From: Thiomicrospira sp. XS5
Lineage (GTDB): Bacteria; Pseudomonadota; Gammaproteobacteria; Thiomicrospirales; Thiomicrospiraceae
Assembly: GCF_001507555.1 (NCBI RefSeq)
Contig: NZ_LQBO01000001.1
Coordinates: forward strand, 1,240,001 to 1,304,000
Length of the DNA: 64,000 nt
Direction: 5' to 3'
Position 1 is the first letter of the stretch. Each line of letters opens with the position of its first letter. The translations under genes and the position numbers were made by a program. Below, in pieces: positions 1 to 64,000 of the stretch. The notes under the pieces are model-generated. The model did no database searches. It saw only the letters and a list, made by a program, of their open reading frames with translations, and had not been told where the DNA came from.

Positions 1-632
1 CGGGGTGTCACGGAAATTTCCACCGGGTCTTGAACGAAGCTTTGCGCCAGCTTGCGAATGTCGTTGGAGAAGGTCGCCGAAAATAATAGATTCTGGCGGT
101 CTTTTGGTAACAGGCGGGCAATGCGTTTTAGATCGTGAATGAAGCCCATGTCGAGCATCCGGTCGGCTTCGTCCAATACCAGTATTTCCAGTTGATCAAA
201 TTTCACCGCATTTTGGCTGTGTAAATCCAGCAGACGGCCGGGCGTGGCAATTAGAATATCCACGCCACCGCGCAGGCGCATCATTTGTGGATTGATTTTG
301 ACGCCGCCGAATACCACGGTGGATTTGAGCGGTAAATGTTGGCCGTAAGTGGCCACACTGTCGGCGACTTGCGCCGCCAGTTCGCGTGTGGGGGTCAAAA
401 TCAAAGCGCGCGCTTGGTTGGCTTTAGGAGACGGCCCTTTTGATAAGCGTTCCAATATCGGCAACGTAAAACCGGCGGTTTTGCCGGTGCCGGTTTGCGC
501 CGCAGCCATGACATCGCGGCCTTCCAATACGGCGGGAATCGCTTGTTGCTGAATTGGAGAAGGGGTTTCATAGCCTTGCTGTTGAATGGCGTCAAGAATG
601 GGGGTGGATAAACCAAGGGCGTTAAAGCTCAT
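1..632 (-). CDS. rhlE: DEAD-box ATP-dependent RNA helicase, RhlE-like (partial, C-terminus beyond window)
   Basis: Reading leftward from the ATG at 632, the translation opens [28 protein letters not shown]. It carries the Q-motif ([11 protein letters not shown]), Walker A (AAQTGTGKT), motif Ia (PTRELAAQV), motif Ib (TPGRLLDL), the DEAD box ([14 protein letters not shown]) and motif III (FSATF). These are the conserved motifs of RecA-like domain 1 of a DEAD-box helicase that unwinds RNA duplexes, for example in ribosome assembly. About 210 codons are present; the second RecA domain and tail lie outside the window. The MSFxxLGLS opening and the motif spacing resemble RhlE most. No strong Shine-Dalgarno is seen upstream. 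Confidence 0.88.
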
Positions 633-823
633 AAAAGATGGATCTCGTAAAGGGTTGCGTAAGGCGTTGCTTCGGTCAAACAGAGTCAAACAGAAATGAA
701 TCGAGGCATCTGCATCGAAAGGGAACCTAGCTTACCTTAATTTGAGCAATAAAGCGATGTTTAGTTCTATTAAGGTTTAATTGAGAGGGCATTAAGTCAT
801 TGATTATCGAGAAGATACAAAAG

Positions 824-839
824 CCACCAGGCCTGGTGG
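824..839. repeat. Iterated palindrome, intergenic copy (CCACCAGGCCTGGTGG)
   Basis: A perfect 16-bp inverted repeat around the core CCAGGCCTGG (827-836). It is one of 14 exact cores in the window. Confidence 0.85.
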
Positions 840-876
840 AACGGTTAAGTGTTTCGGTGATGGGTTTCTGGCAGGC

Positions 877-911
877 ATAAAAAAACCGCTGGTTCGGGGG
901 AAGCCAGCGGT
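877..911 (-). terminator. Rho-independent terminator of yceI
   Basis: On the minus strand ACCGCTGG (911-904) pairs perfectly with CCAGCGGT (892-885), and a run of T follows. It lies about 50 bases past the yceI stop codon. Confidence 0.85.
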
Positions 912-962
912 AACGTCTTAGGAGACTCGGTATCGTTGTTTTGAGTATGGTTTTCGGGGTGC

Positions 963-1565
963 TTACTGACGAACGCCTTCCAGATTCAACTGGAAGTAGA
1001 CTTCCGTGGACGCCGGCCCCAGGTTATACGTAATGCCGTAATCCGCCAGTTTGATTAAGGTGGTTCCGGTGAACCCGGCACGGTAGCCGCCCCAAGGATC
1101 TTTACCTTCGCCGACTTTGCTGGCTTGGATTTCAATCGGTTTGGTGACACCGTGCAATGTGAGGTCACCTTTAACGGTCAGGGTTTTGTCGGCGTTTTCG
1201 GTGATGTCCGTACTGACGAAGGTCGCTTTCGGGAATTTCTTCACGTCCAGAAAGTCACCGCTGCGCAAGTGCTTGTCGCGCTCGGCATGGTTGGTGTTGA
1301 CACTGTCGGTGTCGATGCTGACATCCACTTTACTGTTGGATGGCTTTTCGGAATCGTACACGAAAGTGCCGCCAAACTGGTCGAAACGACCGGTCAACCA
1401 GCTGTAGCCCAAGTGCTGGATTTTAAAATTCACCGAGGCGTGCATGCCTTTGGTGTCGATTTGATAATTGGCCGGTGCAGCGACAGCCGTGGCCGATACT
1501 CCCAGAGCGGCAATGGAAAGGCCGGTGGCCAGGAAAGTGCGTTTAAGCCAAGTGAGGGTGTTCAT
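963..1565 (-). CDS. yceI: YceI family periplasmic protein
   Basis: A 200-aa protein with a clear Sec signal peptide (charged MNTLTWLKR, hydrophobic core, cleavage after about AVAA) followed by a YceI lipocalin-like domain (NYQIDTKGMHASVNFKIQHLGYSWLTGRFDQF; later GDLTLHGVTKPIEIQ and the GxxxTTxIKLxDYGI segment). YceI proteins are periplasmic beta-barrels that bind polyprenoid or other hydrophobic ligands. A strong AGGAG precedes the ATG. It lies 60 bp downstream of a cytochrome b561 gene on the same strand, a common YceI partner, so the two are probably one operon acting in membrane redox chemistry. It ends at a hairpin terminator. Confidence 0.93.
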   Translation of the reverse strand: MNTLTWLKRTFLATGLSIAALGVSATAVAAPANYQIDTKGMHASVNFKIQHLGYSWLTGRFDQFGGTFVYDSEKPSNSKVDVSIDTDSVNTNHAERDKHLRSGDFLDVKKFPKATFVSTDITENADKTLTVKGDLTLHGVTKPIEIQASKVGEGKDPWGGYRAGFTGTTLIKLADYGITYNLGPASTEVYFQLNLEGVRQ

Positions 1566-1625
1566 AAGGATTCTCCTTTCAATAGTGTTTTAAGATAACG
1601 TTGTGTTTGATGGTTCATAAAGTCG

Positions 1626-2180
1626 TTATTCGTCGGTGGCTTTCAGCATGCGTTTCAAGGTGACGTCTTTGTCGATGAAATGATGCTTCAGCGCCGCCAG
1701 CATGTGTACGCCTGCCAGTGCGATTAAGGTAACGGCAATCCAATAATGGAATTCGCCGGCGATATCGGCCTGGCTTTCAATGCCCAGCGGATAGGCCGGC
1801 ACGGTAAACCAGTTGAATACCTCAATGCCGTGGCCTTCCGCGGTGGAAATGAAATACCCGCTCACGCCCAAGGCAAACACCAGCAGGTACAACAATGCGT
1901 GGGCACTGTGAGCTGCGAAGGTGACGAACCGGGAATGATTGGCCGGTGGTTTTGGGGTTGGATTGCTCCAGCGCCACACCAGACGTAATACCATCAAGCC
2001 GACCAACAGCACACCGAGGCTTTTATGGATGGATGGGGCGTCGTGATACCAAGGGCTGTAAAAGCTCAGGTCCACCATCCACAGGCCGAGTGCAAACAAG
2101 CCGATGACGCCCACGGCAATCACCCAATGCAGTGCGATGCTGATCCAGCCATAGCCTGAAAAACTGTTGGTTAATTTCAT
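1626..2180 (-). CDS. cybB: Cytochrome b561 family protein
   Basis: A 184-aa integral membrane protein with four predicted transmembrane segments and the b561/Ni-hydrogenase-type cytochrome b pattern: ALHWVIAVGV with His near residue 18, SIHKSLGVLLVGLMVLRL with His near 52, AAHSAHALLYLL near 90 and HYWIAVTLIALAGVHMLAALKHHF near 145-165. These histidines would ligate two b hemes. It shuttles electrons between quinol and a periplasmic partner. It precedes yceI in the same direction and is divergent from a LysR regulator at 2315, which may control the pair. The precise donor and acceptor cannot be read from sequence. Confidence 0.9.
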   Translation of the reverse strand: MKLTNSFSGYGWISIALHWVIAVGVIGLFALGLWMVDLSFYSPWYHDAPSIHKSLGVLLVGLMVLRLVWRWSNPTPKPPANHSRFVTFAAHSAHALLYLLVFALGVSGYFISTAEGHGIEVFNWFTVPAYPLGIESQADIAGEFHYWIAVTLIALAGVHMLAALKHHFIDKDVTLKRMLKATDE

Positions 2181-2314
2181 GTGTCTGCCTTTGTGTCGGG
2201 TTCGTGTTTGTATGGCGTTTCAACGTTATGAATAGCGTACATTTTTGTTGTATGGTTTAGAATGGTTAAATAATAAAAAGACTTTTTCCAAATAAAGAAC
2301 AATCGAGCAGGCTT

Positions 2315-3256
2315 ATGAAAAACCGTCATGACAGTTTGGAAGGCATCAGCACCTTTGTGCAGGTGGTGGAATCCGGCAGTTTCACCGAAGCGGCGTCGGT
2401 GCTGGGGCATTCGGTGTCGTATATCAGTAAGGAAGTCACTCGCCTGGAAGAGCGGTTGGGCGCGCGTTTACTGAACCGCACCACCCGCAGTTTGAGTTTG
2501 ACCGACATCGGGCGGGTCTATTTCGAAAAAACACGCGGTATTTTGATGGAAGCGCGTGAAGCCGAAATGAGCATCGATACCTTGCAGCAAAAACCGGTGG
2601 GACGTTTGAAGGTGAGTTTACCGGCCAGTTTCGGTCAATCGCACCTGTTGCCGGTGGTGGCGGAGTATATGCAACGTTATCCGGACATTAAGCTGAATGT
2701 GGACTTCAGCAGTCGTCTGGTGGATTTGGCCGGCGAAGGCTTCGACTTGGCGGTACGGATGGGGGAGTCGAAAGACTCCAATCTGATCAGTCGAAAAATA
2801 TTGGCGTTTCGGATGATTACCGTGGCCACGCAAGCGTATCTGGACGCCCACGGCACGCCGCAACACCCGAATGATTTACGCACCCATCAGGCGGTGAAGT
2901 ATCTGTATAACCAGGTGCCGATTACCTGGGAATACCTGAATGAAAAAGGCGAGGTCATCAATGTCGATATCGGGCACATTGCCGAAACCAATAATCTGCA
3001 GATGCAACAGACGTTGGTCAGTGCCGGTGTCGGCATCGGGCGTTTGCCGGAATTTCTGTGTCAGCCCTTGATCGAGCAGGGCGAACTGGTTGAGGTGCTG
3101 ACCGAGTATGAGCTGCCGCCGCACGGGGTGTATGCGGTGTTTCCGCACCGTCATTACTTGTCGGCCAAGGTGCGGGCTTTCGTGGATTTATTGACGGAAC
3201 ATTTCAACTCGAAAGAGAACTCAAAAGGCAGAACGGGTACGACGAAACCGGCGTAA
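2315..3256 (+). CDS. LysR family transcriptional regulator
   Basis: 313 aa. An N-terminal winged helix-turn-helix (residues about 5-65; FTEAASVLGHSVSYISKEVTRLEERLGARLLNRTTRSLSLTDIG) is followed by a LysR substrate-binding domain (about 90-295). The family is the CrgA/YhaJ-like branch. Its orientation, divergent from cytochrome b561 and yceI with 134 bp between them, suggests it regulates those genes; this is inference from layout. The ligand is unknown. The gene converges on the epimerase gene, with an iterated palindrome copy in the 46-bp gap. Confidence 0.92.
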   Translation: MKNRHDSLEGISTFVQVVESGSFTEAASVLGHSVSYISKEVTRLEERLGARLLNRTTRSLSLTDIGRVYFEKTRGILMEAREAEMSIDTLQQKPVGRLKVSLPASFGQSHLLPVVAEYMQRYPDIKLNVDFSSRLVDLAGEGFDLAVRMGESKDSNLISRKILAFRMITVATQAYLDAHGTPQHPNDLRTHQAVKYLYNQVPITWEYLNEKGEVINVDIGHIAETNNLQMQQTLVSAGVGIGRLPEFLCQPLIEQGELVEVLTEYELPPHGVYAVFPHRHYLSAKVRAFVDLLTEHFNSKENSKGRTGTTKPA

Positions 3257-3282
3257 TCCGTTCTCGAGTGAAATGAACGTTA

Positions 3283-3300
3283 TGACCAGGCCTGGCGGTT
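3283..3300. repeat. Iterated palindrome copy in convergent gap
   Basis: Core CCAGGCCTGG at 3286-3295 lies between the 3' ends of the LysR gene (3256) and the epimerase gene (3303). A GCGGTTTTT tail follows, so it may help termination. Confidence 0.7.
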
Positions 3301-3302
3301 TT

Positions 3303-4160
3303 TCAGAAAAGGTTTTCAAGTGCCTTATCAAGCGTTGGGTATTGGAAACGGAATCCGGCTTTCGTCAATTGGGTGGGCACCACCGCTTGGCTGACGGTCA
3401 GCACCTGTGCGCCGTCGCCGAGCAGTAACCGCAGTTGCCAGCGGAAAACCGGCAACCAGAAAGGACGGTGTAGCCGGTGGGCCAATTGACGGCCGAATTC
3501 GGCTTGCGAGACCGGTTTCGGACTGGTGAGGTTGAAGGTGCCGTGCATCTCCGGATGGTCGAGCGCAAATAAAAATCCTTGCGTCAGGTCATCAATGTGC
3601 ACCCAGGAAAAACATTGTTGTCCACCGGCAATCGGGCCGCCCAGCCCCAGTTTAAACGCGGGCAGCATTTTCCCCAAAGCGCCGCCATGCGCCGCCAGCA
3701 CGACGCCGAACCGAAAGGTGACCAGTCGTTCTGGTGCGGCGAGTGGCTGGGTGGCTTTTTCCCAGGCCTGGACCAAATCGCCGAAAGCGTTCTGCGCGGC
3801 GTCGGTGTGCGATTCGTCCAATGGATGGTCGCAATCGGATTCCGGATAGAAACCGATGGCCGAAGCGGCGATGACCCGTTTTGGTGGTTCGTCCAGCGAT
3901 TGCAGCTCTTTGGCGAGGTGGTGGTTGAGATCCACCCGGCTTGTCCAAATGCGTTTTTGGTGGGCGGCGGTCCAACGTTGGCCGATATTGGCCCCGCTCA
4001 GTTGAATCAGACAATCGAGGCCATTGAGTTCGGCGGCCAAATCAAATCCGGGATCGAACGCCTCACGACCATAAACCTTGACGTCATGGCCATGCCGTTC
4101 GAGTTGCGGTTTCAGATAAGAACCGACCAGGCCGGTGCCCCCCAGAATAACGATGCGCAT
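3303..4160 (-). CDS. TIGR01777 family NAD(P)-binding epimerase-like protein (YfcH/SulA type)
   Basis: 285 aa, an extended short-chain dehydrogenase fold. The Rossmann motif GGTGLVGSYL is at residues 7-16. Family hallmarks follow: LDCLIQLSGANIGQRWTAAHQKRIWTSRV, ASAIGFYPE with the active-site Tyr region, FSWVHIDDL, NLTSPKPVSQAEF, and a C-terminal DUF1731-like segment. The substrate of this family is undefined. It begins 5 bp after the MsrAB stop codon on the same strand and has a GGAG Shine-Dalgarno inside that gap region, so it is the second gene of a two-gene operon. An internal exact CCAGGCCTGG (3762-3771) encodes part of VQAWEKA. Confidence 0.88.
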   Translation of the reverse strand: MRIVILGGTGLVGSYLKPQLERHGHDVKVYGREAFDPGFDLAAELNGLDCLIQLSGANIGQRWTAAHQKRIWTSRVDLNHHLAKELQSLDEPPKRVIAASAIGFYPESDCDHPLDESHTDAAQNAFGDLVQAWEKATQPLAAPERLVTFRFGVVLAAHGGALGKMLPAFKLGLGGPIAGGQQCFSWVHIDDLTQGFLFALDHPEMHGTFNLTSPKPVSQAEFGRQLAHRLHRPFWLPVFRWQLRLLLGDGAQVLTVSQAVVPTQLTKAGFRFQYPTLDKALENLF

Positions 4161-4165
4161 GCGGA

Positions 4166-5500
4166 TTACTCCGGGGTGTTCGAGCTGTTTTCCGGTGGGT
4201 CCGGCACGAATTTCAGCACATTGCCGTTGATGCAGTAGCGTTTATGGGCCGGCGGCGGGCCGTCGTTGAACACGTGGCCTAAGTGGATGCCGGAGCTGGC
4301 ACTGCGGACTTCAATGCGGTGCATGCCGTGGCTGAAATCTTCATGTTCGGTGATGGCGCCTTCCACCGGGTTGAAAAAGCTTGGCCACCCGGAACCGCTT
4401 TCGAATTTGGTATCGCTGCGGAACAGTGCGGCGCCGGTGATGGGATCCACAAAGGTACCGGGGCGTTTTTCATCGAGATGCGAACCGGTAAAGGCCTGTT
4501 CCGTGCCTTGCTCGAAGGCGATTCGGCGTTGTTCCGGCGTCAGCAAGCGGAAGCCGATCCATTTCCAGAAACGGGCCTTGTCACCGTTATAACCGGTGAA
4601 TCGCGATACCTCTTGGCCGTCTTCAAACAACACGATGGTCGGGGTGGCGAATAAGGTTTTTTCCAGTGTCCAACCTTCCGGCGGATTGGGGTTCAAGGTG
4701 GTGGTGACGTCCACATTGGCTTGCCAGTCGTCGAGGATTTCCGCTTTGAATTGTTTGCAGAAAGCGCAGTCTTCGGCCTCGAACACCACCAGCTGGCGCG
4801 TTTGATTCAAATCACTGCCTTGCAAGCGCGGGGCCGGCGGTTCGCTTTTCGGCATCGGCGACTTGCCGTCGCCGGGGTATTTCACGCCGGTGCCGCCCAG
4901 GCCGCAATAGCCATTGGGGTTTTTCTGCAAATAATCCTGATGGTATTCCTCGGCGGTAATGTAGTTGCGCAACGGCGCAATTTCGGTGGTGATTTTCGGG
5001 TAACCGGCTTGGGTCAGAGCGGTTTGGTAGGCCGCTTCGGTCTGTTTGGCGACCGCGGTTTGCGCGTCGTTATGGGTGTAGATGGCACTGCGGTAATTGG
5101 TGCCGACATCGTTGCCCTGGCGGTCGCCTTGGGTCGGATCGTGGTTTTCCCAAAAATGAATCAGAATGGTCTCCAAATCGACTGTTTGTGGGTCGAAGGT
5201 GACCTTGATGACTTCAGCATGATTGCGCTGGTCGGTTTTACCGTAACGGATTTCTTTTTCCAGGCCGAGCACGTCGTAATAACCGGCCTTTTCAGCATCC
5301 CCGCCGGCGTAGCCGCTTTCGACATCAACGACCCCGGGAATTTCACTCATGCGTTTTTCGGCGCCCCAGAAACAGCCCATTCCCAGAATGATGTAATCGG
5401 TGTTTTCGGCAGTTGGCGTGTTCATTTCCGGCTCCTTGGCACAAGCACTCGCCGACAGGGTTGCGGCGAGCGCCAGTAGGGTTAACAGTTTGCGTAACAT
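4166..5500 (-). CDS. msrAB: Lipoprotein methionine sulfoxide reductase, MsrA-thioredoxin-MsrB fusion
   Basis: 444 aa. Residues 1-20 look like a lipoprotein signal (LSASAC, Cys20). MsrA spans about 36-205 with catalytic GCFWG (42-46) and a C-terminal GYCGLGGTG with a likely resolving Cys199. A thioredoxin-like domain spans about 230-320 with CAFC at 245-248. MsrB spans about 325-435 with the catalytic RYCIN Cys423. The enzyme reduces both S- and R-methionine sulfoxide in envelope proteins. The MsrB half has only one cysteine: zinc-site and resolving cysteines are absent, so the internal CAFC domain may recycle it. This domain order differs from Neisseria PilB (Trx first). AAGGAA precedes the ATG, and the epimerase gene follows. 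Confidence 0.93.
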   Translation of the reverse strand: MLRKLLTLLALAATLSASACAKEPEMNTPTAENTDYIILGMGCFWGAEKRMSEIPGVVDVESGYAGGDAEKAGYYDVLGLEKEIRYGKTDQRNHAEVIKVTFDPQTVDLETILIHFWENHDPTQGDRQGNDVGTNYRSAIYTHNDAQTAVAKQTEAAYQTALTQAGYPKITTEIAPLRNYITAEEYHQDYLQKNPNGYCGLGGTGVKYPGDGKSPMPKSEPPAPRLQGSDLNQTRQLVVFEAEDCAFCKQFKAEILDDWQANVDVTTTLNPNPPEGWTLEKTLFATPTIVLFEDGQEVSRFTGYNGDKARFWKWIGFRLLTPEQRRIAFEQGTEQAFTGSHLDEKRPGTFVDPITGAALFRSDTKFESGSGWPSFFNPVEGAITEHEDFSHGMHRIEVRSASSGIHLGHVFNDGPPPAHKRYCINGNVLKFVPDPPENSSNTPE

Positions 5501-5598
5501 GGCGGTTCCTTTTTCGATATCCGTTTACTCATTAGACCGTGGAAAGCGTGAAATCTTTCCCCGGATTGCTTGAGGAACCCTGACGATGATGAATCGAT

Positions 5599-6147
5599 TT
5601 AACGTGAATCTTTTTGCAGCGTCGTTAAATCCTTTAATACGATGGCGACGTGGGCTTCCGGGTCGACATCACGATAAATTCTAACGATTTTTCCATTTGG
5701 GTTGATGATGAAACTGTGACGTTTCGCCAGTTTGAATAAAAAATAGTCGCCCAGCGAACCGTATTGTTCGGCCACTTTGCCGTCCGGATCGGACAGCAGG
5801 TTGAACGGCAGCTGGTGTTTTTCGGCAAAAGCTTGATGGCTGGCGGGGTCGTCCAGGCTGACACCGAGAATCACCGCCTGTTGTTTAATCAAGCGGTTGA
5901 TGTTGTCGCGAAAACTGCAGGCTTCGGTGGTGCAGCCGGGCGTGTCGTCCTTTGGATAAAAATACAAGACGACCCATTGGCCGCGATAATCCGATAAACG
6001 CACGGTGTCACCTTTTTGATTGGTTAAGGCGAAATCCGGTGCGCTTTCGCCAACGGCGAGTGACGCACTCCAGGCAAAAGAACTGAAGCAAAACGCCAAG
6101 CAAAGCGTTACCAGAGGTGTCCAGTAAAGCGCGAATCGTGGTGTCAT
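5599..6147 (-). CDS. bcp: Exported peroxiredoxin, Bcp/PrxQ type
   Basis: 182 aa. A hydrophobic N-terminus (residues about 6-28, cut near AWSA) is a likely signal peptide, followed by an AhpC/TSA domain: LAVGESAPDFALTNQKGDTVRLSDYRGQWVVLYFYPKDDTPGCTTEACSFRD. The peroxidatic Cys (PGCTTE) and a resolving Cys five residues later (EACSF) are the PrxQ pattern. It reduces hydroperoxides with thiols, here probably in the periplasm. Bcp is normally cytoplasmic, so the signal peptide is notable. AGAGG lies 8 bases before the ATG. It is about 100 bp upstream of msrAB on the same strand. Confidence 0.9.
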   Translation of the reverse strand: MTPRFALYWTPLVTLCLAFCFSSFAWSASLAVGESAPDFALTNQKGDTVRLSDYRGQWVVLYFYPKDDTPGCTTEACSFRDNINRLIKQQAVILGVSLDDPASHQAFAEKHQLPFNLLSDPDGKVAEQYGSLGDYFLFKLAKRHSFIINPNGKIVRIYRDVDPEAHVAIVLKDLTTLQKDSR

Positions 6148-6356
6148 CCGATGGCCTCTTTGTAATCGGTATGGATAAAGGTAAGTTCCATCTTACAGGT
6201 TCGGTGGCTGCTGTAAAGAGGCGAAATCGATCATGATGGCTTTAAGGTGTGATAATGGGTTTTTGTTTGCAGTGAAATAAAAGTTGTTATACTTAAAACC
6301 ATGAGCGATTTTAAGGGTTTGAAACGTTTTTCAATTTGAAATCAAAGGGTTTGGCG

Positions 6357-7859
6357 ATGATCAAAGCGAGGGTGAATCCCAATTCCGGATGGCATTGGGT
6401 GTATTATTGGGCCATTGCCTTGATCGGCGCGGGCGCCCTGTGTTTTCAGTTGTATGTGGGGGTTGAACAAACCGAAAAGCGTTTCGACCAGAAAATTCAA
6501 ACCCTGTCGGAAGGCGTGCGCGGTTCCTTTTACGATATGGAACGTCACCTGAAGGAAAGTTATAACTTTCTGTTATTGCACTATGGTCAAAACCCGCAAT
6601 TGACTGAGTTGGTTCACCCGCAAAACCGCCAGGCGCTCTACGATTTTCTCAAACCGGAATACGATGCGATGCGGCAGTTGCAACCGAATCTGTTTGTCAT
6701 GCATTTTATTGACCCCAATAATGTCACCATTCTACGGATGCACCGTCCTGAGTTCGCCGGTGACGATTTGACGGAAGTGCGCCCGATTGTGGCGGCCGTC
6801 AATCAAAACCGCAAGCAGGCCAGCGGCTTTGAAACCGGCCGCAACGGGTTTGCGTATCGCATCACCAGTCCGTTGTTTGACGCCGATAAACATTATCTCG
6901 GCGTATTGGAATTCGGGGTGCGCCCGGAATATTTCATCCATCGTCTGAATCATCAGTTTGCCATCAAATCGCAGGTACTGGTCAAGTCCGAGAAATTGCA
7001 GCCCTTGGAACACAAAGCAACGTATCCGATTGTCGGTGACTATTCAGTGGTTTATACCGATCCGATTTTCAACCATCTGCCCGTGGACGAAAACAAAGTT
7101 TCTCAACTGATACACCGGCATGATCGGACCTATCTGGTGGTGACCGGTGTGCATCTCGGGTCTTTTGATGGTGAGCCGGTCGCCAAGTTTCAGATGCTGG
7201 AAGACATCACCGACTTCTATCAAACCCATTTGCGAAACCTTTGGGGGCAAATCATTTTAGGCGGCTCGGCCTTGCTGGTGTTCCTGGTATTGCTGTATTT
7301 GATTTTGCGCAGTTACAGCCGACGCCTGGTAGCGACCTTGAATGAAATCGATGTGCTGCAACACAAAAACAAAGTGATCAAGCACGCCAGCGAAGTGGAT
7401 GAACTGACCAAGGCTTATAATCGCCGTTATTTCAATAAGCAGTTGTATTGGTTGATTCAACAGCTTGACCGTCGAGAGCCGGTGTCGATTTTGTTTTACG
7501 ACATTGACCATTTCAAGAAAATCAACGACACCCACGGTCATTTGGTGGGAGACGAGATTCTCAAAGGCTTGACGCGTTTTGTGCGCAACCATATTCGGTC
7601 CGACGACGATTTGATTCGGTGGGGCGGTGAAGAATTCGCGGTGATTCTGCGTAAGGTCGGGTTGCGTGAAGCGGTTGAAAAGGCCGAAGCCTTACGTCTC
7701 GGTGTTGAACAGATTACTTGGACGCATGACATTAAATTCACCATCAGCATCAGTGTGGTTCAACTGCACGCTCAGGACACACCTAAAGACGTGCAGGGGC
7801 AGTTGGACAAACTGCTGTATCAGGCCAAGCAATCCGGTCGTAATCGCGTCGAACACTGA
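6357..7859 (+). CDS. Membrane sensor diguanylate cyclase (Cache-like sensor, GGDEF)
   Basis: 500 aa from the ATG at 6357, which has AAAGGG at a good distance; an upstream TTG (6336) is less likely. A transmembrane helix near residues 13-33, a periplasmic sensor region of about 260 residues resembling a double-Cache fold (RMHRPEFAGDDLTEVRPIV, FEFGVRPEYFIH), and a second helix near 290-315 precede a GGDEF domain (about 340-498). The active site is GGEEF. An RxxD inhibitory site (RSDD) lies five residues upstream, so product feedback is expected. It makes cyclic-di-GMP from GTP in response to an extracellular signal that cannot be identified. It stands alone, convergent with the next gene. Confidence 0.92.
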   Translation: MIKARVNPNSGWHWVYYWAIALIGAGALCFQLYVGVEQTEKRFDQKIQTLSEGVRGSFYDMERHLKESYNFLLLHYGQNPQLTELVHPQNRQALYDFLKPEYDAMRQLQPNLFVMHFIDPNNVTILRMHRPEFAGDDLTEVRPIVAAVNQNRKQASGFETGRNGFAYRITSPLFDADKHYLGVLEFGVRPEYFIHRLNHQFAIKSQVLVKSEKLQPLEHKATYPIVGDYSVVYTDPIFNHLPVDENKVSQLIHRHDRTYLVVTGVHLGSFDGEPVAKFQMLEDITDFYQTHLRNLWGQIILGGSALLVFLVLLYLILRSYSRRLVATLNEIDVLQHKNKVIKHASEVDELTKAYNRRYFNKQLYWLIQQLDRREPVSILFYDIDHFKKINDTHGHLVGDEILKGLTRFVRNHIRSDDDLIRWGGEEFAVILRKVGLREAVEKAEALRLGVEQITWTHDIKFTISISVVQLHAQDTPKDVQGQLDKLLYQAKQSGRNRVEH

Positions 7860-7875
7860 GGCATTCTTTACAAGC

Positions 7876-8346
7876 TTACAAGCGTTTTTCCGTAGCGGTG
7901 ACATTGTTTTGATTGGTGTCTGTTTGGCTTAAACGTCGACCGTCGCGGGCATTCAATGTCATGAGATAAAAATTGACCAGGCCTGCGGTCAACTCCAGCA
8001 TTTGAACACCGTAAAACAGTTCGTCGAACTCGCCGACATCCGCTTTTTGGGCGAGAAACACCGCCGAGGGTAACAGAATCAGCAGGCCGTTCAATGCAAT
8101 GATGGGCATGCGTTTCAGTTTGCGGTCAACCAACGGATTAAGGCGACCGCAACTCAAGCGAAAACCGCTGATCCCGGCGGTGATGATTGACGGAATTAAA
8201 ATCGCCATGCCATAGAGAATAAACGTTTTGACGGCTTGAATGTCGGCCGGACTCCCCAGTGTTTCCGACACAAGGGTGCTGCTCCAAAAAATCAAAATTA
8301 AACACCAAGCCAAGCCGGCGCTGATAATGTGTATCCATCGTGTCAT
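7876..8346 (-). CDS. Hypothetical integral membrane protein in a MarR operon
   Basis: 156 aa from the ATG at 8346 (MTRWIHIISAGLAW), preceded by AAAGGAGC; longer starts are not supported. Four hydrophobic helices are visible (about residues 5-25, 42-65, 78-98, 108-125), with a polar C-terminus. I do not recognise a family. It lies 16 bp downstream of a MarR regulator on the same strand and would be co-transcribed, so it may be a regulated membrane factor or small transporter. An imperfect palindrome copy (GACCAGGCCTGC, from 7976) lies near its 3' end. Confidence 0.7.
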   Translation of the reverse strand: MTRWIHIISAGLAWCLILIFWSSTLVSETLGSPADIQAVKTFILYGMAILIPSIITAGISGFRLSCGRLNPLVDRKLKRMPIIALNGLLILLPSAVFLAQKADVGEFDELFYGVQMLELTAGLVNFYLMTLNARDGRRLSQTDTNQNNVTATEKRL

Positions 8347-8362
8347 GATGTGCTCCTTTCCG

Positions 8363-8812
8363 TTAACCTGGTGGTGTTTCATGTAAGTCTTTCAGTTTTT
8401 CCAATACCATGAGCGTTGTGTGCAGATCGGTTGCGGAAAATGCGTGCTCAATGTCTTCCAGGTGGGTATACCAACGGTTTTGTATTTGGTGATAACGCGC
8501 TTCGCCTTCGTCGGTGAGCCGGTAAAGCGGAGAACGCTTGTTCATAGGGTTGGGGTGCTTCTCTACCAGAGCTTCGGCTTCCAACAGGTTCAATTGTTTC
8601 AAAGCACCTTGGCGGGTGACGCCCATACTGTTCGCCATTTGCGGGGCCGTCATCGGATGGCCGGAAAATATCAAGGCACCCAGCATTTGCCAGCGCGCAC
8701 TGGTGAGATCGAATTGCCCGGTCAAACCGTCTCCCCAGTGAAGCAGTTGCCCGTTGGCGCGAAAAATCTGAATAACCGTATCGGTAATGAGCGTTTGTTT
8801 GCTGTTTGGCAT
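8363..8812 (-). CDS. MarR family transcriptional regulator
   Basis: 149 aa from the ATG at 8812, chosen because AGGAGG stands 6 bases upstream; the longer frame to 8899 has no such site. The winged helix-turn-helix is clear: LTSARWQMLGALIFSGHPMTAPQMANSMGVTRQGALKQLNLLEAEALVEKHPNPMNKRSPLYRLTDEGEARY, residues about 33-105. MarR dimers repress their own operon until a ligand is bound. An inverted repeat (8831-8871) overlaps a consensus-like promoter just upstream and is the obvious operator. It is the first gene of an operon with the membrane protein at 7876. Confidence 0.9.
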   Translation of the reverse strand: MPNSKQTLITDTVIQIFRANGQLLHWGDGLTGQFDLTSARWQMLGALIFSGHPMTAPQMANSMGVTRQGALKQLNLLEAEALVEKHPNPMNKRSPLYRLTDEGEARYHQIQNRWYTHLEDIEHAFSATDLHTTLMVLEKLKDLHETPPG

Positions 8813-8830
8813 GTGGCCTCCTGAATGCCA

Positions 8831-8871
8831 TATTGACAACCAGTTTACATAATGAAAACCAGTTGTCAATA
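8831..8871 (-). promoter_or_regulatory. MarR operon promoter and operator
   Basis: The arms TATTGACAAC (8831-8840) and GTTGTCAATA (8862-8871) are exact reverse complements. On the minus strand TTGACA (8869-8864) and TAAACT (8847-8842) sit 16 bp apart, a near-consensus -35/-10 pair inside the repeat. The layout fits autorepression by the adjacent MarR protein. Confidence 0.7.
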
Positions 8872-9053
8872 TAAGTGTATTTTGGAGTCCATGTGTCAAT
8901 AATGATCTAAAGAGGAGGGGATTAAGGTTTATTTGGAAAGACTGTTGTGCCGAATAGCCACTTTATTCCGGTATCGTTTTTTGGCGTAATAGGCTTAGCC
9001 AAACATCATTCAACATAACCCCATATAAGCCAGAAAATATTTCGAGAAAGCCC

Positions 9054-9887
9054 ATGAGTCACTATTCCTTGCAAACCCTGATGAACCATTTAAGTCGATT
9101 CGAAAAAACGCCGCAGACCATGCCGGTGTTGTTTATTGGGCATGGCAACCCGATGAATGCGGTCACGCAAAACGATTTCACCCGTAATTGGCAAGCCATC
9201 GGTCAGGCATTACCCAAACCGAAAGCGATTTTATCTATTTCGGCGCATTGGATTACGCCGGGTAAAACCCAGGTGTTGACGACGGCCAAACCGGAAACCA
9301 TTCACGATTTTTATGGGTTTCCACCGGTCTTGTTCGAGCAACAATATCCGAGTGATGGTGCGCCGGCCTTGGCCGAACAGACCCAACAACTGGCACCCGA
9401 CACCGTGAGTCTGACCGACGAGTGGGGGTTGGATCACGGAACCTGGTCGGTGTTGTTGTCGATGTTTCCGAAAGCGGAGGTGCCGGTGTATCAACTCAGT
9501 ATCGACTACCGACAACCGCCGGCGTTTCATTACGAACTGGCGGCGCGCTTGAAGGACTTGCGCGAGCGGGGTGTTCTGGTCATGGCCAGCGGAAATGTGG
9601 TGCACAATCTGTCTCAGGTTCAATGGCAGGAAAAGCCCGCTTTTGATTGGGCGTTGGAGTTCAATGATCGGGTCAAAGCGGCGGTGTCGGAACGGGACGA
9701 TGCCACTTTGATTGATTTCAAAGGCTTTGGTGCCTTGGGCAAACAGGCGCATCCGACCTATGATCACTATTTACCGCTTTTGTATAGCCTCGGTCTTCGC
9801 AATGCGCAGGATGAAGTGTATTTCTTCAATGATGTTATCGACATGAGTTCGGTGTCGATGTTGTCGTTCGTGTATTTACCGAATTAA
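9054..9887 (+). CDS. ygiD: Extradiol dioxygenase, LigB/YgiD (4,5-DOPA dioxygenase-like) family
   Basis: 277 aa. Conserved segments: PVLFIGHGNPMNAV (metal-ligand His, residues about 24-37), ISAHWITPG, TIHDFYGFP, DEWGLDHGTWSVL, and GNVVHNL. These are the metal-binding and catalytic residues of the class III extradiol dioxygenase family. The physiological substrate in bacteria is uncertain. The start at 9054 gives a 22-residue extension before the usual MPxLFxGHG, so an internal ATG at 9120 is an alternative. A near-perfect palindromic hairpin (9895-9912) follows the stop. Confidence 0.9.
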   Translation: MSHYSLQTLMNHLSRFEKTPQTMPVLFIGHGNPMNAVTQNDFTRNWQAIGQALPKPKAILSISAHWITPGKTQVLTTAKPETIHDFYGFPPVLFEQQYPSDGAPALAEQTQQLAPDTVSLTDEWGLDHGTWSVLLSMFPKAEVPVYQLSIDYRQPPAFHYELAARLKDLRERGVLVMASGNVVHNLSQVQWQEKPAFDWALEFNDRVKAAVSERDDATLIDFKGFGALGKQAHPTYDHYLPLLYSLGLRNAQDEVYFFNDVIDMSSVSMLSFVYLPN

Positions 9888-9894
9888 CTAAAAA

Positions 9895-9912
9895 CCACCA
9901 GGCCTGGCGGTT
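9895..9912. repeat. Iterated palindrome copy downstream of ygiD
   Basis: Core CCAGGCCTGG at 9898-9907 within a longer imperfect hairpin (ACC-ACC against GGC-GGT), 8 bases after the ygiD stop. The TTT that follows makes it terminator-like. Confidence 0.7.
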
Positions 9913-10043
9913 TGGGTGACTCCAGTTCGATTTGACGTTATTTTTAGTTGTCGCTCGAGTGTTCGAAAAAATATAATGCTGGGAACTCGCCGTGATCATT
10001 ACATTGAAATTGGCGGCGAATCCAACAAGAGTGAAAATGAAAT

Positions 10044-10610
10044 ATGCCAAAAGCGAATGAATTGAAAAAAGGCATGGTGGTTGAGATTAACGACCAGCCG
10101 TATGTGGTGAAAACCGTCGATTGCAAAAGCCCGTCATCACGTGGCGCGGCGACGTTGTATAAAGTACGTTTCAATAGCGTCAAAACCGGCCAAAAGCTGG
10201 ACGAATCCTTCAAGGGGGATGACTTTTTGAAAGAGCTGGATTGCCAGCGGGTGCCGGTGCAGTTCAGTTACATGGACGGTGAACACTATGTGTTCATGAA
10301 TTTGCAGGATTTTTCGCAATACACCTTGTCGCCGGAAGATTTGGAAGGCCAAACCGGGTATTTATATGAAGCACTGGAAGGGATTGAAGCCTTGGTGCTG
10401 GATGAACAGGTGATTGCGATTGAATTGCCGATTGCCGTCGCGCTGGAAATTGTCGAGACGGCGCCGGGCATGAAAAGTGCATCCGCCACCAGTCGAACCA
10501 AACCGGCGACTTTGAGTACCGGCTTGGAAATCCAGATTCCGGAATACATCGAACCGGGTGAAACCGTCAAGGTGAACTCCGAGACCGGCAAATATATGAG
10601 CCGCGCATAA
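10044..10610 (+). CDS. yeiP: Elongation factor P-like protein YeiP
   Basis: 188 aa, the length of EF-P family proteins. Three domains are recognisable: an N-terminal KOW-like domain (MPKANELKKGMVVEINDQPYVVKTV), a central OB domain (QFSYMDGEHYVFMNLQDFSQYTL) and a C-terminal domain (TGLEIQIPEYIEPGETVKVNSETGKYMSRA). The motif PSSRGAATLYKVRF at the tip loop matches YeiP rather than canonical EF-P, whose modified lysine site differs. It binds ribosomes at or near the E-site, probably to relieve stalling. It is monocistronic, with several hairpins downstream. Confidence 0.93.
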   Translation: MPKANELKKGMVVEINDQPYVVKTVDCKSPSSRGAATLYKVRFNSVKTGQKLDESFKGDDFLKELDCQRVPVQFSYMDGEHYVFMNLQDFSQYTLSPEDLEGQTGYLYEALEGIEALVLDEQVIAIELPIAVALEIVETAPGMKSASATSRTKPATLSTGLEIQIPEYIEPGETVKVNSETGKYMSRA

Positions 10611-10695
10611 TCGTCTGCAATGGCTAGGTTGAACCCGGCTGCTATGTCGGGTGAAAGGTTTTTAGTACCAGTAACTACATGAGCTTTCGAGGACC

Positions 10696-10719
10696 ACGCT
10701 TTTCGTGTTCGGAAAGCGT
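10696..10719. terminator. Hairpin downstream of yeiP
   Basis: ACGCTTT (10696-10702) and AAAGCGT (10713-10719) are perfect arms with a 10-base loop, followed by TTTTC. It may be an additional terminator or a processing structure. Confidence 0.4.
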
Positions 10720-10726
10720 TTTCAAC

Positions 10727-10748
10727 ACCCACTTCGGCGGGTTTTTTA
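10727..10748 (+). terminator. Rho-independent terminator of yeiP
   Basis: ACCC-A-C / TTCG loop / G-C-GGGT (one A-C mismatch) followed by six T residues. The stable UUCG tetraloop and T-run make this the best yeiP terminator. Confidence 0.75.
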
Positions 10749-10766
10749 GGCGTGTAAGATGTCGAG

Positions 10767-10790
10767 AAAACCGCCAGGCCTGGCGGTTTT
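10767..10790. repeat. 24-bp perfect palindrome, bidirectional terminator form of the iterated repeat
   Basis: Four A residues, then CCGCCAGG and its exact complement ending in four T residues. It lies between the convergent yeiP and DnaT-like genes and would form a G+C-rich hairpin with a T tail on both strands. Confidence 0.8.
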
Positions 10791-10821
10791 GGAGAATGGG
10801 GATACGTCGCGGTCGGGCAGG

Positions 10822-11523
10822 TTATTCGTGGGTGATTTTCACCGACTGATAGAGTTGTGGGTCTTGCGCTTTCTTTTTCAACCAGTTGTTGGCGGCACTT
10901 TGCACGGAGCGTTCGATGGCGGCGCGTTTGCCGGTGCCGGGTTGGCCTGGCTGGTTTTGCACCTTGTCTTTGGTGTTGCTGACCCAAAAGCGCCAATAAG
11001 CCACCAAGTCGCTGTTCCAGAAACGGTCCGGGTTGGCGGCCACGTAATGCAGGAATTTATCGAAGCTGGCGCTGGCCGCTTCGGGTGACAAGCCTTCTTC
11101 TTCGCCGTATTGCAACATAGCTTGGCTGTTTTCTCGAATCAGTTGACTGAGTTTTTTGTTCAGAATCGAATCGGTGCTTTGGAAGCGCTTGAGGTGTTTC
11201 TTGAGGTTGTCGTCCATCAAGGTTTCGCTGGCCGGCAATTGCGCATCGGCGGGCAGGGTCAAACCGGTCTGTTCCTGATAGGCTTTCGGGTTGATTTGGA
11301 AGATGCAGTAGTCGTCCAGATTGCGTTTTACCTGAATGATTTGCCGTTCTTCCAGTTTCAGCAATACTTTGTAAAGCACTTCGTCACGCCAGAAAGCAAA
11401 GAGCTTTTCCAGTTCATCGGTTTTAATCGGCGACTGAGTATAGTTGTACTGCAGCCAGCCGAGAAAAATCGCTTCATGCATGGAAAGCTTTTCCGCCACT
11501 TCGGTTTCAAAACGAATATTCAT
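10822..11523 (-). CDS. DnaT-like domain protein
   Basis: 233 aa. The N-terminal part (MNIRFETEVAEKLSMHEAIFLGWLQYNY...FWRDEVLYKVLLKLEERQIIQVKR) reads as a winged-helix domain. Residues about 165-195 (SFDKFLHYVAANPDRFWNSDLVAYWRFWVSNTKDK) resemble the C-terminal ssDNA-binding domain of the primosomal protein DnaT. The tail is basic (KRAAIERSVQSAANNWLKKK). Inferred role: primosome assembly or replication restart. It follows the 11527 gene by 3 bp on the same strand, so the two are co-translated and probably act together. It may be of old phage replication-gene origin. Confidence 0.65.
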   Translation of the reverse strand: MNIRFETEVAEKLSMHEAIFLGWLQYNYTQSPIKTDELEKLFAFWRDEVLYKVLLKLEERQIIQVKRNLDDYCIFQINPKAYQEQTGLTLPADAQLPASETLMDDNLKKHLKRFQSTDSILNKKLSQLIRENSQAMLQYGEEEGLSPEAASASFDKFLHYVAANPDRFWNSDLVAYWRFWVSNTKDKVQNQPGQPGTGKRAAIERSVQSAANNWLKKKAQDPQLYQSVKITHE

Positions 11524-11526
11524 GCT

Positions 11527-12177
11527 TTATCCCGCGGATTGCTCTGTTAACTGACGCGCCAGCTTTTGCGATGTGCGACTGATGGTGATCAGTTTGTCGG
11601 GGCTGGTGAGGTGTTTCATGACTTCACGCGCCTTTTTCGGGTCGCCGATTAAAACCGGCGGGGCCTTTTTAGCGCCTTCGATTTTTGAATTCTGGGCATT
11701 GATGATGCCGGTCAACTCTACCGGCGGCTGATTCTGGGCCGGGGTGCCGTACATGGCGCGATAAGTGTTTTTGAATTCATTGGCTTTAAAGACTAACGAT
11801 TTTTCGTCTGGAATGTCGCAAATGGCCATCCAGCCGCCCATTTTATGAATGATGTGATGAATCAGCGGGTCGTGAAACACCACGTCTTGATAGGCGCCAA
11901 CTTTTCGGATAGCGGTTTCCACTTCGTTCCAAGCGCGCAAAGCGTTGTCTTGGGTGCCGCCTTTGCAGTGTTTGATAATGTCGGAGACTTTCGGCCACCA
12001 CTTGCCTTCTTCCGGGTGCTGCATATGGGCGTTGAAGGCTTCTTGAACCTGCTCTATGGAATAGTCTTTTAGTCCGTTCCAGTACATTTCAAACGTAAGG
12101 TCGGTTAAGTCCTTTTCGTAATAAGCGAAAACCCAGCTGAGGATTTTCGAGAACTTTTCCATGTCTTGTACTTGCAT
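11527..12177 (-). CDS. Hypothetical protein, replication-associated by context
   Basis: 216 aa from the ATG at 12177 (MQVQDMEKFSKILSWVFAYYEKDLTDL), which has AGGA six bases upstream; a longer frame to 12318 lacks support. The protein is helical and soluble. The region FEMYWNGLKDYSIEQVQEAFNAHMQHPEEGKWWPKVSDIIKHCKGG resembles small phage/plasmid replication accessory proteins, such as DnaC- or P-like loader accessory factors. That resemblance is by character only, and no catalytic motif is seen. It is the first gene of a two-gene operon with the DnaT-like gene. Confidence 0.6.
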   Translation of the reverse strand: MQVQDMEKFSKILSWVFAYYEKDLTDLTFEMYWNGLKDYSIEQVQEAFNAHMQHPEEGKWWPKVSDIIKHCKGGTQDNALRAWNEVETAIRKVGAYQDVVFHDPLIHHIIHKMGGWMAICDIPDEKSLVFKANEFKNTYRAMYGTPAQNQPPVELTGIINAQNSKIEGAKKAPPVLIGDPKKAREVMKHLTSPDKLITISRTSQKLARQLTEQSAG

Positions 12178-12409
12178 AGGCGTTCCTGAGCGAATTCCGG
12201 TGTTAATGACGGTTTTGGTTGTTTGAGTTTGTATGATTGAATGTCGAATTATCTTATCATTTTTCACCCAATGCTGTGGTTTCAATTCGCATTCAAATTC
12301 GACCCGGTCGGGTGACAAATGTCATTGGGTTTTGCCGATTGTTTTGCTGTCGGCATCGGCCAAAAGCGAGTAGAATGAAAGCTTGAGTTTTAACGAAGCA
12401 GGGCAGTCC

Positions 12410-13741
12410 GTGATAAAAGCGCTTTTGACAATATGCAGGGTCGGAACCGGGCCGACTTCCCGTCGGGTGCTTACAGGCTTGGCGCTGTCTTGTCTGGCGT
12501 CGTTTTCGGTATCGGCGGCCACTTTGGAATCGGAGATGGCGAAAAGGCCAGCTTCGGGGCTCTTGCTGCTGAACGCCGCCGAGCAACCGTTGGTATCGAA
12601 TCAGGCGGAGCGGTTATTGATTCCGGCTTCGACCACCAAGCTGGTGACGGGCTACTTGGCATTGGATCACTGGGGGCGCGATCACCGTTTTAAAACCGAT
12701 TTCCGGGTGGTGAGACGAGCGTCGGACGGCGCGGTGATTTTGTGGGTAAAAGGCTATGGCGACCCGTTTTTGGTGTCGGAAGAATTGCAGAAAATCGCGA
12801 CACGCCTGGCATCCGCTCTGGCGGATCGAGGCGTGTCGCACTTGGATGCGATTTATCTGGATGTTGGTTATTTTCAGCCCGGTTTGGTCTTGCCCGGCAC
12901 CACGGGTACTCTGAATCCTTATGATGCGCATCCGAGTGCGTTGGCGGCGAATTTCAATACTCTGTTTTTGAAGTCGGACGAGGGCGAAATCGTGTCGGCT
13001 GAATCGCAAACCCCTTTGACGCGTTTGGCGGTTAAGATCGGTCATGAAACCGACCTCAGTGAGGGGCGCTTTAACCTGGGGCCGGACGTGCGTTTGGGGC
13101 AGCGTTATTTTGCCGAATTGCTGAGCGCATTTTTGACGCGGCAGGGTGTAACTGTAGTGGACGATGTTCAGTGGCATCCGATGGTTGAAGCCAAAGGCGC
13201 GGGACTGCGCGAGCTATTGAGTTATCGCCACCTGAATTCCTTGACGCTGGGAGAAATGGTGGCGCCGATGATGCGTTATTCGACCAATTTTATTGCCAAT
13301 CAATTGGCGCTGAAACTCGCAGCAGACGCCTATGGCGAACCGGCTACGGCGGATAAGGTGAAGCAGTTGTTGAACAGTCGTTTAAAGCGCCGTTTCGGTT
13401 GGCGGGATTTTTATCTGGAAGACGGTGCCGGTTTGTCGCGTGAAAATCGGTTGAGTGCGCGGCAGTTGGTGGACGTGTTGGTACGTTTTCGTCCCTGGAA
13501 AGATCTGTTACCGGAAGTGGAAGCGGATGTGTATGCTAAAACCGGCACCTTGATCGGGGTCAGCGCTTTGGCGGGCTATATCAAAAATGACCAGGCCTGG
13601 TCACCGTTTGCCTTGCTGGTGAACCAGAAGGTGCCGTTTCATTATCGCAATCAAGTGGCGTTGCAGTTAAAACAACGTTTGGCGAATGAGACGACGGCGC
13701 AGCTCAGTCAACGCCCAGAATCTTATGGGTCTGCAAACTGA
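12410..13741 (+). CDS. dacB: D-alanyl-D-alanine carboxypeptidase/endopeptidase (PBP4, DacB)
   Basis: About 443 aa from the GTG at 12410 (AGGG upstream); a TTG at 12383 is possible. A signal peptide ends near SVSA. Penicillin-binding motifs: SxxK as PASTTK, SxN as RYSTNF, KTG as AKTGTL. Length and the large inserted domain between SxxK and SxN match class C PBP4. It trims or cuts peptidoglycan cross-links in the periplasm. An exact 14-bp palindrome (13589-13602) encodes DQAWS just after the KTG region. The 3' end overlaps the convergent queE by 38 bp. Confidence 0.92.
   Translation: MIKALLTICRVGTGPTSRRVLTGLALSCLASFSVSAATLESEMAKRPASGLLLLNAAEQPLVSNQAERLLIPASTTKLVTGYLALDHWGRDHRFKTDFRVVRRASDGAVILWVKGYGDPFLVSEELQKIATRLASALADRGVSHLDAIYLDVGYFQPGLVLPGTTGTLNPYDAHPSALAANFNTLFLKSDEGEIVSAESQTPLTRLAVKIGHETDLSEGRFNLGPDVRLGQRYFAELLSAFLTRQGVTVVDDVQWHPMVEAKGAGLRELLSYRHLNSLTLGEMVAPMMRYSTNFIANQLALKLAADAYGEPATADKVKQLLNSRLKRRFGWRDFYLEDGAGLSRENRLSARQLVDVLVRFRPWKDLLPEVEADVYAKTGTLIGVSALAGYIKNDQAWSPFALLVNQKVPFHYRNQVALQLKQRLANETTAQLSQRPESYGSAN
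13589..13602. repeat. Iterated palindrome inside dacB (GACCAGGCCTGGTC)
   Basis: A perfect 14-bp palindrome in frame as D-Q-A-W-S. Identical 14-mers occur in trpF, folC and nuoG. Confidence 0.85.
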
Positions 13742-14369
13742 GTTTCCATTGCGGGTGTGATAAGCAATAATCCAAAGTGGCTTTGAGGTTTCGGGCCTGA
13801 ATCGTTGGGTTGGCATCGTCCATGGCTTGCAGGTAGAAGTGGTCAAACGTCAAACCGGCGACTTTTTCTGGCGGACAATCGGTCTGCGGGTACACCAGTT
13901 TCAATTCATCCCCTTCATCCAAAATCAATGGCGCATTGGCCTTGGGGCTGACGCAAATCCAGTCGATGCCTTGCGGTGCCTTTTGGGTGCCGTTGGTTTC
14001 AATCGCAATTTCAAAACCGTGCTCGTGAAACGTATCCACCAAGGTTTGGTCCACTTGTAACAGTGGTTCACCACCGGTCAAAACCACAAACGGGTGAGGG
14101 CGTGCTGGGTTTTTGTCGCTTGGGTTGGTTTCCGGCCAGAGGGTCAACAGATGTTCGGCCAGGTCGTCAGCGGTTTTGAATTGTCCGCCGTTTTGGCCGT
14201 CGGTGCCGAGAAAGTCGGTGTCGCAGAACTGACAAACGGCTTGTGCCCGATCCGCTTCACGTCCGGTCCAGAGGTTGCAGTTGCTGAAACGGCAGAAAAT
14301 GGCCGGCCGGCCGGAATGAAATCCTTCCCCTTGCAGTGAATAAAATGCTTCTTTGATGCGGTAGCCCAT
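13704..14369 (-). CDS. queE: 7-carboxy-7-deazaguanine synthase
   Basis: 221 aa radical SAM enzyme. The N-terminus YRIKEAFYSLQGEGFHSGRPAIFCRFSNCNLWTGREADRAQAVCQFCDTDF shows the QueE-specific cluster motif, where the usual CxxxCxxC is split by an insertion (Cys near 26, 46 and 49). FVVLTGGEPLLQ and IAIETNGT follow. It converts 6-carboxy-tetrahydropterin to 7-carboxy-7-deazaguanine in queuosine biosynthesis. It converges with dacB, and the stop codons lie inside each other's genes (38-bp overlap). Confidence 0.95.
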   Translation of the reverse strand: MGYRIKEAFYSLQGEGFHSGRPAIFCRFSNCNLWTGREADRAQAVCQFCDTDFLGTDGQNGGQFKTADDLAEHLLTLWPETNPSDKNPARPHPFVVLTGGEPLLQVDQTLVDTFHEHGFEIAIETNGTQKAPQGIDWICVSPKANAPLILDEGDELKLVYPQTDCPPEKVAGLTFDHFYLQAMDDANPTIQARNLKATLDYCLSHPQWKLSLQTHKILGVD

Positions 14370-14613
14370 GGCGCGTTTCCCGGTTGTTTCTCGATGCGGT
14401 TTGATGCTATTTTTTACAATGAAAGGGTTTGAAAATGCTATAATGATTAGCTATTTTTTAGACCTTGTTGTTGACCTTGATTCGTATCAATTACGTTGAA
14501 TTAAAACAGAATAGGGTTTATGCGTCGGTTGAAATGACTTTTCAGAGCGTTTAAACGCCGGTTTTTATCAGTGCATTTCACGCCACATATTTTTTAGGAG
14601 AGAGATTATACCA
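14370..14613 (+). promoter_or_regulatory. leuCDB upstream region with candidate promoter
   Basis: TATAAT at 14439-14444 is a perfect -10, but the best -35 (TTTACA, 14413) is 20 bp away. A short GCGTTTAAACGC palindrome and T-run follow near 14550. AGGAGAGAG precedes the leuC ATG. No leader peptide rich in Leu codons was seen, so attenuation is not supported. Confidence 0.4.
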
Positions 14614-16038
14614 ATGTCTGCCAAGACCTTATACGATAAATTGTGGGACAGCCACGTCGTCCGTCAGGAAGAAGACGGCACGGCGTTGATTTACATTGAC
14701 CGTCAGTTGTTGCATGAGGTGACCTCGCCTCAAGCATTCGAGGGTCTGCGTCTCGCCAATCGTAAGCCTTGGCGAATTAATGCCAACTTGGCGACCCCGG
14801 ATCATAACGTGCCAACCACGCCGTATAAAACGGTGGACGACATTGCCGATCCGATTTCGCGGATTCAGGTACAGACATTGGATGCCAATACCAAACATTT
14901 CGGCATTACCGAATTCGGCATTGGCGATATTCGTCAAGGCATTGTGCACGTAGTCGGGCCGGAAGAAGGGATGACCTTGCCGGGCATTACGTTGGTGTGC
15001 GGTGACTCTCATACGGCAACGCACGGGGCTTTAGGGGCTCTGGCGCACGGCGTGGGGACGTCGGAAGTGGAGCACGTGCTGGCCACGCAATGCTTGATTC
15101 AAAAGAAAATGAAGAACATGCTGATTAAGGTCGATGGTCAATTGCAGCCGGGCGTCACGCCGAAAGATGTGGTGTTGGCGATTATCGGCCAAATCGGTAC
15201 CGCCGGCGGGAACGGTCATGCCATCGAATTCGGCGGACAGGTGTTCCGGGATATGTCGATCGAAGGGCGCATGACCGTGTGTAACATGGCGATTGAAGCC
15301 GGTGCGCGTGTCGGTTTGGTGGCCGTGGATGACAAGACCATCGAGTATGTGAAAGGCCGTCCGATGGCACCGAAAGGTGAACAGTGGGAGATGGCGGTCC
15401 AGGCCTGGCAAGATTTGAAATCCGACGACGATGCGGTGTTCGATAAGGTGGTGGAAATCGACGGTGCCAGCATCGAACCACAAGTGTCTTGGGGCACATC
15501 ACCGGAAATGGTCTTGGACGTCAATGGCAAGGTGCCGAACCCGGCCAACGAGTCCGATGATGTTAAAGCCAGCGGCATTCGCCGGGCGTTGGAATACATG
15601 GGGTTGGAAGCCGATATGGCGATTACCGATATTCCGGTGGATTATGTCTTCATCGGTTCCTGTACCAACTCGCGCATCGAGGATTTTCGTGAAGCGGCGG
15701 CGGTCTTGAAAGGCCGCAAAGTGGCGGCTTCTGTTGAGCAAGCGATCGTGGTGCCGGGGTCCGGTCTGGTCAAGCAACAAGCTGAAGCCGAAGGGTTGGA
15801 TAAGGTTTTCATTGAAGCCGGTTTCGAATGGCGTAACCCGGGCTGTTCGATGTGTTTGGCGATGAATGCCGATAAACTGCCGAGTGGTAAGCATTGTGCC
15901 TCCACGTCGAACCGTAACTTTGAAGGGCGTCAGGGGGCTGGCGGACGCACCCACTTGGTCAGCCCGCAAATGGCCGCCGCCGCCGCGGTGGCCGGCCACT
16001 TTGTGGACGTGCGTGACATGATGAAAGAAGCGGTATAA
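14614..16038 (+). CDS. leuC: 3-isopropylmalate dehydratase large subunit
   Basis: 474 aa, normal length. Aconitase-type features: [48 protein letters not shown], and 4Fe-4S ligands in [12 protein letters not shown] and GCSMCLAMN. With LeuD it isomerises 2- to 3-isopropylmalate in leucine synthesis. It is first in leuC-leuD-leuB; leuA is not nearby. An exact CCAGGCCTGG lies at 15399-15408 (VQAWQ). Confidence 0.98.
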
Positions 16039-16047
16039 GGAGTCAGA

Positions 16048-16683
16048 ATGGAAAAGTTTACGAAATTTACCGCCATTGTGGCGCCAATGGATCGCGCCAA
16101 TGTGGATACCGATGCGATTATCCCCAAGCAGTTTCTGAAATCCATTAAACGCACCGGTTTCGGACCGAATTTGTTTGATGAATGGCGTTACGAAGACGTC
16201 GGCGAGCCGGGACGAGATAATTCCAAACGTCCGTTACGCAAAGACTTTGTGTTGAACCAGCCGCGTTATCAGGGTGCGCAAATTTTGATTGCGCGTGAAA
16301 ACTTCGGTTGTGGTTCCAGTCGCGAACACGCGCCATGGGCTTTGAAAGACTACGGTTTCGACGTGATTATCGCGCCGAGTTTTGCCGATATTTTCTTTAA
16401 TAACAGTTTTAAAAACGGAATCTTGCCAATCGTGCTGGACGAGCAGACGGTGGACGGTTTGTTTAAAGAAATTTTCGCGCAGGAAGGTTATGAGCTGACC
16501 ATCGATTTGGAAAATCAACAAATCATCAAGCCGAACGGTGAGGCCATTACGTTTGATGTGGATGCCTTCCGTAAACATTGTTTGTTGAACGGGTTGGACG
16601 ATATCGGTTTGACCTTGCAGCATGAAGATGAAATCAAAACCTTTGAAACCAAACATAAGGCGGCCTCGCCTTGGTTGTTTTGA
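16048..16683 (+). CDS. leuD: 3-isopropylmalate dehydratase small subunit
   Basis: 211 aa. Aconitase swivel domain signatures: [21 protein letters not shown] near the start, then [45 protein letters not shown]. It forms the heterodimer with LeuC. It starts 9 bp after the leuC stop with AAGGAG upstream, so the subunits are co-expressed. Confidence 0.98.
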
Positions 16684-16749
16684 TGTGCGGCTAGGCATGC
16701 GTTTCATTGAATAAGTAATTTAAGTAAAGACACTGTAGAGACACTGTAA

Positions 16750-17823
16750 ATGACAAAAGAAGTACTGATTTTACCTGGGGACGGCATTGGGCCGGAAATT
16801 ACCGCCGAAGCGGTGAAAGTGCTGGAAGCCTTGCAAAAAAGCGATGGCCTGGACATCAAGATGACACACGACTTGGTCGGGGGTGCGGCTTATGATGCGC
16901 ACGGTGTCCCCTTGGCGGATGAAACCTTGGAAAAAGCCAAACAGTCCGATGCGATTTTGCTGGGAGCTGTTGGCGGGTATCAGTGGGAGTCGTTGGATAT
17001 TTCGGTTCGCCCGGAAAAAGGGTTGTTGTCTCTGCGTTCCAATTTGGAGTTGTTTGCCAACTTGAGACCGGCGTATTTGTTCCCGCAATTGGCGGATGCG
17101 TCAACGTTGAAACCGGAGGTTGTGGCCGGTCTGGATATTTTGATTGTGCGTGAATTGACCGGTGGGATTTATTTCGGTCAGCCGCGTGGTATCCGTACTT
17201 TGGAAAACGGTGAGCGCCAAGGCTACAACACTTATGTGTATTCCGAGTCCGAAATCAAGCGTATTGCGCGTGTAGCCTTCGATGCGGCGATGAAGCGTAA
17301 CAAGAAGTTGTGCTCCGTCGATAAGGCCAATGTGTTGGAAGTGACGGAAATGTGGCGTGAAATCATCGATGAAGTCGCCAAAGATTATCCGGAAGTGTCG
17401 GTTCAGCATATGTATGTCGATAACGCCGCCATGCAGTTGGTATTGAATCCGAAACAGTTTGACGTCATGGTGACCGGTAATATGTTCGGCGATATCTTGT
17501 CGGATGAAGCGTCTATGTTGACCGGTTCCATCGGTATGTTAGCGTCGGCGTCATTGGATGCCAATAATAAAGGGATGTACGAACCGAGCCACGGTTCGGC
17601 GCCGGATATTGCCGGGCAGAACCTGGCCAACCCGTTGGCAACGATTTTGTCGGCGGCGATGATGTTGCGTTACAGCTTGGGCCATGAAGACTTGGCGGTG
17701 AAAATTGAAAACGCGGTCAGCAAGGTATTAGATCAAGGCTTGAGAACGGGAGATATCTGGTCGGAAGGCCTAACGAAAGTCTCGACCTCGGAAATGGGGG
17801 ATGCGGTCGTCGCAGCACTGTAA
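16750..17823 (+). CDS. leuB: 3-isopropylmalate dehydrogenase
   Basis: 357 aa, family length. Signatures: [10 protein letters not shown] at residues about 7-16, [54 protein letters not shown] and [19 protein letters not shown]. It is an NAD-dependent oxidative decarboxylase giving 2-oxoisocaproate, the third step of leucine synthesis. It completes leuCDB. Confidence 0.98.
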
Positions 17824-17919
17824 AAGCGACGAACGAGTCGTGCATTTTTCGCGTAAACGTGTAAACTGCACAAAGCGTCTTTTGAGATTTTGAGATGAAC
17901 AGGAAGCCTCCCGTTTAAA

Positions 17920-18870
17920 ATGAAGAATCATTTTACAATCACCATCAGCGATGTACACGGTTCCCGCCATTTTTCGTTTAAGCAATTTATGCGAAAAATT
18001 GCTTTATTCGTGGTGTTGTTCATCTTTTTATTGCTGGCCGGTTCGGCGGCGGTGATCTGGTGGTTGAACCAGGAAATTGTCGATATTGAGGATAAGCGGG
18101 AAAACGCCGAACAGGAATATCGTACGGTGCTGGAAAAAAGCAAAAGCGCTTACCTATCGCTCGAAACCGAAAAGAAAAAGCTGCAAACCCAGTTGGACAA
18201 TCGCTCGAAACAGATACAGTTTCTGGATCAGACGTTGAAAGGCTTGGAAGATCTGATTGGTGTTAAACCGGACGAAGATGCGCTGGTGACTGATCGGGTC
18301 AAAATTGTGCAACTGACCACCTTAGAAAAACAGGTGATGTTGGAGGATATTCCAAATGGCCGTCCGGTGAAAAAGTACCAAGGTGTCAGCAGCAGTTTCG
18401 GCTGGCGAACGCACCCGGTGAAAGGGACGCGTGAATTCCATCGTGGTATCGATTATCGCGGCAAGCGAGGTGACGGCATTATTGCGACGGCCAGCGGAGT
18501 GATTGAATATGCCGGTTACCATAAAAAAAGTGGTTACGGTCGTTTGATCATTATTTCACATGATTATGGCTTTAAAACGCTTTACGGTCATATGAGTAAA
18601 CTGCTGGTGAAAACCGGTCAAGTAGTGAAAAAAGGCGAGTTGATTGGCGAAATCGGGTCGTCCGGCTTGTCTTCAGGGCCTCATTTGCATTATGAGGTCA
18701 GTTTTGTGCAGCGTAAGCTCAACCCTGTTCCGTTCATTAATTGGGGTTTGAAAGATTACGATGAAATATTTAAAAAGGTAAAAGGTGTTCCATGGGGATC
18801 TTTAAGTCAAATGGTTCAGGGTCGCGTCCAGCAGGTGGAAAAACAATTATTGCTGCGGGATGTAAAATAA
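17920..18870 (+). CDS. M23 family membrane-anchored peptidoglycan endopeptidase
   Basis: 316 aa. A cytoplasmic N-terminus, a transmembrane helix at about residues 28-50 (IALFVVLFIFLLLAGSAAVIWWL), a coiled coil at about 55-110, then an M23/LytM domain (about 150-280). Zinc and catalytic residues are visible in HRGIDYRG (His, Asp), the GYGRLIIISHDYGFKTLYGHM segment and GPHLHYEV. It is likely a periplasmic DD-endopeptidase for cell-shape control. Its 3' end overlaps the bactofilin gene by 79 bp, and bactofilin-M23 pairs are a known functional association: bactofilins position the hydrolase. Confidence 0.93.
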   Translation: MKNHFTITISDVHGSRHFSFKQFMRKIALFVVLFIFLLLAGSAAVIWWLNQEIVDIEDKRENAEQEYRTVLEKSKSAYLSLETEKKKLQTQLDNRSKQIQFLDQTLKGLEDLIGVKPDEDALVTDRVKIVQLTTLEKQVMLEDIPNGRPVKKYQGVSSSFGWRTHPVKGTREFHRGIDYRGKRGDGIIATASGVIEYAGYHKKSGYGRLIIISHDYGFKTLYGHMSKLLVKTGQVVKKGELIGEIGSSGLSSGPHLHYEVSFVQRKLNPVPFINWGLKDYDEIFKKVKGVPWGSLSQMVQGRVQQVEKQLLLRDVK

Positions 18871-19292
18871 GCGGTGAGATTAAAGACCTAGGTGGAGCCT
18901 TGCACATCGATGGGCATATCGATGGCATTATCGAAACCGACTACGATGTATCCATCGGAGATAAAGGCATTGTCACTGGTTTGGTCAAAGCGAAAACCAT
19001 TGTCGTCAGTGGAACCCTGGAAGGAAAGGTGGCGTGTGAGAGCATTGATATTCTGTCCACCGGTAAGCTGCTCGGTGAAGTGGTCTGTGGCGAGATGATG
19101 ATTGAGTCCGGCGGGAAATTCATTGGTGAGAGCCGCGAATTAACGGAAGGTGGCTTGATTGTCAGCTTCCCGGACGACGAAAAGAGCAAACTGGAAAATC
19201 AAGCGAGATCCGTGGTGGAAATGATTAAAAGTAAAAATGCCATTACGGATGATATTAAAGCAACGGACGCCGAAGCCGTTGCCACAAAATAA
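18792..19292 (+). CDS. Bactofilin (polymer-forming cytoskeletal protein)
   Basis: 166 aa. The core (about 22-120) is a right-handed beta-helix of short repeats, such as ALHIDGHIDGIIETDYDVSIGDKGIVTGLVKAKTIVVSGTLEGKVACESIDILSTGKLLGEV. Bactofilins polymerise without nucleotide and organise envelope enzymes and cell curvature. The start lies inside the M23 gene in another frame (79-bp overlap). The MGIFKSN opening is typical of the family, so the overlap seems genuine. Confidence 0.93.
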   Translation: MGIFKSNGSGSRPAGGKTIIAAGCKISGEIKDLGGALHIDGHIDGIIETDYDVSIGDKGIVTGLVKAKTIVVSGTLEGKVACESIDILSTGKLLGEVVCGEMMIESGGKFIGESRELTEGGLIVSFPDDEKSKLENQARSVVEMIKSKNAITDDIKATDAEAVATK

Positions 19293-19312
19293 ACAGCAAA
19301 GAAGGGAGAAGT

Positions 19313-20335
19313 ATGTCAAAGCAGTATGATGTTGCGGTCGTAGGCGCCACAGGGGCGGTGGGCGAAACCATTTTGAAAGTGTTGGAAGAACGCAACTTCC
19401 CTGTTCGTAACCTTTATCCATTGGCGAGCAGTCGTTCAGCGGGTAAAAAACTGGAATTCAATGGCGGCTGGGTCGAAATTCAGGATTTGGCGACATTCGA
19501 TTTCTCTAAAGTTCAGATTGGCTTGTTTTCTCCTGGGGCAAGCGTGTCCCGCGAGTATGCGCCAAAAGCGGCGGCGGCCGGTTGCGTGGTGGTGGACAAC
19601 ACGTCCGAGTTCCGTTATGACGACGATATTCCATTGGTGGTGCCGGAAGTGAATCCGGATGCCGTGGCGGGGTATAAAACCCGCGGCATCATTGCCAACC
19701 CGAATTGTTCAACCATTCAAATGCTGGTGGCCTTGAAGCCGATTCACGAAGCGGTGGGCATTACCCGTATCAATGTGGCGACCTATCAAGCGGTTTCCGG
19801 TTCCGGTAAAGAAGCGATTGACGAATTGGCGACGCAAACGGCCAATTTGTTGAACATGAAGCCGGTGGAAGCCAATGTCTATCCGAAGCAAATCGCCTTT
19901 AACTGTATTCCGCAAATTGATGTTTTCCAAGAAAATGGTTACACCAAGGAAGAGATGAAAATGGTGTGGGAAACCCAGAAAATCATGGGGGACGACAGCA
20001 TTTTGGTGAATCCGACGGCCGTACGTGTGCCGGTCTTTTTCGGTCACAGTGAAGCCGTTCACATTGAAACCAAGGAAAAAATTACCGCGGAAAAAGCCAA
20101 GGAGCTGTTCAAAGCGGCCGACGGTATTGTTTTGATTGACGAGCACCAAGATGGCGGTTACCCGACAGCGGTAACCGACGCGGCGGATACCAATCCGGTT
20201 TACGTTGGGCGTGTGCGTGAAGATATTTCCTACGAAAAAGGCCTGGATTTGTGGGTCGTCGCTGACAACGTCCGTAAGGGTGCGGCGACGAACACGGTGC
20301 AGATTGCCGAACTGCTAGTTAAGGATCATATTTAA
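19313..20335 (+). CDS. asd: Aspartate-semialdehyde dehydrogenase
   Basis: 340 aa. The NADP-binding motif VVGATGAVGETIL is at residues 8-20. The catalytic Cys is in ANPNCSTIQM (near residue 131). YQAVSGSGKEAIDEL and FFGHSEAVHIET are also conserved. It reduces aspartyl phosphate to the semialdehyde for lysine, diaminopimelate, threonine and methionine synthesis. GAAGGGAGAAG precedes the ATG. truA follows after 6 bp. Confidence 0.97.
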   Translation: MSKQYDVAVVGATGAVGETILKVLEERNFPVRNLYPLASSRSAGKKLEFNGGWVEIQDLATFDFSKVQIGLFSPGASVSREYAPKAAAAGCVVVDNTSEFRYDDDIPLVVPEVNPDAVAGYKTRGIIANPNCSTIQMLVALKPIHEAVGITRINVATYQAVSGSGKEAIDELATQTANLLNMKPVEANVYPKQIAFNCIPQIDVFQENGYTKEEMKMVWETQKIMGDDSILVNPTAVRVPVFFGHSEAVHIETKEKITAEKAKELFKAADGIVLIDEHQDGGYPTAVTDAADTNPVYVGRVREDISYEKGLDLWVVADNVRKGAATNTVQIAELLVKDHI

Positions 20336-20341
20336 TCCGTA

Positions 20342-21130
20342 ATGGCGTTATTGGCAATTGGTATTGAGTATCAGGGCACGGCCTATTGTGGCTGGCAGCG
20401 ACAACGTCATTGTGAGTCGGTGCAGCAGCACTTAGAAAGTGCCTTGTCAGAGATTGCCAATGAATCCATCGAGTTAAATTGCGCCGGTCGAACCGACACC
20501 GGTGTGCATGCCATTGGTCAGGTCGCGCATTTTGTGACCACGGCTGAGCGTCCCGACAAAGCCTGGGTGCAAGGCGTGAATACCAAGCTCCCGCGTGATA
20601 TTCGGGCCATATGGGTAAAGTCCATGCCGGACGACTTTCACGCCCGTTTCTCGGCGGTGGCGCGCCAATACCGTTATGTGATTTTCAATCGTTCCGTGCA
20701 TTCGGCCATTTTGGCGCATCGTGTGACTTGGGAAAGCTGGCCGCTGGATGAGCAGGAAATGCATCAGGCGGCACAGGCACTCATCGGCGAGCGCGATTTT
20801 TCGTCTTTTCGGGCGGCCGGCTGCCAAGCGGCGCATGCACGTCGGGAAGTACAGTGGATTGAGGTCTCGCGTCGCGGTGACTTTGTGTTTGTCGATATTC
20901 GCGCCAATGCGTTTTTGCATCACATGGTACGTAATATCGTCGGCACTTTGTTGGAAGTCGGTCGCGGCGAAAAGCCGGAGACTTGGGTGACGGAATTGCT
21001 GGCGAAGCAGGACCGAACGCAAGCGGGGATGACGGCGCCGGCGGATGGGCTTTACTTCGTGAATGCCTTTTACCCAGAAGCCTTTGGACTTCCGGTGGTT
21101 GAATTGAACGAATTGTTATGGCAAGGGTGA
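20342..21130 (+). CDS. truA: tRNA pseudouridine(38-40) synthase
   Basis: 262 aa. TruA signatures: GIEYQGTAYCGWQRQ, the catalytic Asp in NCAGRTDTGVHAIGQVAHF (near residue 53), FHARFSAVARQYRY and ANAFLHHMVRNIVG. It modifies the anticodon stem-loop of many tRNAs. It sits between asd and trpF, an order common in gammaproteobacteria; the trpF start follows by 4 bases, suggesting translational coupling. Confidence 0.97.
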   Translation: MALLAIGIEYQGTAYCGWQRQRHCESVQQHLESALSEIANESIELNCAGRTDTGVHAIGQVAHFVTTAERPDKAWVQGVNTKLPRDIRAIWVKSMPDDFHARFSAVARQYRYVIFNRSVHSAILAHRVTWESWPLDEQEMHQAAQALIGERDFSSFRAAGCQAAHARREVQWIEVSRRGDFVFVDIRANAFLHHMVRNIVGTLLEVGRGEKPETWVTELLAKQDRTQAGMTAPADGLYFVNAFYPEAFGLPVVELNELLWQG

Positions 21131-21134
21131 TGTG

Positions 21135-21773
21135 ATGCGAACACGCATTAAAATTTGTGGCATGACACGGTCTGAGGATGCGTTGGCGGCGGCGGAAGCC
21201 GGAGCCGATGCCTTGGGATTGGTGTTTTACCCGCCCAGTCCGCGTCATATTGAAATCGACCAGGCCTGGTCGATTATCGAGGTTTTGCCAGCCTTTGTGA
21301 CCACGACGGCATTGTTCGTCAACCCCGAGCCAGGCCTGGTGAAAACCGTGATTCAGCGTTTAAAAATCGATTTGCTGCAGTTTCACGGCGATGAATCCGC
21401 CGAATTTTGCGAGCAGTTTGAGCGACCGTACATCAAAGCGGTACGCATGCAGTCGGACACGGATTTGGCTGACTTATCGCAGCGTTACGCGTCGGCTCAG
21501 GCGTTGTTGCTCGACACCTATGTGAAAGGCGTACCGGGGGGGACCGGTGAGGCCTTTAACTGGGATTGGGTCGAGCCCTCGAAGCGAGATAAAGCCTGTT
21601 TGCCGGTTATTTTGGCCGGCGGGCTGACGGCCGAGAACGTCGGACGGGCGGTTCAAACCGTTCAACCTTGGGCCGTGGATGTCAGCGGCGGGGTGGAAGC
21701 CGAACCGGGTAAAAAGTCGGTGGCACAGATTCAAGCGTTTGTGGAAGCGGTCAGCGCGTCCGCACGAACCTAA
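21135..21773 (+). CDS. trpF: Phosphoribosylanthranilate isomerase
   Basis: 212 aa from the ATG at 21135 (AAGGG 7 bases upstream); a GTG at 21132 would add one residue. Motifs: RIKICGMTRSEDALAAAEAGADALGLVFYPPSPR with the catalytic Cys in KICGM, LLQFHGDES, LLLDTYVKGVPGGTGEAFNW and ILAGGLTAENV. It is a TIM barrel that isomerises N-(5-phosphoribosyl)anthranilate in tryptophan synthesis. It contains two exact palindrome cores 70 bp apart (21260 and 21330), read in different frames (DQAWS and EPGLV). Confidence 0.97.
   Translation: MRTRIKICGMTRSEDALAAAEAGADALGLVFYPPSPRHIEIDQAWSIIEVLPAFVTTTALFVNPEPGLVKTVIQRLKIDLLQFHGDESAEFCEQFERPYIKAVRMQSDTDLADLSQRYASAQALLLDTYVKGVPGGTGEAFNWDWVEPSKRDKACLPVILAGGLTAENVGRAVQTVQPWAVDVSGGVEAEPGKKSVAQIQAFVEAVSASART
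21258..21339. repeat. Two iterated palindromes inside trpF
   Basis: GACCAGGCCTGGTC at 21258-21271 and CCAGGCCTGG at 21330-21339. They are the closest-spaced pair in the window and lie in different reading frames. Confidence 0.85.
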
Positions 21774-21799
21774 AATTGAGATGAAAAGTGAGTTCAAGA

Positions 21800-23005
21800 A
21801 TGAGTGTTGATTATTCGCAATATCCTGATTCAAAAGGACATTTCGGTATTTATGGCGGCATCTTTGCGCCGGAAACCTTAATGGCGGCGTTAGAGGGGCT
21901 GAATAAACAGTATGAAAGTCTGAAAAACGATCCAGAATTTCTGGCCGAATTGACCAAAGACTTTCAGGACTATGTTGGGCGCCCAAGCCCTCTTTATTAC
22001 GCCGAGCGATGGTCTGAATCCTTGGGTGGTGCGAAAATCTACCTGAAGCGCGAAGACTTGAATCACACCGGTGCGCACAAGATTAATAACACCATTGGGC
22101 AGGCCTTATTGGCGAAGCGTCTTGGAAAAACGCGCATCATCGCCGAAACCGGTGCCGGGCAACATGGCGTAGCCAGCGCAACTGTCGCGGCGCGTCTCGG
22201 TTTGGAATGTGTCGTCTATATGGGTGCGGATGACGTGGTGCGTCAAGCGCCCAACGTGGCTCGCATGAAAATGCTGGGCGCCGAAGTGGTGGCGGTGGAA
22301 TCCGGTACACGCACTTTGAAAGATGCCTTGAACGAAGCCATGCGCGACTGGGTCACCAATGTGGACGATACCTTTTACATTATCGGCACCGTGGCCGGGC
22401 CCCACCCGTATCCGGCGATGGTGCGTGATTTTCAAGCCGTCATCGGGCGAGAAGCCAAGCAGCAGCACATGGAAAAAGAAGGGCGTTTACCGGATGCCTT
22501 GATTGCCTGCGTGGGCGGTGGCTCTAATGCCATTGGGCTTTTTTATGATTTCTTGCCGGACGAGTCGGTCTCGATTTACGGTGTCGAAGCCGGTGGTCAC
22601 GGCTTGGAAACCAACGAGCATGCCGCGCCTTTATGCAAAGGCAAGCCTGGTGTGTTACATGGTAACCGTACCTATTTGATGGAAGACGAAGACGGGCAGA
22701 TTATGGGAACACATTCCATTTCCGCTGGCCTGGATTATCCGGGGGTCGGGCCGGAGCACTCCTGGTTAAAAGACATTGGGCGAGTGGACTATGTGGCGAT
22801 TAATGATGATGAAGCCTTGCAAGGTTTCCGTGATTTGACGCGTTATGAGGGCATTATTCCGGCCTTGGAGTCGAGTCATGCCTTGGCGTATGCCACGAAG
22901 TTGGCGCCGACCATGCGCCCGGACCAGACTATTGTTGTGAATTTGTCCGGTCGTGGCGATAAAGATATGAATACCATCGCGAAGATAGAGGGGTTTGAGT
23001 TTTAA
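21800..23005 (+). CDS. trpB: Tryptophan synthase beta chain
   Basis: 401 aa from the ATG at 21800 ([20 protein letters not shown]); a GTG at 21788 in frame is an alternative. The PLP lysine is in [31 protein letters not shown], the phosphate-binding GGGSNAIG and [14 protein letters not shown] are all present. It joins indole and serine into tryptophan as an alpha2beta2 complex with TrpA, whose gene follows by one base. Confidence 0.97.
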
Positions 23006-23006
23006 G

Positions 23007-23825
23007 ATGAATCGAATTGATGCAACGTTGGCGGCCTTGAAAGAACAAGGTAAGACCGCTTTAATCCCCTACATCACCGCGGGTGATCCACACCCGGATA
23101 TGACCGTTTCGTTAATGCATTCGCTGGTCGAACAGGGCGCGGATATGTTGGAGTTGGGCGTGCCGTTTTCCGATCCGATGGCGGATGGTCCGGTCATTCA
23201 AAAAGCCGTTGAGCGTGCGCTGGCGTACCATGTCAGCATGAAAGATGTTTTTCGTTATGTGACGGAATTCCGAAAAACCGACACTCAGACCCCGATTATC
23301 TTAATGGGGTATTTGAACCCGATTGAAGCCATGGGCGTGGAAACCTTTGCGAAGCATGCCAAAGAAGCCGGTGTGGACGGTGTTTTGACGGTGGATATGC
23401 CGCCGGAAGAAACCAATGGTTATTTGAGCGCTTTACAGGATGAAACTTTAAACCGCATCTTCCTAGTGTCCCCAACGACGCCGGACGGTCGTTTAAAAGC
23501 CGTGAACGATATGGGCAGTGGGTTTGTTTATTACGTGTCGTTAAAAGGCGTGACCGGTTCCAAAGCGTTGGATGCGTCTGACGTGGCGCAACATGTCGGG
23601 CACTTGAAACAAAAAACGGCCATGCCGGTGGCGATTGGTTTCGGGATTCGCGATGGCGACACCGCTTATCAAATGGCGAAACTGGGCGATGCCATTATTG
23701 TCGGTTCGGCTTTGGTGAGTTTGGTTGAACAGAACGCCGATCAAGAATTATCTGTGATTGAGCAGGTATTGAGTGATAAAATGCGCGAATTCAAACAGGC
23801 GATCAATAAAGCGGACAGCGAATAA
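23007..23825 (+). CDS. trpA: Tryptophan synthase alpha chain
   Basis: 272 aa from the ATG at 23007, one base after the trpB stop, implying coupled translation. Signatures: ALIPYITAGDPHPDMT, the catalytic Glu and Asp in DMLELGVPFSDPMADGPVIQ, VDMPPEE and FGIRDGDTA. It cleaves indole-3-glycerol phosphate and channels indole to TrpB. Confidence 0.97.
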   Translation: MNRIDATLAALKEQGKTALIPYITAGDPHPDMTVSLMHSLVEQGADMLELGVPFSDPMADGPVIQKAVERALAYHVSMKDVFRYVTEFRKTDTQTPIILMGYLNPIEAMGVETFAKHAKEAGVDGVLTVDMPPEETNGYLSALQDETLNRIFLVSPTTPDGRLKAVNDMGSGFVYYVSLKGVTGSKALDASDVAQHVGHLKQKTAMPVAIGFGIRDGDTAYQMAKLGDAIIVGSALVSLVEQNADQELSVIEQVLSDKMREFKQAINKADSE

Positions 23826-23891
23826 CGCCTTAAATAAACAGACAAGATATGCAACAGGCCGTTACGGATCAATGGCCGTTTGGAGAACATC

Positions 23892-24746
23892 ATGAGTTGG
23901 TTTGAAAAGATTTTACCGAGTATCAAGCAAGTGGCGGAACGCAAGAAAAACGTTCCGGAAGGGCTGTGGACCAAGTGCCCGAAATGCGAAAGCACCTTGT
24001 ACCGTGCCGAAGTGAAACGTAACCAGGAGGTCTGCCCGAAGTGTGATCACCATATGCGTTTGGGCGGGCGTGATCGTTTGGAATCTTTCTTGGATGATGG
24101 AACGGCGGTTGAAATCTCGGCGAACATTTCGCCAATCGATGCTTTGAAATTCAAGGACCTGAAGCCTTACAAGTCCCGTATTGCGCAAGCGCAAAAAGCC
24201 ACCGGCGAAAAAGATTCTTTTGTGACCATGGTGGGCGAAATTCAAGGCCTGGAAGTCGTGGCCGGAGCATTTGAATTTAAGTTCATGGGCGGTTCCATGG
24301 GGTCGGTGATGGGCGAAAAATTCGTGCGCGCGGTGAATGAAGCCATTGAGCGCCGTTGCCCGTTGATTGTGTTCTCCGCCAGTGGCGGCGCGCGCATGCA
24401 GGAAGCCTTGTTTTCGTTGATGCAAATGGCCAAGACCAGTGCGGCGCTAGGAAAATTGCGTGACCAGAATTTACCGTTTATTTCCGTTTTGACGGACCCG
24501 ACTATGGGGGGCGTCTCGGCCAGTTTTGCGATGTTGGGTGACCTGAATGTCGCCGAACCAAAAGCCCTGATCGGTTTTGCCGGACCACGCGTTATCGAGC
24601 AAACGGTGCGCGAAAAACTGCCGGAAGGCTTTCAGCGCAGTGAATTCCTGTTGGAGCACGGCGCCATTGACATGATTATTCACCGTCATCAATTGAGTGC
24701 CGAGTTGGCTTCCGTTTGCCGTATGCTTTTGAAAAAGCCGGCCTGA
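23892..24746 (+). CDS. accD: Acetyl-CoA carboxylase carboxyltransferase subunit beta
   Basis: 284 aa from the ATG at 23892 (GGAG 8 bases upstream). The N-terminal zinc ribbon has CPKCES...CPKCDHH (residues about 29-55), followed by the crotonase-like transferase domain ([63 protein letters not shown]). With AccA it transfers carboxyl from biotin to acetyl-CoA for fatty acid synthesis. It lies between trpA and folC, a conserved order. Confidence 0.97.
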
Positions 24747-24761
24747 TGCATTCCTGAAGCC

Positions 24762-26033
24762 GTGAAACCGACATCCCACTCCAGTCTGCAAGCTTGGATT
24801 GATTGGCTGGTGTCCTTGCATGCCGAGGAAATCGACCTTGGTATCGAGCGCGTGAAATCCGTTGCTGAAATTATGGGGTTGCTCCCTATGGCGCCGACGG
24901 TCATTTCCGTGGCGGGGACCAACGGCAAAGGGTCCAGTGTGGCGATGCTGAACGCCATTTATCAAGCGGCCGGATTTCGAACCGGCGTGTTTACCTCGCC
25001 TCATCTCTTGCGTTTTAACGAACGTATTCTTTTGGCCGGTCATGAAGCGACCGACCAGCAAATTGTCGACGCTTTCTGTGCCATTGAAGCCGCTCGTGGG
25101 CACATCAAACTGACGTATTTTGAATTTTCGACCTTGGCCGCGCTTTGGCTGTTTGCACAAGACTCGTTGGACGTGGTGATTTTGGAAGTCGGTCTTGGCG
25201 GGCGATTGGACGCGGTCAATTTGGTGGATGCCGATGCCAGTTTGATTACGGCGATTGATGTCGATCATCAAGATTGGCTGGGGTCGGATCGCAGTCAGAT
25301 TGCCGTGGAAAAGGCGGGCATCATGCGGTCGGAGTGCCCCAGTGTGTGTTCCGATGCCGATGTACCAATGGCGTTGTTGGATTATGCGGAGCAGCATCAC
25401 GTGCCGTTGCAGTTACTGGGGCGCGACTTCGGTTATGCCGAAAATGACCAGGCCTGGTCGTTTGCATCGGAAGGAACGGTTCGCGATGGATTGCCGATGC
25501 CCGCCTTGAAGGGGCGCTTTCAGTTGCAAAATGGCGCCGGGGTGTTGGCGTTGATTGAACAATTACAAACGCGTTTGCCGGTGTCGGAAGCCGCCATTCA
25601 TATGGGACTGGAAACCGTCACGCATGCCGGGCGCTTGCAATCCATTGAGCGGGGAGTACAACACTGGTTGGTGGATGTGGCGCACAACCCCCAGGCCGCG
25701 ATGGAATTGGCCCGTTTTCTCGATGCACACCCGATCATGGATGTGGCAATTTTCTCGGTATTGGCCGATAAAGACGCCTTGCCGATGGTTCAGGCCGTGG
25801 CACCGTATGTGAAGAAATGGGCGATTGCCGACCTGGCGGTTCCTCGGGCCATGTCGCTGGAAAACCTAAAAGCGCTTTTGCTTCGGGCGGGCGTTTCAGC
25901 CAATAATATAGTAGAATACTCGGATATTTCGGAGGCGGTCGCCGCGCATCATGACGGACCCTGGGAACGCATGTTGGTTTGGGGATCTTTTTTCACCGTT
26001 TCACAAGCTTTGGCCTGTTTGAACCATGACTGA
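24762..26033 (+). CDS. folC: Bifunctional folylpolyglutamate/dihydrofolate synthase
   Basis: 423 aa starting at GTG. Mur ligase-like fold: the P-loop VAGTNGKGSSVAML (about 46-59), TSPHLLRFNERI, EVGLGGRLDAVN and VDVAHNPQAA. It adds glutamate to dihydropteroate and folates. It overlaps the next gene by 8 bp. An exact 14-bp palindrome (25446-25459) encodes DQAWS in a poorly conserved stretch (residues about 230-234). Confidence 0.96.
   Translation: MKPTSHSSLQAWIDWLVSLHAEEIDLGIERVKSVAEIMGLLPMAPTVISVAGTNGKGSSVAMLNAIYQAAGFRTGVFTSPHLLRFNERILLAGHEATDQQIVDAFCAIEAARGHIKLTYFEFSTLAALWLFAQDSLDVVILEVGLGGRLDAVNLVDADASLITAIDVDHQDWLGSDRSQIAVEKAGIMRSECPSVCSDADVPMALLDYAEQHHVPLQLLGRDFGYAENDQAWSFASEGTVRDGLPMPALKGRFQLQNGAGVLALIEQLQTRLPVSEAAIHMGLETVTHAGRLQSIERGVQHWLVDVAHNPQAAMELARFLDAHPIMDVAIFSVLADKDALPMVQAVAPYVKKWAIADLAVPRAMSLENLKALLLRAGVSANNIVEYSDISEAVAAHHDGPWERMLVWGSFFTVSQALACLNHD
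25446..25459. repeat. Iterated palindrome inside folC (GACCAGGCCTGGTC)
   Basis: A perfect 14-bp palindrome, in frame as D-Q-A-W-S, the same pentapeptide as in dacB, trpF and nuoG. Confidence 0.85.
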
Positions 26034-26640
26034 CCCAATCGACAATCAGGAACTTTCGGACTTTCAAGTGTCCAAATATCGCTTGACCGGCGCGTTTGTG
26101 TGGCTGGGGTTATTGGTGATTATCGTGCCGATCTGGTACAGCAACCCGGTGAATTTCGATCCGACCGCGCAAACGGATGCCGATGCATCCGACTCGAAAA
26201 CCATTTTAGTGGAAAAGCCGTTTTTATTGCCGGGGCATGATCGCTCGACGGCCACGGACTCGAAGTCTTCTGAGCCGAAGCAAACGACTTCCGAAGCAAC
26301 GACCAAAACAACGTCAGAAGCCGCGGATGAGACGGTAGCAGTGGATAAAACACCGGTTGAAGCGGCGCCGACCAAAGAAGAACCTGCGACGGCTTCTGAA
26401 GGTGATTCGGAATGGATTATTCGCTTGGTGGCCTATCGTAAAAAAGAGATGGCGGAAACGCTTCAGGGTCGGTTGAAATACGATTATGAAGCCTTTATAA
26501 AGTATTTTCCAAAGAGTAATTATTATTCGGTCAGAGTGGGGCCTTATACCTCGAAAGCACTGGCGGAAAAAGATCAAAAACGTTTGGACAGACTGTTAAG
26601 AATACAGTCGCAACTGGTTAAATTTAAACGGACGCCCTAG
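26026..26640 (+). CDS. dedD: SPOR domain protein (DedD-like)
   Basis: 204 aa. A short cytoplasmic N-terminus, one transmembrane helix (about residues 21-40, LTGAFVWLGLLVIIVPIWY), a Thr/Ser/Glu/Ala-rich linker (about 50-125) and a C-terminal SPOR domain (about 128-200, WIIRLVAYRKKEMAETLQGRL...YYSVRVGPYTSKALAEKDQKRL). SPOR domains bind denuded septal glycan, so this is a division-associated protein. Position between folC and purF matches E. coli dedD, but the usual cvpA gene is missing. Confidence 0.9.
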   Translation: MTDPIDNQELSDFQVSKYRLTGAFVWLGLLVIIVPIWYSNPVNFDPTAQTDADASDSKTILVEKPFLLPGHDRSTATDSKSSEPKQTTSEATTKTTSEAADETVAVDKTPVEAAPTKEEPATASEGDSEWIIRLVAYRKKEMAETLQGRLKYDYEAFIKYFPKSNYYSVRVGPYTSKALAEKDQKRLDRLLRIQSQLVKFKRTP

Positions 26641-26687
26641 CCGTTTAAGCGTGTCGAACTGGGCTATATAATCGGAGAAAACTCACC

Positions 26688-28211
26688 ATGTGCGGGATCG
26701 TCGGAATCGTATCAAACACACCTGTTAACCAAGAGATTTATGATGCCTTGACGGTATTGCAACATCGTGGACAAGATGCTGCGGGTATCGTCACGTGTCA
26801 GGAAGGTCGTTTGTACCAACGTAAAGATAACGGTATGGTAAAAGATGTGTTTCGCACTCGGCATATGCGTGATTTGCACGGCAATATGGGGATTGGTCAT
26901 GTGCGTTATCCAACCGCGGGCAGTTCTTCCGGTGCGGAGGCGCAACCGTTTTACGTTAACTCGCCTTACGGTATTGCGATGGGGCATAACGGTAATTTGA
27001 CCAATGCCGATCAGTTAGGCAAAGAGCTTTACGAACAGGATTTGCGTCACTTGAACACCAATTCCGATTCCGAAGTACTGCTGAATGTATTCGCCCATGA
27101 GTTGATGCAGCAGAAAAAATTGTTTGTCGATGCGGAAGATATTTTCAGTGCGATTTCGCGTGTGCACAAACGGGCACGCGGCGGTTATGCTGCGGTGGGC
27201 GTGATTCCGAGTGTCGGCATGTTCGGTTTCCGCGACCCGTTTGCGTTGCGCCCGATTGTGGTGGGGCAGCGTCAGACTTCTGAAGGTGTCGACTATATGG
27301 TGGCGTCCGAGAGTGTGGCGCTGGATGCCGCCGGCTTTGAACTGTTGAAAGACTTGGAGCCGGGAGAGGCGGTTGTTGTCAGCGAATCAGGGAGCATCCA
27401 ATTCAAGCAGTGTGCTGATAACCCTCAATACAGCCCATGTATTTTCGAATTTGTGTATTTTGCCCGCCCCGACTCGATGATCGACGATATTTCGGTGTAT
27501 AAATCACGCTTGCGAATGGGCGAAAAGTTGGCCGAGCAGATTTTGCGCGATTGGCCGGAAAATGACATTGATGTGGTGATGCCGATTCCGGACACCAGTC
27601 GGACGTCGGCTTTGCAACTGGCGGATATGCTGGGCAAACCGTACCGTGAAGGGTTTATTAAAAACCGTTATATCGGACGGACGTTTATCATGCCGGGGCA
27701 AACCCTGCGCAAAAAATCCGTGCGTCAGAAGCTGAATGCCGTGCCGTTGGAATTTGAAGGCAAAAATATCCTATTGGTGGACGATTCTATTGTTCGCGGG
27801 ACGACGTCTGGCGAAATCGTGCAGATGGCTCGCGAAGCGGGCGCTAAAAACGTTTATTTCGCGTCCGCCGCACCGGCGGTTCGTTATCCGTATGTGTACG
27901 GTATCGATATGCCAAGTGCGACCGAATTGGTGGCCAATGGACGTGATATTGAGCAGATTGCGGAATACATTGGCGCCGACCGTTTGTTCTATCAGGATTT
28001 GGATGATTTGATTGAAGCGGTTTGGCAAGGGAATAAGTCGATTAAAGAATTTGATACGTCCTGCTTTAGCGGTTGCTATGTGACCGGTGATATCACGCCG
28101 GAGTATCTCGAATCACTGGATCAGAATCGGAACGATTCGGCGCAAACCTCTCAGAAACGTGTTGGCCAGGAGCCGGTCGGTATTTATAACGGTGATGCCT
28201 CTGATGACTGA
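26688..28211 (+). CDS. purF: Amidophosphoribosyltransferase
   Basis: 507 aa. The N-terminal nucleophile Cys2 is exposed after Met removal ([10 protein letters not shown]). The glutaminase domain (about 2-230) carries [13 protein letters not shown] and MGHNGNLTN, and the PRPP-binding loop is [17 protein letters not shown] (about 364-380). It catalyses the first committed step of purine synthesis, PRPP plus glutamine to phosphoribosylamine. Its stop overlaps the start region of metZ. Confidence 0.97.
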
Positions 28212-29385
28212 TGACTACGATTTGGAAACGCTGGCCATCCGTTACGGCTATGATCAGACTCAGGAACAAGAAAACTCCGAAGCGATTTTCCCAACCTCCA
28301 GTTTTCGTTATCGCTCGGCGCAGCAAGCCGCCGATCGTTTTGCCGGAAATGAAGCAGGTAATGTGTATTCGCGTTTCACCAACCCAACGGTACGCGCTTT
28401 TGAAAAACGTTTAGCGGCGTTGGAGCAGGGGGAAAGCTGTGTCGGCACGGCATCGGGAATGGCGGCGATTCTATCGACCTTTTTGGGGTTGCTGGAATCT
28501 GGCGACCACATCGTTTCGTCAAGAAGTGTGTTCGGTACGACCAAGGCGTTGTTTGATCGCTACCTGAAAAAATTCGGCATTGACATCACTTATGTGCCTT
28601 TGACAGAGTTGGACGCATGGCAAAACGCCATCACGCCGAAGACCAAGGCTTTATTTCTAGAAACCCCGTCCAATCCATTGACGGAAGTGGCCGATTTGAC
28701 GGCTCTAGCCGGTTTGGCACATGACAATGATGCGTTGTTAATTGTCGATAATTGCTTTTGTACACCGGCGTTACAAACCCCTTTGACGATGGGGGCCGAT
28801 TTGGTGGTGCATTCCGCGACTAAGTTTTTGGATGGGCAAGGCCGCATGATCGGCGGCGCGGTTGTCGGTTCCGAAACTTTGATTGAAGAGCACATTCGTG
28901 GTGTGATCCGCACGGCCGGCCCGTCAATGAGCCCATTTAATGCCTGGGTGTTTTTGAAAGGTTTGGAAACCTTGAAATTGCGCATGGAGGCCCATTGCGA
29001 GCGCGCATTGCGTTTGGCGGAGTGGTTACAGGGGCATCCGGCGGTGGAATCGGTATTTTATCCAGGCCTGGCTTCGCACCCGCAGCATGATTTGGTGGCA
29101 AAACAGCAAAAAGGACCGGGCGGTTTACTGTCTTTTCGAGTGGTCGGCGGACGTGAAGCCGCTTGGCAGGTGGTGGATGCCACACAAATGATTTCGATTA
29201 CGGCCAACCTGGGCGATGCAAAAACCAGTATTACCCATCCGGCAACGACCACACATTGTCGAGTGGAACCGGAAGAGCGATTGAAAGCTGGGATTACCGA
29301 AAACCTATTGCGGGTGTCGGTTGGTTTGGAAAGCTTTGAGGATATTCGGGCCGATTTAAGCCGAGGGTTGGACGCGCTGCTTTAA
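28204..29385 (+). CDS. metZ: O-succinylhomoserine sulfhydrylase
   Basis: 393 aa from the ATG at 28204 ([19 protein letters not shown]); an ATG at 28195 is an in-frame alternative, and the open frame back to 28087 is inside purF and unlikely. Cys/Met-metabolism PLP enzyme: [33 protein letters not shown], the PLP lysine in [16 protein letters not shown], and SLGDAKT-like [17 protein letters not shown]. It makes homocysteine from O-succinylhomoserine and sulfide. The purF-metZ order and 8-bp overlap match Pseudomonas-like genomes. An exact palindrome core at 29062 is read as YPGLAS. Confidence 0.95.
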
Positions 29386-29401
29386 CGCTTTCCGTTAAAG
29401 C
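29379..29401. other. Hairpin over the metZ stop codon
   Basis: GCTTTAACG (29379-29387) and CGTTAAAGC (29393-29401) form a perfect 9-bp stem with a 5-base loop; the metZ TAA is inside the stem. No clean T-run follows on either strand, so it may protect or attenuate rather than terminate. Confidence 0.5.
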
Positions 29402-29417
29402 ACGCAAAAAGCGGAGG

Positions 29418-29723
29418 TTATTTCGGGAGTTGCAATTCCGAATCTTCGTTTTGGCGGAAAATCACCACGGTTTTACCGATGGATTGAACCAATTCAGCAC
29501 CGGTTTGTTGCACGATGTAATCGATGATGTCTTTTCGGTCGGCTCTTTCCGCCGCCGCCATTTTGATTTTTAACAACTCGTGATGCGATAAGGCGTTTTC
29601 CAGCTCTTGCATCAGGTTGTCCGTTAAGCCGTTGGCTCCAATCATGATGATTGGGTTCAAACCGTGCGCAATCCCTTTAAGAAAACGTTTTTGGTTATTT
29701 GAAAGTTTTTTGGTCTGTGACAT
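29418..29723 (-). CDS. yhbY: Ribosome assembly RNA-binding protein YhbY (CRM domain)
   Basis: 101 aa, nearly all CRM domain: LSNNQKRFLKGIAHGLNPIIMIGANGLTDNLMQELENALSHHELLKIKM, with the conserved GxxG-like loop IMIGANGLT. It associates with the pre-50S particle. It is divergent from rlmE, as in E. coli, and converges with metZ. GGAAA precedes the ATG. Confidence 0.95.
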   Translation of the reverse strand: MSQTKKLSNNQKRFLKGIAHGLNPIIMIGANGLTDNLMQELENALSHHELLKIKMAAAERADRKDIIDYIVQQTGAELVQSIGKTVVIFRQNEDSELQLPK

Positions 29724-29883
29724 TGAATTTCCAAAACATATTATTATGAAGTATCAAATCGACATGGATAATTTCATGTCGATTCGACGATAACAGCAAC
29801 GAAGTTGTGTTTTGCCGAAACGCCTTTACATCGGGTTGGTTTCGGTGAGAGTGATATTCTAGCGGAAAAAGTAGTAAAACACG

Positions 29884-30504
29884 ATGGCAAGAAGCAAATC
29901 CAGCGCAGGCTGGCTGAAAGAACATTTTGACGATTATTACGTGAATAAGGCCAAGCAAGAAGGTTGGCGTTCGCGGGCGATTTATAAACTTCAGGAAATC
30001 GATGAAAAAGATCAATTGTTCCGGAAAGGGATGACGGTCATCGACTTGGGAGCCGCACCGGGCGGTTGGTCGCAATGGACGACGCATAAGGTTGGCGACC
30101 AAGGGCGGGTATTTGCTCTGGATATTCTGCCTGTGGAGCCCTTTGCTGGGGTGACCTTTATTCAGGGGGATTTTCAGGAAGACGACGTCTATCAGTCTTT
30201 GCTGGATGCGTTGGATGGCCGGGACGTGGATTTGGTGATGTCCGATATGGCCCCGAATATGACCGGCAATAAAGGTGTGGATATCCCGCGTGCCATGTAT
30301 TTGGTGGAGCTGTGTGTGGATTTGGCTGAGCAGGTGTTGAAACCGAATGGCGATCTGCTGATGAAGGTCTTTCAAGGTGAGGGCTACGATCAGCTTTTAA
30401 ACAACCTGAGGCAGCAGTACCAAAAAGTGTTAACACGTAAGCCAAAGGCGTCTAGACCTAGAAGTAAAGAGATTTACGTACTGGCCAGAGGAAAGAAATC
30501 CTAA
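29884..30504 (+). CDS. rlmE: 23S rRNA (uridine(2552)-2'-O)-methyltransferase
   Basis: 206 aa. FtsJ signatures: [40 protein letters not shown] with the catalytic Lys, the SAM site [14 protein letters not shown] (residues about 53-66), [16 protein letters not shown] and [12 protein letters not shown]. It methylates U2552 late in 50S maturation. The ftsH gene follows on the same strand, the classical rlmE-ftsH pair. Confidence 0.97.
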
Positions 30505-30658
30505 GCCGGGAATGTGATGGTTAAAAACAATCACAGTGATGTAAAAAAACAATTGGGTGCTTAAGCATCTATAAAGAATATTTATGGCGTTTTGTGGTAA
30601 AGTGACGCCTATATAACAGTCAAAAAATAGCGAAAGCGAGTGATTCCGAAGGTGGATT

Positions 30659-32623
30659 ATGAAAAATGATATGTTGAAAAATATTTTGATTTGGACAGTG
30701 GTGGCCACGGTGATGCTGTCCATCTTTAACCATTTCAGCGGTCAAAAATTGATGGGAAGCAGTTCCCAGTTAGCGTATTCGGATTTTATCGATCATGTGC
30801 GTGATGGTTCGGTCAGTCAGGTTTCGATTGAAGGCGGAACGATTCACGGTGTGTTTACCGATGGTAAGGCTTTCACCACCTATAATCCCGGCGATGCCGG
30901 TTTGATGGGGGATTTGCTGAATAATAATGTGAAAGTGACGGCGCGCCCACCCGAAAAACAAAGCTTGCTGATGCAAATTTTCATCTCCTGGTTCCCGATG
31001 CTGCTGTTGATTGCCATCTGGATTTTCTTTATGCGTTCCATGAGCGGTGGAATGGGCGGCAAAGGTGGCCCAATGTCGTTTGGTAAAAGTAAGGCGCGCA
31101 TGCTGACCGATGACCAGGTGAAAGTGACGTTGGAAGACGTAGCCGGTGCGGATGAAGCGAAAGAAGAAGTCGGGGAAATTGTCGACTTTCTGCGTGACCC
31201 GGAAAAATACCAGAACCTAGGGGGGAATATCCCTCGAGGCGTTCTAATGGTGGGGCCGCCAGGGACGGGTAAAACCTTGCTGGCGAAAGCCATTGCCGGT
31301 GAAGCGAAAGTACCATTTTTCAGTATCTCCGGTTCGGACTTTGTGGAAATGTTCGTCGGGGTGGGTGCGTCTCGTGTGCGTGATATGTTTGAACAAGCCA
31401 AAGCGCATTCGCCATGCATTATTTTCATTGATGAGATCGATGCGGTGGGGCGTAGTCGTGGTGCCGGCATGGGCGGTGGCAACGATGAGCGCGAACAAAC
31501 CTTGAACCAAATGCTCGTGGAAATGGACGGCTTTGAAGGCAATGAAGGGGTCATCGTAATCGCGGCGACGAACCGTGCCGACGTGTTGGATCCAGCGTTA
31601 TTGCGTCCAGGACGTTTTGACCGTCAAGTAACGGTTGGCTTGCCGGACGTGCGCGGTCGTGAACAGATTTTGAAAGTTCACATGCGCAAAGTGCCTTTGT
31701 CGGATGATGTGAAGCCGGCTTTGATTGCGCGCGGAACGCCAGGGTTCTCGGGGGCGGATTTGGCCAACCTGGTGAATGAGGCGGCTTTGTTTGCGGCTCG
31801 TAATAACGATCGCTTGGTGACACAGGCGCACTTTGAAAAGGCCAAAGATAAAATCCTGATGGGGGTTGAGCGTAAGAGCATGGTGATGAGTGAGGAAGAG
31901 AAAAAGCTCACCGCTTATCATGAAGCTGGGCACGCCATTGTCGGGTACTTGGTGCCAGAGCATGATCCGGTTTATAAAGTCAGTATCATGCCGCGTGGAC
32001 GCGCCTTGGGTGTCACCATGTACTTGCCGGAAGAAGATTCCTATAGCTACAGCAAACGTAAGTTGGAAAGTCAGTTGTCGAGTTTGTACGGTGGGCGCAT
32101 TGCCGAAGAGATGATTTTCGGTGCGGACGCGGTCACGACCGGCGCAAGCAATGACATTATGCGCGCGACTCAGATTGCCCGTAATATGGTAACGAAGTGG
32201 GGGCTTTCTGATAAGTTGGGGCCTTTGATGTACGAAGAAGAAGATAACGGTTCTTTGATGGGCTCGTCGCGTAATGCGAATGTATCCGGCGAAATCTCCA
32301 AAGAAATTGATATCGAGATTCGTAATCTGATTGACCGGAACTATCAGCGTGCTGAACAGATTTTGACGGATAAAAACGATGTGCTGCATGCCATGGCGGA
32401 TGCCCTGATGCAATATGAAACCATTGATTCAGATCAGATCAAAAACCTGATGGAAGGCAAAGAACCGGGTGAGCCGAAAGACTGGCAGGAAGGTTCGTCC
32501 GGTGGGGATGATTCGTCTTCGACACCGGTGTTAAGTGATGAGGCTGAAACGCCGGAAAATAATGCTAAAACCGATTTATCTTCGGATGATTCGGTTGAAG
32601 GCGGCGAGCCAAAATTACATTGA
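30659..32623 (+). CDS. ftsH: ATP-dependent zinc metalloprotease FtsH
   Basis: 654 aa. Two transmembrane helices (about 8-25 and 102-122) flank a small periplasmic domain. The AAA domain has Walker [11 protein letters not shown], Walker [13 protein letters not shown] and the second region of homology [20 protein letters not shown]. The peptidase domain has zinc motif HEAGH (near 419). The C-terminal tail is acidic and Ser-rich ([19 protein letters not shown]). It degrades membrane and regulatory proteins as a hexamer. It ends at a strong terminator. Confidence 0.98.
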
Positions 32624-32643
32624 TTCCATCTGGAATGTTTAGA

Positions 32644-32668
32644 AAAACCCCTTTATGGGGTTTTTTTT
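32644..32668 (+). terminator. Rho-independent terminator of ftsH
   Basis: AAAACCCC, loop TTTAT, GGGGTTTT with four further T residues. It lies between ftsH and folP, so folP expression needs read-through or a promoter not identified here. Confidence 0.88.
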
Positions 32669-32683
32669 ATGGAGATAAAGCAC

Positions 32684-33511
32684 GTGACACTCATTGAAAA
32701 AATGCATGATTCCGGTTTGGAAACGCCGTTAGTCATGGGGATTTTAAATGTGACCCCGGATTCCTTCTCGGATGGCGGTCAGTTTGTGTCGAAGGACGCC
32801 GTTCTGCGCCAAGTCGATTCCATGGTTGAGGCTGGCGTGGATATTATTGATATTGGTGGCGAATCGACCAGGCCTGGTGCGCCGGAAGTCTCACAACAGG
32901 AAGAGTTGGATCGAGTGTTGCCGGCCATTGAGTGGGTTAAAAAACACTGCGATGCTTATATCTCAATTGACACCTATAAGCCTCAGGTGATGAAAGAATC
33001 GATTGCTCTTTCGGTGGATATGATTAATGACATCAACGCCTTGGAGTCTGACGGTGCGATGGATTTGGTTGCCGAGTCGGGTGTGGCGGTATGCTTGATG
33101 CATAAAAAAGGCACGCCGAAAAATATGCAGGCGAATCCGGTCTATGAGAACGGCGTGTTTAATGAAGTGTTTAAGTATTTGGCCGCTCGGGCCGATGCTT
33201 GCGTCCATCATGGCATGAAGCCGGAAGCAATCGTATTAGACCCAGGGTTCGGGTTTGGTAAAACATTAACGCATAATGTTGAGCTGTTTGAGCGACTTGA
33301 GATGTTTTCTGAATTACAATACCCCCTCTTGGTCGGAGTGTCGCGTAAACGAATGATTGGTGAGCTGCTCGGTGATGTGCCGGTAAATGAGCGTTTGATT
33401 GGCAGTGTGGCGGCGGCGTCATTGGCTGCCTTGAAAGGGGCAAAGATTATTCGGGTACATGATGTGGCCGAAACGGTACAAGCGCTGAAAGTGACCATGG
33501 CCTTGTTGTAA
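32684..33511 (+). CDS. folP: Dihydropteroate synthase
   Basis: 275 aa from the GTG at 32684, chosen because GGAG (32671-32674) is 9 bases upstream; the ATG at 32669 sits in the terminator T-run and has no site. Family motifs: MGILNVTPDSFSDGG (about 19-33), IIDIGGESTRPGA, SIDTYKP, GFGFGKTLTHN and VGVSRKRMIG. It condenses para-aminobenzoate with the pterin pyrophosphate, the sulfonamide target. An exact palindrome core (32868) lies in the highly conserved STRPGA motif. Confidence 0.96.
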   Translation: MTLIEKMHDSGLETPLVMGILNVTPDSFSDGGQFVSKDAVLRQVDSMVEAGVDIIDIGGESTRPGAPEVSQQEELDRVLPAIEWVKKHCDAYISIDTYKPQVMKESIALSVDMINDINALESDGAMDLVAESGVAVCLMHKKGTPKNMQANPVYENGVFNEVFKYLAARADACVHHGMKPEAIVLDPGFGFGKTLTHNVELFERLEMFSELQYPLLVGVSRKRMIGELLGDVPVNERLIGSVAAASLAALKGAKIIRVHDVAETVQALKVTMALL

Positions 33512-33539
33512 AGAATAAGAGATGTTGGACTGTAAATAG

Positions 33540-34874
33540 ATGGCAAAAGAAAAGAAATATTTCGGTACGGACGGGATTCGTAATCAAGTCGGAAAAGGGT
33601 TGATTCGCCCCGATCAGATTCTGAAGCTTGGGTGGGCCACGGGAAAAGTGCTTAAAGAGCAGGGTGGCACCAAGGTTATGATTGGTAAAGACACCCGTAT
33701 TTCCGGTTATATGTTCGAGTCTGCGCTTGAAGCGGGGTTTATTTCCGCCGGAATTGATGTGTTGTTGCTCGGGCCGATGCCAACACCGGCGATTGCGTAT
33801 TTGACACAAACATTTCATGCGGATGCGGGGATTGTCATCAGTGCGTCGCATAATCCGCATTATGATAACGGCATTAAGTTTTTTTCCGGGCAGGGCAAAA
33901 AGATCTCCGATGAGATGGAGTGTCGAGTTGAAGCGGCTTTTGAAGAGGAGTTGTCCATTTGTTCGTCGTCGGAGTTGGGCCGGGCTAAGCGTGTTGATGA
34001 TGCGGCCGGGCGTTATATTGAATTTTGTAAAAGCACTTACGACAGCGCCCAGAAGCTGGACGGTTATAAGATAGTGGTGGATTGTGCTAATGGCGCCACG
34101 TATCATATCGCGCCTTTGGTGTTCCGTGAGCTGGGTGCGGAAGTGATTATGATCGGCGCCGAACCGGACGGTATTAATATTAATGAAAACTGCGGTGCGA
34201 CCGATTTGGAGCAGCTTCAGGCGCGGGTAGCCCTGGAAAAAGCCGATTTCGGCATTGCCTTTGACGGTGATGGTGATCGCGTCATGATGGTGGATGGACA
34301 AGGCGAAGTTGTCGATGGCGATGAAATTCTCTATATCCTGGCGACGGGATCGAAGTTTCCGGTCAAAGGCGTGGCCGGCACGTTAATGACCAATTTAGGG
34401 TTGGAAAATGCCCTGAAAGAAAAAGGCATTGAATTGTTGAGAACCGCTGTTGGGGATCGCTATGTGATGTCCGCCTTGGTCGAAAAGGGTTGGTCGCTAG
34501 GTGCGGAGCCTTCCGGTCATGTTTTGTGTTTGAATAAGACCTCGACTGGAGATGGTATTGTCGCCGCCCTGCAAGTGGTGGCCATTCTGGTCGAATCCGG
34601 GCAGAAGCTGGAAGATTTGAAGCGGGGGATGACGAAATACCCGCAAGTACTCAAAAACGTACGTGTAGATGGTTTTGCCGACGTAAAAGGAAATGAAGCC
34701 CTGAATTCGGCGATAGAGGCAGCGGAAAAAAGAATGGCCGGAAAAGGGCGAGTTCTAATTCGCGCATCCGGAACGGAGCCTTTGATTCGAGTCATGGTGG
34801 AAGGGGAAGATTTGACCTTAGTGGAAAGCGAAGTTTCAAGCCTTATAAAGGTTGTTGAAACAGAATTTTGTTAA
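33540..34874 (+). CDS. glmM: Phosphoglucosamine mutase
   Basis: 444 aa. [17 protein letters not shown] near the N-terminus, the phosphoserine loop [19 protein letters not shown] (catalytic Ser near 102), the metal loop [13 protein letters not shown], the sugar loop EPSGHV and the phosphate loop [15 protein letters not shown]. It makes glucosamine-1-phosphate for UDP-GlcNAc. It follows folP, the conserved order. Confidence 0.97.
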
Positions 34875-34945
34875 GATTGTCAAGATTGTTTTTTGAAAAA
34901 GAAACCGCTAATATAGGCGGAATTTTGTGTCGGAGACTAAACGGG

Positions 34946-35707
34946 ATGAGACAGTTATTCGTTGCTGGAAATTGGAAAATGCACGGGGATAAGGCCTCAA
35001 TCAAAACACTTGTGACCGGTTTGAATGCCCAGGCCGAATCAGTCGGGAAGGTATCGGTTGCCGTTTGTCCACCTGCGGTGTATTTAGACTATACAAAAAA
35101 CTGCTTAGTGGCAAGTAATATTGCCGTTGGTGGTCAAAATATCGCAGTGGAACCCGTTAGCGGCGCTTACACAGGGGAAACCTCGGCCGCGATGTTGAAA
35201 GACTTGGGGTGTGATTATGTGATTTTGGGGCATTCGGAGCGTCGAGCCATTTATGGTGAAACCGATTCGGAAATTGCGGACAAGGTCAAAACCGCTTTGA
35301 AAATGAATTTAACGCCTATTTTATGTGTTGGTGAAACACTTGAAGAACGTGAGTCAGGGCAGTTGGAAAGCGTGATTTCAACGCAGTTAAACGCCGTGAT
35401 TGACGAAGTTGGCATTGCAGCGTTTGCGAATGTCGTCATCGCCTATGAGCCGGTTTGGGCGATTGGAACCGGGAAAACGGCCTCGTCCGCACAGGCTCAA
35501 GAAGTGCATGCTTTTATTCGTGGGCAGTTGGCGTCTAAAGATCCGGCGGTTGCAGAGAAAGTTATTATTCAATACGGTGGCAGTGTCAAACCTGGCAATG
35601 CGGCCGAGTTATTTAGTCAGCCGGATATTGATGGTGGATTGATTGGCGGTGCTTCTTTGAACGCCGACGACTTTATCGCCATCTGTCGTGCGGCAGGAGA
35701 ACAGTAA
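34946..35707 (+). CDS. tpiA: Triose-phosphate isomerase
   Basis: 253 aa from the ATG at 34946 ([14 protein letters not shown]); the upstream open frame overlaps glmM and is not conserved. Catalytic Lys in GNWKMHG, His in ILGHSERRA, Glu in [15 protein letters not shown], and phosphate loop IQYGGSVKP. It interconverts glyceraldehyde-3-phosphate and dihydroxyacetone phosphate in glycolysis and the Calvin cycle. Confidence 0.97.
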
Positions 35708-35708
35708 T

Positions 35709-36026
35709 ATGTTTCAAATTATCTTAGCAATCCATTTGGTGATTGCGTTTGTTTTGATTGTGCTGGTGTTGCTACAGCAGGGGAAAGGGGCGGATGCCGG
35801 TGCCAACTTTGGTGGTGGATCTTCCCAGTCCGTGTTTGGCAGTAGCGGTTCAAACAGTTTTATGCTTAAAGTGACGTCCGTGGTTGCCGTGGTGTTTTTT
35901 ATCACCAGCTTAACCTTGGCGTACTTGGGTTCTCAACAGGCCAAAGGCTATCAAAGCGTTGTGCAAAAGCCGGTCGTTGAACAGAAAGCGGATACGTCAC
36001 CGGAAGAGCCGGTCGTTCCGAACTGA
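35709..36026 (+). CDS. secG: Preprotein translocase subunit SecG
   Basis: 105 aa from the ATG at 35709 with AGGAGA just upstream, at the tpiA stop. Two transmembrane helices (about 2-24 and 53-72) flank the conserved loop [32 protein letters not shown]. It is the accessory subunit of SecYEG. A tRNA-Leu lies 11 bp downstream, as in many gammaproteobacteria. Confidence 0.96.
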
Positions 36027-36037
36027 TAAAAGAATTT

Positions 36038-36122
36038 GCCGATGTGGTGGAATTGGTAGACACGCTATCTTGAGGGGGTAGTGGCGTAAGCCGTGCCGGT
36101 TCAAGTCCGGCCATCGGCACCA
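36038..36122 (+). tRNA. tRNA-Leu (anticodon GAG)
   Basis: Acceptor arms GCCGATG (36038) and CATCGGC (36112) pair. Anticodon stem CTATC/GGTAG holds loop TTGAGGG (anticodon GAG). A long class II variable arm and T-arm GCCGGTTCAAGTCCGGC follow, and CCA is encoded. It is probably co-transcribed with secG. Confidence 0.96.
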
Positions 36123-36131
36123 TGATTTAAC

Positions 36132-36148
36132 TAGCGCAGGATGCGCTA
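36132..36148. other. Hairpin after tRNA-Leu
   Basis: TAGCGCA, loop GGA, TGCGCTA: a perfect 7-bp stem with no following T-run. It may aid 3' processing or weak termination ahead of nuoA. Confidence 0.35.
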
Positions 36149-36225
36149 ATAACGATACAAGCTGAACTTCATCAGCGGAAATCAAAGTGTAGCGGTGCAT
36201 TTTGAACTAGAGGGGCTTAAAACCT

Positions 36226-36582
36226 ATGCTAGAAAATTATTTACCCATTCTCGTCTTTGTCGTGTTGGGCATTCTGTTCGGAGTTGGTCCTATTATAATG
36301 GGGTACATTCTGGGCCCGAGAAAGCCTGATCCTGAAAAACTGTCGCCTTATGAGTGTGGCTTCGAAGCATTTGAAGATTCTCGAATGAAGTTCGATGTCC
36401 GTTTCTATCTGGTCGCAATTCTGTTCATTATTTTTGACTTGGAAATCGCTTTCCTATTTCCGTGGGCGATTGCGCTGGAAGAAGTGGGGACGTTTGGTTT
36501 GATGGCCATGGCGGCGTTCTTGTCCTTGCTGGTCGTTGGCTTTATTTATGAATGGAAAAAAGGAGCGCTGGAATGGGAATAG
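36226..36582 (+). CDS. nuoA: NADH-quinone oxidoreductase subunit A
   Basis: 118 aa membrane subunit with three helices (about 5-25, 60-80, 86-108). Family sequence: [52 protein letters not shown]. It is part of the proton-pumping arm near the quinone site. It is the first gene of nuoA-N and overlaps nuoB by 10 bp. Confidence 0.97.
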
Positions 36583-37049
36583 AAGGCGTTTTAAAGGAAG
36601 GGGTCGTAACCACTTCTGCGGATAAACTCATTAACTGGGCACGTACCGGGTCTCTATGGCCTATGACGTTCGGTTTGGCTTGTTGCGCAGTGGAGATGAT
36701 GCATGCCGGCGCGGCACGTTACGATTTGGACCGTTTCGGTATTATTTTCCGCCCAAGTCCACGTCAATCAGACGTTATGATCGTCGCGGGAACCCTGGTC
36801 AATAAAATGGCGCCAGCCTTGCGTAAAGTATATGACCAGATGGCCGAGCCGAGATGGGTTATCTCAATGGGGTCCTGTGCGAATGGCGGCGGTTATTACC
36901 ATTATTCTTATTCGGTTGTGCGTGGTTGCGACCGAATTGTACCTGTGGATATTTATGTCCCAGGTTGCCCGCCGACGGCTGAAGCGTTGCTGTACGGCAT
37001 CATTCAGCTACAAAACAAAATCAAACGCACGAACACCATTGCGCGCTAG
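36573..37049 (+). CDS. nuoB: NADH-quinone oxidoreductase subunit B
   Basis: 158 aa from the ATG at 36573 (AAGGAG upstream). 4Fe-4S cluster N2 ligands: the CC pair in [11 protein letters not shown], the Cys in GSCANGGG and the Cys in [12 protein letters not shown]. It hands electrons to quinone in the peripheral arm. Confidence 0.97.
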
Positions 37050-37073
37050 TCTGAAACAGAACGGGAAAGTTTT

Positions 37074-37745
37074 ATGAAACAATCGGTATTGGATTTACAA
37101 ACAAACGTTCAAACGACCCTGGCGGATGCCGTGGTGGCTTCAGATATCGCACTGGATGAGTTAACGGTTGAGTTGGCGCCTTCTCAGGCATTGGAAGCGT
37201 TTGAAAAGCTGAAAAACGATTTGGGCTTCGAGTTGTTGATCGACGTCTGCGGCGTGGATTACTTGGCCTATGGCGATGCCACTTGGGAAACGCGTAAAGC
37301 GACCAAGGCCGGTTTCAGTCGTGGCGTTTTCGATTTTGCAGAAGACGAGTCCGACGAGCAGACCGAGATGCCAAGACGGTTTGCGGTCGTCTATCACTTG
37401 TTGTCGGTTGAGCATAACCTGCGCTTAAGAGTGAAAGTGTTTCCAGAGGATTCGAAGATGCCCGTGGTGGATTCTGTTGTGTCGATTTGGAATTGTGCCG
37501 ATTGGTATGAGCGCGAAGCCTTTGATTTGTTCGGGATCCTGTTCAGTGGCCATCCAGACCTGAGACGTATTTTGACCGATTACGGTTTTGTCGGGCATCC
37601 GCTGCGTAAGGACTTCCCGTTGACGGGGCATGTTGAGATGCGCTACGACGCTGAGAAAGCACGAGTTGTTTATGAGCCTGTTACGATTGAGAACCGCGTG
37701 AATGTACCGCGCGTGATTCGTAATGATGCCGAACCTAATGGATAA
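37074..37745 (+). CDS. nuoC: NADH-quinone oxidoreductase subunit C
   Basis: 223 aa, 30-kDa subunit family, separate from NuoD (fused in E. coli). Signatures: [32 protein letters not shown] and the motif [45 protein letters not shown]. It is a structural subunit of the Q module. Confidence 0.96.
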
Positions 37746-37757
37746 GTAGAGCTAATT

Positions 37758-39011
37758 ATGTCTGAAATTCGTAACTATACCCTTAACTTCGGTCCTCAGC
37801 ATCCATCTGCGCACGGCGTGTTGCGTTTGGTTCTGGAATTGGACGGTGAAACGATTGTGCGTTCCGACCCTCATATCGGGTTGTTACACCGTGGAACGGA
37901 AAAGCTGGCCGAGTATAAGCCATACAATCAATCCATTGGCTATATGGATCGTTTGGACTACGTTTCCATGATGTCGAACGAGCATGCCTATGTGATGGCG
38001 ATTGAAAAAATGCTCGATTTGGACGTGCCAGAGCGCGCGCAATACATTCGTGTGATGTTCGACGAAATTACCCGTATTCTGAATCACTTGATGTGGCTTG
38101 GCGCGCACGCGCTGGACATCGGTGCCATGACGGTTTTTCTGTATGCCTTCCGGGAACGCGAAGACTTGATGGATTGTTATGAAGCCGTTTCCGGTGCGCG
38201 TATGCACGCCACTTATTATCGTCCTGGCGGCGTGTATCGTGATTTACCCGATACCATGGCGAAGTACGAAGAATCCGAATGGCATTCCGGCAAGAAACTG
38301 GATCAATTGAATGAAACCCGTGAAGGCTCGTTACTGGACTTTATCGAAGCGTTTACCGAGCGCTTTCCAGGGTACGTCGATGAATATGAAACTTTGTTGA
38401 CCGATAACCGTATCTGGAAGCAGAGAACCGTTGATATTGGTATTGTATCGCCGGAACGCGCGATGCAGTTGGGCTTTACCGGTCCGATGTTGAGAGGGTC
38501 GGGGATTGCCTGGGATTTGCGTAAGAAACAACCGTACGAAGTCTACGATAAGTTGGATTTCGATGTGCCGGTCGGCCAAACCGGTGATTGCTATGACCGT
38601 TATCTGGTGCGTGTCGCGGAGATGCGCGAATCCAACAAAATCATCAAACAATGTGTGAAATGGCTGAAAGAGAACCCAGGCCCGGTCATTTCCGAGAATC
38701 ATAAAGTGACGCCGCCATCCCGTGAAGATGCTAAGTCAAACATGGAAGCGCTGATCCATCACTTTAAACTCTTTACGGAAGGCTATTCCGTTCCGGAAGG
38801 AGAGGCCTATGCCGCGGTTGAACACCCAAAAGGTGAATTTGGTATTTACATGGTTTCGGATGGCGCTAACAAGCCTTACCGCTTGAAAGTCAGAGCGCCT
38901 GGCTTCCCACATCTGGCTGCGCTGGATGAAATGGCAAAAGGGCATATGATTGCGGATGTCGTAGCCATTATTGGGACACAAGATATCGTATTTGGGGAGA
39001 TTGACCGATGA
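37758..39011 (+). CDS. nuoD: NADH-quinone oxidoreductase subunit D
   Basis: 417 aa, 49-kDa subunit. [14 protein letters not shown] (quinone-site His region), [43 protein letters not shown] and the C-terminal FGEIDR. It forms the quinone pocket with NuoB. It overlaps nuoE by 4 bp (ATGA). Confidence 0.97.
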
Positions 39012-39502
39012 GTTCAGTGAATGAAAACATCATTCAAGGCGACGTGAAAGCGCGTATTGATCGCTGGGTATCGCATTATCCGGCGGATCAAAAGCAATCG
39101 GCGGTTATGCCAGCTTTGCGTATCGTACAAGAGGTGAATGGTGGCCATTTGACAACCGAATTGATGGATCAGGTTGCCGATTATCTCGATATGACGCCGA
39201 TTGCCGTCTATGAGGTGGCGACCTTCTATTCCATGTATGAACACGAACCGGTCGGTAAACATAAGGTTTGTTTGTGTACCAATATTTCCTGTATGCTGCG
39301 CGGCAGCGATGAAATCCTAGAACATTTGGAAAACAAGCTTGGCGTCGGCGTCGGTGAAGTCACTGAAGATGGCAAGTTCTCCATCAAGAAAGTGGAATGC
39401 CTCGGTGCCTGCGGTGGGGCCCCCATGATGATGATCGGTAAAGACTATTATGAAAATCTGACCGAAGCATCCGTTGATGAAATTTTAGATGGCTTGGAGT
39501 AG
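39008..39502 (+). CDS. nuoE: NADH-quinone oxidoreductase subunit E
   Basis: 164 aa, 24-kDa thioredoxin-like 2Fe-2S subunit. Ligands in [14 protein letters not shown] and [30 protein letters not shown] is conserved. It works with NuoF in the NADH module. Confidence 0.97.
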
Positions 39503-39507
39503 TGAAA

Positions 39508-40788
39508 ATGATTCCGTTAAATGAATGTTGCTACCGCTTAAATCATCTAGACACGCCTTGGGATATTGAAACCTATATTGCCAATGGCGGTTATGAAATC
39601 TGGAAAAAAGTGCTGGCAGGCGAAATTTCGCCGCAAGAAATTATCGATGAAGTGAAAACCTCCAATATCCGCGGCCGCGGAGGCGCCGGTTTCCCAACCG
39701 GTTTGAAGTGGAGTTTCATGAACCGTGCGGCGCCTGGGCCGAAATACATTTTGTGTAATTCGGATGAAGGCGAGCCGGGTACTTTCAAAGACCGCGATAT
39801 TTTGCGTTACAATCCGCACCAGTTAGTGGAAGGGATGATGATTGCGGGTTACGTGATTGGCGCTTGCGCGGGTTACAACTACATTCGTGGTGAGTTTTGG
39901 GAACCGTACAAACGCTTTGATAACGCCATCAACCAAGCGCGTGAAGCCGGGCTACTGGGCAAAAATATTTTAGGGTCTGGTTTTGATTTTGACCTGTATA
40001 CCCATTTGGGGGCCGGGGCCTATATCTGTGGTGAAGAAACGGCCTTGGTCGAGTCCATTGAAGGTAAGAAAGGGCAGCCGCGTTTCAAACCGCCGTTCCC
40101 GGCCAGTTACGGGCTATATGGCAAGCCGACCACCATCAATAACACGGAAACTTTGGCTTCGATTCCAATGATTCTGGCGAAAGGTGGTGAATGGTTCTCC
40201 GACTTGGGTGTGCAAAATGCCGGCGGTACCAAATGTTTCGCGGTATCCGGTCATGTCGAAAAACCGGGTAACTTTGAAATTCGCATGGGCACACCGTTCA
40301 AAGATTTGTTGGACGCCGCGGGCGGCATCTGGAAAGGACGTCAGTTTAAAGCTTTGATTCCGGGTGGCTCTTCAACGGCGGTTCTTCCTGCTGAAAAAGC
40401 GTTGGAAATGAATATGGATTACGACTCCATTGCCAAAGCCGGGTCCTTTTTAGGGGCTGGGTCTGTGGTGGTAATGGACGATCATACCGATATGGTTAAA
40501 GCCTTGGAGCGTTTGACCTGGTTTTATTACGAAGAGTCTTGCGGCCAATGTACACCGTGTCGTGAAGGGACAGGCTGGATGTATCGAGTGGTACACCGTA
40601 TCCGTCAAGGAAAAGGCCGTCCGGAAGACTTGGAATTGCTCAAAGACGTTTCGGGCAAAATTATGGGGCGTGTGATTTGTGGTTTGGGGGATGCTGCGAC
40701 GATTCCAGTTACCAGCTTCCTGCAACACTTTGAACATGAATTCCGTCATTACATTGAGCACGGTTGCAGTATTTTCGACAGACAATAA
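39508..40788 (+). CDS. nuoF: NADH-quinone oxidoreductase subunit F
   Basis: 426 aa from the ATG at 39508 (GGAG at a proper distance; the GTG at 39502 is too close). FMN/NADH site: [31 protein letters not shown] and [20 protein letters not shown]3 4Fe-4S ligands in [12 protein letters not shown] with a distal Cys in [11 protein letters not shown]. It oxidises NADH. Confidence 0.97.
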
Positions 40789-40833
40789 TGAATTAATGTC
40801 GATGCATACCCCAATAAATTTAGGTTTGAAATT

Positions 40834-42939
40834 ATGGTAAAGATTGAGATTAACGGACAAGTGGTTGAAGCTCATGAAGGCGACATGCTGATTGATGTCG
40901 CGGATGACGCTCAAATTTCGATTCCGCGTTTTTGTTATCACAAAAAACTATCAATCGCGGCAAACTGCCGGATGTGTTTGGTTGAAGTAGAAGGCGCGCC
41001 GAAAGCGTTGCCGGCTTGTGCCACGCCTGTTACGGATGGGATGAAAGTACAAACCAAATCGGCCAAAGCGCTGACGGCGCAAAAGTCCGTTATGGAATTC
41101 CTGTTGATCAACCATCCGCTGGATTGCCCGATTTGTGACCAAGGTGGAGAATGTGAGCTACAAGATGTCGCGATGGAATACGGCGATGACGTGTCCAAGT
41201 ACACCGAAGCCAAGCGTATTCTGGGGGATAAGAATATTGGTTCTCTGATTCACACCGACATGACGCGTTGCATTCACTGTACCCGTTGTGTGCGTTTCGG
41301 TCAGGAAGTGGCCGGGATGATGGAACTGGGCGCCACGGGTCGAAGCGAATGGATGGAAATCGGCACCTATATTGAGCGTTCCGTGACTTCCGAAATGTCC
41401 GGTAACATGATTGACTTGTGCCCAGTCGGAGCCTTGACGTCGAAACCTTTCCGTTATTCCGCACGCCCGTGGGAATTGAAATCTCATAAAGGGATTGCCC
41501 CGCATGACAGCATCGGTTCTAACATTATCCTTCACTCCAAAAATGATGAAGTGAAACGTGTGGTTCCGGACGAAAACGAAAGCATTAATGAAGTGTGGCT
41601 TTCCGACCGAGATCGTTTCTCTTATGAAGCCTTGAATGCCGATGATCGCCTAAGAACACCGATGATCAAAGAAAAAGGTCAGTGGAAAGCCGTTGATTGG
41701 GAAACCGCTTTGGCGTTTGTGGCGGACAAGTTAAAACACTATGCGCAAGAAGACGCTTCAAAAGTGGGCGTGTTTGCTTCTCCGAGCGCGACTTTGGAAG
41801 AACTGCACATTGCTCAAAAATTGTTCCGCGGCTTGGGCGTGGAAAACCTGGAGCATCGTTTGCGTCAGGTCGATTTCGATATGGATGCCTCCGGTGGAGT
41901 TATGGCGCCGAAATTGAATCATGCTTTCGAAGACGTGGAAGCTCTGGATTCGGTGCTGTTGGTCGGCAGTTATTTGCGTAAAGAGTTGCCGATGTTGAAT
42001 CACCGACTTCGCAAAGCCGCCTTGAATGGCGCGCAAGTGGTTTCTCTCAACCCTGTGGCTTTTGATTTTAATTTCGATCTTTCGGATGTGCTCGTGGCCG
42101 AAAACATGGTCAATGAGATGGCGGCTTTGGCAAAAGCAGCGCAGGAACTGAATGGCGAAAACGACCAGGCCTGGTCAAAAACCATTGAAGTGACCGATGC
42201 GCATCGCCAAGCGGCTCAGCGTCTGAAAGACGGTCAAAAAACCGCCATTATGGTTGGGCAAATTGCACAGATGGATACGCATTACGCCAAGTTGGTGAAA
42301 TTGGCCAGTTTGATTGCCGATGCGACCGGCGCGACCTTGAATGTATTGCCGATGTCTGCCAATGAAGTCGGCGCTCACATGGCCGGTTTTGTACCGAAAT
42401 CCGGTTTGAATACCAATGGCATGCTGTCTGAAAACATGAAGTGTTTCATTAACTTGAATGTCGAACCTGAAAAAGATATTCAAGACGGTAGTCGAGCGTT
42501 GAAAGCGATGCAGCAAGCCGAGTGTGTGATTAATTTAACCCTATTTGACAGCGACGCTCAGCGTGAGTACGCCGACGTCATGTTGCCAATCGCTTCCTTT
42601 GCGGAAACCGCTGGAACTTTTGTGAACGCCTGTGGTTTGAAGCAATCCTTCAAAATGGCGGTTGAGCCGGCTGGCGAGGCGAAAGCGGCATGGAAAATCA
42701 TCCGTGTGTTGGGCAACCTGTTGGATCTGGAAGGGTTTGACTACACGCACAGCAATCAAGTGTTTGCAGAAGTGTCGGACGAATTGCGTCCGGTTGATGT
42801 TTCCGAGATGGCATTTGAAATGCCGGAGAACATTGACCTGATCGGTACGCAATGGATTTCAATGTATCAAGTGGATTCGCTGGTGAGACGTTCGCCGTCC
42901 TTGCAAGCGACGCCGGATGCTCAGGCTGTGGCAAATTAA
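40834..42939 (+). CDS. nuoG: NADH-quinone oxidoreductase subunit G
   Basis: 701 aa, 75-kDa subunit, shorter than the E. coli form and like beta/other gamma forms. The 2Fe-2S ferredoxin domain has Cys in [20 protein letters not shown] and ALPACATPV. The His-Cys 4Fe-4S motif is [18 protein letters not shown], and further ligands are in [14 protein letters not shown] and [12 protein letters not shown] molybdopterin-oxidoreductase-like domain without cofactor follows. A 14-bp palindrome (42163-42176) encodes DQAWS. Confidence 0.97.
42163..42176. repeat. Iterated palindrome inside nuoG (GACCAGGCCTGGTC)
   Basis: A perfect 14-bp palindrome in frame as D-Q-A-W-S. It is the only exact core in the 14-kb nuo operon. 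Confidence 0.85.
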
Positions 42940-42959
42940 AGGTAGAGGGTATAAATAAT

Positions 42960-44024
42960 ATGTTTGATGCGTTACAAGCTTGGCTTTCTTCCTTTTTATT
43001 TGACTGGTTGGCCATTTTAATTACCTTATTGCTGCAAGCGGTGGCGGTCATCTTGCCGGTGATGCTGGCGGTGGCCTGGTTGACGTTCGCGGAGCGTAAA
43101 GTCATCGGTTACATGCAGGTGCGTATGGGGCCGAACCGCGTTGGGCCGAAAGGTTGGTTGCAACCGATTGCCGATGCCTTAAAGCTGATGTTCAAAGAAA
43201 TCGTGATGCCGTCCCAGTCGAACTTATATCTGTTCGTCGTGGCACCGATTTTGACCATTGCGCCGGCCGTGGCGGCTTGGGCGGTGATTCCTTTCGACGA
43301 TAACGGCGTTGTTGTTGCCGATATCAATGCCGGTGTGCTGTATGTGCTGGCCGTAGCGTCGATTGGGGTGTACGGGGTGATCATTTCCGGTTGGGCTTCC
43401 AACTCCAAATACGCTTTCCTGGGTGCGATGCGTGCCTCTGCACAGAAAATTTCGTATGAAATCGCGATGGGCTTCGCACTGGTCACGGTTTTGATGGTCG
43501 CGGACAGCATGAACTTGACGGCCATCGTGAATGGTCAGCAAGGCGGTTTCTGGCACTGGTACTGGATTCCTCTGTTGCCGATGTTCTTTGTTTATTTCAT
43601 TTCCGGTGTGGCGGAAACCAACCGAGCGCCATTCGATGTGGCGGAAGGGGAGTCTGAAATCGTTGCCGGTTTCCACGTTGAGTATTCCGGTATGGCCTTT
43701 GCGGTCTTCTTCCTGGCGGAATACGCCATGATGATCTTGATTTCATTCATGACGGCTATTATGTTCATGGGTGGCTGGTTGTCACCGTTTGAAGGTATTC
43801 CTGGATTGGAAGCGGCCTTTGCATGGGTGCCTGGCTTTATCTGGCTGTTTGCGAAAGTCGCTTTCCTATTGTTCTTATTCCTCTGGTTCCGTGCGACTTT
43901 CCCGCGTTACCGTTATGACCAAATCATGCGTTTGGGCTGGAAGGTGTTGATTCCGGTCACCATCGTCTGGGTCTTTGTGGTCGGCGTGATGGAATATTTT
44001 AAATTTGGCCCGTGGTTCAATTAA
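42960..44024 (+). CDS. nuoH: NADH-quinone oxidoreductase subunit H
   Basis: 354 aa from the ATG at 42960; the upstream extension lies in nuoG and is not family-like. Eight helices are expected. [37 protein letters not shown], and [31 protein letters not shown] near the quinone tunnel, are family marks. It joins the Q module to the proton pumps. Confidence 0.97.
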
Positions 44025-44035
44025 AGAGGTTCGTC

Positions 44036-44527
44036 ATGATTGCATTTATCAAACATCAAGTAAAAACCTTTGGATTGACCGAATTGTTCAAAGGGTTGGC
44101 GGTCACCGGTAAATATCTGTTCAAAAAGAAAATTACCGTCCGTTATCCGGAAGAGAAAACACCGCTGTCACCGCGTTTCCGTGGTCATCACGCGTTGCGT
44201 CGTTATGAAAATGGTGAAGAACGTTGTATCGCCTGTAAATTGTGCGAAGCCGTTTGTCCGGCCAACGCCATCACCATCGAGTCGGAAGAGCGTGAAGACG
44301 GCAGCCGTCGTACCACTCAGTACGACATCGACATGTTCAAGTGCATCTACTGCGGTTTCTGTGAAGAAGCCTGTCCAGTGGATGCGATTGTGGAAACGCG
44401 TGTATTCGAATACGAATTCCACGAAAGAGGACCGCACATCATGACCAAGGAAAAACTCTTGGCTTTTGGTGATAAACATGAAGAGCAAATTGCTGCCGAC
44501 CGAGCAGCGGATGCGAAGTACCGTTAA
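44036..44527 (+). CDS. nuoI: NADH-quinone oxidoreductase subunit I
   Basis: 163 aa from the ATG at 44036 (AAGAGG upstream). Two ferredoxin-type 4Fe-4S motifs: [12 protein letters not shown] and [12 protein letters not shown] (N6a and N6b clusters). It relays electrons towards NuoB. Confidence 0.97.
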
Positions 44528-44544
44528 TAAAGAGACTGTATTCA

Positions 44545-45180
44545 ATGACTTTTGAGCAATTTATTTTTTATCTATTAGCGGCAATTTCTGTTTTTTCCGG
44601 TCTGATGGTCATCAGTGTGAAAAACCCGGTTAAAGCCGCACTTTGGTTGGTATTGGCGTTTATTGCAACCGCCGGTGTCTGGTTGACGGCTCAAGCCGAG
44701 TTCTTGGGGCTGGTATTGATTCTGGTTTACGTCGGGGCAGTGATGGTGCTGTTCTTGTTCGTGGTGATGATGTTGGACATCAATATCGCACGTTTAAAAG
44801 AAGGGTTTACCCGTTATTTACCCTTAGGTGTTCTGGCAGGCCTGGCGATTTTTGCCCTAATGTATTTGGTGCTGGGGCCGGAGCGTTTCGGTTTGGAACA
44901 GTATGCGGCTCCGGCGCAAGTCGGCGCGGAAGACAGCAATACCTTGTCGATTGCGGTGCCATTGTACACAGAGCACGCTTATGCGTTTATTTTGGCGGCG
45001 GTGTTGTTATTGGTCGGGATTGTCGCGGCCATCACGCTGACATTGCGTCGCCGTGCGCCGAAAGAGGTGTTGTATCAAGACATCGACAAACAGGTTAAGG
45101 TTCAGGCTTCTGAGCGTTTCAAAATGGTCAAAATGGACGCGGTGGTCGAGAAAGACATCCCTGCGAAGGAGGAAGACTGA
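44545..45180 (+). CDS. nuoJ: NADH-quinone oxidoreductase subunit J
   Basis: 211 aa, five predicted helices. [19 protein letters not shown] is the family signature (pi-bulge helix). The C-terminus is charged. The stop overlaps the nuoK start by one base. Confidence 0.96.
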
Positions 45181-45485
45181 TGATAGCTTTATCGGATTAC
45201 TTAATTTTCGGTGCGATTCTTTTCATGATCAGCATGGCGGGGATTTTCCTGAACCGTAAAAACGTCATCGTATTATTGATGTCGATTGAGTTATTGTTGC
45301 TCGCCGTCAACACCAACTTGGTGGCGTTCTCGCACTTCTTGAATGATGTTACCGGACAAATTTTTGTCTTTTTCATCCTAACGGTTGCGGCCGCTGAAGC
45401 GGCGATTGGTTTGGCCATTATCGTATTGGTCTTCCGTAATCGAAAAAGTATCAATGTTGATGATTTAGGTTCAATGAAAGGGTAA
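45180..45485 (+). CDS. nuoK: NADH-quinone oxidoreductase subunit K
   Basis: 101 aa, three helices with conserved membrane Glu residues in [11 protein letters not shown] and [15 protein letters not shown]. It is a small proton-channel subunit. Start codon ATG overlaps the nuoJ TGA. Confidence 0.97.
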
Positions 45486-45493
45486 TAACAACA

Positions 45494-47470
45494 ATGCTAT
45501 TAAAATTTCTATTAACGATTATCCTTTTGTCGCCATTGTTTGGTGCGGTGGCGGCCGGTTTGTTCGGGCGCCAGATTGGGCGACGTGGTGCCCACACGGT
45601 GACGATTTTCGGTGTGGCGGTATCCACCATCCTGTCGGCTTACATTTTCTGGCTGTTCATCTTTGAAGGCCATGCAACGTACAATGTCTCGCTCTACACC
45701 TGGTTGGTGTCGGACGGCATTAAATTCGAAATCGGTTACATGATCGATCGTTTGTCCGCCACGATGATGCTGGTGGTCACGTTCGTTTCCTTGATGGTTC
45801 ACATCTATACCATCGGTTATATGGATCATGACGAAGACTACGATCATAACAATCCGTATTATCAGCGTTTCTTCAGCTATATTTCTTTGTTCACCTTCTC
45901 GATGCTGTCCTTGGTGATGGCGAACAACTTCCTGCAGTTGTTCTTCGGTTGGGAAGCCGTGGGCTTGGTGTCTTACCTGTTGATCGGTTTCTACATGAAA
46001 CGCGAATCGGCGATTCAGGCCAATTTGAAAGCCTTCCTGGTGAACCGTGTCGGTGACTTCGGTTTCATTCTTGGGATTGCGGTTGTGGTCATGTATTTCA
46101 ATACCTTGGACTACGAAGAGTTCTTTGCTGGGTTGGAAGCGAACAAGCATGTTCAAATGAGTTTCTTCCCTGGCGTGGAATGGTCGATGATCACCGTTCT
46201 GTGTTTGCTGTTGTTCGTGGGGGCCATGGGTAAATCGGCGCAAATGCCATTGCACGTTTGGCTGCCGGAATCGATGGAAGGTCCGACACCGATTTCCGCT
46301 TTGATTCACGCCGCAACCATGGTAACGGCCGGTATCTTCATGGTGGCACGTTTGTCGCCGGCTTATGAGTTGTCCGAAGTGGCCTTGAGCGTGATTTTGA
46401 TTATCGGGGCGACCACCGCCTTTATGATGGGGGTTCTGGGGATTGTTCAGAACGACATCAAGCGCGTGGTGGCTTACTCGACCTTGTCCCAATTGGGTTA
46501 CATGGTCGCGGCATTGGGTGCGTCCGCTTACGCGGCGGGCATGTTCCATGTTTTGACGCACGCCTTCTTTAAAGCCCTGTTGTTCTTGGCGGCCGGGTCA
46601 GTCATCATCGCGATGCACCATATCCAGGATATTCGTCAAATGGGCGGCTTGCGTAAGCACATGCCAATCACTTATTGGGCGTTGTTGATCGGTTCCTTGG
46701 CGTTGATTGGTTTCCCAGGTTTCTCCGGGTTCTTCTCGAAAGACAGTATCTTGATGGCAACCGACCAGACCGAAATCTTCGGTGCGGGCTATGCCCAGGT
46801 CTTGTTGTTGATCAGTGTTTTTGTCACGGCCTTCTACAGCTTCCGTATGTTCTTTGTCGTTTTCCATGGCGAAGAGTCGGAGTATGTAAAGACCCACAAA
46901 ATCACCGAATCGCCTAAGGTGGTGACGATTCCATTGATTATGTTGGCGATTCCAGCGGCCGTGATGGGGATTCCGCTGGTAGGTGGTATTTTCTCCGGCG
47001 CTTACTTCGGTGATGCGATTACGGTTCTGCCACAACATGACGTGCTGGGCAAAATTTATGCTGAGCAATACCACGGCGTGATTGATATGATTCTGCACTC
47101 CTTGACGACGGCGCCGGTGATTCTGGCCTTGTCCGGTGTGTTCCTAGCCTGGTTGTTCTATCTGAAGAAGCCGGAATGGCCTGTCAAAATCCGCCAGGCC
47201 TGCCCGCGTGGCGCCTATGTATTGGATAACGCTTACGGCTTTGACCGTTTGAACGAGATTGTATTCGTGAACGGTGCGCGCAAGCTGGGTGACTTCTTCT
47301 GGAAGGGCATCGATGTCAAAGTGATCGATACCGGGATTGTGACCAATACCTTCACGTCCATCGCGAATGCGGCTGGAGCGTTGAGATTGAGCCAAACCGG
47401 TTATCTATACCACTATGCGTTCGTGATGATTTTCGGCCTGCTGGCGATGCTGGTTTGGGTACTTTGGTAA
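45494..47470 (+). CDS. nuoL: NADH-quinone oxidoreductase subunit L
   Basis: 658 aa antiporter-like subunit with about 16 helices. FFGWEAVGLVSYLLIGFY, KSAQMPLHVWLPESMEGPTPISALIHAATMVTAGIFM and LTHAFFKALLFLAAGSVI are signatures; the last half holds the lateral helix. It is a distal proton pump. Confidence 0.97.
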   Translation: MLLKFLLTIILLSPLFGAVAAGLFGRQIGRRGAHTVTIFGVAVSTILSAYIFWLFIFEGHATYNVSLYTWLVSDGIKFEIGYMIDRLSATMMLVVTFVSLMVHIYTIGYMDHDEDYDHNNPYYQRFFSYISLFTFSMLSLVMANNFLQLFFGWEAVGLVSYLLIGFYMKRESAIQANLKAFLVNRVGDFGFILGIAVVVMYFNTLDYEEFFAGLEANKHVQMSFFPGVEWSMITVLCLLLFVGAMGKSAQMPLHVWLPESMEGPTPISALIHAATMVTAGIFMVARLSPAYELSEVALSVILIIGATTAFMMGVLGIVQNDIKRVVAYSTLSQLGYMVAALGASAYAAGMFHVLTHAFFKALLFLAAGSVIIAMHHIQDIRQMGGLRKHMPITYWALLIGSLALIGFPGFSGFFSKDSILMATDQTEIFGAGYAQVLLLISVFVTAFYSFRMFFVVFHGEESEYVKTHKITESPKVVTIPLIMLAIPAAVMGIPLVGGIFSGAYFGDAITVLPQHDVLGKIYAEQYHGVIDMILHSLTTAPVILALSGVFLAWLFYLKKPEWPVKIRQACPRGAYVLDNAYGFDRLNEIVFVNGARKLGDFFWKGIDVKVIDTGIVTNTFTSIANAAGALRLSQTGYLYHYAFVMIFGLLAMLVWVLW

Positions 47471-47507
47471 TGATGATAAGAAATAAAAGAGAAGGGAATT
47501 ACATAAC

Positions 47508-49022
47508 ATGATTTTCGATTTGCCTATTTTAAGTACCCTGATTTGGTTACCCATTCTGGGCGGTTTACTGATTTTATTCGTGGGATCGAATCGAGATGCT
47601 TTTGCGAAATGGTTTGCGCTTTTTATTTCTGTCGTTACCTTTTTGTGCTCGATTCCGCTGTGGACGAATTTTGATACCACCACCTCGGCGATGCAGTTCG
47701 TCGAGCGAGTCGAGTGGATTCCACAGTTCAATATTTATTACAGCCTGGGTGTGGACGGCTTGTCCATGCCGCTGGTCTTGTTGACGACCTTTACCCAGAT
47801 TCTGGTGATTGCGTCGGCTTGGGACGTGATTAAAGAGCGTGTCGAACAATACATGGGCGCCTTCATGGTTATGCAAGGCTTGATGATTGGGGTCTTCGTT
47901 GCTTTAGACGGGATTCTGTTCTATGTGTTCTGGGAAGCGCTGTTGATTCCGATGTTCATTGTCATCGGTAAGTGGGGTGGGCCGAACCGAGTCTATGCGA
48001 CCATCAAGTTCTTCTTGTATACCTTCTTCGGCTCGGTCTTCATGCTGGTGGCGTTCCTGTATATGTACTTCCAGTCCGGCAGCTTCTCGATTTTGGATTT
48101 CCATACCATGTCCTTGTCGCACATGGCGCAGATTCTGATTTTCCTGGCGTTCTTGATTGCCTTCGCGGTCAAGGTGCCGATGTTCCCGGTGCATACCTGG
48201 TTGCCGGACGCGCACGTTCAGGCGCCAACGGCCGGTTCCGTAGTGCTGGCGGCCATCATGCTGAAAATGGGTGGCTACGGCTTCGTGCGTTTCAGTTTGC
48301 CAATTACGCCGGATGCGGCCATGGAATTGGATTGGCTGGTCATTGTTCTGTCGTTGATTGCGATTTTCTACATCGGCTTGGTTGCCATGGTGCAGTCCGA
48401 CATGAAGAAACTGGTGGCCTATTCCTCGATTTCCCACATGGGCTTCGTGACCATCGGTATGTTCCTGGTGTATGACATCGTTCAAAACACCGGCTCCATC
48501 CAAGGGTCGATGATCGGGATGGAAGGGGCCATGATTCAAATGATTTCCCACGGTTTCATTTCCGGCGCGATGTTCTTGATGATCGGTGTCTTGTATGACC
48601 GTATGCATACCCGTGAAATTTCCGCTTACGGCGGGGTGGTGAACACCATGCCGTGGTTCGGCTTCTTTGCCGTGTTGTTTGCGATGGCGAACGCCGGTTT
48701 GCCGGGCACGTCCGGGTTTGTGGGTGAATTCATGGTTATCCTGGCCTCATTCAAAGCGAATGTCTGGTACGGCGTGATAGCGGCTTCCACCTTGATTATC
48801 GGCGCGGCTTATACCTTGTGGATGGTGAAGCGTGTCTTCTTCGGTGCGGTGGCCAACGACAACGTCGGAACCTTGCAAGATTTGAACAAACGCGAATTCG
48901 CAATTATGGCGACACTTGCCGTGGCGGTTGTGCTGTTGGGTGTCTACCCGGCTCCATTGATTGATGTGATGCATTCTTCGGTGGCCAATCTGCTGATTCA
49001 AGCGACCACGTCAAAACTATAA
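47508..49022 (+). CDS. nuoM: NADH-quinone oxidoreductase subunit M
   Basis: 504 aa antiporter-like subunit with about 14 helices. Key Glu in FYVFWEALLIPMFIVIGKWGG, KVPMFPVHTWLPDAHVQAPTAGSVVLAAIMLKMGGYG and PGTSGFVGEF. It is a proton pump between NuoL and NuoN. Confidence 0.97.
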   Translation: MIFDLPILSTLIWLPILGGLLILFVGSNRDAFAKWFALFISVVTFLCSIPLWTNFDTTTSAMQFVERVEWIPQFNIYYSLGVDGLSMPLVLLTTFTQILVIASAWDVIKERVEQYMGAFMVMQGLMIGVFVALDGILFYVFWEALLIPMFIVIGKWGGPNRVYATIKFFLYTFFGSVFMLVAFLYMYFQSGSFSILDFHTMSLSHMAQILIFLAFLIAFAVKVPMFPVHTWLPDAHVQAPTAGSVVLAAIMLKMGGYGFVRFSLPITPDAAMELDWLVIVLSLIAIFYIGLVAMVQSDMKKLVAYSSISHMGFVTIGMFLVYDIVQNTGSIQGSMIGMEGAMIQMISHGFISGAMFLMIGVLYDRMHTREISAYGGVVNTMPWFGFFAVLFAMANAGLPGTSGFVGEFMVILASFKANVWYGVIAASTLIIGAAYTLWMVKRVFFGAVANDNVGTLQDLNKREFAIMATLAVAVVLLGVYPAPLIDVMHSSVANLLIQATTSKL

Positions 49023-49045
49023 GAAACAATAGGTGAGTTAATCGT

Positions 49046-50482
49046 ATGAACTTTGTTATTCCCAGTTTTACCCCTGCAATTCCAGAGATTGTCTTATTGA
49101 CCTTGACGTCTTTGTTGTTGGTTGCAGACACTATCTGGTCTAAGCGTAGCGAATTCGCAACCTATTATGCCACTCAGTTGATTTTGTTGGTCGTCGGTTA
49201 TTTGGTTTGGACCAGCTTCTCCGTTGAGCAAGTGCTGACGTTCGACGGGAGTTTTGTGCGTGACGCTTTCGGCGATGTGCTGAAGCTCTTTATCGTCATT
49301 ATCTCGATGGGGATTTTCCTGTTCTCGAAAGAATATCTTCTGCAGCAGAAATTCTATCGCGGTGAATATTTCACCTTAGGGTTGTTCGGTGTGCTGGGCA
49401 TGTTTGTCATGGTGTCCGCTTATAACCTGATCACCTTGTACCTAGGTTTGGAAATCATGTCCTTGGCGATTTATGCCATGGTCGCCATGCGTAAAGACAA
49501 CCAGTTTGCCTTGGAATCCGCCATGAAATACTTCGTATTGGGCGCATTGGCTACCGGTATGTTGTTGTATGGCTTCTCGATGCTTTACGGTGCGACCGGC
49601 ACCATTCAGTTCAATGAAATGGCTGAAGTCATTGCCTCTGGCAATGTGGATCACGTGGTTCTGTCATTTGGTGTGGTCTTCGTGGTGATCGGTTTGGCGT
49701 TTAAGCTGGGTGCGGTACCGTTCCACATGTGGGTGCCGGACGTTTATCACGGTGCGCCAACGGCGGTGACGCTGTACATTGGTACGGCGCCGAAACTGGC
49801 CGCCTTTGCCATCATGTACCGTTTGTTGGTGGAAGGCTTGCCTGGCCTGGTGGAAGATTGGCAATCGTTGATTATCATGATTTCGATTTTGTCGTTGATT
49901 GTCGGCGCCGTCATCACCTTGGTACAGGATAACCTGAAACGTCTATTGGCCTATTCTGGTATCGGTCACGTCGGCTTCCTATTGTTGGGCATTATCGCCG
50001 CCAATCCGGACGGCTATTCCGCCGCGATGTTCTATGTCATTGTCTACGCCATCACGGCCGTCGCCGGGTTCGGTATGATTACCGCTTTGGCGAGAACCGG
50101 CAACGAGTTTGACTTGATCGCGGACTTCAAAGGCATGAACAAGCGCAACCCTTGGTTGGCCTTGATGATGTTATTCGTCATGTTCTCTATGGCGGGGATT
50201 CCACCATTCGTCGGCTTCTATGCGAAAGTCCTAGTGATTGAAGAAGTGGTGGCCGCCGGCTTCACTTGGTTGGCGATTCTAGCGGTTGTGACCGCTGTCA
50301 TCAGCGCCTTCTACTACTTGAAAGTGGTTAAGGTCATGTACTTTGACGAACCGGACGATAACACTAAGGTCGAGCCGATCAGCAATCAGCTGAACTGGGC
50401 GGTGAGCTTTGTTTCCATAGCCTTGTTGTTGCTCGGCCTGATGCCGTCGCCATTGATTACACTGTGCTACAATAGTTTGTAA
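49046..50482 (+). CDS. nuoN: NADH-quinone oxidoreductase subunit N
   Basis: 478 aa antiporter-like subunit with about 14 helices. LYLGLEIMSLAIYAMVAMRKDN, KLGAVPFHMWVPDVYHGAPTAVTLYIGTAPKLAAFA and FSMAGIPPFVGFYAKV. It is the last complex I gene; a terminator hairpin follows. Confidence 0.97.
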   Translation: MNFVIPSFTPAIPEIVLLTLTSLLLVADTIWSKRSEFATYYATQLILLVVGYLVWTSFSVEQVLTFDGSFVRDAFGDVLKLFIVIISMGIFLFSKEYLLQQKFYRGEYFTLGLFGVLGMFVMVSAYNLITLYLGLEIMSLAIYAMVAMRKDNQFALESAMKYFVLGALATGMLLYGFSMLYGATGTIQFNEMAEVIASGNVDHVVLSFGVVFVVIGLAFKLGAVPFHMWVPDVYHGAPTAVTLYIGTAPKLAAFAIMYRLLVEGLPGLVEDWQSLIIMISILSLIVGAVITLVQDNLKRLLAYSGIGHVGFLLLGIIAANPDGYSAAMFYVIVYAITAVAGFGMITALARTGNEFDLIADFKGMNKRNPWLALMMLFVMFSMAGIPPFVGFYAKVLVIEEVVAAGFTWLAILAVVTAVISAFYYLKVVKVMYFDEPDDNTKVEPISNQLNWAVSFVSIALLLLGLMPSPLITLCYNSL

Positions 50483-50491
50483 GATTAATTC

Positions 50492-50517
50492 AAACCCGTT
50501 TCCAAACGGGCTTTTTT
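50492..50517 (+). terminator. Terminator after nuoN
   Basis: CCCGTTT, CC, AAACGGG then CTTTTTT. It ends most nuo transcripts; the DUF2818 gene starts 20 bp further on. Confidence 0.7.
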
Positions 50518-50537
50518 GCTTGAAGGAGTGTTGTGTT

Positions 50538-50876
50538 ATGACAGTCGACACCGCTGTTTGGGTTTTGTTGGTCACGGCCATTGTTTTGGCGAATATTCCT
50601 TGGATTCTGTCCAATCGAGTGTTTGTTTTTATCCCGGTTCAAAAAGCCAAATCGATTTGGTTTAACTTTGCCGAATGGTTTTTGTATTTCCTGGTGACCG
50701 GCATTTTCGCTTATCTGTTGGAAGACAAAGCGATGGGGCATGTCAAACCCCAAGAATGGGAGTTTTATGTGGTAACGTTCTTTATGTTCGCCATCTTCTC
50801 TTTCCCAGGGTTTATCTACCGCTACAATCTGAAAATGTTTTTGGACAAGGCGCGCGGTAAGAAACAAGCGGCTTAA
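50538..50876 (+). CDS. DUF2818 family membrane protein
   Basis: 112 aa from the ATG at 50538 with AAGGAG upstream. Three hydrophobic helices (about 5-25, 43-63, 80-98). AIVLANIPWILSNRVFVF and EWEFYVVTFFMFAIFSFPGFIYRYNLKM are the family sequence. DUF2818 genes characteristically follow nuoN in beta- and gammaproteobacteria; function is unknown, and a complex I-related membrane role is inferred from context. Confidence 0.85.
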   Translation: MTVDTAVWVLLVTAIVLANIPWILSNRVFVFIPVQKAKSIWFNFAEWFLYFLVTGIFAYLLEDKAMGHVKPQEWEFYVVTFFMFAIFSFPGFIYRYNLKMFLDKARGKKQAA

Positions 50877-50914
50877 TCGTCCGTTTAAACCAACACCTGT
50901 TTGATCCCTTCTCG

Positions 50915-50937
50915 AATCAGGCCTGACTGGCCTGATT
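50915..50937. other. Hairpin downstream of the DUF2818 gene
   Basis: AATCAGGCC, loop TGACT, GGCCTGATT: a perfect 9-bp stem without a clean T-run. It is a likely end structure, with AGGCCT resembling the iterated palindrome's core. Confidence 0.45.
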
Positions 50938-51007
50938 GCTATCTTCTTTGCTTTTACCCTCTAATCGCTTAATATTGAACTTCATGATTTAGTTTTTTGA
51001 GTTCATT

Positions 51008-51781
51008 ATGAAACCATCCATTACAGTCGCAACCGTTGGAAAAGGCTGTTCACAATGCCATAAAGATTTAGGGTTTGAGTTTTCGTTTGCTTTCCAACCC
51101 ATTGTGAATGTGCGCGAAGCCACGATTTTTGGTTATGAGGCTTTGGTTCGAGGCACAGAAGGGCAAGGGGCTTTTTCCATTTTGAATCAAGTGGGGGCCG
51201 ATAACCGTTACGCTTTTGACCAGGCCTGCCGTGTGAAAGCGATTGGCTTGGCAGCAAAGTTGAACCTTCAGCAAGTGATCAGCATTAATTTCTTGCCCAA
51301 TGCCGTCTATGAACCGGAACACTGCATTCAAAGCACCCTGAAAGCCGCAGAAGCCAACGATTTCCCGATTGAACGGATCATGTTTGAAATCACCGAATCC
51401 GAACAGGTGTATGACTTGGACCACATGACCGAGATTTTCGATTATTATCAAAAAACTGGCTTTATCACCGCCCTTGATGATTTCGGTGCCGGACATGCAG
51501 GCCTAAATACCTTATCGCGGTTTGTTCCCAATATTCTGAAAATTGATATGAATCTCGTCACGGACATTCATCGTGATACCGTCAAACAATCCATTTTTAA
51601 AGGACTGGCTTCGATTGCCACCGATTTGAATTTTACGTTATTGGCCGAGGGAATCGAGCAGGAAGAAGAGGCGCTGTATTTCAAGGAAGCGGGCGTGGAG
51701 TTAATGCAAGGGTACTATTTTGCCAAGCCGGGTTTTGAAACCTTGCCAGCCGTTGATTTTGCCAGCAAAGTGTTTGGTTAA
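51008..51781 (+). CDS. EAL domain cyclic-di-GMP phosphodiesterase
   Basis: 257 aa, a stand-alone EAL domain with a CSQCH motif at residues 14-18. Catalytic set: FQPIVNV, YEALVRG (Glu44), the Asn in INFLPNA, FEITESE, DDFGAG, ILKIDMNLV and LAEGIEQEEE. All metal and catalytic residues appear present, so it should hydrolyse cyclic-di-GMP. It may oppose the cyclase at 6357. It is the last chromosomal-type gene before the island. Confidence 0.92.
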   Translation: MKPSITVATVGKGCSQCHKDLGFEFSFAFQPIVNVREATIFGYEALVRGTEGQGAFSILNQVGADNRYAFDQACRVKAIGLAAKLNLQQVISINFLPNAVYEPEHCIQSTLKAAEANDFPIERIMFEITESEQVYDLDHMTEIFDYYQKTGFITALDDFGAGHAGLNTLSRFVPNILKIDMNLVTDIHRDTVKQSIFKGLASIATDLNFTLLAEGIEQEEEALYFKEAGVELMQGYYFAKPGFETLPAVDFASKVFG

Positions 51782-51826
51782 TTTGTAATAGCTTATGTCT
51801 CTAACGACAAATTTCGGGCAATAAAA

Positions 51827-51871
51827 AAGCCAGACTTCAGAACTTTTGTTAAAGTAATGAATATCTGGCTT
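51827..51871 (-). terminator. Displaced tRNA-fMet terminator, copy 1
   Basis: AAGCCAGA (51827-51834) and TCTGGCTT (51864-51871) are perfect arms; on the minus strand a T-run follows. It shares a 23-base identity, starting GGCAATAAAAAAGCC, with copy 2. Confidence 0.75.
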
Positions 51872-51880
51872 CCAGAAATT

Positions 51881-51926
51881 TGGTAGCGGGGGGCTGGATT
51901 TGAACCAACGATCTTCGGGTTGTGAG
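51881..51926 (-). repeat. att copy 1: tRNA-fMet 3' fragment, diverged
   Basis: Matches the 3' half of the tRNA-fMet gene (CCA end to anticodon loop) with one G insertion and two substitutions. It marks the outer left end of the island, probably the tRNA end displaced by the oldest insertion. Confidence 0.85.
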
Positions 51927-52092
51927 CTGTTTATTATAATAAAATCAACAATTTAATTTCGATCTTGCCAACCTGAACGCACGGTGCCACTACTTTATAC
52001 AACTTAAAGAAATAGCTCCCTTTGAAACAATAAAATTGTCTAAAAAATTAGCGGCAATTCAAAGATCACTGCATTATCCAACATTGAATCAA

Positions 52093-52557
52093 TTAATTTT
52101 TTAGAACAGGCTTAACAAGCTTTTTAGTTTCGTAATGATCTCTTTTTAAAAAAATCAATAATAGTCCAAAAAAAGCCAGCATCAGCTCAATTAAAAATGC
52201 CACCATAATTTCTAACGACGGTATACCGTCTAGCATAAAACTCAAGGTTCTAAATACAATAAATACTGTATAGAAAGCTACAGAAATGAATACAGCGGAT
52301 TTAATTGAGTCCTTTCTAAAAGTTGCTATAAAAACATAGAGACCTATGCTAAATATCAACCCTCCCATAGCTCTCAAGTCACTTAGAAAACTAACTGATG
52401 GCCCAAGATTCTTATCAATGCCGCCATTTAACTCTAAGCCCAACGGTACATTCATACTAGTCAAATAATCATTAGGCGTTAAAGAGATATATGCTCCAAC
52501 TAGAATAATGATCAAACCAGAAATTAATAAATAAGTTTTTGCAATCCAGTTACCCAT
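52093..52557 (-). CDS. DUF4345 family membrane protein
   Basis: 154 aa with four hydrophobic helices (about 7-27, 64-84, 92-112, 118-138), AGGAGA before the ATG, and the DUF4345-like pattern (TPNDYLTSMNV, SDLRAMGGLIFSIGLYVF). Function unknown. It is 25 bp downstream of the NmrA gene and forms an operon with it. Its codon use is visibly more AT-rich than the core genome, consistent with transfer. Confidence 0.75.
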   Translation of the reverse strand: MGNWIAKTYLLISGLIIILVGAYISLTPNDYLTSMNVPLGLELNGGIDKNLGPSVSFLSDLRAMGGLIFSIGLYVFIATFRKDSIKSAVFISVAFYTVFIVFRTLSFMLDGIPSLEIMVAFLIELMLAFFGLLLIFLKRDHYETKKLVKPVLKN

Positions 52558-52582
52558 CTCAAATTCTCCTACGATTAGTCCA

Positions 52583-53428
52583 TTAACTTACCTGAACTTG
52601 GTTAGATATTGCCCAAACACTGCTCTTTGCTGTTCTTGCAACATACTCATGAAAGCGTACGGCAGGCCGACCTAATACATTTTCAACCGTATCCGTCGTC
52701 CACTCATTTCGGCCATCCAGCACATTGACGAAAAGCTCATTGATTAACCAAGCCATATCCTCGGGTAGCCCCTGCGCTTTTGCTCCAGCCAAGTAAGCAC
52801 CCACAGGAATGCCTGAATAAACAATATTCTGTTTAGTTGCCTCTGAAATGGCTGCAATACAATCTGTAAATGTCAGCATTTCAGGACCAGTCACTTCCAG
52901 TAGCTGGTTGTTTAAATCAATTCTTGTCAGAGCCGCTACAACGACATCCGCAATATCATCTACATCAATAAAAGGTTCACGCGCCTTGGCTTCCGGTAAA
53001 ACCAACTCACCCGATTGAATCCCATCAAGCATAAAACTCTCGCTGAAATTTTGCATAAACCAACTGGCACGAACAATATTCCAAGTTAGTCCACTCTCTT
53101 TAACAGCGGTCTCCGCTCGTTGTGCGCCCTCTTCACCACGCCCAGATAATAAAACGACATGCTTGATATCTTTCTCTTTTGCCAATTCCACAAAGGCTCT
53201 AATGTCTGCCTCTGCCTGAGGGATAGCTAGATCAGGAAAATAAGTCACATACACCGAGTGAATACCTTCCAATGCCTGCTCCCAGGTTTCTCGTCTTGTC
53301 CAATCAAATGGAATTTCTGAACTTCTAGACAACCCTCTAGTTGAATAGCCAACATTGTCTAACTTGTTTAAAACTCTCACACCGGTTTTACCCTGTGCCC
53401 CAATGACTGCAATAATTTCCGTTTTCAT
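52583..53428 (-). CDS. NmrA-like NAD(P)-binding oxidoreductase
   Basis: 281 aa from the ATG at 53428 (GAGG 7 bases upstream). Rossmann motif VIGAQGKTGVRVLNKL (7-22); VVLLSGRGEEGAQRAETAVKESGLTWNIVRASWFMQNFSE and PFIDVDDIADVV are typical of NmrA/QorB-like atypical SDRs that act as redox sensors or quinone/aldehyde reductases. Substrate unknown. It is first gene of the operon divergent from the AraC regulator, its likely controller. Confidence 0.85.
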   Translation of the reverse strand: MKTEIIAVIGAQGKTGVRVLNKLDNVGYSTRGLSRSSEIPFDWTRRETWEQALEGIHSVYVTYFPDLAIPQAEADIRAFVELAKEKDIKHVVLLSGRGEEGAQRAETAVKESGLTWNIVRASWFMQNFSESFMLDGIQSGELVLPEAKAREPFIDVDDIADVVVAALTRIDLNNQLLEVTGPEMLTFTDCIAAISEATKQNIVYSGIPVGAYLAGAKAQGLPEDMAWLINELFVNVLDGRNEWTTDTVENVLGRPAVRFHEYVARTAKSSVWAISNQVQVS

Positions 53429-53565
53429 ATTTCGCCTCATATCGGTTAATTTAATTTTTTGAAATTTGTTTCAACTGCAGAAATAGTTTATAAAAGCAAT
53501 AACTTATGTTTAATGCTCTTATATCCATAGTATTTTGCAGTTTGTCCAATAAAGAGGCTTTGCAT

Positions 53566-54528
53566 ATGAATGACATCAATCAGCGAGAAATCCCGAAGCT
53601 ATCCGACACCTTAGGGCAAACGCTTTATTCCTTAAGACTCAATGGCTTGATGTATGCCAACTCCGAGCTCACCGCGCCATGGGGAGTAGAGATGCCTCCA
53701 ATGTCTGGAAAAATGATGTTTCATATCGTCACCAAAGGCAGCTGTTGGCTGGGTTTCAAAAATGATGAAACGGTCTTTTTACAGCCTGGCGAACTGGTTC
53801 TAATACCAAAAGGAGAGGGACATTCAATCGCCTCGGAACAAGAGATTGAATGTAAGAACTTTTTTGAAATTCCCGTGACTAAACTGTCGGAACGTTTTGA
53901 GTTTATGCGCTATGGCGGTGGCGGTGAAGAGACTCACATAACATGTGGCATCCTGAGCTTTGATCATATAGCCGGACAAAAACTGATTTCTCAATTGCCC
54001 CCTGTTATCCATATAAAGTCTGAAAATAATGAGCTAGCTGAACAACTTAACACGCTCATCAACATTATGGCTCAAGAAGTTGCGAATGCGTCTACCGGCG
54101 GGGAAACGGTTGTGGCTAACTTAGCGGATATTATCGTCATTAAGGCGATACGCTATTGGCTAGAACATTCGAGCGAAGCTCAAGGAGGATGGTTGGGTGC
54201 GTTGAAAGACCCGAAAATTGGTAAAGCCTTGGCGGCCATTCATAACCAGCCCGGCGCCACTTGGAATGTAGAACGTCTTGCAGAGCAGGCAGGCATGTCT
54301 AGATCAGGGTTTTCTGCTCGGTTTACTGAGATCATGGAAATGTCAGTAAAGCAGTATCTAACAGAGTGGAGAATGCAGCTTGCCAGAATGAAAATCATGC
54401 AGTCATCCATTTCTTTACCTAATCTGGCTGAAGATTTAGGTTATCAATCTGAGGCCGCTTTCTCACGTGCCTATAAACGCGTATTTGGATTACCTCCATT
54501 TCGACAGAACCAAAAACACACAGACTGA
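53566..54528 (+). CDS. AraC family regulator with N-terminal cupin
   Basis: 320 aa from the ATG at 53566 (AAGAGG 8 bases upstream); an ATG at 53506 adds an unconserved stretch. A cupin sensor (about 25-190; MSGKMMFHIVTKGSCWLGF, LQPGELVLIPKGEGHSIAS) is followed by two AraC helix-turn-helix motifs (about 215-315; WNVERLAEQAGMSRSGFSARF, LPNLAEDLGYQSEAAFSRAYKRVFGLPPFRQ). This is the RclR-like class that often senses reactive species and controls adjacent SDR and membrane genes. It is divergent from NmrA/DUF4345. Confidence 0.88.
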   Translation: MNDINQREIPKLSDTLGQTLYSLRLNGLMYANSELTAPWGVEMPPMSGKMMFHIVTKGSCWLGFKNDETVFLQPGELVLIPKGEGHSIASEQEIECKNFFEIPVTKLSERFEFMRYGGGGEETHITCGILSFDHIAGQKLISQLPPVIHIKSENNELAEQLNTLINIMAQEVANASTGGETVVANLADIIVIKAIRYWLEHSSEAQGGWLGALKDPKIGKALAAIHNQPGATWNVERLAEQAGMSRSGFSARFTEIMEMSVKQYLTEWRMQLARMKIMQSSISLPNLAEDLGYQSEAAFSRAYKRVFGLPPFRQNQKHTD

Positions 54529-54573
54529 TTAAGGCTTTACCTTCACACATTTAGATATAGATAGGCAATAAAA

Positions 54574-54617
54574 AAGCCAGACTTCATTCACTCGTAAGTG
54601 TTTGAAAAATCTGGCTT
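54574..54617 (-). terminator. tRNA-fMet terminator, copy 2
   Basis: AAGCCAGA (54574-54581) and TCTGGCTT (54610-54617) are perfect arms; on the minus strand TTTTTT follows. Confidence 0.75.
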
Positions 54618-54624
54618 TCGAATG

Positions 54625-54669
54625 TGGTAGCGGGGGCTGGATTTGAACCAACGACCTTCGGGTTATGAG
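54625..54669 (-). repeat. att copy 2: tRNA-fMet 3' fragment, exact
   Basis: 45 bases identical to 62683-62727 of the tRNA-fMet gene, ending at the anticodon loop. This is the left attachment site of segment B, and the identity suggests recent insertion or continued function. Confidence 0.93.
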
Positions 54670-54755
54670 TCAAAAAAATTAACAATATCAATAACTTGTA
54701 AACACTCTTCTTATCTTTTCTACAAATCTAATCTACTTTATACGGATTGAATAAA

Positions 54756-54794
54756 TTGACCTTATTTTAAAAAGTATATACAATAAGGTATATA
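54756..54794 (+). promoter_or_regulatory. vapBC promoter and operator
   Basis: TTGACC (54756-54761) and TACAAT (54779-54784) are 17 bp apart. The inverted repeat TATATAC (54775-54781) / GTATATA (54788-54794) overlaps the -10, as expected for autorepression by a VapB-VapC complex. Confidence 0.75.
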
Positions 54795-54819
54795 TTTAAT
54801 TAAGGAAGGGGGATTTATT

Positions 54820-55047
54820 ATGGAAGCTAGAATTTTCCAATCCGGAAACAGTCAAGCCGTTAGAATTCCGAAAGAATTTCGTTTTGATGTCACGGAGGTT
54901 GAAATCTTTAAACGTGGCGATGAAATTGTTTTGAAACCGAAACCTAAAAATTTAGGAGTCGCTTTTAAATTACTTGGTGAGATGCCAGACGATTTTATGG
55001 TTGAAGGACGTGAAGATACCTTGCCTCAAGAAAGAGAGTCTTTTTAA
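54820..55047 (+). CDS. vapB: VapB antitoxin (AbrB/SpoVT-type)
   Basis: 75 aa. The N-terminal swapped-hairpin DNA-binding domain MEARIFQSGNSQAVRIPKEFRFDVTEVEIFKRGDEIVLKPK (1-42) is classical, followed by a C-terminal tail that would wrap the toxin. GGAAGGGGG precedes the ATG. It neutralises VapC and represses its own operon. vapC begins 2 bp later. Confidence 0.93.
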   Translation: MEARIFQSGNSQAVRIPKEFRFDVTEVEIFKRGDEIVLKPKPKNLGVAFKLLGEMPDDFMVEGREDTLPQERESF

Positions 55048-55049
55048 TT

Positions 55050-55445
55050 ATGTATGTCCTTGATACCAATATCTGTATTTACATTATTAAAAAACAACCA
55101 CCTAGCGTTTTTGAAAGATTTGAGAGCTTACCTTTAGGTTCAGTTTCCATGTCATTAGTGACGTTTGGAGAGTTGGAATATGGTGCCATGAGAAGTAACA
55201 ATTCAGAAAAAGCACTGAATATTCTGGATGAATTGATTAACTATATTCCCGTTTTACCAATGGGAACCGATGTGGCTAAACACTATGCTGATATACGAGC
55301 CGACTTAGCAAAAAAAGGAACGCCTATTGGCAATAATGATCTATGGATCGCCGCACATACAAGATCACTAGGCCACATTTTAGTGAGCAATAACATTAAA
55401 GAGTTTGAAAGGGTTGAAAATCTTCATCTTGAAAACTGGATTTAA
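55050..55445 (+). CDS. vapC: VapC ribonuclease toxin (PIN domain)
   Basis: 131 aa. PIN acidic residues in VLDTNICIYI (Asp5), FGELEYGA (Glu) and GNNDLWIAAHTRSL (Asp), and the C-terminal LVSNNIKEFERVENLHLENW. It cleaves a specific RNA, often initiator tRNA or rRNA, when freed from VapB. It stabilises the island or acts in stress and phage response. Confidence 0.94.
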   Translation: MYVLDTNICIYIIKKQPPSVFERFESLPLGSVSMSLVTFGELEYGAMRSNNSEKALNILDELINYIPVLPMGTDVAKHYADIRADLAKKGTPIGNNDLWIAAHTRSLGHILVSNNIKEFERVENLHLENWI

Positions 55446-55554
55446 ACTTAAGTTAGACTAGATATTTTAGATTTAATGAACGGCGTTATTCTTCTAATAA
55501 TCAACGATAAGTATTTTTGTGATCGACTATTTAATGAGTCTATTAGGAGTGTAT

Positions 55555-55591
55555 GAAAAATTAAGCATTCCGTCACTCAATCAGAATGCTT
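55555..55591 (-). terminator. Terminator of the DRT3 operon and ncRNA
   Basis: AAGCATTC (minus strand 55591-55584) pairs with GAATGCTT (55570-55563) across a 13-base loop, then AATTTTTC. Confidence 0.85.
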
Positions 55592-55689
55592 GAGCCACTA
55601 TAATAAACTTATAACAGCACGGCCAAAGTGTGTGTAATCCTTTTCTTATTAACTAAGAGAAAAGATGTCATTGAGCAATAGACCTTATA
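55555..55689 (-). ncRNA. Candidate DRT3 template RNA
   Basis: Directly after the drt3b stop codon, on the same strand. 5' to 3' it shows a hairpin (CTTTTCT / AGAAAAG, 7 bp), a single-stranded-looking stretch with (AC)4 (55635-55628) flanked by GGATT and TTTGGCC, an imperfect hairpin (CTGTTATAA / TTATTATAG) and a perfect 8-bp terminator stem with a T-run. No open frame fits. DRT3 systems are known to carry an ncRNA, and recent work describes an AC-repeat template for poly(GT) synthesis. Boundaries and the 5' end are inferred; a TATACT at 55701-55696 in the drt3b end might serve as its -10. Confidence 0.7.
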
Positions 55690-57789
55690 TTAGTATACCT
55701 CTAAACTTTTCTTAGATTCCAGTTCTTTTTTAAGGTTAAAGTCTGTCCACTTAATGAACCAGTTCTCTTTCATGCAAAACTCGATAATATCTGCTTTGAA
55801 TTTAGGGCCTGAAATATTATATTTTGTTAACAGTTTTCCTTTAGTGCTTTGTGAAATGAAAGGGCATGATAAGGAGTCAAATAAGAGAAGCGTTAATTCT
55901 GTACTCATACATAGATAATCCTGATCTAATCCAGTGTATTTATCAAGAATACTTTTTTCTATTGAGCGCTTAATTACTGAATAATCATTAAAATTTTTAA
56001 TATAGAACATTAAACAAACAACTGAAAAATATTTTAATCTAGGGTTTGTTTTATATGCCAAACTCGTACCTAATTCTTTTTCAAAGCCAAAATAGTCGGC
56101 CAGATTTTTTTCAGTTAATTTATAGGTTCTTCCGAGTTCAGATAGCGCTATTAATAAATAAAGTGTTTCGACATGAATATGTTCATCATATCTATTATTC
56201 TTAAATATAATGTTGATATTATCTGAGATTGATTTAAATAGATGGTGCTTTAAATCCTTATTTTTAAAGTTTTTATTTGAAAATAAAATTATATTTTGAA
56301 TAATTCTGGAAACCTTAATTGTATAACTTACCCTTTGAGCTGCAGAATATATAAAAAACATAAACTCAACAAGCTCTATTAACGCCTGAATAATATTTTT
56401 CTCTTTTGGATTATCTATATTTAGGTAAATATCTAAAATCTTTTCGGTTTTAGATTCAAGAGATGCTAAAGCGTAATTGAGTACATCCTTATAGTTTGCG
56501 CCGGACTCCTTTAATATTGTTTTGAATTCAACTATTAGCTTTGAAGCGTTAAGAAATATTTCACCTTTTTTTATAAAATCACCAGGGGGTTGCTCTACAT
56601 CTTCAACATGAAATTTAATTGAGTTCATAAGATTAGAAATCTTATTTTTAGCGATTGTTGTTTCTGTTATTATCGGTTTTTCATATAAATCAACTTTTTC
56701 ATTATTAAAAGACAGTTTATATTCTTTCAATTCAAGTTGAAGAAATTTAACGATAATATTTTTATGTTCATCTTCATTGAAAAAGATAAAGTAATCATCA
56801 ACATATCTGTAAACTTGATAATCAATCCCTTTTTTTAAAGACTTTTCCGAAAGTTTTTTCGACAAATTCAAATCTATTTTCTGAAGAATTAACTCTGCAA
56901 AAATTCTTGAAAATTCAGGGCCTATAATGACTCCATTAGTTTCATTAAAATTCAAGTTTTGCATCAACGAATCAAACTGTCCTGCAAAAAATGTCTTTGA
57001 ACTACTTATGTCTTTTTTTACTTCATATTTATCTAAAACAGCCCAAGAGATAGAATGCGTATAAATACTATCAAAACATTTAGATATATCTAACTTCAAA
57101 AGCTTGTTATATTTCTTTTCTGCCCGATGATATATGTAGCTTTCAAAGAACTTATATACGTTACTGTATCTTTCATATGTAAAATATGACTTTAGTGTTT
57201 CGTATTCTTTTTCATATTCCTCGATCGTAACTATAGTGTCGTTAGACTTATTCTTAGAATGGATTTTATCTTTAAAAAAGTAACTCTTAGCAACAGACTT
57301 AGGCCTTCTGATTGAAAAACTACTTTTATCTGAATAGTAAATAATTAAATCTTTATATTTTTCATAAAAATTAACCATTTGAACTTGGCTAAAAACGTGT
57401 GGAATACTAAGAGTTCTAAACTGGTGTTCTTTATGAGCAATATCAAATGAAAATGGAATCTTTTGAAGCTTATTATTTTTAATTTCCAAGAAAAAAATTT
57501 GATCTGCTTCCTCTGTATAATTGCGGCGATCTTTAATGTCATGGGAATAAAATAACAGTCTTATGACTGTTTCAAAAACAAGTTTTTCATCATTAGTTGA
57601 AAAAGCATTCTTCCACTTTATTTTAGCTGAACTATCTCCTTTTTCGAGCTCATAACGAATACTATATTCGTTTAAAAACCTGTAAAAAAATCTATTTGAA
57701 AAGATAGGAGGAACCTCATAAGGAAGAACATCAGAGAGAACCACTCGGTTTCTAGAAAAACCAAGATTAGATTTTATTACTTTAGGCAT
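55690..57789 (-). CDS. drt3b: Defence reverse transcriptase, DRT3b (UG8-like)
   Basis: 699 aa. An N-terminal conserved block (FRTLSIPHVFSQVQMVNFYEKY... FSIRRP) is typical of UG/Abi-like RTs. RT motif A is LKLDISKCFDSIYTHS with Asp234; motif B is NGVIIGPEFSRIFAEL; motif C is YRYVDDYFIF (YVDD 329-332). A long alpha-helical C-terminal half (about 400-699) has no known catalytic motif, as in UG8 proteins. The ATG overlaps the stop of the first RT by 8 bp. Both RTs are required in studied DRT3 systems, where the second makes the complementary strand of the repeat DNA. AT-rich coding. A retron RT is less likely: no msr/msd-type upstream RNA is seen. Confidence 0.82.
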   Translation of the reverse strand: MPKVIKSNLGFSRNRVVLSDVLPYEVPPIFSNRFFYRFLNEYSIRYELEKGDSSAKIKWKNAFSTNDEKLVFETVIRLLFYSHDIKDRRNYTEEADQIFFLEIKNNKLQKIPFSFDIAHKEHQFRTLSIPHVFSQVQMVNFYEKYKDLIIYYSDKSSFSIRRPKSVAKSYFFKDKIHSKNKSNDTIVTIEEYEKEYETLKSYFTYERYSNVYKFFESYIYHRAEKKYNKLLKLDISKCFDSIYTHSISWAVLDKYEVKKDISSSKTFFAGQFDSLMQNLNFNETNGVIIGPEFSRIFAELILQKIDLNLSKKLSEKSLKKGIDYQVYRYVDDYFIFFNEDEHKNIIVKFLQLELKEYKLSFNNEKVDLYEKPIITETTIAKNKISNLMNSIKFHVEDVEQPPGDFIKKGEIFLNASKLIVEFKTILKESGANYKDVLNYALASLESKTEKILDIYLNIDNPKEKNIIQALIELVEFMFFIYSAAQRVSYTIKVSRIIQNIILFSNKNFKNKDLKHHLFKSISDNINIIFKNNRYDEHIHVETLYLLIALSELGRTYKLTEKNLADYFGFEKELGTSLAYKTNPRLKYFSVVCLMFYIKNFNDYSVIKRSIEKSILDKYTGLDQDYLCMSTELTLLLFDSLSCPFISQSTKGKLLTKYNISGPKFKADIIEFCMKENWFIKWTDFNLKKELESKKSLEVY

Positions 57790-59200
57790 TCTTCCACACC
57801 TTTACTATTTCATGAAGGTAACTAGAACTAGGAAGTGATTTATTAGGAGCTTTATATTGTCTAAATATCTTTTCTTGAAACCCTTTTTTAAAAGAATACT
57901 TATTAAGCTCAGATATTAATGGTGCAAAATCGATAGGTAATTCACTAGTTTTTCTATCTATATCTAAAATTCGTTCTTTCAAAAATTTGTCTAATTCGTC
58001 CAAGCAAGACAAATCATTAATGAAATTATTGGAGTAATAAACACCTACTAACGTATTTTGTTTTAACCCAAACAGTTTAGTATTGCTTGTCAAATATCTA
58101 ATTCTATTCAGAAGCATTCGTGAAGCCGTTTTTTTATTTTTATAGGCAGTAAATAAAAAATCACTTATACTTTTTTCAATCCGCCTTTTAACCTTGTTTA
58201 TTTTTTTTTCTGACATACTAATACTTAAACTCTGCCCTCCGTTATAACTGAAACAATATCCTAGATACTCAAACTGAGCTATTGAACTTTTATCAAAATT
58301 TAATGGATCAGGTGTTGTTTTTTCCCAGTTTATTTCAAGATCTAAGTCAGTACTAACTTGTTGCTTTAGTTTAGAAAACAATTTATTAGCAACGTCTTTA
58401 TTCCCTAAAGTAACAACAACTATATCATCGACATAACGGGCATAAAATAAAACTCTATCATCTAACTTAATTGCAGTATCTAGCCTTTTCATATATAGCT
58501 CGGCCAAGTAAGCACTAACACCGACGCCCCTAGGTAACCCTTTAGGCATTCCAGATAAGTTTTCATATTCATCAAACAGAGATTTAAAGAGCAATTTGTT
58601 CTTAAAAGTCAAAAGAGCATCATTATCTATATAATCCATTAATTTATTGTTTGATATAGTTTCATAAAAAGACTTAATGTCTGTTCTTATTACACATTTC
58701 GATACATTGTTATCTAACACTTCTTTTAAAGAAGAAATTATGTTCTTCCTATTGCTTTGCTTTACTTTATAAGCTCTTTCTAAATTTATCTGCATTTGTT
58801 TTAATGCGAAAAAGTCATTAGGAGAGTCGGAAGGGATAACATATAAATCCTTTAGCTGTTTGCTTGTTTTTAAATTAAGCTTGATGCCAAATGAATTTTT
58901 AGAGACTTCTTGACTTATTTTGTTAAAAACGTTCGCATACTCTTGCTCTCTTTTATTTAATGACTTTTTCTTTCGGGAATTTAAATCAAGTACCTTTTGT
59001 TCAAATTTAGATTTTGAAATCTTTTTTTCTTTTCGTAATTTTTTAAATTCCTTGTAAATAGAATTCCATTTTTTGACATCATTTGTATATTTTTCTATTT
59101 TAGAAAAAACTGAAAAAAATGAGTCTAAATCATTTCCTTTACGCTTTTCTAAATCATAAATTTTTCTAAAATTCTCTTCTGAAAAACTCTGATCAATCAT
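57782..59200 (-). CDS. drt3a: Defence reverse transcriptase, DRT3a (UG3-like)
   Basis: 472 aa. A Lys/Glu-rich, coiled-coil-like N-terminus (about 1-100) precedes RT fingers and palm: motif A VIRTDIKSFYETI (Asp174), motif B GMPKGLPRGVGVSAYLAELYM (221-240), motif C YARYVDDIVVV (YVDD 256-259) and motif E-like FEYLGYCFSY. A C-terminal thumb (about 320-472) follows. No maturase, endonuclease or Cas1 domain is present, which argues against group II intron, retron-type or CRISPR RTs. It is first gene of the pair; the upstream 182 bp is divergent with an unknown gene. Family knowledge: DRT3a uses a dedicated ncRNA template. Confidence 0.82.
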   Translation of the reverse strand: MIDQSFSEENFRKIYDLEKRKGNDLDSFFSVFSKIEKYTNDVKKWNSIYKEFKKLRKEKKISKSKFEQKVLDLNSRKKKSLNKREQEYANVFNKISQEVSKNSFGIKLNLKTSKQLKDLYVIPSDSPNDFFALKQMQINLERAYKVKQSNRKNIISSLKEVLDNNVSKCVIRTDIKSFYETISNNKLMDYIDNDALLTFKNKLLFKSLFDEYENLSGMPKGLPRGVGVSAYLAELYMKRLDTAIKLDDRVLFYARYVDDIVVVTLGNKDVANKLFSKLKQQVSTDLDLEINWEKTTPDPLNFDKSSIAQFEYLGYCFSYNGGQSLSISMSEKKINKVKRRIEKSISDFLFTAYKNKKTASRMLLNRIRYLTSNTKLFGLKQNTLVGVYYSNNFINDLSCLDELDKFLKERILDIDRKTSELPIDFAPLISELNKYSFKKGFQEKIFRQYKAPNKSLPSSSYLHEIVKVWKNA

Positions 59201-59382
59201 AAAAATCTCGATTTCTTGTTATCTGACTTCATATTAAATGAAATGTCTAAAATGTATACGTCATAATACACACAAAGCCTACCAATTAAAAATAGGACTT
59301 AAATAAATGGCATCAAAGTTATGTGTACTTCCTTAATGTATTAAAACACTAAAATTCATAAATTTAATCATCACAAAAACAT

Positions 59383-60018
59383 ATGAATGAAGAAACATTT
59401 CACAAGTTAAAAAATGTTCTAAAAGAATCTATACCATCAATTCTCGGGTTAATTCATCCTGATACTCGGACTGTAAAAGCTCAAATAACCCAATATGAAG
59501 ATACCGAGTGGTTTAAGTTCTATCAATTAGATATACAATCACTTTTTGAAATAACTAATGATCAAAGTAGACCGCACCGTGAATGTTCACAAGCCTTGTA
59601 TTGCGGGCTTCGAAATTATCAATGTATTTTGAAATACAAAACCTCAATGGCCGACCTTTTTAAAGTTTTTTCAATTTATCCTAACGATAAAACACTTTTA
59701 CAGATAGTTGATATTGACCGACTAACAATCTTCTATCCACCAATTCAATTACATATAGCAAAAGCGGTTGTTTCAAATAATTATGAACTCTTATCTCAAT
59801 ATGGAAAAGTCATTGGATCAGCTCTAAAGATTCCTAAAAGAAATTACCCTGAACTTGTTTTTGCTGTCTGGTATTTACTTTCAACCGATTGCTATTCGGA
59901 GCTTTCACGGTCTCAAAAAATCGATCTTTTAACTCCTTTTTATTCAACATTCAAAGAACCTGAAAGTCTTCTACAGGAAATAGGACGAATTAAAAGAAGC
60001 TTGCAACTACATAAATAA
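59383..60018 (+). CDS. Hypothetical protein divergent from the DRT3 operon
   Basis: 211 aa, AT-rich. No domain is recognised, no signal peptide, no transmembrane segment. Features: PSILGLIHPDTRTVKAQITQYEDTEWFKFYQLD near the start, a HRECSQALYCGLRNYQCILKY stretch with three Cys, and a mostly helical second half (AKAVVSNNYELLSQYGKVIGSALKIPKRNYPELVF). It could be a regulator or accessory of the defence operon, or an element gene paired with rep. No strong Shine-Dalgarno is visible. Confidence 0.6.
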   Translation: MNEETFHKLKNVLKESIPSILGLIHPDTRTVKAQITQYEDTEWFKFYQLDIQSLFEITNDQSRPHRECSQALYCGLRNYQCILKYKTSMADLFKVFSIYPNDKTLLQIVDIDRLTIFYPPIQLHIAKAVVSNNYELLSQYGKVIGSALKIPKRNYPELVFAVWYLLSTDCYSELSRSQKIDLLTPFYSTFKEPESLLQEIGRIKRSLQLHK

Positions 60019-60114
60019 TCAAAAAACGTGTCGGTGAATAAATAAACTCATTTCCATAAAGTTGTCTCCAACGTTGCAACGTTAATTATTTATTAACGAA
60101 ATGGAGGTTTCTTT

Positions 60115-61377
60115 ATGTCACAAAAAACAAATCAATCTGAAAACCAAACCACCCCGCACGAAGAGATTTTATCTCCCACGCCATGCGAGGGAGATAAAAC
60201 TCTGAGAGCGGCGGTTGCCACTTCAATGGGTGCCTCACCTTGTAACACAGCACCCTGCAAATACACGCAGGAACAAAGCAGGCACATTTGTCCATTACGC
60301 TGTGCATTGGACAGCCTTTATTTATCCTTCCACGGAACGACGTTCGAAAAAGTTGAAGACCGTTTATTTGATTTAAAAAACATAGCTCAGGGTAATTCAT
60401 CCATTCGCACGTCTCAGGCTTTTTATCAAATCTTAGATCATCAGTTTGAGGTTAAAGCGAAAGGGGCTGGGAAGTTTGCCTACGTGTTGGAAGATAACTG
60501 GTTTCGTATTGAGGTCTCGTCGGCTAAATCGAAAAAGCTGCCTTTGGCTTATGTGCAAATCAGAAGCGAGTTATTAACTTTTCAACCGTTGAAGGTGATC
60601 ATTAAGAAGCTTAAAAAAATTATCCATTTAATCGGTGACTATAAAGATGAACCACGAATCAGCCGCTTGGATATGTGTTTGGATTTATATACAACCGATC
60701 ACTTTAGTTTCGAGCAGATTAATGAAGAACAATGGAAAACCAAAGCAACGCAAATCAGCGCGTTTTATACCAATAAAAAATGTTCCGGTTATTCGATTGG
60801 CAAAGGCGATATTGTGGGACGAATTTACAACAAGCTTTTGGAAATAAAACTTTCCGGAAAAGAGTACCTTCTTCCGCTTTGGAAAGAAGAGGGGTGGAAC
60901 GGTGAACAGGACGTTTGGCGCGTGGAGTTTCAATTTAGACGTGCCTTTTTGCAAGAAGCCAATATTTTGTTCTTGAGTGACTATTTATTGAATCGTCAGA
61001 ACCTATGGCACTATGCTTCTCAGCACTGGTTACAGCTTGTGCAACCGAATGATCAAGATTCAAACCCGTCACGCTGGCCGGTTCATCCCGCTTGGCAGGA
61101 AATTTCCCGTGCGTGTTCCTGTACCGAACCCAAACGCCTGAGACGGGTCTCGAAAGAGCGTATCCCGTCGAATCACTATTTGTTTGTGGCTGGGTTTGGG
61201 GCGATCACGTCATTCATGGCCCGAGAAGGCATCACTGATATTGGTGAAGCTTTTGGCGAATATTGGCAACAAGCCGAAGAGTTCCACAAGCAACACAAAG
61301 GCTTTGATCTTAACCAATACTTACAATCCAAGGTTGAGGAAAAAGCCAAACGGTTCAACAAGATTCAGGAGAAATAA
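60115..61377 (+). CDS. Replication initiation protein, Rep_trans-like
   Basis: 420 aa, GGAGG before the ATG. The Cys-rich N-terminus (about 40-65: SPCNTAPCKYTQEQSRHICPLRC) may bind metal. The replication initiation factor core is visible at DEPRISRLDMCLDLYT (181-193), with GYSIGKGDIVGRIYNKLLEIKLSGKEY (a Tyr-bearing segment) and VWRVEFQFRRAFLQE. This family (pfam02486 type) nicks DNA for rolling-circle replication in filamentous phages such as the RstA class, plasmids and ICEs. It would replicate the excised element. Four bases separate it from the next gene. Confidence 0.8.
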   Translation: MSQKTNQSENQTTPHEEILSPTPCEGDKTLRAAVATSMGASPCNTAPCKYTQEQSRHICPLRCALDSLYLSFHGTTFEKVEDRLFDLKNIAQGNSSIRTSQAFYQILDHQFEVKAKGAGKFAYVLEDNWFRIEVSSAKSKKLPLAYVQIRSELLTFQPLKVIIKKLKKIIHLIGDYKDEPRISRLDMCLDLYTTDHFSFEQINEEQWKTKATQISAFYTNKKCSGYSIGKGDIVGRIYNKLLEIKLSGKEYLLPLWKEEGWNGEQDVWRVEFQFRRAFLQEANILFLSDYLLNRQNLWHYASQHWLQLVQPNDQDSNPSRWPVHPAWQEISRACSCTEPKRLRRVSKERIPSNHYLFVAGFGAITSFMAREGITDIGEAFGEYWQQAEEFHKQHKGFDLNQYLQSKVEEKAKRFNKIQEK

Positions 61378-61380
61378 CCC

Positions 61381-61719
61381 ATGAGTGAGCAAAAAACGCT
61401 CACTCTCCAACAAGCGGCGGTATTTTTGCAATGCAACCCTGAGACGGTCAGACGGCTGGCTCAGGCGAAAAAAATTCCGTCCGCTAAGCTTGGACGCAAG
61501 TGGGTATTTATCGAACAAGACCTTGCACAATTTATCCGAAATCAATATTCTATTGGCGAGAGTGTTGTGCAAGTTGTTGACAACAATGAGGAATCTTCAT
61601 TATGTCAATATACAAACGAAACGCTATCTGGTGGACTGAATTCATTGCACCAGACGGAAGAAGAATACGACGCTCTACTGGGACTGAAGACAGACGCTCG
61701 GCAGAAGAATACGAAGTAA
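61381..61719 (+). CDS. Excisionase-like HTH DNA-binding protein
   Basis: 112 aa. A MerR/Xis-type winged helix at residues 1-57: LTLQQAAVFLQCNPETVRRLAQAKKIPSAKLGRKWVFIEQDLAQFIRNQY. A polar tail follows. It is the likely recombination directionality factor. The last 118 bases overlap the integrase gene in another frame, a rare large overlap that links their expression. Confidence 0.85.
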   Translation: MSEQKTLTLQQAAVFLQCNPETVRRLAQAKKIPSAKLGRKWVFIEQDLAQFIRNQYSIGESVVQVVDNNEESSLCQYTNETLSGGLNSLHQTEEEYDALLGLKTDARQKNTK

Positions 61720-62627
61720 AGCTGAAACATGACCTTTGGCGGGTTCATCACTTAGGTGAAAAGCCCAGAATGTTATGGAAAGAAGCGGTCGTTCGTTTCA
61801 TGCGTGAGAAACAGAACAAAGATCAAACCAATGAAGTGAGCATCTTCAAATACCTTGATCCTTTTCTGGGTCACATGTATGTCGATGAAATTCGCCGTAT
61901 GCATGTGGACGAAATCATTCAACAGCGGTTGAAAGAAGGCGTCACCAATACGACGATTAATCGTTTGCTTCAGAAACTGAGAGCCGTACTCAACAAAGCA
62001 CACAAAGAATGGGAGGTGAAATGCGATCCTCCTTACATCAAACTCTTGAAGGAACCCAAAAGACGTGTTCGCTGGATTACGGAAAGCGAAGCGCAGAAGC
62101 TGATTATGGCATTACAGCCACACACAGCGGATATGGTGGTCTTTTCTTTGGAAACAGGGCTGAGGGAGTCCAATGTGACCTTGCTCCGATGGGATCAAGT
62201 GGATCTTTCCCAACGCATTGTTTACATAGAAGGGGACGATATTCTGAAAAGTGATCAAGCTTTTGTGGTGCCGCTTTCCGATGTCGCGGTCGAAGTAATC
62301 AAAAAGCAGGTCGGTAAACACTCAGAACGTGTGTTTACGTTCAGAGGGAACCCGGTTCGACGCGCTAATACCAAGTCTTTTAAAGAGACTTGCAAAGCGG
62401 TTGGATTAACGGATTTTCGCTGGCATGATTTGCGCCATACTTGGGCCACGTGGCATATTCAGAGAGGAACGCCTTTGGAAGTGCTTCAAGAACTTGGGGG
62501 CTGGTCGGACTATAAAATGGTTAAGCGGTACGCGCATTTTAACCACCAGCATTTACAGAAATTCGTCAATCGCGGAACCCCGACAGACGTACCCACAATT
62601 TTCCCCACAAAGGTGAATTTTGGGTAA
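61602..62627 (+). CDS. int: Tyrosine recombinase (integrase)
   Basis: 341 aa. N-terminal DNA-binding MSIYKRNAIWWTEFIAPDGRRIRRSTG, a SAM-like core-binding domain (about 55-145), and the catalytic domain: Arg188 (ETGLRESNVTLLRW), Lys near 216, HxxR at 275-278 (WHDLRHTWATWH), Trp301 and the nucleophile Tyr310 (KRYAHFN). The set is complete. It lies 55 bp from the tRNA-fMet site and should catalyse insertion there. The ATG at 61602 is preferred because MSIYKRxxxWW is the family's usual start. Confidence 0.93.
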   Translation: MSIYKRNAIWWTEFIAPDGRRIRRSTGTEDRRSAEEYEVKLKHDLWRVHHLGEKPRMLWKEAVVRFMREKQNKDQTNEVSIFKYLDPFLGHMYVDEIRRMHVDEIIQQRLKEGVTNTTINRLLQKLRAVLNKAHKEWEVKCDPPYIKLLKEPKRRVRWITESEAQKLIMALQPHTADMVVFSLETGLRESNVTLLRWDQVDLSQRIVYIEGDDILKSDQAFVVPLSDVAVEVIKKQVGKHSERVFTFRGNPVRRANTKSFKETCKAVGLTDFRWHDLRHTWATWHIQRGTPLEVLQELGGWSDYKMVKRYAHFNHQHLQKFVNRGTPTDVPTIFPTKVNFG

Positions 62628-62629
62628 TA

Positions 62630-62677
62630 AAAAAGCCCTGACTCACTTCGCTATAAAGCTAATGAAATCAAGGCTTT
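62630..62677 (-). terminator. tRNA-fMet terminator
   Basis: AAAGCCCTGA pairs with TCAAGGCTTT with one mismatch; on the minus strand TTTTTATT follows. It is homologous in layout to the two hairpins beside the att copies. Confidence 0.7.
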
Positions 62678-62682
62678 GAATT

Positions 62683-62759
<77 letters not shown>

Positions 62760-62775
62760 TCAATTGATGTGGCGT

Positions 62776-62803
62776 ATTATAGAGTGTTACGAGAATATTT
62801 CAA
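62776..62803 (-). promoter_or_regulatory. tRNA-fMet promoter
   Basis: On the minus strand TTGAAA (62803-62798) and a perfect TATAAT (62781-62776) are 16 bp apart, about 17 bases upstream of the tRNA 5' end. Confidence 0.8.
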
Positions 62804-62836
62804 GGACTTTCCCGGATTAATTTCGTAATCCTTTCA

Positions 62837-62860
62837 AAAACGGCCAGGCCTGGCCGTTTT
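62837..62860. repeat. 24-bp perfect palindrome, terminator form of the iterated repeat
   Basis: Four A residues, CGGCCAGG and its exact complement, ending with TTTT. Nearly the same as the copy at 10767-10790, with one symmetrical base change on each side that preserves pairing. Confidence 0.8.
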
Positions 62861-62952
62861 ACACTTTCTTTTCTATTTCTTGTAAAACGGATGCGCGAAT
62901 TCTGACGCTATTCGATATACTTTAGGCAACGTGAATTTAAGGTAAGTTTTAG

Positions 62953-63540
62953 ATGTCAGTTTCGGGAGAACCGACCAGAGTGATGTTGGTGGATAACGAG
63001 TCGGCGCGTGCGGCGTTGTTGTCCAAAGCATTGGAAGACCATGGTTACCAAGTGGTGGCCAGGGTGGCCCCTGGCCCGAGTTTGCTTTCTAAGGTGGCCA
63101 AAATCATGCCGGATATGATTGTGATTGATACGGACTCGCCGGATCGGGATATTTTGGACAGTATGTCGTTGCTGAATGAGCATAACCCGATGCCGGTGGT
63201 GATGTTTGCGGACGAGGATAATGAGACCATTATTCAGGAAGCGATTCGTTCCGGTGTGAGCGGCTATATCGCGAAAGGAGTGGACAAGGAACGCGTTAAT
63301 TCCATTATGAGTGTGGCGGTGGCGCGTTTTCGTGAGTATCAAGCCTTGAAGAACGAGTTACGCGAAACCAAGGATGAACTGGAAAGCAAGAAGGTGATTG
63401 ATAAAGCCAAGCGCTTATTGATGCTACAGAAGAAGGTTTCCGAAGATGAGGCTTATGAGGCGATGCGCAAGATGTCAATGGATCGGAATATTCGGATGGT
63501 TGACGTTGCGGAGAATATTATCAGTGTGCTGGAGTTGTGA
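62953..63540 (+). CDS. nasT: ANTAR domain response regulator, NasT-like
   Basis: 195 aa. Receiver domain (about 8-125; RVMLVDNESARAALLSKAL, VIDTDSPDRD as phosphoacceptor region) followed by a helical linker and the ANTAR RNA-binding domain (about 138-192; ELESKKVIDKAKRLLMLQKKVSEDEAYEAMRKMSMDRNIRMVDVAENI). NasT binds leader hairpins and prevents termination at nitrate assimilation operons when released from NasS. The NasS-like gene follows by 8 bp. Confidence 0.9.
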   Translation: MSVSGEPTRVMLVDNESARAALLSKALEDHGYQVVARVAPGPSLLSKVAKIMPDMIVIDTDSPDRDILDSMSLLNEHNPMPVVMFADEDNETIIQEAIRSGVSGYIAKGVDKERVNSIMSVAVARFREYQALKNELRETKDELESKKVIDKAKRLLMLQKKVSEDEAYEAMRKMSMDRNIRMVDVAENIISVLEL

Positions 63541-63548
63541 GGGGCAGT

Positions 63549-64000
63549 ATGACGCAAATTAATATCGGATTCATTCCATTGACAGACAGCGCACCTCTGG
63601 TCGTGGCCCAGGAACAGGGTTTTTTCGAAAAGGAAGGGTTGGACGTTCGTTTGCAGCGCGAGGTGTCCTGGTCGAATATCCGTGACAAATTGACGTTTGG
63701 CGAAATCGAGGCCGCTCAAATGTTGGCTCCGATGTTGATGGCGTCCACTTTGGGCGTAGGCGGCTTGAAAAAACCGTTGGTCACGGCTTATTCATTTGGC
63801 TTGAATGGCAATGCAATCAGTGTGTCGAATGCGTTGTATCGTGAAATGCTGCCGTATGAGGACAAGGTGCTGGCGAAGCCGGAATTGAGCGCTCAGGTTT
63901 TGAAAAAAGTGATTGATGCCCGACAAGGAGCCGGAAAAGAACGCCTGCGATTTGCGGTGGTGTTTCCATTCTCGATGCATCACTATTTGTTGCGCCACTG
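63549..64000 (+). CDS. nasS: NasS/NrtA-like nitrate-binding protein (partial)
   Basis: About 150 residues before the window ends, with no stop. INIGFIPLTDSAPLVVAQEQGFFEKEGLDVRLQREVSWSNIRDKLTFGEIEAAQMLAPMLMAS is the nitrate/bicarbonate-binding NrtA/CmpA/NasS family. No signal peptide is present, which favours the cytoplasmic sensor NasS that sequesters NasT. The context with the ANTAR gene supports this. Confidence 0.85.
   Translation, partial: MTQINIGFIPLTDSAPLVVAQEQGFFEKEGLDVRLQREVSWSNIRDKLTFGEIEAAQMLAPMLMASTLGVGGLKKPLVTAYSFGLNGNAISVSNALYREMLPYEDKVLAKPELSAQVLKKVIDARQGAGKERLRFAVVFPFSMHHYLLRH

Follow-up and report, generated by a model that had tools for sequence, protein, structure and literature searches.

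A compact candidate template RNA downstream of the DRT3 reverse transcriptase pair of Thiomicrospira sp. XS5

The DRT3 operon and the element that carries it

The window analyzed here, a 64-kb stretch of the Thiomicrospira sp. XS5 genome, contains two adjacent reverse transcriptase (RT) genes on the minus strand. drt3a (57782–59200) encodes the RNA-templated RT of the pair, a protein of 472 aa with a YVDD motif, and overlaps by 8 nt with drt3b (55690–57789), which encodes a protein of 699 aa; both reading frames are intact. Drt3a (UG3) was identified by PADLOC (4.1e-101), by the NCBIfam model NF041747 (351 bits, cutoff 200) and by its likeness to Drt3a of PDB 9z6y (6.5e-27), and Drt3b (UG8) by PADLOC (1e-194), by NF041748 (703 bits, cutoff 350), and by residue mapping; the two genes share an operon. 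Both RTs resemble PDB sequences of solved DRT3 proteins. A retron or group II intron RT was rejected since the best matches are Drt3a and Drt3b. The RT of DRT10 (UG17) was also considered; the UG17 model scores 110 bits on Drt3a as opposed to 337 bits for Drt3a’s own model, so this RT does not belong to UG17.

The roles of the gate, stacking, catalytic and priming residues of EcoDRT3b are described in PMC13174585. For residue mapping, two loci served as rulers, L095 (corresponding to PDB 26cz over all 667 residues) and L098 (corresponding to 9z6y over 633). Residues E25, R125, D234, R295, Y329-VDD and the last residue, Y699, of the Drt3b in the window align with E22, R71, D182, R241, Y276-VDD and Y666 of EcoDRT3b. 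Together with F239, they occupy the published places of the dATP gate, the stacking arginine, the catalytic aspartates, the dCTP gate and the priming tyrosine, and all three catalytic aspartates are kept (D234, D331, and D332).

An element of roughly 8.1 kb, located at a tRNA-Met gene, carries the operon, together with 45-bp repeats, an integrase, an excisionase-like gene and a VapC gene at the far end. Repeat comparison places the left copy of the perfect 45-bp direct repeat, a probable attachment site, at 54625–54669 (plus strand), while the right copy (62683–62727, plus strand) corresponds to the 3′ end of tRNA-Met (62683–62759, minus strand). A tyrosine integrase (61602–62627, plus strand; Pfam PF00589) and an excisionase-like ORF (61381–61719) were assigned with the PHROG families phrog_1 and phrog_2907. 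The VapC gene (55050–55445) belongs to the tRNA(fMet)-specific NCBIfam family, and the insertion site of the element that carries it is a tRNA-Met (CAU) gene. In the closest genome of the genus, which is 97–98% identical on the tRNA side and 90–91% on the left, the repeat, VapC and the tRNA are present and positions 55440–62671 are absent. Three copies of the tRNA-Met 3′ end are found in the window (51877–51911, imperfect; 54625–54669; 62683–62727), and two elements seem to lie in tandem at tRNA-Met, the left of which would carry 52093–54528. Between DRT3 and a Rep-like ORF of the same element, a 211-aa protein is encoded on the opposite strand (59383–60018); it has no match in PADLOC, Pfam, NCBIfam, or PHROG.

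Layout of the candidate RNA

The stretch 3′ of drt3b contains a candidate template ncRNA of about 129 nt (55556–55684, minus strand), the 5′ end of which is taken from its predicted closing stem and which is weakly matched by two covariance models trained without the window, R1 and R2. All of its elements lie on the minus strand. The 5′ strand of the closing stem P1 (GGUC, 55681–55684) is followed by the 5′ strand of a possible pseudoknot, UUGCUCAAU (55670–55678), and by the hairpin P2 (55637–55666; −6.8 kcal/mol), a likely template boundary. The tract ACACACAC (55628–55635) begins 54 nt past the drt3b stop, at nt 55, and is predicted by folding to lie in a loop beside this stem-loop, with the end of P2 1 nt from the tract on its 5′ side. 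The 3′ strand of P1 (GGCC, 55621–55624) and the hairpin P3 (55595–55617) precede the terminator hairpin P4 (55563–55591), which comprises 10 bp including one U-G pair and carries the 9-nt loop AUUGAGUGA (55581–55573). AAUUUUU stands directly 3′ of the hairpin, so that P4 and its tail span 55591–55556, and the U run (55556–55560) is the probable end of transcription.

The initial annotation had read a hairpin, ACACACAC at 55635–55628, a second hairpin and a terminator on the RT strand, and the sequence reads exactly so, with a U run at the terminator hairpin. Its list of two hairpins, tract and terminator lacked the closing stem P1 (55684–55681 with 55624–55621) and the pseudoknot (55678–55670 with 55581–55573). 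Placing the tract in an unpaired linker between two stems was likewise correct and incomplete, as this linker lies inside P1 and appears framed by the pseudoknot. The stretch had also been called non-coding; apart from the end of drt3b, the overlapping ORFs encode only 20–42 aa, and a small protein was on this ground rejected as the main reading.

Complementary strands for P1, P2, P3, P4, and the pseudoknot are all present in the window, with 4 bp in P1 and 9 possible pairs in the pseudoknot, where UUGCUCAAU would pair with AUUGAGUGA and occupy the entire P4 loop. A pairing of this kind is matched by 1,603 of 200,000 shuffles (0.8%) when the window pseudoknot is considered alone, and it exceeds the 6 bp found in the family; for steric reasons, pairing may be confined to the 6-bp core CUCAAU-AUUGAG, the length seen in the family. 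What supports the pseudoknot is covariation among relatives and, for the window’s own sequence, only complementarity. Over the whole 140 nt, the folding energy is unexceptional (z −1.30, equaled or surpassed by 19 of 200 shuffles), and the P3–P4 part reaches z −3.0 (2 of 200 shuffles as stable). A simple terminator scan, in which loops of 3–8 nt were allowed, did not list P4 with its loop of 9 nt.

Conservation of the tract and covariation of the compact RNA

A lack of conserved stems and AC tract at homologous loci had been named in the initial annotation as grounds for refutation, and the comparison went in its favor: the stems covary in relatives, as detailed below, and 119 of 124 RT-pair loci have, no more than 245 nt past drt3b and on the RT strand, an AC tract of 6 nt or longer, as opposed to 1.7–3.9% of control stretches. 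The main set consists of 116 loci: 8 from plasmids (L001–L008), 80 from genomes (L010–L089), 23 of 34 from viral contigs (L090–L111 and L115), 4 from Escherichia coli (L125–L128) and the window. The genome loci are the best 80 of 473 in a tblastn search with the Drt3b of the window, and the plasmid and phage loci represent the stronger matches, the weaker ones lying mostly outside the sample. The remaining eight loci are L124, L160, and L161, which have the tract, and the viral-contig loci L112–L114 and the phage loci L163 and L164, which lack it; L162 and L165 (repeats of L114 and L113) and L009 (the window itself) were left uncounted. drt3a lies directly upstream in 113 of the 116 main-set loci, the other three being cut by contig ends. 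A single-protein scan of the genome contigs returned no match.

Within the main set, the tract of at least 6 nt is found in 116/116 loci. In control stretches of equal length it occurs on the opposite strand in 4/116, inside drt3b in 2/116, at +500–745 in 2/110 on either strand and at +1000–1245 in 4/102. Tracts of at least 8 nt are present at 72/116 loci and in none of the controls. Eight viral-contig loci with other RTs showed no tract, one of them (L117) having no bases left to search. A chance origin, in which a simple repeat happens to lie in a terminator region next to unrelated RTs, would agree with the ordinary folding energy of the whole stretch and with the presence of ACACACAC at 29 places in the 2.63-Mb genome, both strands counted. 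This count nevertheless corresponds to only about 7e-4 expected copies per 135 nt on one strand, and both position and strand agree with those at 87 other loci of the same clade. The comparative result thus strongly disfavors chance, which we consider scarcely credible.

Two arrangements can be distinguished by the position of the tract. At 88 loci it starts 25–131 nt past the stop (median 41), with 8 nt as the commonest length (54/88), and at 28 loci it starts 102–240 nt past the stop (median 155.5) and measures 6–8 nt; since the genome loci were chosen by their match to the Drt3b of the window, the proportions of the two classes carry no meaning. One locus of the short class, L018 (tract at 131 nt), was assigned from its flanks, before the tree was drawn. 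A tree of 113 Drt3b rows, built by a quick method with a midpoint root and with several long branches flagged, separates the 88 from all others at a branch whose support is 100. The window belongs to this compact class by the start of its tract at nt 55 and by a Drt3b that falls inside the clade, and the template length of four dinucleotides given in the initial annotation is both correct and ordinary for the clade. Both structurally solved systems (L095 and L098) are among the 28 and outside the clade, the nearest drawn group to which consists of L095 with L007, L094, and L115. The dATP-gate glutamate column holds E in 86 of the 88 compact-class Drt3b rows (2 gaps), and the columns of R241 and Y666 hold R and Y in all 88. 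Among the other 28 rows, the glutamate column holds E in 16 and D in 8 (4 gaps), the arginine column R in 25 (3 gaps) and the tyrosine column Y in 28. A comparison of Drt3a lengths between the RNA classes, in which 100 of the 116 loci were parsed, was too coarse to be of use.

As sampled, the compact clade is represented by records of Pseudomonadota, Bacteroidota, Campylobacterota, Nitrospirota, Acidobacteriota, and Margulisiibacteriota, several of them metagenome bins. Compact-class DRT3, recognized by its close DNA match to L001, occurs in at least 9 of 5,426 complete E. coli genomes; L160 and L161 are two of these nine chromosomes and score 59–60 bits with R2.

An alignment of 38 compact loci from which the window was left out (A2), with the structure drawn from one row, L044, yields the order P1, pseudoknot strand, P2, tract, P1′ (the 3′ strand of P1), P3, P4. 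With the pseudoknot drawn, 85.0% of cells are paired, as opposed to 70.3% after shuffling and 36–49% with slid partners, and both sides change in 24 of 28 pairs. The pseudoknot helix itself shows changes on both sides in 6/6 pairs, with 90.5% of cells paired. A second alignment (A3) was made by a model without the pseudoknot and is hence not fitted to it. Here the pseudoknot is paired in 87.1% of cells, compared with 67.4% after shuffling (0/500) and 17–57% with slid partners, while one of five measures, the count of pairs changed on both sides, was reached by 38/500 shuffles. The other, nested helices of A3 are paired in 87.4% of cells vs. 66.5% after shuffling, the measure of both-side changes being reached by 52/500.

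Partner-swap tests over wide regions gave no signal for the pseudoknot (1/34 loci above all swaps) and placed 2/34 loci above all swaps for P1. A pseudoknot signal emerged solely in the version that limited the 3′ partner to the P4 loop, where the mean score with the own partner was 12.6 compared with 10.4 and was reached by 0/20,000 permutations; this test used 33 loci below 70% identity of the 34, as the parser found no P4 in L051. RNAalifold, which cannot draw pseudoknots, found P4 as the sole helix. Taken by helix, P2, P1, the pseudoknot, and P4 covary in relatives; P4 is the best conserved (97–98% of cells paired) and P3 the weakest (64–68%). The P2-to-P1′ linker comprises 8, 9, or 10 letters in 23, 13, and 2 of the 38 rows, and that the template fills this linker suggests that the two helices set the template length.

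The prominence of the terminator hairpin among the helices could also be expected if the RNA were a structural scaffold or merely the 3′ untranslated region of drt3b with its terminator, the AC tract remaining uncopied in this organism. The invariant columns of the 38-locus alignment, however, lie only in the tract, which is kept at nearly all RT-pair loci as counted above, and P2, P1, and the pseudoknot covary as well. The same tract is moreover an essential template in EcoDRT3 (PMC13174585). We therefore judge a scaffold or untranslated region very unlikely. The candidate-template reading of the initial annotation is supported by this comparative evidence, at the level of sequence.

Covariance-model searches point to the same site. 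The best match of R1 (38 loci) in the 64 kb is 55557–55697 on the minus strand (16.1 bits, E 0.03), followed by 62832–62919 (E 0.26), and R2 has 55557–55697 as its sole match in the window (23.0 bits, E 0.014). Searched against the whole genome of the window, R1 did not return the site and gave two other places with E 3.4 and 6.9. At E up to 1, R1 recovers 23 of the 26 compact loci on which it was not trained and none of the 26 long-class loci searched (of 28). R2, whose training set includes a wrong-strand sequence of L028 that matched by chance, adds L054 (E 0.0036), L046 (0.15), and L003 (3), and finds in the long class just two places with E above 4. The models of the clade have no match at E up to 10 at the L095 locus. 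Rfam models match neither this stretch of the window nor the RNA at any of nine loci tried. As the covariance-model match is weak, it serves as a pointer and not as proof, and the argument is built on the position, the tract, the protein clade and the full set of helices including the pseudoknot.

A sequence of about 24 bp at 62836–62860, which matches both strands, recurs widely in the genome and genus and is perhaps a terminator or an uptake-type repeat. The second R1 match in the window overlaps this copy, and one of the genome-wide R1 places (L129, about 1341451–1341556) overlaps another.

The Drt3b of the window sits on a long end branch (0.99) of the clade, and a search for drt3b in 10 further genomes of the genus found none at E up to 1e-20, which leaves no close relatives for comparison. 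Isolation in the genus, the long branch, a P1 of 4 bp only and the marginal R1 score of 16.1 bits would be expected of a real but decayed copy whose RNA may no longer work. Both RT frames are nevertheless intact, Drt3b retains its known catalytic, gate, and priming residues, and the possible pseudoknot exceeds that of the family in length, so that decay appears unlikely.

The five RT pairs in which the downstream AC tract is absent (L112, L113, L114, L163, and L164) form one divergent group, with NCBIfam scores of 240–249 bits for Drt3b (cutoff 350) and 94–104 bits for Drt3a (cutoff 200) in a scan that covered the two RTs of these loci and of the window. They keep Glu and Arg at the gate motifs. 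Between their two RT genes, the RT strand carries a UG tract, within L114 3809–3988 (9 nt), L112 3040–3215 (7 nt; this requires a drt3b start later than that of the longest ORF), L163 3361–3503 (6 nt), L164 3194–3482 (5 nt), and L113 3706–3802 (5 nt). Tracts of at least 6 nt occur in 3/5 of these gaps vs. 12/255 windows of 170 nt from the same loci, and the context GCYGAYG is shared by four of the five. These pairs could represent a third DRT3-like arrangement, whose template would be UG or, if the RNA is antisense, AC.

Proposed mechanism and relation to known systems

The stretch 3′ of drt3b is best explained, mechanism included, as the gene for the ncRNA that belongs to a DRT3 anti-phage system, with a probability of roughly 0.86, and ACACACAC is very probably the template for GT-repeat DNA. 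AC-templated synthesis of poly(GT) by DRT3, which the initial annotation had mentioned, is described in PMC13174585, so that the principle is already known, and the genes found here are indeed drt3a and drt3b. Transcription of the operon probably passes through drt3a and drt3b, continues into the RNA and terminates at P4. In the folded RNA, the ACACACAC segment would hang between P2, which lies 5′ to it, and P1′ of the closing stem, and the terminator loop would pair with the strand just inside P1, as covariation in relatives suggests. This pseudoknot may lock P1 to P4 and thereby present the template. By analogy to EcoDRT3 and DRT10, Drt3a would copy the tract into GT repeats, halt at P2, slip back by dinucleotides and repeat the cycle. 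P2 would form one template boundary and P1′ the other side, and the tract would permit re-annealing in dinucleotide steps; for DRT10, the stem-loop directly upstream of the template has been proposed as the 5′ boundary (PMC12632851). Drt3b, primed by Tyr699, would synthesize the complementary AC strand by means of its Glu25 and Arg295 gates, as its conserved residues suggest. The GT and AC strands would then anneal, and their build-up upon infection would stop the cell, as published for EcoDRT3. In DRT3, one RNA-templated and one protein-templated enzyme together produce a double-stranded dinucleotide repeat.

The folded form with its template-framing pseudoknot appears to be a different version of the DRT3 RNA. 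EcoDRT3 and its close relatives provided the seed of the published RNA model, for which PMC13174585 gives 32 unique matches in the methods and 41 systems in a legend. A literature search confined to text found no second class of DRT3 RNA and no DRT3 pseudoknot, and the class may already be known to Deng et al. (2026) or to Mestre et al. (2022); the pseudoknot literature found near DRT3 concerns DRT2 and DRT10. The compact RNA offers a smaller template RNA together with a structural hypothesis in which P2, P1, and the terminator-loop pseudoknot frame the template. Its model can further be used to annotate loci left unlabeled by Rfam, such as the window and the nine loci tried, and its presence in E. 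coli genomes makes the compact class testable alongside EcoDRT3 in the same host species.

A more far-reaching proposal holds that the compact class is a mechanistically distinct DRT3 in which template presentation reports the state of transcription termination. As the partner of the pseudoknot is the terminator’s own loop, the template would be framed only after RNA polymerase has reached and released the terminator. If true, this would physically connect the class with two published points (PMC13174585), namely the unexplained requirement of DRT3 for GreA and a phage trigger with a predicted resemblance to RNA-polymerase factors. We regard this proposal as speculative and rather improbable. 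The ncRNA gene of a DRT3 system, as set out above, remains the preferred reading and can be compared with several described systems.

EcoDRT3, described in PMC13174585 and represented by PDB 26cz for Drt3b, likewise consists of a drt3a-drt3b operon with a downstream ncRNA bearing an AC tract, and the Glu and Arg gates and C-terminal Tyr of its Drt3b are common to the Drt3b of the window. In contrast, the tract at L095 measures 6 nt and lies 129 nt past drt3b, and its Drt3b falls outside the clade of the window. The DRT3 of PDB 9z6y/9z6z, whose Drt3b is matched by L098, shares the gene pair, the gates (E26 and R253) and a downstream AC tract, whereas the tract at L098 starts 124 nt past drt3b and the locus lies outside the compact-RNA clade. 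Similar in their working are DRT10 (UG17) and telomerase RNA, in which a short template within a structured RNA has an immediately upstream stem-loop that is proposed to define its 5′ boundary (PMC12632851). DRT10, however, combines an RT and ncRNA with a SLATT protein and uses a variable template with A-B-A′ resetting (same source), while the window has two RTs and a pure dinucleotide template. The ncRNA of DRT9 also presents a template loop for repeat DNA, with a poly-U template and a poly-dA product, and differs in its homopolymer template and single RT.
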